64,000 bases of DNA, from contig JAIWWG010000108.1 in NCBI GenBank assembly GCA_025435555.1, positions 28,494 through 92,493 of the forward strand. Reading direction: 5' to 3'. The stretch is from Chytriomyces cf. hyalinus JEL632 (Eukaryota > Chytridiomycota > Chytridiomycetes > Chytridiales > Chytriomycetaceae). The notes under the pieces are model-generated. The model had not been told where the DNA came from. It ran no database searches and saw only the letters and a list, made by a program, of their open reading frames with translations. Of the stretch, positions 1-64,000 are shown piece by piece (positions within the stretch are counted from its first letter, which is position 1; every line of letters begins with the position of its first letter). A program made the translations under genes and the position numbers.

Positions 1-2837
1 CTGCACCGCCAACAACCGTGCATGCTCACCCGCAGCAATCTCCTTCTCGCGTTTCCGCTTCTCAGCATCGTCAATGGCAAGTCGCATTTGTTCCATCATA
101 CTCGGGGTCATGCCACACATGTTTGGTACGAGCAGTGAACAGTTTGTGTGTGCAGAGATGCCGCATTCGACACACTTTTTGCATTCGCGTTTGCTGAGCG
201 GGAGCATGTATCCGCAGTGGCAGCACCAGGTCACGCCGAGGGTCAGGGCTTCTTCGAAACGGTGCGGGATGCGGTGGCGCAGGAGTTGTTCGTCGTCTTG
301 TTCGTCGGCAGATTGCTCGGCTTGTGTGAGGGTGATGCATTTGATGGGCACCTTGGTTTGGCATTTCTTGTGGCATGTGTATTTGCAGGCTGTTTCAGTT
401 GTGCGGTTAGCATTTACAGAAAAAAAACGGTATCGACGCGGTTTACCTTGGCACTGGTATCCTTGGGAGCTGACGAGGAACTCAGTGCACACGGCACATC
501 GCATGACAGGATAAAATTTGGTCGCAACAAATTTGTGTCCCTTCTTTTGAAACACTTTTTGCACTGGTTTGCTTCGAACAATCTCGGCAATGTTCTTTGA
601 AGATTCAAAACAGATTAACAACTGCGAAATGCAAGAAACAGAATAAACAAACCTTCTTCACTTTCTCGACATCCGCAACAAAGTTGACTTTCATCGACAA
701 CTGTCCAACTGGTTCCAACTCCAACCAAACATTTTCCCCATCAAATGCAACTGGCGTCAGTCCACTGCGGATCGGACTCAACTTGGACCCATCAGACAAC
801 GCTGCGCTTTCACTACCACCACGACCCGCAATAGATGGAAAAGACCCACGCCGCTCCATCTCCTGCTCTTCAACCGCCGTCGCTCCAAACGAGTTGCTTC
901 GTCCAATCTTGTCACCCACCTCCGCCTTTCTCTCAGCCGCACTCTTCAACATGGTTTCAAGCTCATACAGGGTAAACCAGACGAGCGCAATAACCCGCCC
1001 ATTTCCGCTGGACTGAGTCCCTCCGCCGACACTACTCCCAATCCCGTTCTTTGACGTTGACGACGAAACACCCTTTTCGTAAATCGCAATCTCGACTTCA
1101 CCGGCCTTTTCGACATGCACGTCCACTTCGTCCATCCATTTCGACCGCGACGCGCGTGTTTTTGTTTTTTCGCTACCGTCGACGCGAAGGATTGCAAATG
1201 TTTCAGGGCGATGCGCGGCCTTTGCGTTCGGGTTGTTGCTGTTTGGGATTTGGTGGTGGTATTGCAGCGCGGTTGCGCCAACTAGCGTTACGCGTAGACG
1301 ACCAGACACTGGATTGCGGCGCGAGCGAGGCGACATTTTTGTTGGAGTTGGAATCGAGGATTCGGTTTCAAACGTGAGCGGTTCGTCTGACTCGACTTCT
1401 GAAAAGTAAAAATAAGCATTAGACCCAAAGAAGACCACAAACCCAAAGAATCTCTCCAAAAAAAGTAGCCCCAAACCTATCGGCAATGATGGTAAATCCT
1501 TTTCAACAACCACTAGGCCTTGATACCGTGCAAGACTGCGTTTCAAGATGGCGACCTTGTCGCGACATTCGAGCATCTTTTCTTCAACGCCTTTCGCCCG
1601 CTTTTCGCTCCCAGCACTCAAAGACGCGCTCCCGTTCGCACCTGAAGTGGCGTTACTTCCACCGGCTCCGGAGTTTGGAAGTTTCAACATGACTTCCCAC
1701 ATGCGCTCTGTGCCTGCCTGCACCTTTTCTTCAATCTGCAGTTTTGTTTCGATCTGCGCGAGTTTATACGCCACTTTTTCGGGAGACAGCGGCGATTCAC
1801 AGCGAAGAAAGTCTGGATTCCAAAAATAAAATATAATTAAAATGAATGGTTAATCACATGACAAAAAATAAAAAAAGTGAAGACAAGAAAGCGTTTACCA
1901 AAATCGGACAACGCAATGTGAATCATGCTCATGTCTGGACCATTCAGTGTCGCACTCGATCCTCCAAGTCCCCCGCTTCCGCTGGGCCCATTATTCAACA
2001 AATTCGTGAAGGACGACCGAATGCTTAACAGCGACAAGGACCGGTTAAAGGATGTAAACACTTTATCGACAGCGCTTCCCATTTTCTGACTGGCAACGCG
2101 CAGCATTTTGGGTCCGTGTGGCTGAGCATCCGCTGAAGACACTGAATCGTACGACATGTGCGCATGCCGGTCCTGTGTTGGCGTTGGCGATGCATCGTGC
2201 GAATTAGCTTTGCGGGGTTCGTTCCACAGTGACGTTGGTTTTGGAGCGAGAGGTCTTGGGAGGGAGAAGGAGCGAGATGTGGATCGCATGGGTGGGATGA
2301 AAGAAAGATTGTCTGACGAGAAGGAGAGTGGGTGATGGGTTTGGTTGGGTTGTGGTGAATGCGACGGATGCGGATTGGGCACATTTGTTTGGAGAGGGTT
2401 CAAATTGGATTTTGCTGATGATTTGATTGTTGAAATTTCAGCCTCGATTGCGCGCATTCGGGCCATGGAGTCAGCGATCGTTTTTCGGCCTGTTGTACGG
2501 ACATGGACACGGACAGAGACGGGGCAGGACGTGAAGCGCACGATCAGAAATGAGAGAAAATAAAAGAAACAAAGGAACCCAAAAAATAAAAACAGAGAAC
2601 GCAAAGCAGTACAGAATAAGAGAATAGATACGTACATTGATCCGCTTGAGGCTCAGTCCCGTCTCGTCCCCCAAGCGAGGCCAGCACAGCATGAGCGCCC
2701 TCCTGACACATGCGCTCCATATCGAGACGCTTCCTCAGGCCGACCTCGCTGGAAGCGTCGCTGTTGAGCCGTACTCTGCCCACACCTGGTGCTTGCTGAT
2801 CGGGCAGCAGAGACCCTTTGCGCGGCGGCGGCTCCAT
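1..2837 (-). CDS. PKC1: Protein kinase C (Pkc1-type), N-terminal regulatory half, cut by window edge
   Basis: Exons in transcript order: 2837-2636, 2489-1899, 1812-1477, 1398-653, 594-447, 389-<1, all GT-AG. About 804 residues are visible. They carry an HR1-type repeat near residues 10-70, a second HR1 coiled coil near 275-370, a C2 domain near 425-600, and two C1 zinc modules (starting GHKFVATKFYPVMRCAVC near 645, and the HRFEEALTLG...CCHCGY one near 720-780). This HR1-HR1-C2-C1-C1 order is the regulatory half of fungal Pkc1, the Rho1/diacylglycerol-controlled kinase of the cell-wall integrity pathway. The kinase domain must lie beyond base 1. The start is the ATG of MEPPPRKGSLL; an upstream in-frame ATG at 2888 would add a short Lys/Asn-rich leader and is less likely. 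The gene diverges from the carrier gene with only 103 bp between start codons. Confidence 0.9.
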
Positions 2838-2940
2838 TCTTGATTTAAACCTTTTTAGATTTACGTAATTTATGCGAAATATTTCCAATCCGGATTTACA
2901 ACGAAATATTTAGATAAATCCTTTTTAAATATTTTTTTGG
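2838..2940. promoter_or_regulatory. Compact divergent promoter, PKC1 / mitochondrial carrier
   Basis: These 103 bp separate two divergent start codons, so both 5' UTRs and core promoters must fit here or overlap the genes. The stretch is very A+T rich. I see no certain TATA or CCAAT element. The assignment is inferred from gene arrangement only. Confidence 0.4.
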
Positions 2941-4270
2941 ATGGACAAGTCCATAACAGCCTCACAGAATGCAGTCGCAGGCGCAACGGCAGGCGTCATT
3001 TCCCGCCTAGTCATTGCCCCATTGGACGTTGTCAAGATCAGGCAAGAACCCCCTTTCCTTCCTCTCTTGCCCAAGCCATCATCGCAAACAACAAACCATC
3101 TAACTCCGTCCCGGCAACATCAGGCTCCAGATTCAATCTTCAGCAAAACCGATCCTTTCCGCCTCATTCAGGAATACACGTCCGCCTCCGAAATACACTG
3201 GCATCATTCAATCCATGGCTCTGATTGTGCGTGAAGAAGGTGTCAAGGTGCGATTTCAAACATGTTTGACATCGGGGGAGAACCTGCCAAATTGATTCGA
3301 AGCGTTCATTTCTGCGGATGTATAGGGTCTCTGGAAGGGAAACTGGCCAGCGGAATACCTGTACCTGACGTACGGAGCCGTGCAATTCCTCGTCTATCAT
3401 GAATGGCAAAAGTCCACAACGGGACTTTTGCCAGAAACTCCGAGATCGTTCATTGGCGGAGGTTAAATAACTTTTGCATTCCAAATTCAACCCCAATGGA
3501 CTCTTTCTCACGCTCTCGAACCAAATCCAACAAAAAAAAAAACATTCACAGCCATCTCTGGCTGCGTCGCAACATTTGCAACATACCCCCTGGACCTTCT
3601 CCGCACCCGATTCGCAATGCAAGGCGCATCCCGTATCTACACAAGCTTATACGGCGCATGCCGCGAAATCCATCAAACAGAAGGCATTCCTGGATTCTAC
3701 CGCGGAGTGTGGCCCTCGATTCTACAGATTGCACCGTACATGGGAATCATGTTTGCTGTACAAGGAAAGCTGTCGGAAACGTTTGAACGGATCGAGGTTT
3801 GGGAGTGCCGTTTTTTTTTTTTCGACTTTGGATTTTTGATGAGCAATGCAGAGTCCATACTGGAACCATGCATGGGATCAATTCACAAGTGGAGGAGTTG
3901 CTGGAATGTTGAGTAAAACGGCAGTCATGCCTTTCGATGTCGTTCGGTGAGTCAAAAAGTTCACAAACAAGACAACATAGATCCCTTACCGAAAGACAAC
4001 CATTCCTCCTCCCCATTAAAAAGAAAACGGCTTCAAGTACAGGGCCCAAGTCGAAAGTCGTATATTCTGTCAGACATTCCACGGTACAACGGCGGGTTCT
4101 TTGCATGTGCGCGGCAAATTGCGGTGCATGAAGGGCTTGGGGCGCTGTATAAAGGGTTGTGGCCGGGTCTTGTCAAGACCGCGCCGAGCAGCGCAATCAC
4201 GTTTTGGGTAGTTGGCGAGTGTCGGAGGATGTTTGGGGCGTACAACGACAGGACTCGATCAAGACAGTAA
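2941..4270 (+). CDS. TPC1: Mitochondrial carrier, thiamine pyrophosphate carrier type
   Basis: Six exons: 2941-3041, 3124-3247, 3326-3461, 3552-3796, 3852-3946, 4024-4270, giving 315 residues, the usual carrier length. Three carrier repeats are visible, with signatures PLDVVKIR, YPLDLLRTR and MPFDVVRKR, so this is an inner-mitochondrial-membrane solute carrier (SLC25 family). The second signature with FAMQG and the third with KRLQVQGP resemble yeast Tpc1, which imports thiamine pyrophosphate. The substrate is inferred from this resemblance; other carriers of the same clade are possible. Intron 1 uses a GC donor (GCAAGA), the only one in this gene; the other introns are GT-AG. A (CTG)12 run lies 18 bases after the stop. 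Confidence 0.88.
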
Positions 4271-4286
4271 GGATACGCGTGGATGC

Positions 4287-4287
<1 letters not shown>

Positions 4288-4323
<36 letters not shown>
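4288..4323 (+). repeat. (CTG)12 trinucleotide repeat
   Basis: Twelve uninterrupted CTG units directly after the carrier stop codon, hence in its likely 3' UTR. It would encode polyserine or polyalanine in minus-strand frames, but no gene is supported there. Confidence 0.95.
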
Positions 4324-4324
<1 letters not shown>

Positions 4325-4503
4325 GTGTAGCAGTAGCAGTAGACTGAGCAAGTGGGACGGACAGTAACGCAATATAATAAATAGAGTAATACGAACTCTT
4401 TTTGGGATGAACCCGCATGAACTTTGTGGCGGAGTTGCTGTGCGGACTCGCGAAATTTGGTTGAAAAAGGGACAATTCCCCACCGCTTTCCAGGCAGGAC
4501 AAA

Positions 4504-5252
4504 ATGGCGGAAGCTATGGCACAGGCAAACTGTCAAGAAGGTGACTTGAACACGTGCGCTTGCCAAGAACCCATGCTAAACATACATCCACATCCATCCA
4601 CCACTGCTCCTCAGATGGCACTGGAGCGACGATTGAGCAACTGCTCGGCCTCGTTGCTCCATACATCCCTTCTCCTTGTCAGCAAGCCTTGCCCTTGTCC
4701 CCGTTCTCACCAGCCAACAACCAACCCAACAACAAGGAACTGTTGAATGAGTTTGACAAGATGGTCACTCTCATGCGGTTCCAAACCGTGGTGGCTGCAC
4801 TGAGCCTGCAATTACAGGCTCCTTCGCCCGTCACAGCAGCGCTTGTCGACGAGTCGTTTCTGATGGACACCCGCACACCGTCGCTCTCCCCACAACTCCC
4901 GCTGCGTGTTTTGGACTTGCCAACCCCACACACTTCACCGGCTGCTCAGATGAACAAGCTGCCTGCGCCGCGGATGTTCAACTGTGATAAGTGCTCGTTT
5001 TCTACAAGATACCGAGGAAACTTGCCGCCGCACTTGCGGCAACATGCGGGAGTCAAACCTTATGCGTGTAGTGTGTGTCAAATGGCATTTACGACACCCA
5101 ACTCCAGAAACAGACACGAAAAGTCACAGCACAGTGAGGGCGGTCCACCAAAGAAGAATAAGGGCCGACGGGGCCCCAATGCGAGAGCGGCGATGGTGGT
5201 GGATGCAGTTTCACCGATCCCAATGGAGCATGACTTTTTTTTGGACTTTTGA
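4504..5252 (+). CDS. Two-finger C2H2 zinc finger protein
   Basis: Two exons, 4504-4540 and 4615-5252, give 224 residues; the 74-nt GT-AG intron joins CQE to DGTGATIEQLL in phase. Two adjacent C2H2 fingers lie near residues 145-190 (CDKCSFSTRYRGNLPPHLRQH and CSVCQMAF...RHEKSQH), followed by a basic stretch KKNKGRRGP that could be a nuclear localisation signal. The N-terminal half is Pro/Ser rich and featureless. A sequence-specific DNA-binding regulator is the natural reading; target and family are not recognisable. A T-tract of more than 20 bases follows the stop, consistent with the 3' UTR. Confidence 0.8.
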
Positions 5253-5517
5253 ACCTGTTTTTTTTTTTTTTTTTTTTTTTGACCGTTTTCAGGACTGGTT
5301 TGATTCCTCCCTTTTCTTTGCAGATCTCTTTGGTCTGTTTGGAGTGGGTGTTTGCTTTCACGACGTGGGCCTGAACGTTCGGCCAGACGATTGGCAGTGA
5401 GACTTTAGGGTTCTTTTTTGCACACAACGGGGGGGTTCGTTTGTTCATACCCTCCCCATCCCTCATCCTCCCCCTTCCCTTCCCATTTTGACTGCTGAGC
5501 CATTCTCAAGTCATTTC

Positions 5518-6651
5518 ATGCAACCCCCGCTTTTGGCCCTTCTCACAGTCTTTTTCCCACCCGTGAGAATGGGCAGGGCGCTCAGCGGGTATTCCCACAC
5601 TCAGCACGCTTTTGTTTATATGGGAGTTTGTTTCATTTGTAGCGATGAAGAAGAAATCTGTGACTTTTTCGGACTCATGTTCTCATTCAATCCCACGCCC
5701 ACTTTGATGTACGTCCCTGTCGACAGCGGGGTCCTACCAGTGCAGACATGGCAGCAGACACCCGACGCGTCAAACATTACTCACTTGTCTCTGTTTATAC
5801 ACGGAATCGATCGGAAGATTATGGATCCGTTTGTTCCCTTCAATGTGGATCAACGCAAAGATCAAGTGCAAGACATGCTCGCAATCTGGGCACCCCTCTT
5901 CCCTTACAACACCAGCGACTCCACCGAAGCTGCTGCCGATACATTGCTGACCTGGAAACGCGGCGCAAGCTACGCCCAAGACGCGCCGTCCAAAAGCATT
6001 CCTACAACCACATCCTTCCACGTCCTTGATACACTCATTGACACTGCCATCACCCGCTTCCCGTCCCTCAAGAGCATCCACCTCGTTGGTTTCAGCGCCG
6101 GTGCCCAGTTTGTGAACCGGTACGCTGCGTTGAGCACACATCTTGAGACCGTTGCACGCGCGTTCCGTGTGAAACTCGTATTTGGAACATCGTCATCGTG
6201 GCTGTACCTGGACTCTCGCCGCATTCTGCAAGACGACACTACACCCTTACCAACCTACATCACACAGATCCCACAATCCTCATTCCAAACCCCTGCCAAG
6301 TCAGAAGCCCCACCCAAATTCAACGAATGGAAATACGGACTCGAAAACGCGCCAACTAGTGACAGCGAAGCAACAATCACTTCCCGATTCCTCGCATACA
6401 ACATGGTATTCATTTACGTCGTGGATGATGATCAGCCTGGAAACTCGTTGGACGTGAGTGACGCGTGTTTGGTGCAAGGCGGCGGTACGAGTCGATACGC
6501 GCGCATGTGTACGTATGTGCAGTATCTGCGATCGTGTTGGAATAAGGTGGTTGGGCTTGAAACGGTTGTTGTGGATGGATGCGGGCATGATGCGCGGAAA
6601 GTGTATTCGCAGGCAGCAGTGCAGCGTTTGGTTTATTCTGGGGCAGTTTAA
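5518..6651 (+). CDS. Alpha/beta hydrolase-fold protein
   Basis: Single open frame, about 377 residues from the first ATG (5518). A nucleophile-elbow motif GFSAGAQF sits after a predicted strand, an oxyanion-type LFIHGIDRK occurs earlier, and a late GHDARKVY supplies a plausible catalytic His, so the Ser-His parts of the triad are present. The Asp is probably in the FIYVVDDDQPGNS region. The substrate is unknown; proteins of this type are common, uncharacterised hydrolases in fungi. The start is uncertain: the first 55 residues are hydrophobic and unconserved-looking, and ATG 5677 (MFSFNPTPTL) is an alternative. A GTGAGA...TTTGTAG pair at about 5563-5641 looks intron-like but does not keep the frame. 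Confidence 0.7.
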   Translation: MQPPLLALLTVFFPPVRMGRALSGYSHTQHAFVYMGVCFICSDEEEICDFFGLMFSFNPTPTLMYVPVDSGVLPVQTWQQTPDASNITHLSLFIHGIDRKIMDPFVPFNVDQRKDQVQDMLAIWAPLFPYNTSDSTEAAADTLLTWKRGASYAQDAPSKSIPTTTSFHVLDTLIDTAITRFPSLKSIHLVGFSAGAQFVNRYAALSTHLETVARAFRVKLVFGTSSSWLYLDSRRILQDDTTPLPTYITQIPQSSFQTPAKSEAPPKFNEWKYGLENAPTSDSEATITSRFLAYNMVFIYVVDDDQPGNSLDVSDACLVQGGGTSRYARMCTYVQYLRSCWNKVVGLETVVVDGCGHDARKVYSQAAVQRLVYSGAV

Positions 6652-6670
6652 TTTACATAAGTAAAATAGG

Positions 6671-7299
6671 TTACTCCTTTTTCAGTTTATGCGCTTGAGT
6701 TTGTTGTCGCGTGAGCATTGCTGCGAGGATCAAGAGAGGGACTGCCAGCCAGATAAAGTAGATGGCGGCCATGTACAGCCACTGCGACTGTGTTTGCCCC
6801 ACGATTGCGGCGCCGGGGCCCAGAAAGACTTCAGTCAGAATCGGGACCATTGTCGTGGCTGTGTGGACAGCGTAGATGATCCCCGTGGTGCGTGTGTGTG
6901 GTGCATCTGTTGCAAGAGCGTGGACCATGATCAGGTTCAAGGGAAGTTGGAAGAGCATTTCGCATGTGAGGAATGACATGAACCTGATGGACAGTCAAGC
7001 CATGTTAGAAGCAGAGCCCGTAAAGAGTGCGAAAGCGCTTTGTGAAAAACAAAGGAACCAGGAAACAGAGAAAACAAGCAGAACAGCGCCACTCACCACA
7101 CTGGTTGCAACTTGACAAGAAAATCGTTCGAGTCTCTGAGATAGTCCTGCACGGCGTCGAGAAGGAACGCCGGCCAGTGCTCGTGAGTGAATTCAGGCGC
7201 AAGGAACTGGGCGTCAAACAGGAGCGTCAGAGGAATGTGTAGCACAAAGTAAGCGAGCATTGCGAGGTCGCCTTTGCGGGACAAGAGTGGGCGACCCAT
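6671..7299 (-). CDS. EXPERA-domain membrane protein (TMEM97/sigma-2 receptor-like)
   Basis: Two exons, 7299-7097 and 6983-6671 (GTGAGT donor, TCAG acceptor), giving 171 residues. Four hydrophobic segments are visible: AMLAYFVLHIPLTLLF, FLTCEMLFQLPLNLIM, the stretch around IIYAVHTATTMVPIL, and YFIWLAVPLLILAAML. A Lys-rich C-terminus (HKLKKE) could be an ER retrieval signal. The order and the acidic loop residues fit the EXPERA family (TMEM97, TM6SF, EBP), which binds sterol-type ligands in the ER. The sterol role is family knowledge, not seen here. It is convergent with the hydrolase gene, whose stop is 19 bases away. Confidence 0.8.
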
Positions 7300-7951
7300 T
7301 GGTTGCGTTTATTGTTTGGTTTTATTGATTGTGTTCAAAACGAGGAGCATTTTTACCTCAGACTGCATAATCAGAACGAACCATCAGCGGTGCTTCGCTC
7401 GCCGGGTTCTACCGTATCAAAAGAGTACCGAGAGAAACACTGGATTCTGAAGCCGTTGTTTGTGAAGCACTGTTCAGTATCTCCTTAAACTGCAGTTGTC
7501 ATCACCCATTAACTTTATGCAGAGGGTCAGCAGAAAGCAGGGGGGAATGGATGCTGGGAATTACTTTACTGTAGCACACTTCATGTCATACCAGCAGTGC
7601 TACTGTCGCATTTTACCGTTCTGCAGGTGCAGCATTGTCCGTAAGGTGGAATGTTCGTTTTCTGTTTGTTTTTGGGAAGCTTTACCAGGCACCCCTTTTG
7701 AATAAACTCTGATAGAATACACTATGCTTGAAGGAGTTATTGTAAAGGTGCTTTAACGTCCCTCAAGGACCGCAGAGAAAGTATCACAAACTATCCAACC
7801 CTTGTCCAAGTATCCTTGGACTTCTGCTCGGGCTGCCTACAACTTTAGTAGGGATGTGCGAGGTTGAATGAAAGTATGCCAGCCATGTTGCCGTGTGTCA
7901 GTTTTGCCTGTAATGATTTATTTGCAAGACTGAAAAAAACAGTCTTTCATT
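7300..7951. other. Intergenic, no gene seen
   Basis: 652 bp between the EXPERA gene start and the GPCR A stop. Only short open frames without coding character occur, and I see no RNA gene or transposon signature. It must hold the EXPERA promoter and the GPCR A 3' UTR. Confidence 0.6.
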
Positions 7952-10900
7952 TTAGTTCACGACAATATCTGGCCGACAAAGGGAATCTACAACATTTTCA
8001 ATCTCCTTGAACGCTCTCCCAATATCTCCCATGAACACCTCCGCAACCTCAGTGACTTCAAACTCGACAAGAATTTCCAGAGCTCCTTTAATTTCGATAC
8101 AGCTGGAAGCGATGGATACATTGCTCGGGTCCCTGATGACTGTACAGTATGCTTTTTGTAGAGTGGTGATGCAGATCCACCGTTTGTCTCCTAAACTGTG
8201 GAGTGATATAATGCCCGTCATCCATTTTTCAAAAATCCAGCCAATCCCGTATCGTTGGATCTTGAAGACGCATAGTTTTCCGGCCTATTTTTGGTTTGTG
8301 GAAAATAAACATAAAAAAGGGAAACGAAACGACGTGATATCAGTCTCTCGAAATGAAAAGAAAGAATAAGAACGCGAAATCCGCCGCGTACCTTGTCCAA
8401 AACTCGGAACGAATAAAACTGTATCGTTTTACGCCGACTGAAACTAAGTTGCGTTTGCTTCGTAGACTTTCTCATGTACGAATCATCAGCACTGGCTTCA
8501 TTATCGTGTTTGATGCGGACATGGCTTTGCATCACATCGGCAACGCGGCCTCCCAGCATGGTTCCAAGCATAGCAGTCGTTGAGATCCAAAGAATAATAC
8601 AGATTTTAAAATCCGTCAATTTATCCGGCGCGCTTTCCATGGCAGCAATAAGGACAATATTCATAGCTGAAAACAGCGCAACGAGAACCATTTGAGTTGT
8701 TTCATTGTATTCAACGAGCTTCACTTTTGTAGACAGCGTCGCAGAAACGACAAGCAAGATCCATACGAGCGCGTTGGAAATGTACCAGATACATGTGGGT
8801 GCAACTAATGCTCCCCGCACTGCACATCGAACATATGCCTCGCTGCCATCCACGACTTGAAGCGATACAACTTTTGCTTCCATCAATGCGAGCACGCAAA
8901 CGCCCACATGTACCACGGCAGCTGTCACTGCCGACATTCTAAAAGCTGTTTTTGCTTTTCGGATTGCCTCCAATGTCCTTGACGATTCTTGACCAAAAAT
9001 CCAGCGCATCATCAAGTTTTTGGAGGCTAGAGGAACAAGAATTGCAGAGTATCCAACAAGCAAGAGCAGTGCCCGAGCATTGCACGCAGCAGAAGACGGC
9101 GTGTCCAGGACCAAAAGAAGTGACAAATACGCGCACGCAGCGCCAAAACAAATCACCAACATTTCCGGCAAACAAGAAGCACGAACAATCGACGCTCTCT
9201 GAAACTTGAACAAAAACAGCGCTCCAGCAGAGCTCGTCAGGATCCCAATGATGGACAAACAAACGATGGCTGTTCCTTCTTGTGTTTGCAGCGAGTATCG
9301 AAACTTGAAGATGCGCACGGAGCCGTCGCTTGGAATGACGGAGCTTCCGGAAAATATCGGGATGGTTTTATCGAAGCTGATGATGTTGGCTCTGCTGTTG
9401 TCTGTTCGCGCAAATTCGACGCCGTCTAAACTGTCCACGACTGTGTAAAAGCAAACAGGGCTTTTGCAAATAGTGAGTCGACAGAATGGGGATTGGATGA
9501 TGCGAGTAGCTTACGATTCCCCATCTCCCTGCTCATTTAGTACCAAGTTGTTTACGCTCACGGTGCCAGCGAAACCTTTGAAAAAATAAAATAATAAACA
9601 AATAAAAAATGAGGAGGGGTTTAGTTTAGTTGAGCAACCACACTGAATAAGACCTACCAAGATTCTGGAACAGGGTAAAGTTCATATCATCTTGTGCCAG
9701 TCGGTTTGAAAGAATGTCTGGGGCAACTTGAAGCTGGCAGACTCATAATCAGCATTCAGTTTACCAAAACGCGTTTTTCACCTTGTCAAATCCCGCAAGC
9801 ATCAAAACTGTGCAGTCGTACATAATCTCGGCGGACACTCCGTAAAAGAAGGACGCACTAACATGCAAGGGCTGTTTTTTTAGAAACAAAAAACTGCCAC
9901 GATAATTCAATTCTTACGAAAAGTTGGCGCCAGCAATTTGATTCATCAAGCTGCGCAAGTTTTCGCCTCGTTCTATGCTGGCCAGGTCGGTGCAATGGTT
10001 TGCCAGAACAATACCCCGTACATCTGCCACATCCAAGTTTGGATCGGGTGTAAACCCGTTGTTTAAAAGCCAAACGTATTTTTGACCGTCGAGAAATAGA
10101 CTCGCTCGACATTTCATGAGATCTGTAACAAAATACGCTTGTCCCAGCACGATAATGTACCGCGCGTCGGAGCGGTGTAAAGTTTCGTTCATCATGCGTA
10201 TTGCCTGATCGTCAGAGTTGGATGCCAGTCCCACGCTCGAAACAATGTCAATTTGATGGTCCGCGGCCATCTGCTTCATTCGCCGCCAGCCTATTTTTTT
10301 GATCAAGCAAAACCTTAGGACAAGAGAAAGCTGCAAACGTTAGCATCAACAAGTTACCAGAATTCCCGAATTCATCGTCGCGCTGGTAAATGATTGCGAC
10401 GCGTTTAACATCCCAGTACAGCATCAGAGACAGAAGGCTTTCTGTGAAACTGTACGAAGTTGCCCTCCAAAAGTACGGGTACATGTCTTTGTTGTTATAT
10501 CGCGGTGCAGCAGTGGACGCTGCGCAGTACGGAATCTAAAAATGAAACGAAAGAAAAACAGTTGTGAGAATTTCGAGTGGTACTGTGTTTGGCGAAATAG
10601 TGTACTTGAGCATTGGACAATATTTGAGCAATGCCTTTGGCTGTCATGCTAAACTCGTTCCCAACAACGCCAATTACGTCTTTATGCTCGTCCGTTATAT
10701 CTGTCGCGGTAACTGCTGAAGCGTAACCCCCGCTTTTGCCCGAGTACTCCAAATCCGCTGAAGGATAATACTCCCCGCAATCTGTAAATCTTTTCAAATT
10801 GACATGGACCCCGGGCAAGATAGTCGGATCATTATTGATGCGCTCAACTGCGGCTACCACTGCAAGGTCTGCATAGTAGCTCCATCCAGAGTTTCCCTGT

Positions 10901-11067
10901 GTGGAAATCGCATCGGCATCGAATCTCGTTGAAAAGTTGGCCACAAGAGACCGAGTGACCACGATGTTCTTGATTGCGCAGTAGTTGCTGATGATTCCCA
11001 AGGTGATGTTCGTGTTAGCTGCCGCGGGCCAACAGCACGCAAGCGCTGCTAGGATTGCTAAAACCAT
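7952..11067 (-). CDS. Class C (GABA-B-like) G-protein-coupled receptor A
   Basis: Eight exons: 11067-10606, 10535-10358, 10290-9918, 9857-9782, 9733-9658, 9575-9515, 9430-8392, 8284-7952; 865 residues. A signal peptide (MVLAILAALACCWPAAA) is followed by a bilobed periplasmic-binding/ANF-receptor-type ectodomain (residues about 22-430: ITLGIISNYC, NSGWSYYADLAVVAAVERIN, VIGVVGNEFS, IPYCAAS, YIIVLGQAYF). Seven hydrophobic helices of the 7tm_3 type come next (about 455-700, beginning GTAIVCLSIIGIL), then a cytosolic tail of about 165 residues. The family binds amino-acid-like ligands through the ectodomain and signals through heterotrimeric G proteins; the ligand here is unknown. Exon sizes match receptor B almost exactly. 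Its start is 342 bp from the divergent acyl-CoA-synthetase-like gene. Confidence 0.88.
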
Positions 11068-11214
11068 TGGCGCAAGTTGGGATTTACGCGCTTCAATTGA
11101 AAAAAAAAATGCGCTAGCGGGTACCAGAAGAAGAAGAGAGCTGTCTTTAACAAAGAATTCATCGAACGCCTGACTTTGCCTAGATCGTTCATGCCTGGGT
11201 TGGAGACTGTTGTT

Positions 11215-11226
11215 GCTGATTGGTCG
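11215..11226 (-). promoter_or_regulatory. Possible CCAAT box upstream of GPCR A
   Basis: Reading the minus strand gives CGACCAATCAGC, a good match to the NF-Y/HAP CCAAT consensus, about 150 bp upstream of the GPCR A start codon, inside the 342-bp divergent intergenic region 11068-11409. Single-motif evidence only. Confidence 0.3.
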
Positions 11227-11409
11227 GGTACATAAAAGGCGGTAGGAAACGCCTCTTCTGTCGGTACATGAATTCTTTTTCTCGTATTTATTTCTCATTT
11301 CGATACGACGTGACAGCCCGCGCTTTTTGTCCAGCAAGTTGGAACAGCGCCCATAAATATTTCCCTTAAAAAAAGTTAAATAAAGATCAACCTTAAAAAA
11401 TACACAGCA

Positions 11410-13767
11410 ATGGCGTCGTATGAAGTGACACTCGGGCTCGGAGCAACAGCCATTGCGCTGTTTATGAAATGGCGCAGCGATCAGTTCCGCTCGGAAACAT
11501 TTGGTACTTACTCCCATCCACCGTCTCGTCTTGACCAAAGGAACTAACTCCCTTACAGACACGCATCCTGCTCTTTTGCGGAGCCAGACTGTCACGGCAG
11601 AGACACGGCAACGCGGCGAATGGGCCATCGTCCGAAACAGAGCAAGTTGCGTTTCTTTTTTCCCTTAAGTTCGTTTCAAAAGTTCAAGCTGACGCTCTTT
11701 CACCCTTTTCCAGCACCCTTCAACTCCAAAAACATTCCCCAGTTTGTCTCCAATGTGCATGAATCCATTGCGAAAGCGTTCGATTCCGGATCGCTGACGG
11801 CGGAGTTTGGAGACTCGATTTTCATTGGACAAGGGCTGGTAGCGTTGAATGTTGCGCAATCACCCGTTGGCGTGTTTGTGGAGAACTCGAAAGATGCTAT
11901 CCTTGTTGATTTGGCCGGTATCTTGTACGGGTTTGCTACCGTCTGGATCGATGAGGAGGAGCCATCGCAGCTTCTGTCGGAGGTAATCTGGAAATGCCTG
12001 CCGAATTGATGTGTGAATAACCGTCGCCATCCTTGTTCAGGTTATTAATCAAGTGGATATGACTGTTGCCGTGACTTCACCTCAATCCCTGGGTTCTCTT
12101 CTTGACGCTGCGAGCAAGCATCCAAAGTTGACAGTAAGCTGCGTCCTTGAAATCCTTCAACGGTTTGACAACTGACTCCAGCCAATTAGACAATTGTCAC
12201 CACAGCGTCCGCTGGTATTTCTCAACAAGACAACGACCGCGCTGCCGCGCTTAAAATTAAACTCATTTCTTTTGAAACCCTGAAAAGGTGAGTCAAAACT
12301 GCCCATACGTTTTTTTAAGGCGTCTGCTAAACTTCATTTGTTGCAGCATTGGAAAAGAGAAATCTGTCGATCGCGTTAAACCGGAACTTTCGGATTTATA
12401 TTCCATCGTTTATGAAAACGGTGAGACTTAATTTGTTGTGCCCGTAATGGTTTATTCAATCTATCCTTTTACAGAGCAGAATGGCGGTATTAAAGGAACA
12501 GAAATCACATACCTAAACACATCTGTTGCGTGCATTTGCTTCTCTTTTCCTTGATCCCAACTTCTGTCTTACCTGGCTCATTGTGTCGTTTCTTGACAGG
12601 CCTCCGTCAGCGCAGTTTACATGACGTTCCCTCAACATGCCAAAATAAGCAGCGAGGATCTGTACATGAGCATCCTCCCAGTCTCGAGCATTTTTGAGCG
12701 TTGCTTGATTCACGCGGTGTTGATTGCGTATGTTTCGCCCCTCTTTTTTCCTATGACGCATTTTATTTTTCACACTCACTTGAACTTTTGACAACATTGA
12801 GTGGAGGCAAAGTCGCGTTTTCTTCTGAAGACACTCTTATGAAAGATCTCGTTGCGCATGCACCAACGGTAGATTTTCCTTTCCTTTTTTATTCGCGAGA
12901 CAACTCCCAGTTTTAATACCGTTCCCTTTTCAAGTTGATGCGCACAACGTCCCCAATCCTCTCCGATTTCGCCAACGCCATTGAGTCTCATGCAGACGCG
13001 AAAAGCTGGGCCGTGACTCAAGCGAAAGCCGCGAAATTAACCGAACTCGAAGAAGGCCGATGCTGGAAGGGAACGTTCTGGGATCGATTCTTGACCGACA
13101 TTCAAAGCAAAACGTTTGGTGGACGCCTGAGATGTATTGTAAGCAAAAAAAAAAAAAAAAAAAAAAAAAAAGCGAGCCAGAATAGGATTGCGCATTTATT
13201 AAGGTTTTCCTTCTAAACAGTGGAATTCTTGCGAGGAAGCTGCTACCGATGCTGGAATCTTGGAAACCATTCGGTCTGTCCTTGGAACTCAAGTGATTGA
13301 CACGTTTGGTATGACTGAGATATCCGGAATGGCATTCGCGACAGTGTATGGCGATTACCAGCCTGGAAACCACGTTGGTTAGTCACAAGTGGGGTGGAGC
13401 ATATACTTTGTTGTCGTCTAACATTAGAAAAACAATGGAACCAATCAAGGGGTCCCAAGCGTCAATTTGGAGTACAAACTCGTGAACGCAGCGTCCAAAG
13501 AATACACAATCACTGATGAACCCAATCCACGCGGCGAGGTTTGCAAATTACTTGATGATCAGAATGCGTTTCTTACGCACACCCAATTTTTTCTTGTTCC
13601 TCCCCGTTTTTTTTTTTTTGCAGATTTGGTTCCGTGGCCCAGGAGTTTCAAAGGCGTACCATAAAGATGCGGCAAAGATGGCGCGTTGCGTGACGGAGGA
13701 GGGTGGTTGGTTTAAATCAAACGTGTATGGACAGATTTTTCCAAACGGCACGTTGGGGCTGATTTAA
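11410..13767 (+). CDS. Acyl-CoA synthetase-like (AMP-binding) protein, degenerate and C-terminally short
   Basis: Thirteen exons: 11410-11503, 11559-11645, 11714-11982, 12041-12133, 12190-12287, 12347-12420, 12475-12524, 12600-12727, 12802-12868, 12935-13138, 13221-13377, 13450-13538, 13624-13767; 517 residues. Order and sequence follow eukaryotic long-chain acyl-CoA synthetases: an N-terminal hydrophobic anchor, the LPVSSIFERC-type block, FGMTEISG in place of YGLTE, then GEIWFRGPGVSKAY. The ATP-binding P-loop (usually TSGTTG..KG) reads ENEQNGGIKG, the adenylate-contacting TGD reads SNVYG, and the protein stops at NGTLGLI, exactly where DRKK and the C-terminal domain should begin. Usual family length is 650-700. 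All splice sites keep frame, so it is an intact gene for a probably non-catalytic protein rather than an obvious pseudogene. Intron 10 holds a run of about 25 A. Confidence 0.78.
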
Positions 13768-14680
13768 GGCAACTTTTAGTTTGTACTTGTACTTGTTTTT
13801 TTCGTTCACGAGTAAAGCTTTTTGGTTCAGAAATAGCCAATGTTTGTTTTTTCTTCAAGCTTCACTTTCATTTATGTCAAAGAACCCACGCCGCCAACAA
13901 GGACGCCGTCTAAACATGAGCAACTCCACAAAGAGTGCCATGTTGCTGTTGACAACAGGCTCATCCATTCCGTGGACACAACATGCATCACATATCCTTT
14001 CACGCGGTCAAAGGTCTGCCTTTTGCACTTGTCCCTATAGATAGCCTGGCCAGGGCCACCTAACTGGGTGCACGCTTCCACTGAATTGCTGACTTGGACT
14101 GGAGCAGAGGGGGTATGGTGAATGAAATGAAAATCCAGAAGAAGTTGCTCATAATGTTTTGGAACTTGGAAAAGTATTTTCTTCAGGTGTGAATCAGGTG
14201 TTAAGAGGTTTGTTGTGGTTGGATCGTGCCTGTTGTAGAGGAAACTGTGCATATATTGCTAGGCCAACTTTTTTCACTGCTGAGATAAATGTCCTTGGAT
14301 TGGATTTGAGGTTTCATTGTTAAGCTCTCTTTCAACTCTAGAAAAAAGTGAAGGCTTTTGTATTGAAGCGCGTGAGAATGATAATGCATAGGATGCAATG
14401 TGTGGGAACGGAAGATGGAAAATTGAGGAAAAAATGCTTTCTTTCTTTCAAGCTTCACTCAAAGATGGTGCATTCACCGCGTATATATCGAAGGTGTAGA
14501 GGATATTTACTCGGTTCTATCCATAATAAGGACATGTGTCTTGCAGATGAGGTTCACCGACCCCCCTTGTCACAAAAAGGGAAACTTTCCTCAAGACCGA
14601 AATTTCAGCGGGCCGGCCCCGCACAAGTATTCAGCTAAACCATGATCCCAGGCAACAACAGACAAAAAAGAGAAGAAAAA
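13768..14680. other. Intergenic, no supported gene
   Basis: 913 bp upstream of the first expansin-like gene. A 126-codon minus-strand open frame at 13872-14252 has no recognisable domain and no splice or codon support, so I do not call it. The last 500 bp are presumably promoter of the secreted protein gene; no clear element is seen. Confidence 0.5.
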
Positions 14681-16070
14681 ATGAAGCAGCACGGCATCAT
14701 CATCTCATTCGCAATCCTGTTCACAGTGGTGAACGCGGGTGGTGGCCTTGTCGTTGAACCCGGAACAGCAGATCCCACCGACTTTAGTGGATTCGCGACC
14801 TATTACAGTACGAGTAACGATGGAGGCGTTACGCCTGGGATCGGGGCATGCGGAAACCAGTTGCGTGACAGTGATTTAATTGTTGCAGTGGTATGTGTCA
14901 AATTTTTTTTGTGGAGGGCCGAAAGAGTCTGACCAACCTTTCTGCAACACACAGTCGTCTCAGTTGTACGACCAAACGAATCCCGATGGAAACTCAAACA
15001 ACGCTGAAGTGTGTGGAAGATGCATTGAAATCACTGGGCCTGGCCAACCCTTCCGCGTCAATATTCAGGACAGGTGAGAGCTCACTTTCTGAAAGACTAA
15101 ACTGACGCGTTCATCTTCTCATGCTTTATAATTTCAAAAGATGCGAAGGTTGCCCTTACTACAACTTGGATTTCACGCCAGACGGATTTCGTAAAATTGG
15201 GCAACTGGAGCAGGTTTGAAAACAAAAAACCCATCTTTTCATGTCCATTTTTATGTTTGAAGAGTCCTTCTGACTGGCTTGAATTCCGACTAGGGATATC
15301 TTCCAATCACGTGGAAATGGTGCGATTCAGGACCCATTCCAACTCCCTCAAGCAGCCAACCTTTGCCTGAACCGACAACAACAACGACTACGACGACGAC
15401 CACCACCACCACTACCATTCCAGAAAATGTTCCCACAACCACTGTGACGACGACTGAAATCGTTTCCACCACCGATGATGAAACAAGCGCTAGTCCCACC
15501 ACCGAAAGCAGTTTAACAATGCCGACTGCATCAGACACAACAGACATAGTCACAACAATTCCCACTGCATCAGACAAAACAGACATTGTCATCACTTCTA
15601 CGGAAGAACCCCCAGTACCAACTACAACTTCCATCAACCCGATCACCACCGCAAGTTCAGCAACATCCAGCTCCTCAGCGCGTACATCATCCTTCGTGAC
15701 AATGACCCAAACTCCAATGACACGCACAGAAACGCCCATGCCAACATCGCATCGACGGACAATCACACGTCGCCAATCGACACTAACTGGCCGTCGCAAA
15801 ACATCTTCAACAACAACCCGCACAACCACAAAGACGCGTAAAACGAAAAGCAGGCGAAGAGGAACCTTGACTCGCAGCTTTGTTCACACGTACAGCAGCA
15901 GACGGCGTACTGCCGTAGCAACGGTCCTTCCAAGCACAGTCATTGTCGACGCAGTTGTGGGGACGGGCTGTCTTGCGTTTGGCGACAGGGAGTGTATTGG
16001 TGGGAAGGGATACAGGTGTGCGTATGAGGTGGACTGGCAGCTGGGATGGTACGGGACCGGTGTCTGTTGA
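14681..16070 (+). CDS. Secreted expansin-like protein with Thr/Ser-rich linker (copy 1)
   Basis: Four exons: 14681-14890, 14955-15073, 15141-15213, 15294-16070; 392 residues. A signal peptide (MKQHGIIISFAILFTVVNA) precedes a double-psi beta-barrel of the expansin/barwin/RlpA type: SGFATYYS, GIGACGNQ, DLIVAVSSQLYD, NCxRCIEI-like CGRCIEITG, QDRCEGC, DFTPDGFRKIG, TWKWC. Then come a Thr/Ser/Pro-rich linker of about 150 residues with a (T)13 run, a basic Arg/Thr/Lys patch, and a C-terminal disulphide-type module (CLAFGDRECIGG...GWYGTGVC) resembling small carbohydrate-binding modules. Expansin-like proteins loosen or bind wall polysaccharide without hydrolysis; a role on its own or on host/substrate walls is inference. 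Start chosen at the signal-peptide ATG rather than ATG 14642. It is in tandem with copy 2. Confidence 0.82.
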
Positions 16071-16322
16071 AGTGAGCGTGCTTTCATGTTTCAAACTTGC
16101 ATTTTTATAAAACTGCGTATCTTCTGCTTGCTGTTGAGACTCTGTGTTTGAAAAACCTGACATTTGATTGACACCCTGGTCTTGGTCAACAACACCCAAA
16201 ACAAAAAATGCAAAAACACAGAAACCCCATGCCAATGCCGTTTCAGCGGGATCCCAATTACGGAATGAATACTTAAAGACAGTCCGCCGACTGCCCTTGA
16301 TGCGTAAACGCTGCTCTCACTC

Positions 16323-17913
16323 ATGGTTTACATTGGAGCTATCACTGTGCTGTTGAGCGCGATCCACGCTGCCACTGCAACGGGATACAAAGGACGAGGA
16401 GAATGGACTTACACGAGCAACGGCATCGGCGCCTGTGGAAACGTGCGCAGTGACGGGGATTTGACTGTATCATTGGTGCGTTTTTGTTGTCGTTGAAGCC
16501 CACATGACGCGCCGCCCTCCCTAACTCTTTTTGTCCAATCCACAAGTCTCGCTCCCTCTTTGACAAGAGCATTACAGATGGAAACCCAAACCACGCTGAA
16601 AACTGCGGTCGATGTATCCAGATCCTTAGCCCCGCATCATTCCAAGTCACCGTCGCGGATAGGTGCGAAGGATGCGCTGAAGATAGTCTGACGTTTACTC
16701 CTGCGGGGTTTGCCCTTCTCGACGACTTTAACAAGGTGTGCACCTTTTTCAACCCATTTTCTTGCGATGCAAAATACTGACCCAGACCACTCAGGGACAC
16801 GTCGACATTGAATGGGACTGGTGTAATTCAACAAGCCTGGATACATCTCTAGAGAACCCATCGCTCGTTGATCCTGTCATGTCCTTGGACGATCCCATCT
16901 TGGTCGATCCCGTTGAAGCAAACTTTGAAACGCCACCGCTGATCACAGTTGCCAGCATCGCCATCGACCACCTATACACTGACTACACTGATTACGCGGC
17001 CCCGTCGAGCAGCTTTTCCACCACCACCACTACTGGGACCCAAAAAACTCCGTACATCAAAAAGAAGTGTCACCCAAAAACACGCTCGTCATCCAGCCGC
17101 TCTTGGAGGCGGAAAAAGTGCCACCCCAAAACAAAGCATTCAAAGACACGTAAAACGAGTTCTTGCACTCATTTTGCTACGCCGTCGATTTCATCCACTA
17201 TGACTGTGACTTTTGGAACGAGCTATATCTACCAGGAAACTTCGACTCAAACTTCGCTGGTGCAATCAACAACAACAGCCACTGCATCTTACACGGAATC
17301 CATGTCGTCCACTTCTACCGAGTCTTGTAGGTCCGCGTCGGAAACTGCAACCCAAGCGTCTTCAACCACAACTACAATTAACTCTGAAACCAAGAGTTGT
17401 CACGAAACAACGTCTGCTGCTACGACGGAACAAACATCAGTCTGCACCTATGCTTCTTCCACCACCACAACCTCCACACATATATGTAGCAGCGAAACAC
17501 AAACTGAATCAAGTTCAACACCACCGTGCATTTCAACGTCAATTTCCATGACACTTGAAACTACCACCTCACCAACCACAACAACACAGCCCACAACAAC
17601 TCAAGAATCGCAAACGTCGACCGACTGTTCAACCATCACCACATCCACCACTACCACTCTTTCAACATCCGGTTCCAGTCTCGCAACAGCAACAAGCTCA
17701 TGCGCCACCTCCAAAGATGAACCTCACTCTTCATCCACCACCACCTCGTCAACAGTATCAACGCCGTCACCACCTGCCACCTTGCCAGAACCTTCCGAAA
17801 TTGCGGGCATTGCATGCACAACGTTTAAAGACTCGGTCTGCTCACAAAACGTGTTGTACGAATGTCTTGGGTCTGATAATGTGTTCCGGTGGTATGTCGT
17901 TGCAAGCTGTTGA
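16323..17913 (+). CDS. Secreted expansin-like protein with long Ser/Thr-rich region (copy 2)
   Basis: Three exons: 16323-16475, 16547-16735, 16795-17913; 486 residues. Signal peptide MVYIGAITVLLSAIHAATA, then a double-psi barrel parallel to copy 1 (GEWTYTSNGIGACGN, DLTVSL, CGRCIQI, ADRCEGC, LTFTPAGFALL, IEWDWC). The linker is about 300 residues of Ser/Thr with scattered Cys and a basic KKKCHPKTR motif given twice, ending in a small Cys module (CTTFKDSVCSQNVLYECLG...WYVVASC). The intron found at the QDRC site of copy 1 is absent here; two introns are shared. Heavy O-glycosylation is likely. The two genes are 250 bp apart, same strand, and clearly paralogous though well diverged. Confidence 0.8.
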
Positions 17914-18181
17914 GCTTTGAGGTTACCGAGCTGTCTTTTTTTTTTTTTCAACAACATATGTCTTTTTTGGTTCCTCTCATTTTGAATTCTTGTTTTTCCC
18001 ATCATCCATTGTCTTCTTTTTGTTTTTTTTCCATGATCTTTTATTCGTGAAAAGGATAATTAAATGCATCATCATCATCATTATTATCATGGTTGTAAGC
18101 ACGCCATTGCTCTGTTGTTGCTACGGGGTGCATCAAATGCTATGCGGCATCGAAAAGAGAAGTTTCAGGAAAAAATAAGAG
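17914..18181. other. Convergent 3' region, T-rich
   Basis: Between the expansin-like copy 2 stop and the tRNA gene. It is T-rich with a (CAT)n-like stretch. On the minus strand a T-run near 18171-18176, just past the tRNA 3' end, suits RNA polymerase III termination. Confidence 0.5.
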
Positions 18182-18254
18182 TGGAGAACCTGGGCATTGA
18201 TCCCAGTGCCTCTCGCATGCTAAGCGAGCGCTCTACCATTTGAGCTAGATCCCC
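18182..18254 (-). tRNA. tRNA-Ala (anticodon AGC)
   Basis: The reverse complement folds as a 73-nt cloverleaf without intron. The acceptor strand is GGGGATC paired with GTTCTCC (one GU and one T-T mismatch). The D arm is GCTCAAATGGTAGAGC, the anticodon arm CTCGC-TTAGCAT-GCGAG with anticodon AGC, and the T arm CTGGG-ATCAATG-CCCAG. The discriminator base is A. A box and B box (GATCAATGCC) promoter elements are internal. CCA is not encoded, as expected for a eukaryotic tRNA. The T-run just downstream on the minus strand is the likely Pol III terminator. Confidence 0.95.
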
Positions 18255-19241
18255 GATGACTACTGATAGAGAATAGGTCAAATCATTGAACTAGCTTTTT
18301 GACTATTGAGAGGACTGCTTTCGAGCAGAAGAGAGATAGAGAGTGTCATAATCCTTGGACCAAGTTCGTCGAAGATACACCTTCGGAGACTGTACTAAGC
18401 TGTAGCCTATGAAGCTCAGGGAAGCGGGACGTTGCACGAACGTTATTTCATCTCTGAAACACGTGCCATTTGGATCGAAATTAAACGACCTCGAATAAAG
18501 TCTGTAAACACCTGACTTTATGCCTTCTTTATTGAACTTAAACGCGCGAGAGTAAGTCTATATCTGACAGAGAGAGGTACCAAAAGCTGAGTCTTGCAGG
18601 TTCAGATTTTCTTTTCTGTTTAGTTTAGCCTATTTTTTTAAGTAGACGGGGAAGGGCAGTAACCTCCTGTAAATATCCACGCGCTGCCAACCTGATTTCT
18701 ACCAATCACGCAGCTCGACAGTCGAAGCTCGCTTGTTGATCATGACACACAGTTTTCGCGTGGCACGCGTTCAGAACCACTTGCACAGCCGATGGAGATG
18801 TGGCTCACAGGTCCGCGCGTTTGGCTGCGTTCAGGTATACGTGATGATCGCAGTTTGTGGCATTGAGCAAAGACATCTCATATTGTTCACATTGCTTCGC
18901 CTGGCGTGTACGGTTTGGTCGATTAATGCTCCCATGCAGCGACACGCGGAACAATAACTTAATCGAGCCTGTACGTGTAAATATTGAAGGGATAGGTCCC
19001 GAACGACTTGACTAGCCGGATCATTGGCAATCCAGTAACCCCCAAGCATGATGCTCAAGACAAGGTTGTTTGTTTTTGATCAAATCAATTCAACACTCAA
19101 TAGCGCGCATGCACATCAAATCCCTCTTTCACTTCGATGGTTATATTTACTTCAAAGTAAAAGCACAGATTTCACACAATTCACCACCAGAGAAACAAGA
19201 GACACAAGAGTAAGCAAAATCAAAAAATAGTCCCTGAGAAA
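18255..19241. other. Intergenic, no gene seen
   Basis: 987 bp between the tRNA gene and the 3' end of the giant GTPase gene. Open frames are short and without splice support. No second tRNA, 5S rRNA or snRNA signature was found by eye. It should contain the 3' UTR of the giant gene and upstream sequence of the tRNA. Confidence 0.55.
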
Positions 19242-22200
19242 TCAAATCCTGCGTTGGCCTCCAATGCGGCCCAACGTCAAATTCGAAGCTGCTCCGATGC
19301 CGCCACCAATTTTGAGTAGACTTGGTTTGCATGTTTTCAGACTGTCCGCAAGTCCGGTAAAATGTTCCGAAAGTTTCACTTCATCAATTGCCTGATAAAA
19401 CCCAGAAGTCGATCCGGATTTTGGCTTCACAGTTTGATTTTGCTCCACAAACTCAGCCATTGCTTGCAAAACAGTGCACCCTCCATAGTACCCCGAAAAA
19501 AGAACTGCGTAAAAATAAATTGTCTGCCTGCAAACACAAATTTGAGACTGGTGGTATAAAAAGAAATGGAGAAATCAGAACACCTACCCTCTCGCGTTGT
19601 TTTCGCGAACAAGACTGGAAAGTGAGTTCATTGGCATCGAGTCTTCGCCGTCAGACAAAAAGATTATGATTGGTGTCAAATCCCGATCATAATGAGCAGT
19701 AACAGAAGCTCTTATAGCCTCAACCGTGGAATGAAAGCTCGTGCCACCGGTCGCACGAGGGGACGAAATAAGAGTATCCAGAATACTGTTCGGGGTGAAA
19801 TTTGCTAAGCCAGAACAAATGGTTTGCGCGTTGTGGTCAAACGTTATAAGTGTGATAATGTCTTTATCATTTGGCGTGTCGCTGTCAACCCCAGAGCGGA
19901 TTGCAGAATTTCTTGTTACGCAAAAGCGATAGGCAGCATCAATAGCAGCTCCAAAGCAATCCGGGTGTCTTGATCTGATTCTATTTCCGTATGGAGTACC
20001 GTGAAGAGGTCCACAATGCCCAGATTCCATGGATCCAGATCGATCGAGGGCGAATACCAAATGAAATCCAGCGACACTGCCAGAAGGATTCGAGCATCCG
20101 AACTGGTGGCCATCCCTTGAAATGTGACCCGATTGAGGTTGAATAGACGGGTCCAACGGTGCGTGAAACATTGGGAGTCGGCAGTACGACTTCAGACTGA
20201 TAAAAGGATCGTGCCCTTCTCCTGGCTTGTGCTCTTCACCAGAACACTCTGCATCGCACAGACTGAAAAACTTCTTCTCTTCTTCAGAATATGGGTCCTA
20301 AATCATGCAAGTAGATTGATATGTCAAAAGTGTCATAATTTGCGACTACGATCAACTGTACCTTAAATCCTGTTCTCTTCCAACACGTTTCATGGGTCAC
20401 GTAGTCCTTTGGCTTGCTCGGATCCGGTAAGAGGGATTCGTGGATATGCTTGCTGCCTTCTCCGTCTCGATCGCATAAATGGGAGTCGTCCGGATGACGA
20501 CACCAGTCAATGTGTGCGTGACGCTTCAGCTCTTTGCAGTACAACTGGCACAAGAAGCATTTTCCAGAATCATTTCGGTTGAACTTGTGCGGTCCATACT
20601 CAAATTCATCTTCGTCCGCGTTCGTAAACACCGTCTGCTCCATGGACCCATGAGAGGTATCATGTTCACCCTGATGACCAACTTCAAGAGTGCAAAAGTA
20701 GTTGCAAAAAGGACACCTTTGATGGCAAAAGTGAAAGTCGTCTGGATTCTCGGTGTGAATGTGTAAACCACTGTGCTTGATTTCGTTGGGTGGAATCATG
20801 ACGCTACAGGGCAGTCTTTGGTGAACTTGCTTAAACTGTGAAAATCATGTCATCAGATGAGCAACATTTGCAATCGATATATAACTTTACCTTCGTATAC
20901 GAAAACGAGCCATGGCTGTTGATATACGTGTCTTCGCAGGTTTGTGGTTGCATTTCGACTCGGCAGATTCCTTCCGATTCACACACCCCTTGACAGCGAT
21001 GGGACGATGCACACTGATGAACTGATCCACTCTCCAAGGCATGAAAATGATTGGTGCTCTGGCAGCGATGGGGGCATCCACTTATGGGACACTTAATTGG
21101 GCAAGCCAGTTGGTTCTCACAACGATGAAAGTCGTGCTCTTCTTCAACAGGGATAATGCACGAGTTTGCGCAGGCAAACAGGTCTCCGCCAGTCAGATTG
21201 GGATCTTCAACATCTCTGAGCGAGCAAGACGCGCCGCAGAAATGGGTTCGAGATTGGCACAGGTGCTCTCCTTTATGGTTCGACTGTTGGCTGCACGCCG
21301 TCTGGCAATTTCTGCGACCTTTGTGGATGCACGGTTCTCCGCAAAGATGGGTCGACACTGAGCAAAGATGATCTCCTTCGTGTCCAGCCTTCATTCCACA
21401 GGGAGGAGTGGTTGCTTCTGATTCGACTTCACCATGCTCCGCCTGAAAACAGCAAAGCATTTTGCACTGAACAAGGGTTACGTTAGAACTGCGTTCAGGA
21501 AATTGTCTATTATCCAGTCCTACCTCGTGATCAGTCATACATGAGTGCTTTTCTGAGTGATTCTGAGACAGCAGGCACCGATAATCACAGTCACCGCAGG
21601 TCAACCCACACAGCGTCCAAACTATTTTCAATTGCGTCAAACTTTGCTCAACCGTGTACGACAAGTTTGTAACCTCGACGTTGTCAGCGGGAAACCGCTC
21701 TGTGTTTTGTGCCAGCCAATCGTGGACTCGCTTTGACCGTCGATCCACCAGTTGAGTCAAGAATTCGCAAAACTCCTTGAACCAATCTGTATCAGACGAC
21801 GCCGAACTGCGCGGCTTCTTTGAGTCAAAGATGCTCGCAAAATTTGCAAGTAGCTCTGCGAAAGCAGTCGGTGTCATTTCCTTGTTTGCAGACAGTTCCA
21901 TTACTTCATAAAGCTTCAAGCCAGTATCAAGCTGGTGCATAAAAATTGATGTGGATTCATCTTCGACCTTCTCGGCGTCTTCCGGCGAAGTGGAATGAAG
22001 GTAGTCGCCAACTTCAGTCCCAGTGTCCTTGTTTTTCAGTACCTCTGGATACGGCTCCATTTCTTCCAAGCCCATACCAACAGCGCAAGGCATTGCGACA
22101 TGAAGTTGAGCGCATCTCATGTTGATCAAGTTGGCGTCCAATCCTGACCAATCGCAAACTTTGAGCTTTGCCATCAAAACTTTGATTGACTTTGAAAAGA

Positions 22201-25200
22201 TGAGCGCGTTTTGATATTTGCATTTCTGCGCGTCGAGCATGTTCTGAAGCTTGATAAGGTGCGTAAAAAAGGCCAAGTCATTGAATATCGGGTAGGGAAC
22301 AATTGCCACCCCGTTCCCATGCAAACGAGTGATGAAATTGTCTTCACCCTCTCGAGCAACCATCTCAGCAATCTTGTATTTGAATTCCGTCACGACACCT
22401 TCGCGATCCGCAGGCGGAACGTCTTTGATAATGAGAGCGAGTTTCGAGGTGAACAGCTTCTTCCCATTCTGAGCATCAAAAAGATTGGCACCGTCTTGAA
22501 ACCTACTGAACATGGCATTGGCATCTCGACCGATTGTGAAATTCGTTTTCATGAGAACCAAGCTGGAAGTCGCACAGTTGAACACGGTGAGGATGGCGTC
22601 TTCTTGATGCGACCGTTCAATGCTTTGCAATCCTTCGAAATCAAGGCCGACGTAAATTGTCTTGGACTCATGTTTTGGTATCATCGACATCCATGCACCT
22701 TCAGTGCAGCGCTGTGAGGCTGAGATTAGTTAAACCGACCTTTTAAAAAATGCGAGCGTATTACCATTGCGCTTCCGTCGAAGGAGGTTCCAAGCAAGTG
22801 ATTCAGCATAAACGATTTTCCTGAGCTCTGCTCGCCCATGGATGAGACTACTTTGACTTGGTAGTTGCTGTAATATGTTATGATGCTTTCATACCACCCT
22901 TTACCAATTGGATTAGTTCAGTGAACAACAAACACCAAAATTTCGCACCGAAGGAAATCGCTTCAGAGATGCTCCCGATATCAGGTTGCTCCACTTCTTG
23001 CGATACCACTCCATCGCGCAGTGGTACAAATCGGTTTTGAGTCGCCATTGATATTTGTATTGGGATCAGACAAAAGGCTCGCACGAGCCAATCTCCAAAC
23101 GTTTGCACCTCGGAATATTCGCACTTCGCCGAAATGAAACTGGACACATCTGAATATCCATCGAGAGACACTATCATATTATTAAGCGACCGAGTGTCCT
23201 TGGTTGTGATCTTGCGGAGGTCTTCAAAAGAATTCTTCATGTGTCGTTGCAGTAGTTGAGTATACTTTCCCACCTCTTCACATGAAAACTGAGCGCCGAT
23301 TGGAATTGCGGCAATGAAATTGCGATCTTTTGGTGCTACGTCACGATCCAAACAAGATTGCACTGGGAATTTGGTGAAAACGTTCTTGTACACATCGAGA
23401 AGGCCGCCTCTTCCCGCGCGACGCTCAATCCGATACTCAAGAAAAATGTTCTGAGTAGTTGTGACAGGCCTGTCAACCATCAAAACTGCATCTGAAGTTA
23501 TTGCTGTTATTCGACGTCGCTCATTATTTGCAATGACGATATGATCGTCGACACGAGCATCATTCAAAAACTGCGTCCCGCGGCCAATAACGACCATCAA
23601 ATCATCAGTGGAGATTTGCACGGCTCCAGAATACACTTTTCCTGGAGTCACTTTTCGGTTTTCTTGAAACTGCCAGCAGTGACGTTCGAGCGACACCTCT
23701 GCAATGACGGAAACATACGCGCCGTTGTACACTGCTGTAAGATGAAGCTGTCGGTTGCGAACATTGATCATCTCCACCGAACGGGCCACTTCAGGGGTGA
23801 AGCTTGAAGGAAGTGGGACAATTATGTCAGCTGCCGATGTCGGCTGGGTGCAAAAGAAAATATGCGCCTCCAAGGTGCGAGCAGGATTTTCGTAAACCCC
23901 ATCGACTTCAGGTTGTATGATTGATGTATCATCATCGGTCTCTGTGTTTGCATTTGGTGCGATAGGTTGCACGATGGCCATCAGACAAGATCCATCGTTC
24001 GTTGCAATTACTCGGATAAATCCTGGAGGAAGAACAAACGCAGAAGGTCGAAACTCAGTTGTGACCAAGCTGTAAATTCGAACTCTTCCGCTTTTCTCCA
24101 CAAAGCATACTTCTTCACTCGTTGGAATGAAGATGACGTCGAATATGTCTGGCGATACGCCGTTGTACCAGGCGCCGATATTGATTTGCGGGTGCTTTAT
24201 AAAAAGCTCGGTGAAACCTTCGTCAAAGCACATAACATTCAGCTGGAACATTGTGATGTTAGGTCAACATTGTCGACGCTATTAGTTCAAACGAACGACT
24301 TACATTTGCAGATTCTGAATCATACAAAGCCAACAGACTTTTCGACTCATCGAAGGAAATGTGAGATATTGGTCTCTTGAAAATTTTCAACGCGGTTGAC
24401 TTTTCAACTCGATGGCGTAAATCTTGAGAGCCGGTGATGGCAAGTGTATAACAGGACTGAATTTCTTGCAAGAACAAGAGGACATTCCCATTTTTTAAAA
24501 TATACGCGCATCTGGCAACTATGGATGAGAACATAATTCAAAAATGAAATGTTTTTCATACCTGAATCGGAGCAACAGCGGATCTATATCAAATTCGATT
24601 TGATCGTATGAGGTGAATCGAGGAGTGGGCACGAAGGTCTCATGTCCCTCGCCAGCTTCTAGAGTTTTAGCATCGTTTGCATCCAGATTCCCTTTCCACA
24701 CCGAGTATTTGACCAAAGCCGGCTTCGACATCTCCATTTCAAATGCGACATGAATTCTTTTTCTTGCAGACGGGTATCTTGAGTAGTAGTATCGCTCATC
24801 TGGACAGAGATAAATTACAATCGCGCACGGACTTTATCAAGTTCGTCCAGTCCTTACCTCCGACGCTTTTAATGAGAATAAGCCGTCTGGAGAAGTAATC
24901 CAATATGTGGCAGAGGTTTGTCAGCTGAAATACTGAAGCAAGTCGCATTCAAAAATTGCCACGAACCCAATTCCAAAACGTTCTGCCAGAATTTGTTTCG
25001 AAGTGGCCAATGCTGCTGGCAGATTTTTTTGAATAATTTCACGCCGATAGTTGAAGGCACGTGAATTGATAAGGTCTCGCGCTTTTGTAACATTGGGGAG
25101 AAATAGCCCATCTGCTGAAAACCCAGACCGCCATTCTGAATATGCCAAAAGAATCTCAGCGAGAATTGTTTTACAACGCAGCACCATCTGCTCTTTGACG

Positions 25201-27896
25201 CTCAGCTTTTTAAATTCTGCTGCGGGGATCTTGATTGACACGGGTCGACCAGCTTGCAGATCATACAATTCCAGTAATTTCAAATCGAGCTTTGATTCCT
25301 CAGCATTGTGGCCAGGAGAGGTTGAATCCATTGCAGTGGTCGGAACTTCGCATTGTCCACCAGCCGCATTTGGCACGCAGGGTGTGGCCATTCTTGCTGG
25401 GCTTGCATATGTATCTTCAGCTGGTCTTGTCAATTTTCCTGCAATGGTACTGTCATCTGCAATGGTGCTGACATCCACATGGGAATCTTCGACTTTTCTG
25501 TCAGAAGTGACACCGCTTGCTTCAATTCCAGCATTTGCCGATATGGTTGCATTTATGAGTTTGGCTGCCCGGTCAACAAAATCAGAGTCGCTTGTTCGCA
25601 TCAATTGAGCGTCGAGTTCGTCCTTGAGACATCTGAACCAGCCTACCGCATCAGTAGGAGGGCCATTTCGCACAAACGCAGCAACTTTCGCAATGAAATT
25701 ATACGATGGGACTCCTGTGACCGACTCAAGACGTTTTGAGCACTTTTTTAGAACATTGTCAACAGTTCGATTTCTCGAATTTATGCATATAGCGACCAGG
25801 GTTTTCGTTGAGTCAGCTTCAGGGGACTCGCGAGAAAGATGACTCGAGTAAATTTCAGATAGCATGAGCCGCTCTTTTATGGCTTTCCATTTTGGCCGAT
25901 TGATGCTTGTCAACTTCGCTTTCAGCGCGGACTCATCAAGAGGAAAAAGCGCAGGCTTACGGAGTTGTTCATATCTGACTTGTCCGCTTGTAGGTTGAAT
26001 GTGGGATTCCGCAGGTGCACTTTCGGGCACAGAGACACAAATGAGAGGGCTGTGACCAGATACAGCATTTTCTTGCTCCGATATCATCGACTCCAAACTG
26101 GGGTAGAGTTCTCGTAATGTGCTTTTGATTTTGACTTCGAGAACAGCCTTGGAAGCAGCCAAATCCAGGTCTATCGCGGACTCTTGCTCCGCCCGAAACT
26201 CAGCAAGCTGCGCCTCCAAAGCAGCATCGAACTCTTTCAGCGGCTGGAGTATAAACTCTTTGTCCGCCATTGCAGGGTAAAGGAAATGCACAAACTTTTG
26301 AAACTCGTCGCGATTGACGGAGTCAGCAAAACGCAAGGTGCTCAATGTCTGCCCCCTAAAAAACTGTTGCAGTTCATCGGGCCCATAGTTGTCGTCAAAC
26401 TTCTTCGTAATGCGCTGGCTTGGCACAGACTGGGTGGTTATGAATGCCAGCTGCTGTCTGCTTGGAGCAGGAACAGCAGAATCCAAGGACAAGCAGATTG
26501 CCCGGTGCGTAACGCGAAATCCATCACGAATACGGAAGTTTCTCTCCTTTTCTTGATTCTTGGTCACTTTGAACTCGAAAATGCCGCCATTGTCGACATC
26601 AAAGTCCTCGTCAAAATCCATTTCAAAGCCGTCTTTCTCATTGACAGCGGAGTGGGCTTCCCAATTGATAGAATTAACGTCTTCTCTTGACAGTAAGCAA
26701 ATTTGCGTGTGGGTGAGTTTGTACATGAAGCTGCAAAAAAACAAAGTACTTCGTAAGTGGATATGCCACAAGGAAAACTCAAACGACGAAAAATCATGTT
26801 CGAAACAAGATGCTATCTGATATGAGGAAGTAATCGCACCTGTGCAGGTTCACAAGATTTTTTTTCAAATCACTGGACGCGTCATCATAGAAGCAGCCTT
26901 GTTCGGGCCAAAGTATCACAATCCCAGTGCTTTCTTTCATTGATAGGAAGTAAAGGCCGGGTTTCAGCCAAGAGGCCTCAGAATTCGACACCGCATCAGT
27001 TAGCATTTCAAAACTGTTGGACCAAAACATATTACTTTCAATTTGAGCCATTAAATACAGCAACTCACATTTGCTGATCGATCGTGTCAAGCTTTAAAAG
27101 CATGGCGGCCAGTGACTCGCGGTTTCCATAAACGCCAACCAACTTCATCTTTACCTCGCTCAGACGCTGAAAGTCAACGTTGGAAATGGATTTGAATGAG
27201 CCTGGGACGAGTTGGTTACAAAGTTCCTTGACAGATCCTTGCGCGATGATGATTTTGTCAACTGCGAGAGAAAGTGGATGGTCCATCAATATGCTGTGTT
27301 TTCTCGCATCATCAAGTTACCATACCTAATCCACTACATCCTGAGTCCTTGTAAAGCTCCAAGATTCTGAACAAGTTAGGGATTCTTTTCAAAACTTGAT
27401 CAACTTCTGTTGTCGGGCGCGATGGTTCGAAGTCGAGTGCTTGGTCGCGGCTCAGTATGTAGTCCATATCCATGCCGTCATCTGAATCAAGCAGTTCAAC
27501 GCTGAAACCACCTGATTGTGGCTCTGCAGCCGGTGCAGCGATTAATTCTTTATCAGGCGTAGAGTCTTGAATGCCAGGGGTAGATTCTTGGATATCAAGC
27601 GCGTCAAGATGAATCGGGAGAAGGCCAAAGTCGTTGTCGTCATCGTCTCCAAACAGGTCCTCATCCTCATCCATGGGGACTTGGATCTCGGCGGCTGCCT
27701 GTGTTGACTTTGTTTCATCTTGGAACTCGGCGGTTGCCTTTGTTGACTCTGCTTGATCTTGGAACTCGGCAGGTGCTGGTGCCAGGTCGACATCGCCAAA
27801 GATCGCCTCGTCCATCAGAGCCTGCATCTCGTTGGTTGGTTCCCTCGAGACGGGCGGATCGGCGTCGTTGCCGTTGCTGTCGTCAATCGTGCCCAT
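19242..27896 (-). CDS. Giant GBP/VLIG-like GTPase with Cys/His-rich region and VWA domain
   Basis: Fourteen exons: 27896-27326, 27261-27069, 27013-26840, 26730-24963, 24924-24858, 24799-24562, 24511-24304, 24242-22895, 22856-22765, 22711-21524, 21466-20891, 20835-20362, 20297-19588, 19527-19242; 7893 nt, 2630 residues. The N-terminus is acidic with AEFQD repeats. Residues 70-1520 are long and mostly helical-looking, without a known domain. Near 1530 comes a P-loop GEQSSGKS, then RCTEGAWMS and DFEGLQSIE, the pattern of guanylate-binding-protein and very-large-inducible GTPases; a possible G4 is IIKD where GBPs have RD. Residues about 1920-2270 hold repeated C-x3-C / H-x3-H-x-C clusters. A VWA domain follows (about 2375-2560) with MIDAS motif DRSGSM and FLSDGED. 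The overall architecture is inferred from motifs. The 57-nt intron 21523-21467 is in frame and could be retained; introns 24962-24925 and 22894-22857 are only 38 nt. Confidence 0.8.
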
Positions 27897-28289
27897 GAGA
27901 GTTTTGTTGCAAGGGAGGCGCGTTCCTTCGTTTTTTTTTTCACTTTTTCAAGTAATGCTTGCGCATTTTTATGCGTCCAGGAAATTTTCTGGTTGCTGGG
28001 CCACATGTCTTATCTGTCCGAAACTGCACGGGACCAACAAGCCTTTAGCTGGGCGACACAACAGCGAGAGTCCGACCTGGACACAGACATGGATGGTCAG
28101 CGCTTCAGGCACCGTATAGCATGGCAGGAGGCCCACGTTACGCCCACCCAGCAAATCCCAGCATAGAACGAACGTGCGAATCGGAGCGCATTATGGGCTC
28201 GGCAAGCCTTGTTGTGGGCGACGTTTCAAGAAGACGGTACGGCCTGGGCACGCACAAGAAATCTTTATTAAATCAAACACAACGGGCAC
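27897..28289. other. Intergenic, promoter of the giant GTPase gene
   Basis: 393 bp between the giant gene start and the chitin synthase stop, both minus-strand. No supported open frame. It must hold the giant gene's promoter; no clear core element is visible. Confidence 0.45.
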
Positions 28290-31200
28290 TTAAAACATGT
28301 CCAGGCCACGCTCCGCCACCCAACAAACCCAGTACAGAAACGATCCTGCAAATCGAACCGCCGTCAGTCCCGCAACGCTCCACAAGAGGAACGACAGGAA
28401 ATAGTTGGGGTCGTTGTCGCGTGACATTTTCGAAATCACGGTCGAATTGGTCAAAATGTAGACGAGCAGGAAATTGGACAGGAACCAAGCAACCACCACG
28501 TACGTTCGGTAGTTTTTAAAATGGTCTGAACACAAAACATGCCCACATCAGCTGACCAATTTTAAACAGAAAAGAAATAAACGGAACGCACCTTCAGATG
28601 TAAAGTCGACTGGCTTTGAGTCCTCCTTTTGCGGCGGGTTTCGGAGCAGATAAGACATATTCTTGAGTTTCTCGAGCTCGTTGATATAGCTGGGAGCAGG
28701 CACGTCTGTGGCAGCGACTTCCTCACCCTTCTCATTCTTCTTCGACTTGACCGCCGGCGCGTGGGACGTGCTATCTTGGCCCTTTGTGCCCCAAGAAATG
28801 TCGTGGATGTTGCAGACTAGAAGAAATCAATAAGTCTGCAACCAATTCCCCTGAAAACTCAAAGACTTACATGCATACACCATCAGCACATTGGTAAAAG
28901 TGGGTATCATCAGCAAATACTGCAGCAAACACGTAATCGTGTGCCATGGATCCAAGTACAACAAACTGCTCAACACATACAGCGCGTACGTGCACATTAG
29001 CGAAACAGCCAAATCTCTGAATGATGCAACTCGTCCAATGTATCGAGCCACGTCAGTGAACCCGTGCACTGAAGTCGGAACGCCTTTGACTTGCAAAAAC
29101 ATGGTCCAACTGACAAGTGCAAGCATGAGAACCATGCACAGGGCAAAGATGAATGAAATGAAGATCACAAGGGTCTTGACGGTGTCAGGTTTGTTTCCAA
29201 GAGAAACAAGTACCATGGTAATGAATGCAGTGATGTACGCTGCCTTCAAGGTTGCTGAGACGGCGGTACCATATGGAAAGAAAGGGTCTACTCCATATGT
29301 ATCTACGATAGCTTGTGTGCAGTCTGCAAACCTTTTGTCTGCGATATTGAACATGAACTAAGACAAAGAGTTAGTCCTTGCCGATACTTTGCCAGATGAC
29401 AACAACTTACAAAAAAGCAAATGTACATGCTGGCAATATTGAACCACGAAAACGCCAAGTTGATTGCGTTATAAAACGTTTCAAGCAGCAAAATAAACTT
29501 TCTGTGCGGGTAGTGCCCCGAAGTCAAGATGCGGGTGAAATTTTGGACCGCGTAAGTGGACGCAAAGAAGGAGCCGTTGAACCATCGTCGGCGTTGCTTA
29601 ATCAGATCGTGCATTTCAGTGGGAACATCCGTCTCGGCTTTTGCGGATTTTACGTATTTCAGAACGTATTGGTTGTGAGCTTTCATCACCAATTCGAAGC
29701 ACAGGATGCGATCTTCAGCCCTGCACCAGGTGTTAGTTGGCCTCTCGAGATTGCATCAAAAAAGTTTAATGGTGCTCACAGGTACATGTTGGATTCAGAG
29801 ACATTGGGCCGACCCACTGCAAACGGAATTCTCAGAACACGCTGACGAGAATTGAAGCGATCAACACAAAATGAACTCACCAATGCCATCAGCATGCAAC
29901 TTCTCACCCTTGAAATAACATTCAAGAGGCCTACCAAGAAGTGCTTTGTACCGGTATGCAGAAAACGCGCCCGGAAGAACAGAAATGTAGCCACACATGG
30001 ACTCGAACGGCTTATCCAAAATGTTTGACATTTTATACTCAAAGTTTTGGACTGCAACCAGTGGGTTCATGAGATTTTTCCACATGCTTCCCAACTCGGC
30101 GGCAATTTCTCCGCATGCTCCAGCAACGTTTTTGTTTCGGTCGAATGCTGTTGACAAGAACATCAGCATGCAGACAACAGACTCTACACCCACAAATAAT
30201 CACCTCGATACAAATGATAAAACGACTGCCGCGTAGGCCGAGTCCCAACATCCAACAAGATACAAACCTCGGGCTTCAACTTTTCACAAATCGAATTGAA
30301 AAACCATCGATGCGAGTTGATTTTTTTAGCATTTTTTTCCTTGAGGACAAAGATGGTTTGCATCGGTACGACGGGTATCTCATGTTTTTGAGTGTCTCCA
30401 CCGACAAAGCGAATGTTCAATTCTTGGTCGATACGAGCTTGCGTCGTGAATTCAAAAAAGTGGGCTTCCACTGGCTTTTCGTTCACTGTGGAGCGAGGTA
30501 GACCTTCAACGAAGCAGCCCATGGCTGATAAGACATCCAATGTTTGCTTGTTCATTGGACGAACGCCTGTGGCAATATTTTTAAGTATCGAATTCATCAA
30601 GAAGGCTTAGGGTTGGCGTACCGTCGGCGACAATGACCACAACTATTTCTTTCCATGCGAGGGCATTCCATCCTTTCTTTCCCAAGGAGCACAGGTATGA
30701 AATGTTGTCCATCACCGCTGATATGGTTTTAGTGAACAGCAACTCGTCCTCGTTGTACCTGAACAAGAACATTTCAGCCGAGAGCAAGTAGATTGCTTTT
30801 TTTAAACCCTCTGCAATTACATTGTACACACAACTGCCAGTTTCGTCTTTCTGCCAATCATTGATTGCCTGACATTGTACTGTCTTCCAAAGTAGTTGGC
30901 ATCACAAGTGACTGCAGTGTACCTGGAGAAGATTATCGGTTGTTCGTTTAAATGCCATGAAATATAAAGGGTCATGAAACAATGTCACCTCAAGTTGGTG
31001 AATTCCTCGTCCGTTCTGTGGTACACGTTGTTCAGGTATTCCTCTCCAAGAGGAATATCCACCACAAAGTTGCCGTCCGTCAAAACAACTTCCTTATTGA
31101 CCATTTTTGTGGGTTTGCGCTGGAAGGGGGATCTTTGAAACCCCTTCTTCTCAGGCATCTGGAAAATAAAGTCGGGGTCGGATTTTGCAAAATGCTGGAA

Positions 31201-31527
31201 GGGCGCAATCTGCTGGTATCCAATCGCCATCTAGAAGGAATCACATCAGCGGGAGCCCGTTCAGGATATCTGAGTTAACATTATTACCGCGTTTCTGCCA
31301 GGCGTCGGAGCAGGCGAGACTTCTTCAGAGATGGACATCATTTCCGCCATTCTAGGCTGATTCAAGTAGGATTCTGGCATACCCGAATGGTATGGGTGGT
31401 TGGGAACACTGGGGCTGTATGGCTGGTGCTTGACACTGACGAAACTGCGTTCATCCGCGTTGGAGGATGATGAAGAGGCTACTTGTTCGCGACTTCCCTG
31501 CGAAGGAAGTGCCTGATACTGCTGCAT
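28290..31527 (-). CDS. Chitin synthase (class I-III type)
   Basis: Eleven exons: 31527-31288, 31230-30989, 30922-30821, 30758-30622, 30566-30204, 30147-29881, 29816-29780, 29720-29411, 29357-28871, 28816-28592, 28525-28290; 881 residues. Family landmarks in order are a Ser/Pro-rich N-terminus, [62 protein letters not shown], the product-binding [11 protein letters not shown], several transmembrane segments, and DISWGTKG. This integral plasma-membrane enzyme polymerises UDP-GlcNAc into chitin. Catalytic ED and QRRRW motifs are intact, so it should be active. All introns are GT-AG and in phase; the 37-nt exon 7 is the smallest. It diverges from the RNase III gene over 154 bp. Confidence 0.95.
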
Positions 31528-31681
31528 GCGTGTGTGTGAATTGGGGGATCTTTTTTTGTTTTTCTTTTTGTGCGCGTTTGGATTTGGTTTGTTTTGATCG
31601 CGTTGTTTGTCATGAAAAAGGGTTCAAAAAGCCAAGCATTTTCTGTTCCAAACTTTGTTTATTTAAATAAATATTTACGTA
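31528..31681. promoter_or_regulatory. Divergent promoter, chitin synthase / RNase III
   Basis: 154 bp between divergent start codons. T-rich, ending with a TATTTAAATAAATATTTA stretch next to the RNase III ATG. Shared control is possible but not shown. Confidence 0.35.
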
Positions 31682-32383
31682 ATGAACAACACGATCGCCG
31701 GATACACGTTCCGCAACGCCAGTCTCCTAAAAGCAGCGCTGGTACATCCAGGCGCATCGCCACCCCCTCCAGTCAACACACTGACCAGTTTCCAGCGCCT
31801 CGAGTTTCTCGGAGACGCAATCCTCAAAATGGTCGTGTCCGAGCGAGTCTTTCAAGAATACGCCACCGAAAACGAAGGCCAACTCACAAATCGAACAGCT
31901 ACTCTCGTGAGCGCAGACGCATGCGGGAGAATGGCACGCATGGCCGACATGCATAAACGAATGACGGTGGCTGTGAACGCAGATCTCGAAAACTCATCCA
32001 TCCTTTGCGACGCATTTGAAGCGTTGGTGGGTGCGGTTTATTTGGATGGGGGCAGCAAGATGGGACACGTGTCTGTTTGGTTGAATGGGTTTGTCGACAA
32101 GATTGAGACGGAGAACCGTCGGGCCGAGCTCGCTAATCCTATTGCTGCGCTTCAAATTCTGTGTCAGAAGACGCTTGCGTTCCAGGAGTTGCCTGCGTAC
32201 ACTTCGGACTGCGTTCAGGACAAGGGAGTGATACGGCTGTTCACAAGCGCCGTCTCCCACCCAAATCTTCCCAATGTCGTTGGCCGCGGTCAAGCAAGCA
32301 GCATCAAGAAGGCCAAAGCAAACGCGGCTGAGGACATGATACAGCAGCTCAGTCAAGACTTGGCGTCAGTGAAAATCGAATGA
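31682..32383 (+). CDS. Ribonuclease III with C-terminal dsRNA-binding domain
   Basis: Single exon, 233 residues. The RNase III signature FQRLEFLGDAILKM (residues about 37-50) contains the acidic pair, and DAFEALVGAVYLDGG (about 109-123) supplies the second catalytic Asp and Glu, so the active site looks complete. Residues about 155-230 resemble a dsRNA-binding domain (NPIAALQILCQK...GRGQASSIKKAKANAAEDM). Length and order fit minimal class I enzymes, which cleave structured precursor RNAs (rRNA, snRNA). Some fungal mitochondrial ribosomal proteins derive from this fold, but the intact catalytic residues argue for a working nuclease. One of the few intronless genes here. Confidence 0.9.
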   Translation: MNNTIAGYTFRNASLLKAALVHPGASPPPPVNTLTSFQRLEFLGDAILKMVVSERVFQEYATENEGQLTNRTATLVSADACGRMARMADMHKRMTVAVNADLENSSILCDAFEALVGAVYLDGGSKMGHVSVWLNGFVDKIETENRRAELANPIAALQILCQKTLAFQELPAYTSDCVQDKGVIRLFTSAVSHPNLPNVVGRGQASSIKKAKANAAEDMIQQLSQDLASVKIE

Positions 32384-32556
32384 AGGGAAACAGAACAGAA
32401 CAAGATCGCTTTGAACAAGATCGCTTTAGTACAAGCAATAGCTGCAATAATACCGCGACAATAAATAAGGAAATAAATGTGCATTAATATTTCGGTATTG
32501 CTGACGGCATGGTCTGATTTTTATTGGTGGCCAATAGAGCGTAAAAAACACCAAAA

Positions 32557-34795
32557 ATGGAATCCATCGCAGCCCAATTGGACCTCAATCCAAACGTTTT
32601 CATTGCTGGCGTGGCCATTGCAGCCATTGCAGTTGCCTACTCCGTATACAAGACTCTTCTGCCATCGAAGCCAAGCGGTCACTCCAAGGCAGCCCTGGTC
32701 AAAGTCCCGTTTCCAGACGGTAAGCTTCTGAGCGTCGTTTAGAACCAGCAACTGATCTCAATTCATGCGACAGCATGCGATCCTGATTGGGACAAGGGTC
32801 GAATTCTGGAGAATCCAATGCTGAGGGTACCGTATAAAACCATTCAGCATTGGTGCGACAACTAACCTCGCCGTGCGACAACAGGACCCCGCCAACCCAG
32901 ACGTCATCACTTGCTTTGATCCCGCCACCGGCCGTTACCTCGGAACGCGCACCCCAACGACCCGCAAACAAGTGTACGAGATTGTAGCACGATCAAAAAA
33001 AGCACAGGAAACATACCAAAAATCGAGTTGGCAACTGCGCCGCGATATTCTCGCAACGTTCCATGAATACATTATCCGTGAGCAAGAAGGAATTTGCCGA
33101 GTTTCGGCCAGATCCTCGGGAAAAACAAGTTGAGTATTGTCTTCCCATCCCACTTCCAATTCAAGCAGCCTCACTGAACGCACGATACAAAACAATTCTT
33201 CAGTGCTCGATGCAACATTCGGTGAAATCATTCCCACCTGCGAAAAGCTTCTCTTCACCATCCAAGAAGGCGAAAAGTCTCTCAGCCCCGAAAAACGCTC
33301 CAGCGGAACCATGTCGTTCTTGGCTTCTGCGCGTGTTGAATATGTTCCAGTGGGTGTGATGGGTCTCATTGTTTCGTGGAACTACCCTTTCCACAACGTC
33401 ATTAGTCCCCTCGTGAGCGCTTTGATGGCCGGAAACGGATGCGTCATCAAAGTCAGCGAGTACTCTGGATGGGCTACTGAATGGCTGCAGTCCCTTGTTA
33501 GCAAAGTATTGGAAGTGCATGGAGTCGATCCAGCGCTTGTTACATTTATTGATGGGTTTGCTGAGGCGGGTGAAGCGCTTGTTGAAAGTGCCGACAAGGT
33601 GAACATTGTATTTTTTTGGAGCGCAAAGGGCATCTCGATGGAATTAACGGTTGCAATTCACGCAAATCAGATTACGTTCATTGGATCTCCCAACGTTGGA
33701 AAACTCGTGATGCGTCATGCAAGTGCTACCCTCACCCCAGTCGTCCTGGAACTCGGTGGAAAAGACGCTGCCATCGTTTTCAACGACTGCGAATACGACA
33801 ACATGCTCAAAATTTGTATGCGAGGTGGTCTCCAAAACTGCGGACAAAACTGTGCTGGTAAAGTCGAAACATTCTTTGTATAAACATCATTTTTATAAGA
33901 CTAACCCGTGAAATTGTTTATCAGGTATGGAGCGAATGATTGTTGAAGCCGGTATCTACGAGCGTCTCGTGAAAGACGTGTCAACGCTCCTCGCATCACT
34001 CCGCCTGGGAACTCCCTTCGAAGAAAACGTGGACTTGGGCGCCATCACCATGAAAACCCAAATCAAAATTATGCAAGACCTTCTCGCCGATGCAGTCAGC
34101 AAAGGCGCTGTCATCGAATGCGGTGGGAAAGTGTGGATCCATCCACAGTATCCTCAGGGACAATACTTTGAACCTACTGTTGTGACGGGTGTCACTTCTG
34201 ACATGAAAATTCATCATGAAGAGATTTTTGGGCCCGTGTTTTTGATTTACAAGTTCAAGACGGAGGAGGAAGCTGTATCGATCATCAATAGCACCGAATT
34301 TGGGCTTGGATCGGCTGTATTCAGTCTCAATTACGCCAAGGCTGAGCGAGTTGCTGCGCAAGTGAAAGCGGGCATGTGCAACATTAACGGATGGGGTTTC
34401 AGTTACCTTTGCCAGGTTCGATATCTGTCAATTCCTTATTTTTTTTATTTTTTGCCACGCTAAACTTACCTCACCGAAAAACACTCCAATCGCATCAACA
34501 GTCATGTCCTTTCGGTGGTATTAAAAAATCCGGTTTCGATCGATTTGGAGGTGTCGAAGGTCTCCGCGGAAACTGCCACATCAAAGCCATGACAACCGAC
34601 AAACTTGGCCATTTAGGAATCCGCGCGCAAGTTCCACCAATTCTGCACTTTCCAATCCAGAAAGAAGCCGTTGGCTTCCAGGCCGCGTTGATTGAAATCA
34701 TGTACTCGTTTACTGTCTGGGACAAGGTCGTGGGAGTCACGCGTTTGTTGAAAGCTGTTACTGGCGGCAACGGTGCTTCCAAAAAGAACAACTAG
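32557..34795 (+). CDS. Membrane-anchored aldehyde dehydrogenase (Msc7-like)
   Basis: Seven exons: 32557-32719, 32774-32826, 32885-33128, 33204-33598, 33671-33857, 33925-34415, 34502-34795; 608 residues. An N-terminal membrane anchor (VFIAGVAIAAIAVAYSVYK) precedes a full aldehyde dehydrogenase domain: ARSSGKT, VSWNYPFHNVISPL, TFIGSPNVGK, general-base Glu in LELGGKDAA, catalytic Cys in NCGQNCAG, EEIFGPVFLIYKF, FGGIKKSGFDRFGG. The C-terminal extension with a second hydrophobic patch resembles yeast Msc7 and its relatives. It would oxidise aldehydes with NAD(P)+ at an organelle membrane; the substrate is unknown. All introns are GT-AG. It ends 155 bp before GPCR B on the same strand. Confidence 0.9.
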
Positions 34796-34949
34796 ACCAC
34801 GCCAAAATGTCTCATTCATATATTCCTTGAATAGGAAAATAAAATAAACACGACTGAATTTTTTTATTCACCCCACGTAAATCCCTCTTGCACCAAGTCT
34901 GTTACCTGACAGAGGCAGCCGCCAACTTCCCTCCACCAAAACACCAAAA

Positions 34950-36195
34950 ATGAAAGCCACGAAATTCAACATCACGATTGCTTCCATTGCAAACTATTGC
35001 ACAATTCCAAACATGGAGTTCAACGGATCCCTTGGCATCGAAGGAACCTACCCGCAATCCTACGACTCCACTCTACTCGATCTGTACGGCAACTCCGGCT
35101 GGGCGTATCTCGGAGACGCAGGAATCCGTGCAGCCATTGACCGCGTCAACAACGATCCGAATATACTTCCAAATGTCCATGTGAATTTGAAGCGATTTAC
35201 AGACTGTGGCGCGTACTATCCTGAAGCAGATTTGGAGTATTGGGGAAACTCGGCGGGATACGTGTCGGCAGTGACGGGGATGGAGATTGTTTATAATCAT
35301 ACGGATGTGATTGGAGTTGTTGGGAACGAGTTTTCTTCAACGGCGCCGGGTGTGGCACAGATTCTTGGCAACAACAAGGTCAGTTTTCCATCCAACAAGG
35401 AAACCTGGTTTTGCCAGCTGCGATCATTGCGCAAAGTGAAAAATAGTTGTCACTGTTCACTAATTGTGGGGGGTGTGTTGTAGATTCCTTACTGCTCCGC
35501 AAGCATGGCGTCACCTCGTTATTCAAACAAGGACGTGTACCCATACTTTTGGCGTTTATTCCCAAACTCATTTGCACGCGGTATGCTGCTCATGCTTCAG
35601 AAATGGAACGTTCGTCGGGTTGCCATTGTGTACCAGTTGGACCAGGAAATCGGATATGCAGGTTGATTTCGAACATTCATCGTACCCAAAGACGGTGGGA
35701 AAACTAAAACCACGAAAAAAAACAGAATGGGCGCACATGAAAACTCTCTTCTCAAAGAGCAATATCCAGGTAATCACAAGTATTGGGATGCGCATAGATT
35801 TCGACAGCAACTCCGCCGACATGTGTAAAGAAACGCTGCTTCGAACGGATGCACGGTCTGCTATTTTCACCTTTTGTTTATACATGCGCACTCTTATCCA
35901 ACATCCCGGTGCGGGGGAGTAGGTACATGGTTGTGTCTGGAACGTCGCAGTTTGGGGCTAGAGTGGTGTACGAAATCGGACGCAGAGGTGTGTTTGGGCC
36001 CAAGTTCGTGTGGATGAGCTTCAATCTGGTGTACGGCATGCCTTCCCTGGGACCAGACTATTACAAGTACTTGGAGGGACTCGTGAATGGTGGTCCGTGC
36101 ATTTACGAAGATGCACCAAACAAGCCCGAGTTTCTCGTGGCCTTGGGAAAAGTCATAAATGAGACGTTCGAGTTGAGTGCAGCATTAGTTGTTCC

Positions 36196-36237
<42 letters not shown>

Positions 36238-38187
36238 CTTCGGTGAACTGACTTTTTGTATTTGTTCTCCATGGATTTGCAAGTTGGCGCACGTATACCA
36301 CGCTATCTGTGCAAGGATACTTTGATTGCACCATGATGATGCTGCTAGGGCTGCACTCGTTGCATGCGGATCCGGTGGAACTTTCAGAAAGACAAGCACA
36401 GCCTTTCATGAACTACACGCTGTTCCAAGATCTGAGTTTGTATTGAACCCCGCTTTTAAAAAGGAACCAAAATCATCTGAAACGGGTGAACTCGTATTTC
36501 TCAAACTGCAGATTATTTCGGTTATACAACTCTTGGTTCGACAAAGCTAGATTCTCGCGGCGATGTGCAAATGTAAGATTTCGCTGGGATTCTGTGACAT
36601 CACTGGCGCTGACCACAGGCACCTGGACAGGCCGACCTGCTTTACGCGCTTTACAGGAATTAACGACACCTACAGGAGTTTCGCGTTTTCGAGCGACGAT
36701 GGTTTGTTCATGGATTCATACAACGAAGCGTCTCCAAAGTTTTACGGAGGTGCTTCGATACCACCTCCGGACGGTCCACCCATCACGAAGCCAGAGTATT
36801 ACTCGCTCGCGACAGGAAAAGGACAGAGCCTACTTGTGTTGTCGATACTAGGGATATCCGCCTGCCTATTCTGCGTAGGGTTTCTACTCTACAACAGCAA
36901 AGTCAATGAAATCAAAGCATCGATTGTTCCAGAAATGGTGGTCATTACCATTGGTTGCTTGACAGCGTACGCGTCGTTGTTGCTGTTTATTTCTGTGCCG
37001 ACATCTGCCGTTTGTAAATCGCGCGCAACGATACCATTTGTTTCGCTGATGCTCGTTGCGATTCCGCTCTTGCTCAAGAATATGACCATCATTTGGCTGT
37101 TTTCAAAACGCGTGATTGTGAAGGCGAGAGTAATATCGAAAATGAAATGCGCTGCCGTGCTGTGCGAGCTCGTCATTCTGGCTACAGATGGGACAATGTT
37201 GGGTCTGTTTATTGTCCATTCGAAAGCAGTTGTGCTGACAGTGCCTGGAAAGAATGACTCGAGCTACTACCGATGCAGCGTTGTTTCAAAAACCAACTCG
37301 TCGCTACTGAGCGCTTTGTACGGCTTCAACGCAGCCATAGTGCTGCTCCTCCTCGCTGCCGCGTACGCTTCAACAAGCGTGACAGTCGCCGAATACAGCG
37401 AAATAACGCAACTCACATTCATTCCGTTAATCTTTATTATTGCTTTCGCATTGGAGAAAGGGATTCAGTCGTATTCAGAAGACGCAAATTTGGACTTAAA
37501 GATTGCTCTGATTCACTGGTGCTTGACTACGGCGGTTCTTTATTTCATGATTGGAAAGCGGATGTTGGTTGTGTACCGTAACTGGAGGTTGTCCGCGGAT
37601 GAGAAAAGGATCGCTGCTGATGCGAGCCAGCCAAAACATTCGGTGGCTTCTCACGGTTAGTGTGTTGAACGCTCTGTCTGTGTGGACATAATAATGGCTC
37701 AAATATCTCGCGCTTCCAGGGAGTTCAAACCGGTGCACCAGAGTACATGAACACAACTTTACATACCGACGAATAGACAAAGTAACGGCTTCATTTGAGA
37801 CGGCTGACACAGAAGAATTCACACCCACTTTTCTTTTTTTCCTTCTCTCTCTAGACTTGCACTGAGATCCCGTTTTACGTGCAAACATCGATATTCCAAA
37901 CGCCTCTCTGGGAATCAGGAAAAATGACCTATTACGCGTTGGCCAACAAGAGAAAGTGGTTCAGTATTAATGCAAAACAGCGGTGCTACTGCACAGTCAT
38001 TTTAAACAGATCGGCTGTTGCTGTGGTGCGCGATTCGATGTTACTCATGGCTGCATTGGACGGCTCAAAAATATTTATGGAGTTCAAGAGTCGCGAACAG
38101 GCGCTCGCTGTCTTGGATGAGATGGTGATGGCGGTAGATGGGAGCGTTCTTTCAGGCGGTGGCCAGCCGTCAGTCACTCGAATATGA
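34950..38187 (+). CDS. Class C (GABA-B-like) G-protein-coupled receptor B
   Basis: Eight exons: 34950-35378, 35484-35661, 35726-35855, 35923-36165, 36284-36435, 36512-36572, 36619-37642, 37855-38187; 849 residues. The ectodomain matches receptor A block by block (IASIANYC, NSGWAYLGDAGIRAAIDRVN, VIGVVGNEFS, IPYCSASMASPRYSNKDVYP, YFDCTMMMLLG), then seven helices (from GQSLLVLSILGISACL) and a cytosolic tail. Exon 2 (178), exon 6 (61) and the last exon (333) have the same lengths as in A. Exons 3+4 sum to 373 and exon 5 is 152, equal to A's exon 3 and A's exons 4+5; this fixes the exon 4 donor (GTTCGA) inside a region followed by about 30 G. The last donor (GTGGCT, 37643) is weak but is the only in-phase choice. 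No signal peptide is evident at the chosen start; an upstream exon may be missing. Confidence 0.85.
36205..36238 (+). repeat. Poly-T/poly-G homopolymer tract in GPCR B intron 4
   Basis: A run of about ten T followed directly by about thirty G, inside the intron between exons 4 and 5. The exact G count is unreliable in most assemblies. It leaves the coding frame untouched under the exon model given. Confidence 0.9.
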
Positions 38188-38366
38188 TGTTGTCAAACAA
38201 AATGATGGTCATATAAATCCCAGTTTTGCATAGTGTACTTGCGGCTTATTATTCACTTTTTTATTTGTTTTTGTTTGGTTTCGTTGGGTTGGTTTCCAAA
38301 TGGGTTTCATTCATGTTGTGAAAGCTTGGTCGCTCGCACGAGACATCTAGCAAGACTTTGCTGTGA

Positions 38367-39090
38367 TCACCAGTCCGTACCGTCCATCCATCCCTTGGGT
38401 TTCTCAGAGTTTCTCTGCGAAGCCTCATTTTCCCATCTTGCAGCCTCAATCGCATTTTCTTTCCATCCCCAGAAACGGACTGCGTTTTTATGAGAAAAGA
38501 AAAAATGGAATGAGTCCAGCGGTTGTGAGGTTTTTACAGTGATGATGGGGAAGTCCAAGAAACGAAGTTCCGCCCGGCCGTCAAAATTTCCATGAAGACG
38601 CCAATCCAAGAATTCTTCGTCCAGATCTATCCCAGGTAGTTCCGCCATTCCGTTTCAATTGGTTTTGATTCCGTCCAACCGGCTTTTGAAATTGGAAATT
38701 ACGATGATGAGTCTTCGCACTCACAGTAGGAGCTCTGGCAGGCGAACAAGAAGCCAACGGAGGCATAGAATGGAACTTGAATCATCATCAGTCTGGGTAA
38801 CAGTCTTGGATGGAAAGTGGGTGCCAGGCGTTCTAAGGTTCAAATACCCAAAGAAAAACAAACAAAAACGCACACACAAAGGCAGCACAGGTCAAATCAG
38901 TATCTAGCCACGGTAGATAAAGCCACTCACCCCAAACCATGTGCGCCGCAGGGAATCCGGCTCCAATAGCACCTGCCATCACAATGTCGGATGATCGCAT
39001 GTAGCTCATGACGTATTTGAAATGCGGCTCAGCGGCAATGAATTTGTAAGGAACATGTTCCTGGTCGGGCAGGTTGGAGACGAACTTCAT
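38367..39090 (-). CDS. NADH:ubiquinone oxidoreductase 21-kDa-type subunit (NUXM-like)
   Basis: Three exons: 39090-38931, 38832-38725, 38479-38367; 126 residues. The protein has the N-terminal block AAEPHFKYVMSYMRSSD, a glycine-rich first membrane segment (GAIGAGFPAAHMVWE), a second segment (VPFYASVGFLFACQSSY) and the C-terminal RFWGWKENAIEAARW signature. These fit the fungal complex I accessory subunit known as 20.9/21 kDa or NUXM, a two-helix inner-membrane protein. The assignment rests on remembered family motifs. Intron 2 (245 nt) is longer than its neighbours and stays open in the downstream frame from an ATG at 38648, so an alternative product is conceivable. It lies convergent to GPCR B. 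Confidence 0.75.
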
Positions 39091-39341
39091 TCTCTTCTGT
39101 CAAAAGCAGTTGTTTTTTCGTTGAGTGTCGATCTTCGCTTTTGATGGGGGGTTCCCGTTGCGATTAAGTTGATCCGGGTTTTGGGGACGACTGCGACGCC
39201 CGTCACCTCTTCCGCTGCTGCGTTGAGAGAGAGAGATAGAGAGCAGAGAGTGACTTACATGTTCTTGGTTGATGGAAAAACGAAAGTTTTAACTTTATTT
39301 TACGGTGAATATATTTTATGTGTTGCCAGTATATTTACTCA

Positions 39342-42300
39342 TCACTTCAGCACTGGACCAGGCGCGTTCTTTGGAGAAGAAGAACTAAACGTCAAAAGCG
39401 CAGCATTCAACTCCCCAAGAACCTCCTTCGCCATACTGTTTGTCTCAAATTCAAACTGAATCTGCACCAGTGCACCAACGCTGGCTCCCACCACACCCCA
39501 AGAAACAAGTCCACTGTCTTCAACCACGACCATATCATCCACATCCATGCCATAGAAACACCTGGTACCGCCAATAGTTGTAATGGAAAGCCAGACCTTG
39601 TCCTGACGCATACAATGCACAGCAAGCGTGCACAGCGCCCACGGCGACCAAACATACCCCCTCCGAAACCTTACCACACACCGCTCCGATTTAAACTGCA
39701 GTGCTTTAAACCGGTATTGTGAAACAGAAATATTCTGGCCATTTGTCACAGATGAGGTTAAAAGCGCATTGGCGTTGTTGGCCGTGATAAATCCCGACTG
39801 CACTCGAACGTGATTCCTACGCTTTGAGCGGTGCGCCTGGTACATGGAGAGTGCCGGGTAAGCCGTGACTTTGAACAGAATCACAGTGATCCCAATCCAG
39901 ATACAAATTGCACCTCGAAAGTCCGCGTCTGGGCTCACGGTATTGTCCAAGCCGCTAATGATGATGAGAGCGATGGGGACAATCAGACTTGTGATGACAA
40001 GGGCCGTTAGCTCGTCGCTTCTGTCTGGGCCAACATCCTTTTGTAGGTACAGAGAGCATAGCAATGCTACGTAGATGAGAATATTGTAAACAAAGAGCGC
40101 CGCGGACATGAATGACATGGACAACCCCTTCTCCACTGCTTCGACGCAAACTTCGTAAAAAATCGTGTTTGTTTCAATGCTGCGAACGCGAACTTTTGAA
40201 AAATATCCCCACGCAGCAACAAGAGCCTGGTTTGAATAAGAACGCGTCTATAAGAGTGGCGATTCCATAATAAATGAATGATAATCACCAGCTCAAGTGC
40301 CACCACAAGCAGATTACAGTACTTGAATCGCCGATGAGTAATGTTCAGTGCTTTCGAATTTTTATACACTTGGCGCGTTGAAAATATAACAGCAATGAAT
40401 AAACTGCGTGATGCCAGGCAAGAAACGACAACTCCAAACGCGGTAGAAATAAGTGCGACTCTAGCCTTGCAAGCCACAGTTGTGGGCGTCCCCAGAAAGA
40501 AAAGCAGCGACAAGTATCCAATGCAGCAGCCTGAAAGACAAGCAACGCATTCCGGTATTGATGCGCTTTTTGCAATGTTGTCATGTCTGAATGCGATAAA
40601 AAATGCGATGGATGCAACTGAAATCACGGCTCCGGTTGATGTCAAAGCAATGATAAATGCACCCTCAAACGTATCACTGGCATAACTTCGGCTTGAAATG
40701 ATGGGTCCATCCGGCGGAGGAATTGCAGCATCGTTGTGGAAGATTGGGTTACTTGTGTTGTATTCGAGAAACCGAGTAAATCCAAGGTCAGACAGTGCGA
40801 ATGACGTCCTGTTCATGTAGTTTCCCGTGTATCTCGAGACAAGAATTGGCCTGACAAAACAATGGATAAGCGTTAACAGTCTTAGTAAGGTTGGTTAAGC
40901 CTTGCTGCCACTCACATTTCCAAGTCACCCTTTGAATCCAGCTTCATGTCAGACCAAGTGAGTCCTGAATAATCTGTAATGTATTGTTGAGCCATCTTAG
41001 TAGTCGGTCACCATCGGTGTCCAAGGGGACTGACTTAGGTCTTTGAATAGTGTCCAATTCATTTTCTCTTGAAATTGGCGCTCTCCCAGCAACTTTGGCG
41101 ATACTTCTGGGTTCTTTTCAAGCAGCTGAGATAATTTAAGGTCAGTAGGACAACATTACGCAACAAGCTAAGATACCTTTTTAAACCCAAGCAGCATCAT
41201 CATGGCACAGTCGTAAGCCTCCGGCATATAATACTCATCAAAATAATCATACGGAATCTCAGCATGAGCCACCTCTCGATTAATATACTCATAAACATTC
41301 AACGCAGGCTCTTCAACAGTATTCGGAGAAGTCGGCAGCCAAATGAACCCACGAATCACATCATAGAAATCAGGCCCATAGACTTCCGTTGGGTCACCAT
41401 TGATGTGAAGCGCGTTTTCAGACATGAACACCATTTCGTCGGTCAGGAGCCCAGATGTTCCAAGCTTGTAAACGGCTTTGGTTATGAAATCATTGATGCC
41501 ACTCAGGATCACATATCTTGTGTGTGTGTATTGTTTGCATTCAGCAAAGATGATCCTCCATGGAATATGTTCTCACCGCGTATGCGTCCTTTGAAGCGCC
41601 ACACTCACTCCGCCAATCGAATGCTCGTCAACATCGTGTTTTAAACTTAACATAGCAACCACATCAATGCCACCTTCCAAGAGTGCCTTTCGAATAACCC
41701 GTGCCGCTGTGTGTCCGAAAAAGAAAACAGTCGTGTCAGTTTGTAATGTCAATAAACAGAAACAAAAAGAAGAGCACATGAAAAGCCAAGCTCGCCATCT
41801 CCTTGGAAAACAATTGAAACGCGCCGCACGTTCCAAGTATTTAATAAAAGCCGATACATGTACCCCGAGGCTGGTAAGAGTGCCCTCCAGAAGAACGGAT
41901 ACTTTACTTTATCAGAGAAACGAGGTGATCCGGCACTGGTGCTGCAGTATGGGATGTGGTAGTTTGAGAGTATCTGCCCAATACCCCTGCCCAAAGATGG
42001 TGTGGTTATTTCACGATTCTTCATTCAGAAAGGTTCTCCCACCTTGTGCTTGAGCTGTATTGATTTCCAATGACACCAATCACATCTGTATGTTTCTGCA
42101 CAATTTCCGTTGCAGTCACAGCTGAAGCGTACCCTCCAGAATTCCCCGAGTACGACGCCGCAGCATCAGGGTTCCAATGCCCACAATCGCTGAACCGTTT
42201 CAAATTGATGTGGATCCCGGGCAAAATGGTAGGATCCTTGTTTACGCGATCTATGGCCGCAATGACTGCTACATCGTTGTAATATGTCCAGCCAGAGTTA

Positions 42301-42431
42301 TCGTCCATGTTCACGATCGATTCGTGAAATGCAGTAGTGAAGTTGGCGCCGAGCGATCCATCAAAGTTCATGTACTTGATTGTGCAGTAGTTGCTCACGG
42401 ACGCAAGAGTGATATTGACAAGGGAAGCCAT
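39342..42431 (-). CDS. Class C (GABA-B-like) G-protein-coupled receptor C
   Basis: Eight exons: 42431-42043, 41986-41778, 41706-41577, 41516-41177, 41125-41035, 40973-40916, 40850-40289, 40226-39342; 887 residues. The ectodomain parallels A and B (ITLASVSNYCTIKYMNFDGS, NSGWTYYNDVAVIAAIDRVN, VIGVIGNQYSS, IPYCSTSAGSPRFSD, YDCAMMMLLGFKK, NYSGLTWSDMKLDSKGDLEM). Seven helices and a long tail with DKVWLSITT follow. Intron positions partly differ from A and B: the intron before IPYC is missing and an extra one interrupts the seven-helix region. The tail is longer than in A/B and ends in a Ser/Pro stretch. No signal peptide at the chosen ATG. The ligand is unknown. Confidence 0.86.
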
Positions 42432-42598
42432 GGCCTTGGCGATTTGTGAAGAACTGGTTCTAGTAGGTTCTGCCGATCCCGCTAATCTTTCAGCAAAATA
42501 TACTATCGCTTTTCCTCACTTTTATAAAACGACACAGAAAAACGCGAGATTTTCAATAACTTTGGAAGAAGAGGGGACATCATCCATCGTTTCCGTTA

Positions 42599-43729
42599 TC
42601 ACTTGTGCTTGAATGCAGCTTCTCTCTTCTCAGCAAAAGCCGACATTCCCTCCTTTTGATCCTCCGTGGCAAACGTGGCCTGGAACAAACGTCTCTCCAA
42701 ATGCAAACCCTCCGCAAGACTCAATTCCAAGCTCTTGTTCACAGCTTCCTTCGCCATCATGACACTGGGCAAACTGTAGCTTGCCATCACGCTGGCAGCC
42801 TTGACACTTTCGTCCAAAAGCTTGTCGGCGGGGAAGATGCGTGCAACGAGACCAGCGCGTTCAGCTTCAACCGCATCCATCATTGCGCCAGTGAGAATCA
42901 AGTCCATTGCCTTGGATTTTCCAACAAGGGAGGTGAGACGTTGGGTTCCTCCAGCGCCTGGGATTGTTCCGAGCTTGATTTCTGGTTGAATTAAAAAAAA
43001 ACACGGGGGTCAGAAATATATATACGTGGAGTATAGATGCACTTGATGTACCTGGCTGCCCGAATTTGGCCTTGTCTCCTGCATAGATCATGTCGCACAT
43101 CATGGCAACTTCGCAACCTCCCCCCAACTGATATTTTGCCAGTCAATCAGCGCATCGTCGTACACTGCTCAGAAAAGAGACTTACAGCGAATCCATTCAC
43201 AGCAGCAATGATGGGTTTACGGATCGAAGTAATTCCAGTCCAGTCTCCCAAAAAGTTTTTGGTGTAGTTTGAAACAAACTCAAGATCCTTCATTTCCTTA
43301 ATGTCGGCACCGGCTGTTGGGGATGTAAAAGTGTGTTGAGTAAACTCGCGCAACATGATCGGGGGAAGCCGGGATGGGCACAACACCAAAAGCAAAAATT
43401 AACATGTGGCACGTGGCGTTTTGAAACAGCACCTGCGAACGCCTTCTCAGAGCCAGTCACGACCATTGCGCCGACCGAGTCGTCGGAATCGAAGGCACGA
43501 AGGGCATCGTTCAAGTCCTTCATGAGAGGAGAGCAGAGGGCGTTGAGCGCCTTGGGTCTGTGCAGCGTGACTGCGGAGGCAGAGGGGAGTGAGCACCCGA
43601 CACAGATCCGACACTAGTACACACGCATTGCATCTCACCAATGCCGACGCGGCCTCGCTGCTCCACCTTGACGTATTCGTAGGTCTTGGTTGCGGTTGAG
43701 TAAACTCTCTTTCGAAGCACTGAGTACAT
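42599..43729 (-). CDS. Enoyl-CoA hydratase, mitochondrial type
   Basis: Five exons: 43729-43639, 43570-43433, 43313-43186, 43127-43052, 42981-42599; 271 residues. The N-terminus [17 protein letters not shown] is a plausible mitochondrial presequence. Crotonase-fold landmarks are present: [14 protein letters not shown], oxyanion-hole [20 protein letters not shown] with the first catalytic Glu, and [17 protein letters not shown] with the second catalytic Glu. This is the short-chain enoyl-CoA hydratase of beta-oxidation, adding water to trans-2-enoyl-CoA. All introns are GT-AG and in phase. No oddities; the C-terminal AFKHK is not a peroxisomal signal. Confidence 0.95.
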
Positions 43730-44064
43730 TTTTGCTCTTTATATTTTTATGACCAACCAGCCAACTGAGGTTTGAGGTCAGACTTGAAATACCGCGCACA
43801 TGTGCACATGAAAAACCGCAAACACAAAGACTGCAATCCTCCGCATTGCCAAAGAGAAAGAAGGAGAGTGGAAACGGATAGCATCAGTTTTGCTTGCTGT
43901 GGCGACGCCAACGCATTGAGAAAGATCCAACAGAGAGGACGAGTTCGGGTATCCAAGAAGCACAGCCATAAACAAAATCACATCCGCAAACAGAGCCAAG
44001 AAAGCGAGCACATAAATAGTGGAAAAGACGGAACAAACGCAGCAACGACCCGTGGAATCTCTGT
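43730..44064. other. Intergenic, promoter of the enoyl-CoA hydratase gene
   Basis: 335 bp between two minus-strand genes. No supported open frame or RNA. It should contain the hydratase promoter and the SET-MYND 3' UTR. Confidence 0.5.
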
Positions 44065-44904
44065 TCATACTCCAAATGCCTTCCTTTTGCAAATGGCCTT
44101 GTGGCGCTGCCAGTCACCCTTCTGACAGACGGCATTGCAGTACGAAACTGTTTCACATCCAGTACAGATACGTTGGACTTGATTTCCACAATGCGCACAG
44201 GTCCCCTCCTTGTCGTCAAGATATTTTGAAATGGCAGATTCAAGAAACGATCGATTGGCTTCGAAAATAGGAGGTCCAACCACTTGCGCATTCTGGTCCT
44301 GCGTTTGCTGTCGTTGCGCCATGGACATGGGACATGCGCACGAAAACATGTCGTGTGCGTAGGGATTGTATTGGTAGCAGATCTCTTCCCCTGGCCTTAT
44401 ATCCTTGCACGCATATACCACGGCGAATCCATCTTTTCTGTATCCTTGGCGGTGCTTGTAGACTGTTTCTTCATAGACGTATCGTACAATCGCATTTGGA
44501 TCGCAGGAGTGGTTGAAGCGAGTGACAGAGGGACCCAAGCGCATGGAGCCATCCGGCCCGCAGAATGCATTCGAGTCAATCTTTGCGTTCATAAACTCTG
44601 CTTCCGAAACCGCTTTCGTTGCATGGGCATCGCCACCGTTGGATTCCGAGGTTTTCCGCATCATCTCCGGAGTTCTCGGGTGCAGTGTTTGTGCCAGGGC
44701 GGTATCCGATCGAAGCGCTTTCGAAATGTCCGCATGTGTGCCAAACACAACATGTTCAATGAGAAGAACAGACCCGCGAGTAATGGCTCCAGTTGAGATG
44801 ACCAGCTGGAAATCGTGTTCATCGGAGACGCAGTCGATGCATGTGGAAGTGTAGAGGGGCTGTGTTTGGTGTGTGCTTGCAAATGCAACCCGGCTCTTGG
44901 TCAT
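44065..44904 (-). CDS. SET-domain protein with C-terminal MYND zinc finger
   Basis: Single exon, 279 residues. The SET core motif RFNHSCDPNA (about residue 128) and a GEEICYQYN block (about 172) match the SAM- and lysine-binding parts of SET methyltransferases. Residues about 237-274 form a canonical MYND finger (C-x2-C-x7-C-x2-C-x4-C-x3-C-x7-H-x3-C). In SMYD enzymes the MYND is inserted inside SET; here it follows SET at the C-terminus, and a post-SET Cys cluster (FSCACPM) lies between. A protein lysine methyltransferase is the likely function; the substrate is unknown. It diverges from the acidic-protein gene over 147 bp. Confidence 0.88.
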   Translation of the reverse strand: MTKSRVAFASTHQTQPLYTSTCIDCVSDEHDFQLVISTGAITRGSVLLIEHVVFGTHADISKALRSDTALAQTLHPRTPEMMRKTSESNGGDAHATKAVSEAEFMNAKIDSNAFCGPDGSMRLGPSVTRFNHSCDPNAIVRYVYEETVYKHRQGYRKDGFAVVYACKDIRPGEEICYQYNPYAHDMFSCACPMSMAQRQQTQDQNAQVVGPPIFEANRSFLESAISKYLDDKEGTCAHCGNQVQRICTGCETVSYCNAVCQKGDWQRHKAICKRKAFGV

Positions 44905-45051
44905 GACTTATTTACGGACACGCTTTTTACAATAAAATAGTTTTGTCTGAATATCTGTTTCTTTCTTTACTTTTTACATCTCCCAAACAACCCGATCCAA
45001 CGGACCACAACCCCAACAACAACCTCTCCCCACCGCACTCCCTGATATCCG

Positions 45052-48000
45052 ATGGCGCCCAAACGAAAGTCCGAAGGTGGAGACACCCCGGCAGATACCG
45101 TCTCCACCACTACAGCGTCAACTTCTGCCCCACTCCTTCAGAAAAAGAAAAAGAAAAAGACAAAGCCAAATCCTGCCGATGCAGAACCATCGCAATCTCG
45201 AACCATCTGGCCCGAAACGTCCAACACAGCTCCACAGCGCAATCGCAAAAAATCTAAAAAGAGGCCTACCAACAACGATGCCAGCAACAAATCCAACGCA
45301 AATCATCAACAGCCTCGAACCTCGAATCATCAAAACTCATCTTCAAATGGAAATAATCTGCCGCCATTTACATTCACTGCAGAATCGCGCTCAATCCCTC
45401 TCTCGTTTGATTTTTCAATCATTGATCAAGAAGACGATGCTCCGCAAAACTCGCTTCGACTGATGGTCCCTGTCCCTCTTTCTGCTTCCATTGCATCTCT
45501 TCCTGACATTTTGAAACCGCACCTTTTGTCATTGTGTGGGCTGACTCGACGCAGGGTGCATCGAAATGATCTCATTCCGCCAATCGTGCACATGATTGAA
45601 CAGCACGCTGACAGGTAAACTCTTGACAACCAAAAAAAAAAAAAAAAAAAAAAAAAAACCCTTCCCACTTCATCAGACATCTAATACTTTTTTTGATGCC
45701 CACAAATGAATTTTGCATTTTAAAACTGCAGCCTACTGTCATCAGCTTCGTTTCGAAACGCGCATCTCGCAGAACTCCTCCCATCCTTCACAATCCAAGA
45801 CTGTGGTCTTGATGCGTCACTTCTCGTCCACGTTGTTTTGTATCCTTCTCAAGACGAGGAACATGATTACGCAGATTTAGTGGATGGAGATGATATGGAG
45901 GAAGATGAAGTGGAGCAGCAACCATCCGAAACAAACTCTGCCAACGGAAGCAATCATTCGAAAGTCAATTCGAATCGGTTGTTGACAAAAAAACCGCTGG
46001 AAACGGAAGTCTGTGATGCAGATGATGAAGAGGATGCGGATCAAATCGAACAAGACGGCGATGAATCGTTTGAGTTGGAAACGGTCATTCGTAGCCACAA
46101 GTCTCATCGAGGTGAGATAAAACCTCCGATGCGAAAAAAAAAAAACCCTACTATACACACGACTCTCCTCTAAACTCTTTCCATGAATTCTCCCCCCAAA
46201 AAACAAACAAAAAAACAACAAGGTCGCTTAAACAGCGTCTGCTCAGCAGCAACCACCGTCCGCGAACGCTCCACATCCCCAGCAACCAAACCATCCAACC
46301 AACCCACCCCACGCATCTCCATCACAACAACCATAGACCCCACCTCCTCACAAAGCAGCCCATCACACAGTCCATCCCTCACTCCACACAACCTGAACAC
46401 AACCACACCCATCCGCCCCGCTCTTACAACCGATCGGTCCAGTATACCACCACCGTTCCTATCACGTGCTAAAAAGTCATCTCCAGCAAGACCTCCTGCT
46501 GGTGCACTTGAAAGCGCGCGGAAACCTTCACCTGTGCGAACCTTGTCCATCGTTCCTACAACCTTGACGACGACAACCGAGAAACCTGCGACAGAACCCG
46601 TTGTCCGAGAAAGCGTTAGCCCCGTATTTGAAATCGCACCCGCCATACTTCTTACACCCGCCAACTCTCTCCTCGCCGCTCCGAAAAAACGAAAAGTGGA
46701 TCTCGACGATAGTGAAATTGAAGATGACGACGAGGAGCAAGTGTATGAAGTTGCGGATAGTCAAGAAACGATTGCACCCGAAAATGAACCTGAAATCGAC
46801 GATGATGAAGAAGAAGAGGAGGAAGAAGATTATGAAGTTGCAGAAGATGAAGTGGACGAAGCTGAAGCGCTTGCACGAATTGCGGAAGAAGATGCAGCTT
46901 CGACTGCTGTTGCTGATGCTGAAGACGAACAAGTGGAACAAACCATGATGTTTGAATCGATGCGCAATCCTGATGATGATGAAGAAGAACAACAACAAGA
47001 AGAAGAGTCTGTCGAATTGATAAAAGAGGACACCGCACCATTGACCGATAACCAAGACGAAACTGCTGCTGGTGACGAAGATGACAGCGAAAGTGAATAC
47101 GAGGAGGTGGAAGTGGAAGTGGAAGTAGACAGTGATGGGAACGAGATTGTTGCATCCGATAACGTTGATGGCGATGAAAACAATGACGATGACGATGAGG
47201 AGAAGGAAAATGCCATGCAAGTCGATGAAGAAGAGGAATCAACGAAACAACCTGCAAAAGTCAAAAGTCGAGATTTCAAAGACGCAACAACACACGCCGA
47301 AAATTCAAGCAACCATCAAAATGACGCAGATCAAACCATGCAGCTCGACGAGGCAGAAGAAGACGACGAGGAAGAAGAAAACTTTACCGGAAAACTCATT
47401 GAAGAAGAGAAACGCGAGCGGGAAGCTGCAACTCTCGAAAGTCAAACACAACTTCTCCCTCGCGTTGAAAGAAACTTGTCTGACTTGTTTGGCGAGGACG
47501 ATGATGACGACGATGAACCAAGCACTCAGCCTGACTCTCAAGAGTTTTTCAAGGGCGCTGCTCCTGCTACTGAAGTATCGTCATCGCCGCGGAGATTGCA
47601 AAAGAGTTTAAAAAAACAGCAGTCTGCAGCAACGCCGACAGGACGAAAGTCGCAGCAGCAAAGAAACGGCCGCAGCTTAAGTCTTTTGAGCCAACAAGAA
47701 GAAGAGGACGACGAAGTGCCTGCCGAAAATGAAAAACCTGCTACACAAGACGACAACAACAATGAGCAAATCGAAAGCTCTCAACAACCTCCATCCAAAA
47801 TCGTCAATGAACAAGAATCCGAATCGGAAACCGAAGACGAAGCTCACGACGACGAAGAAGATGCAAACACCCAAATCCCTTTGATACCCATGCCCGACGA
47901 TGACGATGACGACGACAACGTCAACTACGAATCCCCTCGATCGCAACCCACTCGATCCACGTCTTCCTCTCCGAACCACCGCATGACCACAACGTCAGCG

Positions 48001-48543
48001 TCAGCCCCCACCACCACCATCAAAAACTCTGCAAACCAAATTGCATACCACTTGCGATACCAACCGCCACCCCGAGTTGCAAGCACAGAACGGCATCAAA
48101 CTCTAAGCGGGATGGCGGAAGCGTCGAATCGATGGTTTTCAAAAGATGGAACAGCGCATTCGTTGAAACAGTTTGCGGAGGCTGTGAATGGGTTTACGTC
48201 GCCTTTTAAGAATGCGTTTTCAGGATCACAGTCTCAGCAACAGTCACAGCAGTCACAGCAGCAGCAGCAGAAGAAAGCTGCATCAAGTGATGAAAGTGAT
48301 GATGATGACGGAGATGAAGTGAATCCAAACATGGACTCTGACAGTGACGATAGCAGCAGCAGCAGCAGTGATGACTCTGATGCCGAAAAGAAACAAGTTA
48401 TTGTTGTAGCAAAGAATGCAGTTACAGCAGCAGCAGGCGGTGGTGGGGGTGGTCCACAGTTTGCAGGGGATGATAAAAAAAAGAGGAAAAAGAGACGAAG
48501 CAGTGGACTTGGGATGCTTGCATTTGAAGGTATGAAATTATAA
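45052..48543 (+). CDS. Large acidic low-complexity protein of unknown function
   Basis: Three exons: 45052-45614, 45732-46111, 46223-48543; 1087 residues. The N-terminus carries Lys runs (KKKKKKTK, RNRKKSKKR) suitable as nuclear signals. Residues about 110-240 look folded (IPLSFDFSIIDQED, LCGLTRRRVHRNDLIPPIV, LAELLPSFTIQDCG). Residues about 250-900 are dominated by Asp/Glu tracts mixed with Ser/Thr, then a Gln-rich part, a segment YHLRYQPPPRV...WFSKDGTAHSLKQFAEAVNG that may be an interaction motif, and a final KKRKKRRSSG. I recognise no family. Composition suggests a nuclear, histone- or nucleolus-associated acidic protein, which is inference. Minus-strand open frames here are mirror images of the acidic repeats. 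Confidence 0.7.
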
Positions 48544-49070
48544 ATTATATAATTATCTGATTCCATAAGCTGAATGAATGCACATACTTTTGCCAGCAAC
48601 GCAAGCACGTCGACACAGTGACCGGCATTCTTTCGGTGGAAGATAATTATATTTTTATTATTTTCCAAAAAAACATCCTAGTTATAATTGGGGGAGTTGC
48701 CAATGTTTGTTTGGTGGAAGGGGGACCAGTAAAAAGTAAAAGTAAAACAAACGTTAATTTTTACCCCATCAATTTTTTTCTGTCATTTAAAAACTGCCGG
48801 TAAAAAAAAAAAGAATCACGCCGGGGCAAGAACAAAAATAGCGGGAAAATAGCGTGAAAGCCATGCACGCTATCTCAATCCGTTTTTTTTTACTTTCATC
48901 ACACCCCACCACCCACCCACCGTCATCATCATAGTAAGCAATCCCCCACCCCACGCACAAAAAATAAGTAAAAAGAAAAATATGGAAAAAAAAACAAGAC
49001 AAAGATATGCCCACGCGCAAACAAATACTACAAACAGAAGGAAGGAGAAACAAAAAAGGGCTCTCGAGAC

Positions 49071-49101
<31 letters not shown>

Positions 49102-49117
49102 TTTCTATAGAGTCCAT
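48544..49117. other. Convergent intergenic, homopolymer-rich
   Basis: 574 bp between two convergent stops. It contains several A and T runs, including about 27 A near 49073-49099. No gene or RNA seen. Confidence 0.5.
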
Positions 49118-50025
49118 CTAAACAGCAACAGTGACTTTGACAACAACGACAGGGACACTGACATGTTCTTTGACTGCATCTGCAAAAGCACCTTCGACAA
49201 TGTATGCACTTTTTCCTTCTGGCACGTGTCCTTGCAAGTCGTGTCCGGGGGTTACAGCGCTTGCTCGTCGTGCAGCTGCCAGGGATGTCCATAGAGCACC
49301 GAGGAGTGATTCATGCTGATCCAAATCATTATCGTTCATGACAGCGGGTGCACCAAGACTGCTATAACTATTCCTGCTGGCGATGCCAGCAGCAGCAGTT
49401 GCAGTTCCAGCGCTTCCAGCAATACCAGCGCTACCAGAAAACACGGGACTCGCAGGAGCAGTCTGCGGAACATAGGTACTCGCATAATATCCAATCCCAG
49501 CCGCACCCGTCCCAACCTGCAAAACCCTATCCACATCGCCCTTGATTGCAAACGACACGTTTGCAGCACCAAACACAAACATGCGTGGATCCAATTGTAA
49601 AACAAGGTCTTGAATTGCATCGAGCAAATCAACGCGGTCGACGAGAAACAGTTTCAAGATTGGTTTTGTAGTTGAAGTGTATGGTTCGGTGCATAGAGTA
49701 ATGAATGACATGATACGGGAAGTGACTTTTTGTTTGAGGAGGGTGCTTTTGCAGGGTGGGAGAGTAAAGAGGAGACTGATGGGTTCTTGAGGGTGTTTGA
49801 TGAGGTTGTCAATGACGAAGCGGAGGGTTTGTGCAGCCTGTTTATCAGATTTCGTCGAATAGGGGGATAAAGAAGGATAAATAGGACCTGCGTGTTTTGA
49901 ATGGGATGAAGAGAGATGTTTACCCGTGGTGTTTCATCGAGCATGACAAGAAGCGGTTTCGGGACTGGGTGTATTGCGTTGAGGGCAAACTTTGGAGCAA
50001 GGTCGTCTGAGGGCATTTGCAGCAT
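49118..50025 (-). CDS. Possible universal-stress-protein-like protein
   Basis: Two exons, 50025-49924 and 49837-49118; 273 residues. It starts with KPLLVMLDETP followed by AAQTLRFVIDNLI and a strand LLFTLPP, and ends with HVSVPVVVVKVTV. That beta-alpha-beta opening and a final Val-rich strand after a helix resemble the UspA nucleotide-binding fold (VLLALDGS... and CPVVVVK). The middle carries an Ala/Gly/Ser-rich insertion of about 80 residues. The ATP-binding G-x2-G-x9-G(S/T) motif is not evident, so the assignment is tentative. The (GATGG)n array lies immediately upstream of the start. An internal ATG at 50016 would shorten it by three residues. Confidence 0.5.
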
Positions 50026-50030
50026 GAGTT

Positions 50031-50095
50031 GATGAGATGGGATGAGATGGGATGGGATGGGATGGGATGGGATGGGATGGGATGGGATGGGATGG
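50031..50095 (+). repeat. (GATGG)n pentanucleotide microsatellite
   Basis: Ten perfect GATGG units at 50046-50095 preceded by imperfect GATGAGATGG units. It lies 6 bp upstream of the start codon of the minus-strand gene, i.e. within its 5' UTR or promoter. Confidence 0.95.
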
Positions 50096-51538
50096 TTTTG
50101 AGGTAGTTTTTTTATTATTTTGGGTTCAAGTGTCACAGCCAGCCAGACAGACAGACTGACAGACACGGGGTTTCACGATGGATGGGGAAATATTTCAAAA
50201 TGAGAGATTTTTAATATTTATCATAAATTTGAGTATGTGAGACAAGATGCATTCTCACTGGGTCTATTCTTGGCTGCCTTTGGTGTTTTGTTGTGGATGT
50301 GCATGGGTCAGAGAGAAAAGAGAAGAAGAAGAAGAAGAAGAAGAAGAAGAAGAAGAAGAAGAAGAGAAGAGAAAGGAGAAGAAGGAGAAGAAGAAAGAGA
50401 GGGGATCAGAGAGTCCTTTCTTTGATGTTGGATCAATATGCGCGCGTGGGCATGGTGACTCATATTCCACACTCACACACACGCATGTATTATTATTATA
50501 ATCAGCACCCAATGACTCTTTCGAGCATGCGAGCATGTGACGCATCGTGTTTGGATACCCTGTATCCAATTCTCCTTTTTGAAAGAAGGTACTTTGTTTT
50601 TAAGGGACGAGCACAAACGCGTTTACCCGATAATGATAAACCTGATCAGCCTGCCTTGCCTTGGCGTTATCTTTAGGGATATGGATCCGAAATAGTTTTT
50701 GAAGTCCTATATTTAATGGTAGGCTGCTTTTGGATGCAGTTGCTTCATCGAGTGACTGACTGCGCCCATTGAGGCATGTCTCTCTGTTGGCTGTATTCAT
50801 GCTCCCCCCCAATTGTATGTTCAGATGCATACAAGGCTTGGACGTACGCCATATTTTGCAGTGGAGTTTGACTCTTGCCTGAAATGACCAGTCTTGCAAG
50901 CAATTGGACAATCATAGTGCCGTTTGCAGCTTCAAGGGTGATGGGTAAGCGCATAAAAGAGTTGGTTGCACATTATGTGCTGTGCCCCCTGTTTCAAGTT
51001 AAAATAAACCCGTTGAAGATCATTATTTTCTCCTTTCATGCATTCAGTGTCAATGACAGTCAACTCCGTCTGCAATTTACCTTAGCAAACGTTTGGTAGC
51101 TCTGTGAGAGGTGGTTTACATCGAGGAGGAGAGCGATGAAGCAGCAGTAGCAGCAGCAGCAGCCCGTTGTTTTATCATGACAGTGAACCTGTTTGTTTTC
51201 ATTATTAGTTTTCGTTCAGCGTGATTTCATCTCTCAGGGCCGTTGACGACGCGTGTTCTTTCCTCCTTCAAACAAAAAGATCAGAAAAGGGACGCGAGGT
51301 CCAAGAAAGATTCACGAGAACGGATTGCCAAAACGAAAAAGGGGACTGGATCATTACAAAAAAAAAAAAAAAAAAAAAAAAAAGGACGCTGATCGAGAAG
51401 ACCGTAAATTTTGTTTTGCAAATAATTTGTTTCAGCACACCCACACTGGTATACCTTCGTACTAGTCCGTGCCTGGAACACCCCAACCCTCCCTCCCGCA
51501 AAAAAAGCACACCGACTCTTTCTCCAACACCCCCACGA
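50096..51538. other. Divergent intergenic region with GAA microsatellite and A-tract
   Basis: About 1.4 kb between divergent starts. It holds a (GAA)n run at about 50320-50364 with purine-rich flank to 50400, a short CA repeat near 50470, and about 23 A near 51360. Open frames through these repeats encode only Lys/Arg/Glu and are not credible genes. The samB/Mub1 promoter must lie here. Confidence 0.6.
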
Positions 51539-54069
51539 ATGCGCAGCGTATACACCATCAGCGGAGGCACAGGATCCGTATCCATGCTATCTCAGACACA
51601 CACCCACGCAGCAAGCCGTGTCCTCTCCATCAACAACACAACAAACGCCAATAACACAAACACCGATGTCGCAGCAATATCATCCACCCACTACGACAAG
51701 CGCGGACTGCTTGGCCGTGACACGGACGCATTTGCCTTGTCGCTTCGCTCATTGGCTTACCTGACACATGCAAACACACACTTGGTGGCCCAACTTATGC
51801 TGCAGGACGGCGGTGTTAGTGTATTGATTCATGTGCTGCAGCAGTTGCTTCTTGATGGCGATGATGACGCATCGAGCGGCCCATTTATTGAACCCATCAG
51901 TCCACCGACGCCATTCCACTCGCTTGACAGCGATGACCGGCTCTCCCTCGCCACGCATGCACTGTCTGCTGCTGCGAACCTCATGCTGCGGGGTAGGAGT
52001 AAAGTCCGAGATGCGCTCGTAGAAGCGGGGCTGGTCAATGTGCTTGTGCGGTTCTTGTCCCCAATTGTTGGAGCCATTGAGCAGTTGCAGCTTCTGCCTG
52101 CGCCTGCAGTGACAGAGCCGAGTGTCGCTGCCGCGACAGTGTCTGAAGCAGTTTCCGAAGCAGGTGCGAATTCCTTTGTTGTTTTTCAATCACTCCTCGT
52201 TTGTTAACTTATTCTCCTTCTCCTTCTTCTTCTCTTCCTGTTGTTTATTCTCTTTCCATGCATCTTCTTTGCTTCTTCTTCTTCTCCTTTTTGTTTTTCC
52301 TTTCAAATCGAAAAAGGCCCGACGACAATTCAAGACACTGCAAATGCATCAGCAAATTCGATATCCTCAGATAGTATGGAAATTGACTCTGCGACTCCGA
52401 ATGTATTGGCGTCCTTGGATTCTATTCCGTCTGTATCTTCCACCTCCACAGAACCAAACACCCCAGCACCCACTTCGATGGGAGACCAACAGACCCCCGT
52501 CGTGATTGACTCAATTACCATCAATGTCGGTCTGTCACTGCCTCATGCTCCTTCCGCTGCCGAACCAGTACAGCCAATCACAGCAACACAGGAAGCTCAG
52601 CCAATTCCCGCACAACCACAACAACCCAGACCTACCCAAGAAGTCCCCATGTTACCCGGCGTGCGCTTACCACTGCCACCATCCCCAGAAACAACCACCC
52701 TCTTGAGCAAAATCATCCCGCACCAGCATCATGTTCTCATGGCCACAAAAATTCTTCACGTTGTCAGCAAATACCCCCACCTGCGCCACTATATGCACAT
52801 TGATTCCACTCGGCCGTTAAGAGCGTCTGTTCGGGACTTGTGTAGCGCAGCAATCGCTGCCGCAGACAGTCTTGGAGCTGACAAAACTGAACCAAGCAAT
52901 GTCTGCATGAACGAAGATTTGGGACTTGCCGGAGAATCTAAAGCTCCTTTGGCGAATGGAGGAATTCGTGCAGGTCATTCACAACCGGGTTTGGATGGGA
53001 TGGATTTGGATCAACAGCAGCAATTGCGAATGCGAGTGAATTTGGATCGATTTGAAGCGAATCCATCGATTCCCGCCGTGACTGCAAATCCAGCAATCCT
53101 TGCAGACGTATTTACTGCTACAAACTCTATCCTCTCGTTCCCGGCAGCGGCTGTTGCATCAAACGCTACTGCAAGTGCAGCAGCAACATCCACAATTCAA
53201 CCCGTTGTCACCACCATTCCCCTCCTCACCTTTGCACACGAAAGCGAGCAAGAACTGCTCCTCCTCGAACAACTATGCCAAATACCAAACACTCTCCCCG
53301 CCGCACCGTCAACAACAACAAATACATACCAGCATCAAAAAACTCATCTCATCCAATCCACGTTACACTTTCTCCCACAACCCGTCAACCCACGAAGCGC
53401 GTTTGATCTCCTTGAAGTCTTCACAACACCCTGCACCCTGATTCCAGAAGCACGTGCTCTGGCCGTCGCCACACTCCGGAACGCATACCGCCGCGACCCC
53501 GTCCCAACCCCTTCAGAACCACCCCACACGCCATTGAATCAAGCCATGGGTCCATGCATGTACGTGGATGTGGACGCGTTCACGCGAAGAGGTGTAGTTC
53601 GTGGATGGAAAGGGGGAGCTGCGGCTGGAAGAGCTGTAGTGGTTGGGTTGGGTCATTTGAGGCGGTGTGCCAGTAGTGCGTGTGGGAAGTGGGAGAATGG
53701 GTATAAACAGTTTTCAAAGTGTAGTCGGTGTCGGAGGGTTTCTTATTGCAGGTGTGTGTTTTGTAATTGTTTTTTTTTTTTTTTTTTCGCTTGGAATGTC
53801 AGGAACTGATTTTTTTCTGAAATTTTAGCAAAAACTGTCAAAGACGCGCATGGGTTTTACACAAGAATTGGTGTTTAAAGTATACCGGTGACACGGGTGT
53901 CGCTTCTGGAGCCGCCGTGAGTACATCCAATAATAATCCATTGAATGCAGCAGTAGTGTCTGGACCACAAAATCCAATCAATGGTACTGTTTTGGAGGAA
54001 GGTGCTGTTGGTGGGGGACAAAGACGTGCTAGTAGTGCTGGAGGAGCTGGTGCAGGTGGAGCGTTGTAG
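51539..54069 (+). CDS. samB/Mub1-type MYND zinc finger protein
   Basis: Three exons: 51539-52163, 52317-53751, 53829-54069; 766 residues. The N-terminal block STHYDKRGLLGRDTDAFALS followed by SLAYLTHANTHLVAQLMLQDGGVSVLI matches the start of fungal samB/Mub1 proteins, with an armadillo-like region. A long Pro/Thr/Ala-rich insertion follows. The MYND finger (CASSACGKW...FSKCSRCRRVSYC SKNCQRRAW...HKNWC) spans the last intron, near residues 660-700. In yeast Mub1 works with the Ubr2 ubiquitin ligase to degrade Rpn4; in Aspergillus samB affects growth polarity. Transfer of these roles is inference. The start is the first ATG after an A-tract; an upstream open extension encodes polylysine and is rejected. 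Confidence 0.82.
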
Positions 54070-54656
54070 AATTTTTTTTTTTTTTTTTTGATTTTTTGCT
54101 GTGTTTGTGGCCGGCCGAAGAGGGGTGGGGGTGGGTGAGTGGAAAGAAGGAAAAAAGAAGAAGCTAGCAGTTAGAAAGATGATTGTTTTTCAGTTGAATT
54201 GAGTGATGGGTGTGGTGTGAACTCTGGGTTGTTTTTTGTATGTTTTTTTTTTTTCTTTTTTTTTTTTGCTTGACGTTTTCTTTTTATTATTTTTTCAACA
54301 CGCTGTTTTATTTTTTTACTTCTTGGCCCTTTTATACTTCTTTTGATTTTTTTCCCCCTTCAAATCTCGCGCGCTTGTTTGCTGGCTGATTCTTAAAAAC
54401 TGGATTTATCTGTGATTTTGATGGTGAAAGTAAAAAAAAAAAGGAAAGAGAAAGACATGACAGAATATTCACTGCTCTTACTTCACACTTGTCTCGAGTG
54501 CACGCCTTTCAAACAGACACAACCCTCGTATGTATCACTTGCAAATCTTGCTGCAACACTGCAAAAAAAGCCCATCATTATCGTTAAAAATGCAGTGTGC
54601 TCAGTCTTGGAAGCATGAGAATTCCAGGCGGAAATCTGGGCCAATCAACTGATTAT
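54070..54656. other. Intergenic, T-rich
   Basis: 587 bp with many T runs of 8-18 bases (e.g. near 54072-54089 and 54243-54267). No gene seen. Part is the samB/Mub1 3' UTR. Confidence 0.5.
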
Positions 54657-56030
54657 GATTCAACGCGCAAACACTGAAGATTTTCGAGCGTTCCATAGGA
54701 TACCGGGGAGTTCACCCGTGAACTGGTTGTGACCGAGGTTCAGATGTGTGAGAGAAGGTAGGTGACTGATTTCCGTTGGTAACTGGCCGGTAAGCTTGTT
54801 GTTTGAGAGTGACAGGTGAGTGAGATTCACGAGTGAAGCGATTGAAGCTGGGATCGTGCCGATAAATGAGTTTTGACTTAGATAAAGCTCTTCCCATGCG
54901 ACAAGGGTGGCAAATATGTCTGAGTTCGCCAGTGAATTGGTTTCTGGGCAAGATTTGGGATCCACTGTCCGATTTCGGATGGTAGCGGACCAGTGATGGT
55001 TTTCTTGCATATGAAGGGACTGGAGGTTACTGAGCTTGGAAATCTGTCAGCGAGCTGATTGTGAGCAAGGTTCAGTGTTGTCAGAACTGAAGAAATATTG
55101 CGCTGTCAGCATGCTCAGATTCAGGTTCCAGCCTGCTTGTTGGTGGAGTGTCCGAGACAAGCAAGTTGCCTTCAAAATTCACGCCTTCAAGCAACGGCAG
55201 GTGAAAGATCGAGCCAGGAATACGACCCGAGAATCCCAAGCAGTTGCGACACAACTTTAATGTTTCCCGGTTCGTCATTCCTGCGAACATGTCACGGACC
55301 GCCACCAAATTGACCAAATTCCCCAAACTCGCAGGAATGGGTCCAGTCAGCCTGGCGTGATTCAGATCCAGGACCTCCAGGTTGACGAGGTTGCCAAAAG
55401 ATTCGGGTATATTTTCGCCAACATGAGTGCAACCAAGGTTCAAACTCGTCAAGTTGATGAGACTGCACAAGTCCGACAGAATTGGCCCAGTCACGCGATT
55501 GCCCTTCAAATTCAGCTTTATCAAATTCGCCATGCAACCCAAAGAACGCGGAATAGGGCCAGACAGCTTGTGGCGCTCCAAGTCCAATGATTTCAACTGA
55601 TTCAAACTGCCGATCGCCCTTGGTGGACCAGCAAACGTGTAGTCTTGACTCTCGAGCTTGTCTCCTGAAGGGAACCATTCCGACAAGGATGCTACATTTT
55701 CGAGTCGAGAACGATGACTGAAACAACATTCGGAGTGTTCAAGTGATACGGGGCCAATTCATCGATATCAAGGCCGCGAGCGACTTCTGTCTGGACTTGT
55801 CGCAAAAAGGCCTTCCGAAACGATGACGGCGTAACGAAGCAGAAGAGATCCGTTTCGTGACTCGAATGTCTGGCGTAGATGTATCCGATTTGAACACGGC
55901 CAAGCAGATTCGAGAAAGGACGCGCCGTCAGTACGTTATTGAAGACTTGTGGGTACTTTGCGACGTTGAATGGACCCAGCTGCCAAAAGATTTGCGCCCG
56001 GACTTCGACGGGTAGTTCGTGCAGATGCAT
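54657..56030 (-). pseudogene. Broken leucine-rich-repeat protein gene (F-box-like N-terminus)
   Basis: Minus-strand open frame from ATG 56030 starts MHLHELPVEVRAQIFWQLGP, an F-box-like start typical of fungal LRR proteins. Plant-type LRRs follow from 55717 (SLNQLKSLDLERHKLSGPIP, LINLTSLNLGC, LVNLEVLDLNHARLTGPIP, NLVNLTHLSLSNNKLTGQLP). The reading frame of the repeats changes at least four times: near 55700, 55085, and twice between 55000 and 54930, over distances too short for introns. The first change could be a 32-nt intron (GTATCA...TTTCAG, in phase), but the later ones have no splice sites. I therefore read it as a decaying gene, unless the sequence itself has indel errors. Function, if any, would be protein-protein interaction. 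Confidence 0.7.
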
Positions 56031-56423
56031 GTTGCTTGGTATATTTTTGTTGAACTTTTTTTTTTTTATTGCTTCATAAACACAAACGAGCCCCTTCGTT
56101 TGCATTTTTCTCTCTTCATCTTCTCGGATGATTTCGGTGACAATTCATGGGCCAACATCCACACAACTGGCTGGAATCGATCCGGTGAGGGTGTTTGCCT
56201 AAAATCGAACCATGGAAACTGGCCTTTTCAACTTTTCGTTTTCATTCAGGTGGTTGAGAGGTGTGAACGCTGGGTGTTTTCGTTTGACGAGGAGGAAGGA
56301 GGAATTAAAGTAAAAACAGGAGACTTCGCAAAGTTCAAATTTTTTGAAGACAATTGGGCTTCATTATTGTTTGGAGGGATTGTCAGTCAACTTAAATCTC
56401 TGTAACGAGCGCCCCCTCCAACC

Positions 56424-57444
56424 ATGGACCGCACACTTTCGCTGTTTTCCTCAGCTGCAGGCGCTGCCCTGTCCACCAACGATACTCTTGATGCCGCCCC
56501 GAAAACCTACCCTACCACAGGTTTCATCAACGGCTACATCTGGGGCAGCTTGGACAACGCGACTTGGTGCGCGTTCCTGATGTACCAGCTATACTACAGC
56601 TTCGTGATCCTCAACGAAGCGGCGCTCAACTACAAGCAAACCTTCATCTGGGCCTTAGTCTTTTTTGCTATCGCTTGCAACATGATGGCGTCCGTCTCGG
56701 GTTTCTTCCTCCTCGACTGCTTCATGTTCGATTTGACGCCGGATTCACACATTTGCGACCGCCAGATGCGCGTGTACTACGCGTTTGAAGGCATGTGTTA
56801 CTGTCTCGGGTTCTGGCTTCTCTTTTATAGAAAGTATAAAGTTGTCCCGGATAAACTCGGGTACACCGGCGCCGTCGACATGGTTGTTCTCGTGGCGTGT
56901 TGTTGTCTGAACTTGTCCAAAACTGTTCCGTGCTTCTACTGCGAGATCAACACGTGTTTTTTGCTGGATGTGTATCAGGCGAGTGCCGGAGCGTTGAGCT
57001 TCTTGTACTTTGACTTGTGGTTTCTTGTTTGCGTGATGAGAAAGACGTTTGAGAAGGGGAGTAAGTGGGAAGTGCTGCAGTTGTGTGCGTTGACGGGGAG
57101 TATGACGTTTCTTTACCTCGTTGGAAGTATCAGCTACAAGACGTGGGGTGGTAATTTTTACACAAACCTTCTCTGGAACATGTGAGACTTTCCTTCAACG
57201 ATGATATAATTTAATTCATTTGTTTATTTTGCGTTCCTTCTTTCTTTCTTTCTGCAGGGGCTTCTGTCTGCTACCCCTCTACAGTGTAGATTCTGTCGTG
57301 AGTCCCAAATTCCTCAAAATGTTCGCGAAAGAAAAGACCATTGCGCGACCATCTGAAGCTGTGTCTCGGCCCACTGGCGCCTCGGTAGTTTCCAAGGGTA
57401 CACCGGGCAACACGGAGTTGACAATCAACAAGTCCGTGATTTAG
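56424..57444 (+). CDS. Multi-pass (about seven-helix) membrane protein, tandem copy 1
   Basis: Two exons, 56424-57181 and 57258-57444; 314 residues. After a short variable N-terminus, YPTTGFINGYIWG begins a region of about seven hydrophobic segments rich in Cys and aromatic residues (e.g. FIWALVFFAIACNMMASVSG, GAVDMVVLVACCCLNL, FLYFDLWFLVCVM), then a polar tail. I do not recognise the family. The size and helix number would suit a receptor or a transporter, but no DRY-, NPxxY- or retinal-lysine-like motif is evident. The block from about 56520 to 57325, including the intron, is virtually identical to copy 2 while both ends differ. Confidence 0.75.
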
Positions 57445-58162
57445 AAAATACGAAGCGTTTTGGAAGAAGAACGAACGTGGAGACTTTTTCGATGATCTTC
57501 TTTCTCATTTTTTCTCATTTTCCAACATTTTCAAACGGTATCTTTCTAACGCAAGAGATGGGTTGGAATGTGCTGGGCTAGACCTCACGCGTGTTTGCGG
57601 TGGGATTTCTGTTTCGATTCCTTATCATTTTCTAAATGTCCGAATAAAAGAAAAGATGGTTATTAATAACTCATACGGGGAAATCTTCGGATAAAGCACT
57701 TGTGTATTCTTGTTTTAGAAATCGTTGAGATCCACCAAGGATGGCACATCGTTGCTTCCTGCTTCAACGCGTGAATACAAACAACTCCCCCTTACAAGAA
57801 GCAGTAGTCACTCTCCAGTCCGAAACGAAAGTATACTTGGAATATTGTGATTTATGGTTCGTTCCAATGAATTCAAACTCGCCCATTTCGCACACAAATT
57901 GTCACCAAACAAAAATTGTCACCAAACTTAAATAACGTTGCTTGCGACAGCTGGACCCACTGATTTCGCCAGTTGCATCGCTCACCACAGCCACCCGTGC
58001 TCGAACGCCATCGCTAAGTTTTGAACCGAGATTCGAACAATCCGCACCCCGTTTTCTGAAGGCGTTGGCCAGTTTTCATGGTTGAAAAGTATTCAGAAGA
58101 TTTACAAAAAAAAAGGGCACACATCCCACGGCTTCCCAACACACTTGATACTCTCTCAACCC
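57445..58162. other. Intergenic between the tandem copies
   Basis: 718 bp, no supported gene. It holds the 3' UTR of copy 1 and the promoter of copy 2. A short AAATTGTCACCAAAC direct repeat occurs near 57897-57930. Confidence 0.5.
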
Positions 58163-59297
58163 ATGGACGCGTCCACCAGCTTCGCTCTCATGCCGACAGG
58201 CAGCTCAACGGGAGCAGACACTTTCTCCGCCAACGCAACCGCGCCTGAAGTGTATCCAACCACGGGTTTCATCAACGGCTACATCTGGGGCAGCTTGGAC
58301 AACGCGACTTGGTGCGCGTTCCTGATGTACCAGCTATACTACAGCTTCGTGATCCTCAACGAAGCGGCGCTCAACTACAAGCAAACCTTCATCTGGGCCT
58401 TAGTCTTTTTTGCTATCGCTTGCAACATGATGGCGTCCGTCTCGGGTTTCTTCCTCCTCGACTGCTTCATGTTCGATTTGACGCCGGATTCACACATTTG
58501 CGACCGCCAGATGCGCGTGTACTACGCGTTTGAAGGCATGTGTTACTGTCTCGGGTTCTGGCTTCTCTTTTATAGAAAGTATAAAGTTGTCCCGGATAAA
58601 CTCGGGTACACCGGCGCCGTCGACATGGTTGTTCTCGTGGCGTGTTGTTGTCTGAACTTGTCCAAAACTGTTCCGTGCTTCTACTGCGAGATCAACACGT
58701 GTTTTTTGCTGGATGTGTATCAGGCGAGTGCCGGAGCGTTGAGCTTCTTGTACTTTGACTTGTGGTTTCTTGTTTGCGTGATGAGAAAGACGTTTGAGAA
58801 GGGGAGTAAGTGGGAAGTGCTGCAGTTGTGTGCGTTGACGGGGAGTATGACGTTTCTTTACCTCGTTGGAAGTATCAGCTACAAGACGTGGGGTGGTAAT
58901 TTTTACACAAACCTTCTCTGGAACATGTGAGACTTTCCTTCAACGATGATATAATTTAATTCATTTGTTTATTTTGCGTTCCTTCTTTCTTTCCTTCTGC
59001 AGGGGCTTCTGTCTGCTACCCCTCTACAGTGTGGATTCTGTCGTGAGTCCCAAATTCCTCAAAATGTTCGCCAAGGACAAGACCAGCGTCGCCAAGCGGA
59101 GTGGCCAGACCTCCACTCAAGACGAGGCATCCACTGCCAGTGCGAAAAAGCCCAGAAACATGTCCGTGACAGGACATCTCATTGTGCCGCAAGCCTCTGT
59201 TGGAGGCACGCTTACAAAGCATGGCAAGCAGCTTGACAGTGTTGTGGGAACTGAGAGTATGGAGCGTGCGAGTACGGCGCCGTTGGTTCACAAGTAG
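58163..59297 (+). CDS. Multi-pass (about seven-helix) membrane protein, tandem copy 2
   Basis: Two exons, 58163-58926 and 59003-59297; 352 residues. The membrane region is identical to copy 1; the N-terminal ~32 residues (MDASTSFALMPTGSS...) and the Ser/Thr/Lys-rich C-terminal tail (after KFLKMFAKDKT) are different and the tail is longer. Intron length (76 nt) is the same with one base changed (offset between copies constant at 1745 bp, no indels). Start chosen at ATG 58163 because it aligns with the copy 1 start context; ATG 58082 is upstream in frame but adds a Lys-rich leader that lacks coding character. Same unknown family as copy 1. Confidence 0.75.
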
Positions 59298-59339
59298 TTT
59301 GCAGAGTTGGGGTAGGAAAGGCATCCAACTAGTTTTTTC

Positions 59340-59776
59340 ATCATCATTATAACAAAAGGGTAGAAAGGGTAGAAAGGGTTGGGCGGTAGCGCAAAAGCAC
59401 GCTACTGCCGAGAAATAAAGTCGGCTTGTTGGTGAGGTTAAGAAAGAACCAATGCCTGGTGGTGGTGACAGTTGAGCGAGGGGGGAGCAAGCCAGCGAGC
59501 CAATTTACTGGAAGAATGGTCGTGTTTATTTCCTTGTTTACACGCAATCATATAGAGTAAGAAAGAGAAGATCGTACCCTGGTGGTGGTGACAGTTGAGC
59601 GAGGGGGGAGCGAGTGGGAGCAAGCGAGCCAGTAAGCCAATTTACTGAAAGAATGGTACATTGGTTGTGACAGCTCTCACTTTCCATTCACCATCACCAG
59701 GGAAAATTATAAACAAAAAACAACCAATCAAAAGGCCTACTGAGCCGGTTGAAATGTCAGGGTGCATCCGACACAC
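59340..59776 (-). repeat. Putative LTR of a decayed copia element
   Basis: On the minus strand a purine tract GGGGGGGAG is followed at about 59776 by TGTGTCGG, the expected junction of polypurine tract and 3' LTR. The far boundary is not defined; 59340 is a guess just past the copy 2 gene. Inside, two imperfect direct copies of a ~70-bp segment occur at 59455-59520 and 59578-59655 (both start CCTGGTGGTGGTGACAG on the plus strand). Confidence 0.45.
59382..59409 (+). repeat. Hairpin-forming inverted repeat
   Basis: GGCGGTAGCG, an 8-base loop CAAAAGCA, then CGCTACTGCC: a 10-bp stem with one G-T pair. It lies between the copy 2 stop and the LTR-like repeat. It could be the tail of a short element or a 3'-end structure. 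Confidence 0.6.
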
Positions 59777-61203
59777 TCCCCCCCAAATGGCTGGGTAGTA
59801 ATGCTTTCTTTGCCAAATGCGCAACGACAGTCTGTGAATTTTGTCGATCCAACTCCTTTGGTAAGAACATCAGCCCACATAAGAGGGTCAGGGCAGTGGC
59901 CAACAGTAATAAGGCCCTGACAAACTTGATCCCGTAGAAAGGCAAACATGATGTCGAGGTGCTTGGTTTTGTGCCTGAGTGCCCCCTCCTCCATGTTAAA
60001 GACTGCCCCTTTGTTATTGGTCCACACTTGCGACGGCACTTCCTGCAGATGACCCAACCATTCCAGCATGTTTCGAACCCAGATAACCTCTTTTACCAGG
60101 GAGCATGCGGCTATGACTTCAGCAGAGACAGTTGAGTCAGCAACTATTGGCTGATGCTTGCTGAAGCTAAGAACTGCTGATTTTCCTACCCGAACCAAAA
60201 CTCCTGTCATTGATTGCCGATTTTCCGTGTCGGCAGCAAAATCAGAGTCTGAGTAGCCCTCTACCACCAGCTTGCGACCTGTGCATTGGAAACATAGACC
60301 ATGATCACAAGTGTTGTTGAGATATTCGAGTAATTCCTGAGCGGCTTTCCAGTGGATGATTCGAGTTTTAGTAGTGTGCCATGCCAGCTTACCCACAACA
60401 TACTGAATGACTGGGCGAGTCACAGTCAGAAGTTAGTTGAATGGTGTTACTGGACCCTCAATTCGCCTATGCTCTGACCCAAATGCAGTATGGTACTCAG
60501 ATTCAGGTGAGATCTGCCCTTCAGGTGAGGTCTGCTCTTGTGGAGGAGATTGATTATTGTTATCTGTTTCCTCCCCAAGCATTTGCTGTGGCATTCCTGT
60601 TGAGTGGTGCTCAAATGTGAGAGACTGAGAATCCGGATTATTTTGAAGAAGACCCCAGTTTTGACGTTTTTTGAGATTCACTGAAAAGGCCCCCAGAACA
60701 TGGGGAGCCCAATCATCTTGCTGAATATCGTCCCAGGAGAGAGTCTTGACTGGATTTTGGAGAGGATTCACATTACTTGGATCAAAGTGATCCTCAATGA
60801 ATGCCACATCTCAGCTGACCACGATAGAGTAGGGATCATCATCTTGAGTGAGAATACGGTAGCCTGGCTTTTCACACTTGGGTTGCCATGGATAGTTTGA
60901 ATGACCAATGTATCAACCTTTCACTGCTTGGGGACTTGACTTGCCTTCTGTGCAATTTTTTGGAAGTTTGTATGCATACACAACACAGAAAAGTGTCTTG
61001 AGATCGCAAACGGTTGGCTTGGATCCGAATAGTGCTTCATGAGGCATGATGGTATCTTCTTTCTGCAGAAATGAATTGTAGATTTCTGCTTGGTGGTTGA
61101 GACCATCAACCCAGAGGTTGGTTGGAGTATTTGCCTGGATGGTCAGTACATGGTGTCTGTCCATGGCTATGCGGTGGTACACCTCTTCCATCCCAAGTGA
61201 CTG
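59737..61203 (-). mobile_element. Ty1/copia retrotransposon, internally deleted remnant
   Basis: Read on the minus strand, 61191-60913 encodes the end of a copia integrase (SPTNLWVDGL-like TPTNLWVDGLNHQAEIYN, then MPHEALFGSKPT). 60807-60433 encodes the Pro/Gln-rich linker between integrase and reverse transcriptase, and 60423-59737 encodes RNase H (YSDSDFAADTENRQSMTG, SAEVIAACSLVKEVIWVRNML, HKTKHLDIMFAFLRDQV). The reverse transcriptase, about 250 codons, is missing between linker and RNase H, and stops separate the blocks. The RNase H motif usually DN reads NN. The element cannot be autonomous. Polypurine tract and LTR-like sequence follow at 59785-59776. Confidence 0.88.
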
Positions 61204-62910
61204 AGGCTATTCTGTCCCTGTTGCGGATCCTGGTCAAGGTGGACCAGTAGTCTCCTCATGTACTCAACATAAAGGAGAGCTCAAAATCTCTGGAATGCAT
61301 GAAGATGGGGGAAACAGGTGTTTGAGCACCTGCAGACCCCATATGTAACAAAGATGTGAAATACACATGACTTCGTGTAAATATAGACAAGCCACAGGGA
61401 CAGTAACACACCGTCAATCACACACACAGGTCTCTGGCACATCTGCCAAGTCCTACGAGCACCCACGTGCCATCCACGGCTATTTATGGTCACTGGATGA
61501 GAAGTTGTGAGGCATACTGCCAAGACCCCAATAAATCTTTATTTACACAAAGTTGGGACTTTAAACAATCCACCACGATAACACACCATCACATGACACC
61601 CTCACCAAGTCATCATAAGGTGACAGACTCTATCACTCTAGAGAATACCAACAGTACAAAGCCAAACTACCTGCAACACCAAGCATTCGGCAGAAACACA
61701 CCAGTACATAGCTTGTGTAGTTGAAACGAAGGTTTGAGCCTGGATAGGTGGCACTTGAGGACCTAGATCTTGCATAAGCAAAGTTCAAAGTTAGTACACC
61801 ACAGTCAAACTGACATGCTGAAAAGTACATGGACAGCAAGCAGCGCTGCTTACCAGTACACTGTCACTTGGACCTATGGCTCCCTACCCAGGTGGGAGAG
61901 TCCCCGTCAGAGGTCCAAGGATACAGTCATATGCACTTTGGACGTTGGTTGGATAGTTTCTTATTCAAATCGTAACTTTTTGAATTGGTAAAGGCCCAAC
62001 AGTCCTTGGGGACGTTCGGGGGATTTCCATCTCGGTTCTTTATAATTTCTACCGTGAAAAAATAGAAAACCAGGGAGATACCCATGAGTTTCCACCCATG
62101 AGTGATTCTTTCATGTTCTATTCCAAAGGGTATAAATGGTAGAGCTTCCACAAGGCAAATAAAGATCTTCTGAGACCAAAATCATTGTTGTAGCACCTAG
62201 TCCTCAAGTCACAAACCCTCGTACAGCGTGCCACCACTATTTGTACCGACAGTCCCCATGTTGACATATGAGACTCCTCTCTCCCGGCATGCTTCAAGAA
62301 ACCAAGTTGGGTAATTTTTGTCACCTTTGTCAAGGGACCATGATTTGAGCTTTTGTCCCGTAGTCTGCTCCAACCATTGCTTTGACCACTTGTTGAATTC
62401 AGTCGTAGGAAGCGTAATTCTTTATTTACACATTGCCAATCTTAATTATTTCTTTACAATCACTCATCTTTCTTCTGGATGTTTTTCAGTCTCTGTCTTT
62501 TCATCCAATCATTTTATTCGATAGTTGTTTTACAAGCTACCTCTTTGTTCTGTTTTTTTCTGATTCACACAATGGGTCACTTGACCATTGTTCTTAGTGT
62601 TTCGTATTTGACATCTGCTTCTCCCTTGAGAACAGATCTTTATCTTCTACTATTTGCTCTCTGTTGCAGTATTGTTCTTATCGACTGTGTATATCCTTAG
62701 GTTAGCCAGTTATGATACTTCTTCTTTCTTACGCTAATAGTTGTATGATTCCTTAGTTGATATATTAAAGAGTAGTAACTATCGATACAAGCTTTAAGAA
62801 CTTCACGAAGATCGCTATATAGTCGTGTTCCAGCTCCTATATTTCTACACGTTATCAGCACCATTCTACTTGGACGATTCAGTTTCATCAGAATATTTCA
62901 AGTTACAACA
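61204..62910. other. Repeat-derived sequence upstream of the plus-strand copia element
   Basis: About 1.7 kb without any supported gene. Short related motifs recur, e.g. TCTTTATTTACACA at about 61537 and a similar TTCTTTATTTACACAT at about 62418. The last part should be the 5' LTR and leader of the copia element; a GTTATCAGCACC stretch at about 62851-62862 could be the primer-binding site, with the LTR ending just before. LTR limits cannot be fixed because the other LTR is outside the window. Confidence 0.4.
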
Positions 62911-64000
62911 ATGTCAGACGATTCATACAAAGGACTTCCTGTCTTTGATGCAACGACTGAAAACTGGCCACTATTTTATCTGAAAGTTCGTCTCTACTTG
63001 GAGTCGAAGGATCTTCTATATATTATCACTCGTGACCGAGACGATCTACCTGTTGCTGGGGAATCAGCTGATCAGAAATCTCAACATGTCAAGGAGGCCA
63101 GCACAAGAGCTAAAGACGATGTTAAAGTCAGAAGTCTCTTAGTCAACAAATTCTCGTCTGAGGCAGCCAATATGGTTGGCCGTGAGCCTTCAGCATTTTT
63201 AATGGTAAAAATTCTGGGTGAAAATTTTCAAAGTCAGTCAGCGAACTCAGTTCTAATTCGGCTGGACAAATTATTTGAGATCAAGTATGACTCTTCCAAG
63301 TCTATGTCGTCTCATATTTCAACCATCAATGCGTCAATTCAATCTTTGAAGGAATCTGGCGAACTTGATTGGGATAAACTACATCAAGTAGTTCTGTTAC
63401 GGTCGATCCCTCGTACTACTGAGTGGAATCCGATTACCAGTTCTCTCAAAACTATGGAGAGTGGTTTAACCAAGGAGAAAATTATTCGAACGTTGCTTGA
63501 AGCGGAAATCGATTCGAAATCCCAAGGAATGGGTCCACGGGAAAAATCTCAGAAAAGTTCTACGGCTTTCAATGCTGGTAGTAACAAGTCAAACAAATCC
63601 AATACTTATTCGGGTAATGGTAATGGAAACGGTTCAGTCATCAAATGCAACTGTTGTGGTAAAAATGGTCACATGCAAAAGGATTGTCATGTGAATCCCA
63701 GGAACTTTGACAAGTTGGTCTTGTCGAGTAGTTCTAATACCACTGGTAATGCTAATAATGCATCCAAGAAGTCTGGTAAAAGTCAGGAAGGTGACAAAGT
63801 CAGGTTCTCTTTCTGTGCTGCCAGCAAGAAACAACATCAATCCTCAGAGACAATCAAAAAGTCAGACTGGATTAAGGACAGTGGCGCATCAGACATTTAT
63901 TGTAATGATCGTCATGCCTTCAAAAACTTTGTTGAAAAGCAATCACAAGTTGAAATTGCTAATGGAAAATTGGACACCACACTCGGTTATGGTTCAATTG
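62911..64000 (+). mobile_element. Ty1/copia gag-pol polyprotein, 5' part, open to window edge
   Basis: A continuous frame from ATG 62911 runs to the end of the window (363 codons, no stop). It starts MSDDSYKGLPVFDATTENWP, typical of the copia gag (UBN2-type), with WDKLHQVVLLRSIP-like core, then an Asn/Ser/Gly-rich segment. A zinc knuckle of type C-x2-C-x4-H-x4-C (near residue 250) and the start of the aspartic protease, WIKDSGASDIYCNDRHAF with the DSGA active site (near residue 323), follow. Nothing is broken in the visible part, so it may belong to an intact or recently active element. Unrelated in detail to the remnant at 59.7-61.2 kb, which lies on the opposite strand. Confidence 0.9.

Follow-up and report, generated by a model that had tools for sequence, protein, structure and literature searches.

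Giant GTPases of the GBP/VLIG/Sey1 branch are known above all as defence proteins induced by interferon, and GTPases of the dynamin superfamily pair and switch shape. The vertebrate VLIG, GVIN1 and URGCP proteins are very large and carry a G domain that is distant from the N-terminus. Human GVIN1 is reported to form an antimicrobial coat (PMC11974893), and a GBP-like EST from the zoosporic fungus Blastocladiella emersonii was filed under defence response (PMC1550239). RNF112 is described as combining an atlastin-like G domain with a RING finger (PMC12012479).

The locus described here lies in a window, the whole stretch of DNA analysed, of 64,000 nucleotides from Chytriomyces cf. hyalinus JEL632, a fungus with a probable swimming stage. 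An earlier note on this DNA had proposed one giant gene encoding a GTPase with zinc clusters and a VWA domain.

Results

The locus was modelled with a splice search, a dynamic programme combining codon score, GT/AG sites, branch point and short introns, with the start set at the ATG at 27896. A single minus-strand gene was obtained, running from 27896 to a stop codon at 19242 and comprising 14 exons, 7848 nt and 2615 amino acids. The single giant gene of the earlier note is borne out, as are its exon count and both ends; its length of 7893 nt (2630 residues) is not, the present model being 45 nt shorter. The motifs were found at residues 1523 (GEQSSGKS), 1547 (RCTEGAW), 1570 (DFEGLQ) and 2369 (DRSGSM), as expected. 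Codon scores derived from 25 stop-to-stop ORFs that lie outside the gene, and that are not verified genes, were best in the model frame for all 14 exons. The margin was narrow in exon 11 (-0.003 vs -0.038) and exon 12 (-0.010 vs -0.022), and exon 5 offers nine codons only.

When any ATG was allowed as the start, with the same codon training and a positive donor score demanded, the best minus-strand chain scored 130.7 and began again at 27896, while the best chain on the opposite strand scored 6.0 under the same settings. Simulated controls scored 4.3 to 9.8 in 12 first-order sequences, and nothing comparable to 130.7 was seen in any of the 12. The best chain with positive donor scores extended from 27896 to 20397 (6657 nt, 13 introns) and dropped the VWA part; the donors of introns 4 and 12 are weak in the full model (-0.2 and -0.3 respectively). 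A run with a milder intron penalty ended at 20831 with 9-nt and zero-length exons and was discarded. One giant gene is the best model for the locus and, judged by its coding sequence, the gene looks real.

Read from the sequence, the protein starts with an acidic N-terminus and a long family-less region, continues with the G domain and the Cys/His clusters, and then has a VWA-type domain; all exons lie on the minus strand. Exon 1 (27326..27896) holds the start codon and encodes the acidic N-terminus (aa 1-190). Exons 2 (27069..27261), 3 (26840..27013), 6 (24562..24799) and 7 (24304..24511) are placed by the splice model and frame score. Exon 4 (24934..26730) encodes a large uncharacterised N-terminal region, aa 313-911, in which no Pfam family scored over its cut-off. 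Exon 5 (24858..24886), a 29-nt micro-exon, is the least certain part of the model owing to the weak intron 4 donor. Exon 8 (22949..24242, aa 1071-1501) precedes the P-loop exon, and its predicted structure is strand-rich and of very low confidence (pLDDT 31.6). A beta-propeller before the G domain, suggested by inspection of the sequence, was dropped, there being no profile match, no PDB match and this low pLDDT. The sole PDB sequence match for the pre-G-domain region, a MON1 chain at E 1.4, was taken as chance, as were weak family matches to GPAT_C, GRAM, DUF5640, IRF-3 (E 0.087) and zf-C2H2_ZN142 and NCBIfam matches at E 0.037 to 0.084.

No membrane family in Pfam scored over its cut-off; ASTER, a membrane-protein family, appeared under its cut-off at E 0.38 and 0.12, probably by chance. 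No clear membrane segment was seen by hydropathy in the six top windows printed. Five of these lie at aa 893-902, upstream of the G domain, with values up to 1.66, and the sixth at aa 1681 (mean 1.37), within the stretch taken as the G domain. The hydrophobic 19-residue window at aa 899, with a mean of 1.66, straddles a splice junction and keeps some weight as a possible membrane segment. The C-terminus reads ..GGQRRI and a CaaX end is absent. The membrane-remodelling role suggested previously is weakened by these hydropathy results and by the lack of a CaaX end.

The G domain is divided between exon 9 (22765..22898), with the P-loop as G1, and exon 10 (21524..22711), with G2 (RCTEGAW), G3 (DFEGL) and a proposed G4 (LIIKD, aa 1639). 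This G4 was named by eye and reads IIKD here and VIRD in a Sey1 fragment from the same genome, which served as a control. Splicing exon 9 to exon 10 raised the GBP profile score from 12.6 to 33.4 bits and added matches to URGCP/VLIG (44.0 bits) and RHD3/Sey1 (37.1 bits). In the comparison of GBP, atlastin, dynamin and VLIG profiles that the earlier note had advised, GBP PF02263 scored over its curated cut-off of 21.1 (32.6 and 33.4 bits), a pass that is not specific because the local Sey1 fragment scores 33.2 bits and is also over it. The remaining profiles fell under their cut-offs. URGCP/VLIG PF25683, which scored highest on the G domain among Pfam profiles, gave 40.4 to 44.0 bits (E 1.7e-11 at 44.0; cut-off 55) and 36.4 bits with the Sey1 fragment; RHD3/Sey1 PF05879 gave 32.7 to 37.1 bits (cut-off 42.4), against 187.1 bits for the Sey1 fragment; and Dynamin_N PF00350 gave 15.2 to 19.1 bits (cut-off 27). 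The URGCP, RHD3 and GBP matches span G1-G3 only, not the whole domain.

A PDB sequence search gave 15 matches at E up to 10, headed by chains of GBP1, GBP2 and Sey1 (E 0.00037 to 0.0013), and alignment with the local Sey1 fragment over G1-G3 gave 37% identity in 76 columns. The GBP_C helical domain PF02841 was not found in segments of 869 and 673 aa at E up to 1. The predicted model of exon 10 alone, without the P-loop, had a pLDDT of 37.5. G1 (GxxxxGKS), the G2 Thr and G3 (DxEG) are present both by profile and by PDB sequence match, and G4, as (R/K)D, by eye. This sequence evidence places the G domain, with G1-G3 intact, in the GBP/VLIG/Sey1 branch of the dynamin superfamily. By the same evidence it is not assignable to GBP, VLIG or Sey1 individually, since the URGCP and RHD3 cut-offs were missed and local Sey1 reaches 33.2 bits on GBP. 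The former label of a GBP-like G domain thus survives as a placement in this branch and not as one specific to GBP.

Downstream of the proposed G4, within 21524..22711, exon 10 encodes an uncharacterised region and then the first Cys/His group. Cys/His clusters continue through exon 11 (20891..21442) and exon 12 (20362..20835), the latter with GHQGEH at aa 2179. Cys or His account for 82 of 465 residues of this stretch. Patterns of the GHxGxH type occur three times (shuffle mean 0.02), HxCxxxC four times (0.33) and CxxC/CxxxC 16 times (6.76); five of six patterns, all picked after seeing the sequence, exceeded the composition shuffle and the sixth did not. The repeated clusters noticed earlier were recovered. 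No RING, IBR or NF-X1 match was found with Pfam in the 673-aa piece at E up to 1, and a PDB sequence search with the Cys/His region was likewise empty at that limit.

Exon 13 (19588..20297) encodes the VWA-type domain, and exon 14 (19242..19527) supplies its last part, the C-terminus and the stop codon. VWA_2 PF13519 scored 26.4 bits (E 1.1e-5), short of its cut-off of 27 by 0.6 bits, and 23.8 bits in a longer piece; PF00092 scored 18.4 bits against a cut-off of 23.8. The MIDAS residues DxSxS, T and D are present in order (DRSGS 2369, GGT 2468, SD 2499), in agreement with the C-terminal VWA-type domain first proposed. PDB sequence matches to the VWA part numbered zero at E up to 1, and in the rest of the genome it had two weak matches only (E 6.5e-5 and 0.035).

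One copy of the gene, the one here, was found among the best candidates scored in a genome search with exon 10. A PF02263 search of the genome returned nothing and, as the domain is divided between exons, missed this gene too, and is uninformative on copy number; a PF02841 search was also empty, again with no control match. In an exon-wise search the Sey1 P-loop exon scored 30.1 bits vs 15.1 for that of this gene, and a separate true Sey1 is present. Two further P-loop places appeared by eye to be dynamin/Mx-type GTPases and not relatives of this architecture. Five of ten neighbouring ORFs scanned had families, chitin synthase (two ORFs), RNase III, aldehyde dehydrogenase and a class C receptor, and none of the ten had a defence family. 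Two pieces scanned against PADLOC, a library of anti-phage systems and hence a weak guide here, gave no match. No relative was seen among 4 and 7 pattern matches in two scans of viral contigs, or among 35 in prokaryote genomes. The architecture is undescribed among the literature matches listed, in which subscription journals are mostly missing.

Discussion

It is fairly probable that the gene encodes a giant soluble GTPase that acts as a cytosolic GTP-driven scaffold and presents a zinc-VWA tail. The G domain would bind GTP, pair with a second copy and switch shape in the manner of dynamin-superfamily GTPases. The Cys/His clusters may be rigid, zinc-binding modules, and the VWA MIDAS would hold a divalent metal and grip an acidic partner. 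The scaffold would assemble on a partner or surface and there display its tail.

The protein could instead work in membrane trafficking or fusion, as a mechanoenzyme of Sey1/atlastin-like type that its tail brings to membranes; the RHD3 score of 37.1 bits and the identity with the local Sey1 fragment would suggest this. Such a role is unlikely, since the RHD3 cut-off was missed, the six top hydropathy windows hold no convincing transmembrane segment and the genome already has a proper Sey1 (187.1 bits). The abundance of CxxC/CxxxC and HxC pairs, with the RNF112 precedent (PMC12012479), is consistent with a ubiquitin-pathway scaffold in which the clusters would serve as a RING-like ligase module, with assembly under the control of the G domain; the failure of the Cys/His region to match RING, IBR, NF-X1 or any PDB sequence at E up to 1 makes such a variation on RNF112 very improbable. 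There is a similarly small chance that two neighbouring genes are present, a GTPase-Cys/His gene ending at 20284, where read-through of exon 12 reaches a stop, and a short VWA gene from the ATG at 20171. The weak intron 12 donor and the strict splice run that ended before the VWA part favour this division. Against it, the intergenic gap would be only ~110 nt, the read-through tail scores -0.126, and AATAAA is absent inside the gene (one ATTAAA lies at 24873). In addition, the model frame gives the highest score for the part of exon 13 before 20171 (0.028 vs -0.083 and -0.289), and that part holds further Cys/His.

A cell-autonomous defence GTPase, coating invaders of the fungal cell by GTP-driven assembly in the manner of GVIN1 or GBP1, is suggested by the top G-domain score of the URGCP/VLIG profile and by the reported GVIN1 coat (PMC11974893) and the Blastocladiella emersonii EST (PMC1550239). 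The URGCP cut-off was missed, however, and the local Sey1 fragment reaches 36.4 bits on the same profile. The stronger Sey1 P-loop exon in the genome search, the single copy found, the lack of a defence family in the ten neighbouring ORFs scanned and, weakly, the PADLOC result also count against this explanation, which is considered quite unlikely. The idea of defence or surveillance in the earlier note is left unsupported, with one copy found and chitin synthase adjoining, and to assign the protein to immunity would be guesswork. It is a long shot that a giant VLIG-like coat-forming GTPase, a new zinc-cluster type and a metal-dependent VWA grip form a surveillance machine in flagellated fungi, such that giant immune GTPases would predate interferon and animals.

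With the cytosolic scaffold as the preferred reading, a fungal relative with a zinc-VWA tail and without a convincing membrane anchor would show a pre-interferon role of such GTPases. Should orthologues prove widespread and carry annotation already, the family would be a neglected one and not new. Like the VLIG, GVIN1 and URGCP proteins, the fungal protein is very large with a G domain distant from the N-terminus, and PF25683 is its top profile (44.0 bits), yet under 55 and over G1-G3 only. Zinc-like clusters and a VWA domain are not known from those vertebrate proteins. It resembles GBP1 and GBP2 in passing the PF02263 cut-off and in its best PDB sequence match (E 0.00037), and differs in having no GBP_C match and no CaaX end, the latter a feature of some GBPs only. 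It shares with Sey1/RHD3/atlastin a similar P-loop (GSQSTGKS in local Sey1, GEQSSGKS here) and, by eye, xIxD at G4, but is under the 42.4 cut-off and shows no convincing membrane anchor by hydropathy. The MIDAS residues are ordered as in VWA proteins of PF13519, with a score of 26.4 vs the cut-off of 27. RNF112 (PMC12012479) is an earlier case of such a G domain joined to a zinc module; its RING is N-terminal and recognisable, whereas the fungal clusters are C-terminal, unclassified and followed by a VWA-type domain.

Gene model and splicing

To model the giant gene, our own splice programme was run on the minus strand from one fixed start, the ATG at 27896. The resulting model had 14 exons (7848 nt, 2615 residues), ended at 19242 and contained 13 introns, all GT-AG and 47 to 109 nt in length. 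Codon scores, for which 25 stop-to-stop ORFs lying outside the giant gene served as the training set, were highest for the model frame in all 14 exons, by a small margin in exons 11 and 12. In-frame stops were present in eight of the 13 introns and the length of 11 was not a multiple of three; intron 10 (81 nt) was the only one which could be retained without a frame break.

A free-start run, in which any ATG was permitted and positive donor scores were required, generated a best chain scoring 130.7, compared with 6.0 on the opposite strand and 4.3 to 9.8 in 12 simulated sequences. The requirement on donors shut out two introns of the full model, 4 and 12. This chain shared the ATG of the full model but stopped at 20397, leaving out the VWA exons; consequently, the model is firm over the 5' part and over the G domain, and the joining of the VWA exons to the rest is likely but not proven. 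The same stop favours the alternative that the VWA is encoded by a separate gene. However, exon 13 upstream of its first ATG scored in frame and carried more Cys and His, two genes would be separated by only about 110 nt, and AATAAA was absent within the giant gene, which held a single ATTAAA at 24873. The hand-built model of the earlier note, 45 nt longer, agreed with the independent programme in both ends and exon count, and its claim of one giant protein holds to that extent, with the VWA join as the less certain part.

Domains of the giant protein

The GBP profile scored 12.6 bits on exon 10 without exon 9, which carries the P-loop, and 15.3 bits on the read-through ORF, both below the cut-off of 21.1. 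A 115-residue piece spanning the splice of exon 9 to exon 10 scored 44.0 bits with URGCP, 37.1 with RHD3, 33.4 with GBP and 19.1 with Dynamin_N; longer spliced pieces scored slightly lower, the order of families being unchanged. Because the scores rose only on splicing, the intron between these exons is supported. As a control, a fragment of the proper Sey1/RHD3 GTPase of the same genome was used (contig 29, G000:C29:49168-50072, loci L010 and L011). This scored 187.1 bits with RHD3, 36.4 with URGCP and 33.2 with GBP, therefore a true Sey1 passes the GBP cut-off equally well. When the genome was searched exon by exon with the URGCP profile, the Sey1 P-loop exon scored 30.1 bits against 15.1 for that of the giant gene. 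The giant protein and the Sey1 fragment were 37% identical over 76 aligned columns. In a PDB sequence search, GBP2, GBP1 and Sey1 were the best matches, with E from 0.00037 to 0.0013, and GBP5 came next (0.0063). The profile scores place the predicted G domain in the GBP/VLIG/Sey1 branch, within no named family, VLIG/URGCP appearing nearest by a small margin. LIIKD (residue 1639), assigned by eye, is proposed as G4 because VIRD lies at the matching place in the local Sey1. A single-sequence structure prediction of exon 10 alone, lacking the P-loop exon, gave a pLDDT of 37.5 and was neutral on the fold. Elsewhere in the genome, two nearly identical GTPase copies (G000:C14:71-178 and G000:C210:21418-21528, loci L015 and L016), one at a contig end, were by eye of the dynamin/Mx type (GDTSSGKSSLLSAISG, LPGIS).

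From about residue 1895, 41 Cys and 41 His fall within 465 residues. Patterns were picked after inspection of the sequence and compared with 2000 shuffles keeping composition, a null which leaves the richness in Cys and His itself outside the test. GHxGxH-type motifs occurred three times (shuffle mean 0.02, maximum 1), HxCxxxC four times (0.33, 3) and CxxC/CxxxC 16 times (6.76, 15). A close H..H.C pattern was observed five times against 0.90 (reached by 0.2% of shuffles) and a looser HxC..C pattern four times against 0.82 (1.1%); the looser C..H..H count of eight against 4.26 was within chance, as 8% of shuffles reached it. No Pfam zinc family above cut-off and no PDB sequence match was found for this region, which presumably binds zinc.

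The VWA-type domain carried DRSGS, GGT and SD, the MIDAS residues, in order, and matched its profile at E 1.1e-5 (26.4 bits, just below the cut-off of 27; 23.8 bits in a longer piece). No family was found at a meaningful level for residues 1 to 1070, nor for the ORF of exon 8, whose single-sequence structure prediction (pLDDT 31.6) was neutral on the fold. Hydropathy indicated a single borderline stretch, 19 residues long, which lies at residue 899 and spans a splice junction; a CaaX box was absent from the C-terminus. Of the domains proposed from the sequence earlier, the repeated Cys/His clusters and the C-terminal VWA with its MIDAS were recovered; the GBP-like G domain exceeded the GBP cut-off, although not in a manner specific to GBP.

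Copy number and genomic context

The window lies on contig 11 (G000:C11:28494-92493) of a genome of 37.8 Mb in 242 contigs. Searching this genome with the exon 10 protein gave one match (E up to 1; one candidate scored), the giant gene itself. The Cys/His-VWA part gave six, four being exons of the giant gene and two weak matches elsewhere to the VWA part (E 6.5e-5 and 0.035).

Five of ten window ORFs scanned matched a family: two chitin synthase ORFs, RNase III, aldehyde dehydrogenase and a class C receptor. The chitin synthase ORFs (29303-30606, minus strand; PF01644, 146.4 bits; PF03142, 28.3 bits) lie just upstream of the giant gene, and the intervening ORF (28827-29357) had no family match. 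As chitin synthase adjoins the giant gene and three IFT57 exons scored above cut-off in the genome, the DNA probably comes from a fungus that has a flagellated stage. The class C G-protein-coupled receptor (8218-9510, minus strand; 7tm_3, 59.5 bits) is of a type more familiar from animals. Two minus-strand ORFs of equal length (56745-57194 and 58490-58939) were identical over their first 70 residues, representing either a recent local duplication or an assembly repeat, and a minus-strand ORF at 59737-60432 resembled, by eye, a copia-type retrotransposon fragment.

Possible function and known relatives

The giant gene appears to be real, and its product is best interpreted as a putative soluble GTP-driven scaffold. 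GTP loading would pair the G domains, the change in G-domain shape would expose or order the zinc-VWA tail, and a partner would be gripped, via a metal ion, by the MIDAS of the VWA domain. Direct observation covers the anatomy only; we infer each working step from the known behaviour of G domains in the dynamin superfamily and of VWA domains with a MIDAS. Roles in defence, trafficking or ubiquitin pathways are rivals to the scaffold, and for defence no hint was present among the ten ORFs, which sample the neighbourhood.

A Blastocladiella EST similar to an interferon-induced guanylate-binding protein is listed in PMC1550239, therefore a GBP-like sequence from a zoosporic fungus has some precedent. 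D. discoideum has one GBP homologue, with no known immune role (PMC8565484), and related accounts cover the RNF112 structure (PMC12012479), the GVIN1 coat (preprint, PMC11974893) and the GBPs (review, PMC9005921); excerpts of PMC7016017 and PMC12258605 contained nothing relevant. No description of the GTPase-Cys/His-VWA architecture was found among the matches listed in the literature search. In other fungi and in amoebae, VLIG-type GTPases and VWA proteins that carry similar Cys/His stretches are annotated without function, which would make the giant protein a member of a neglected family.
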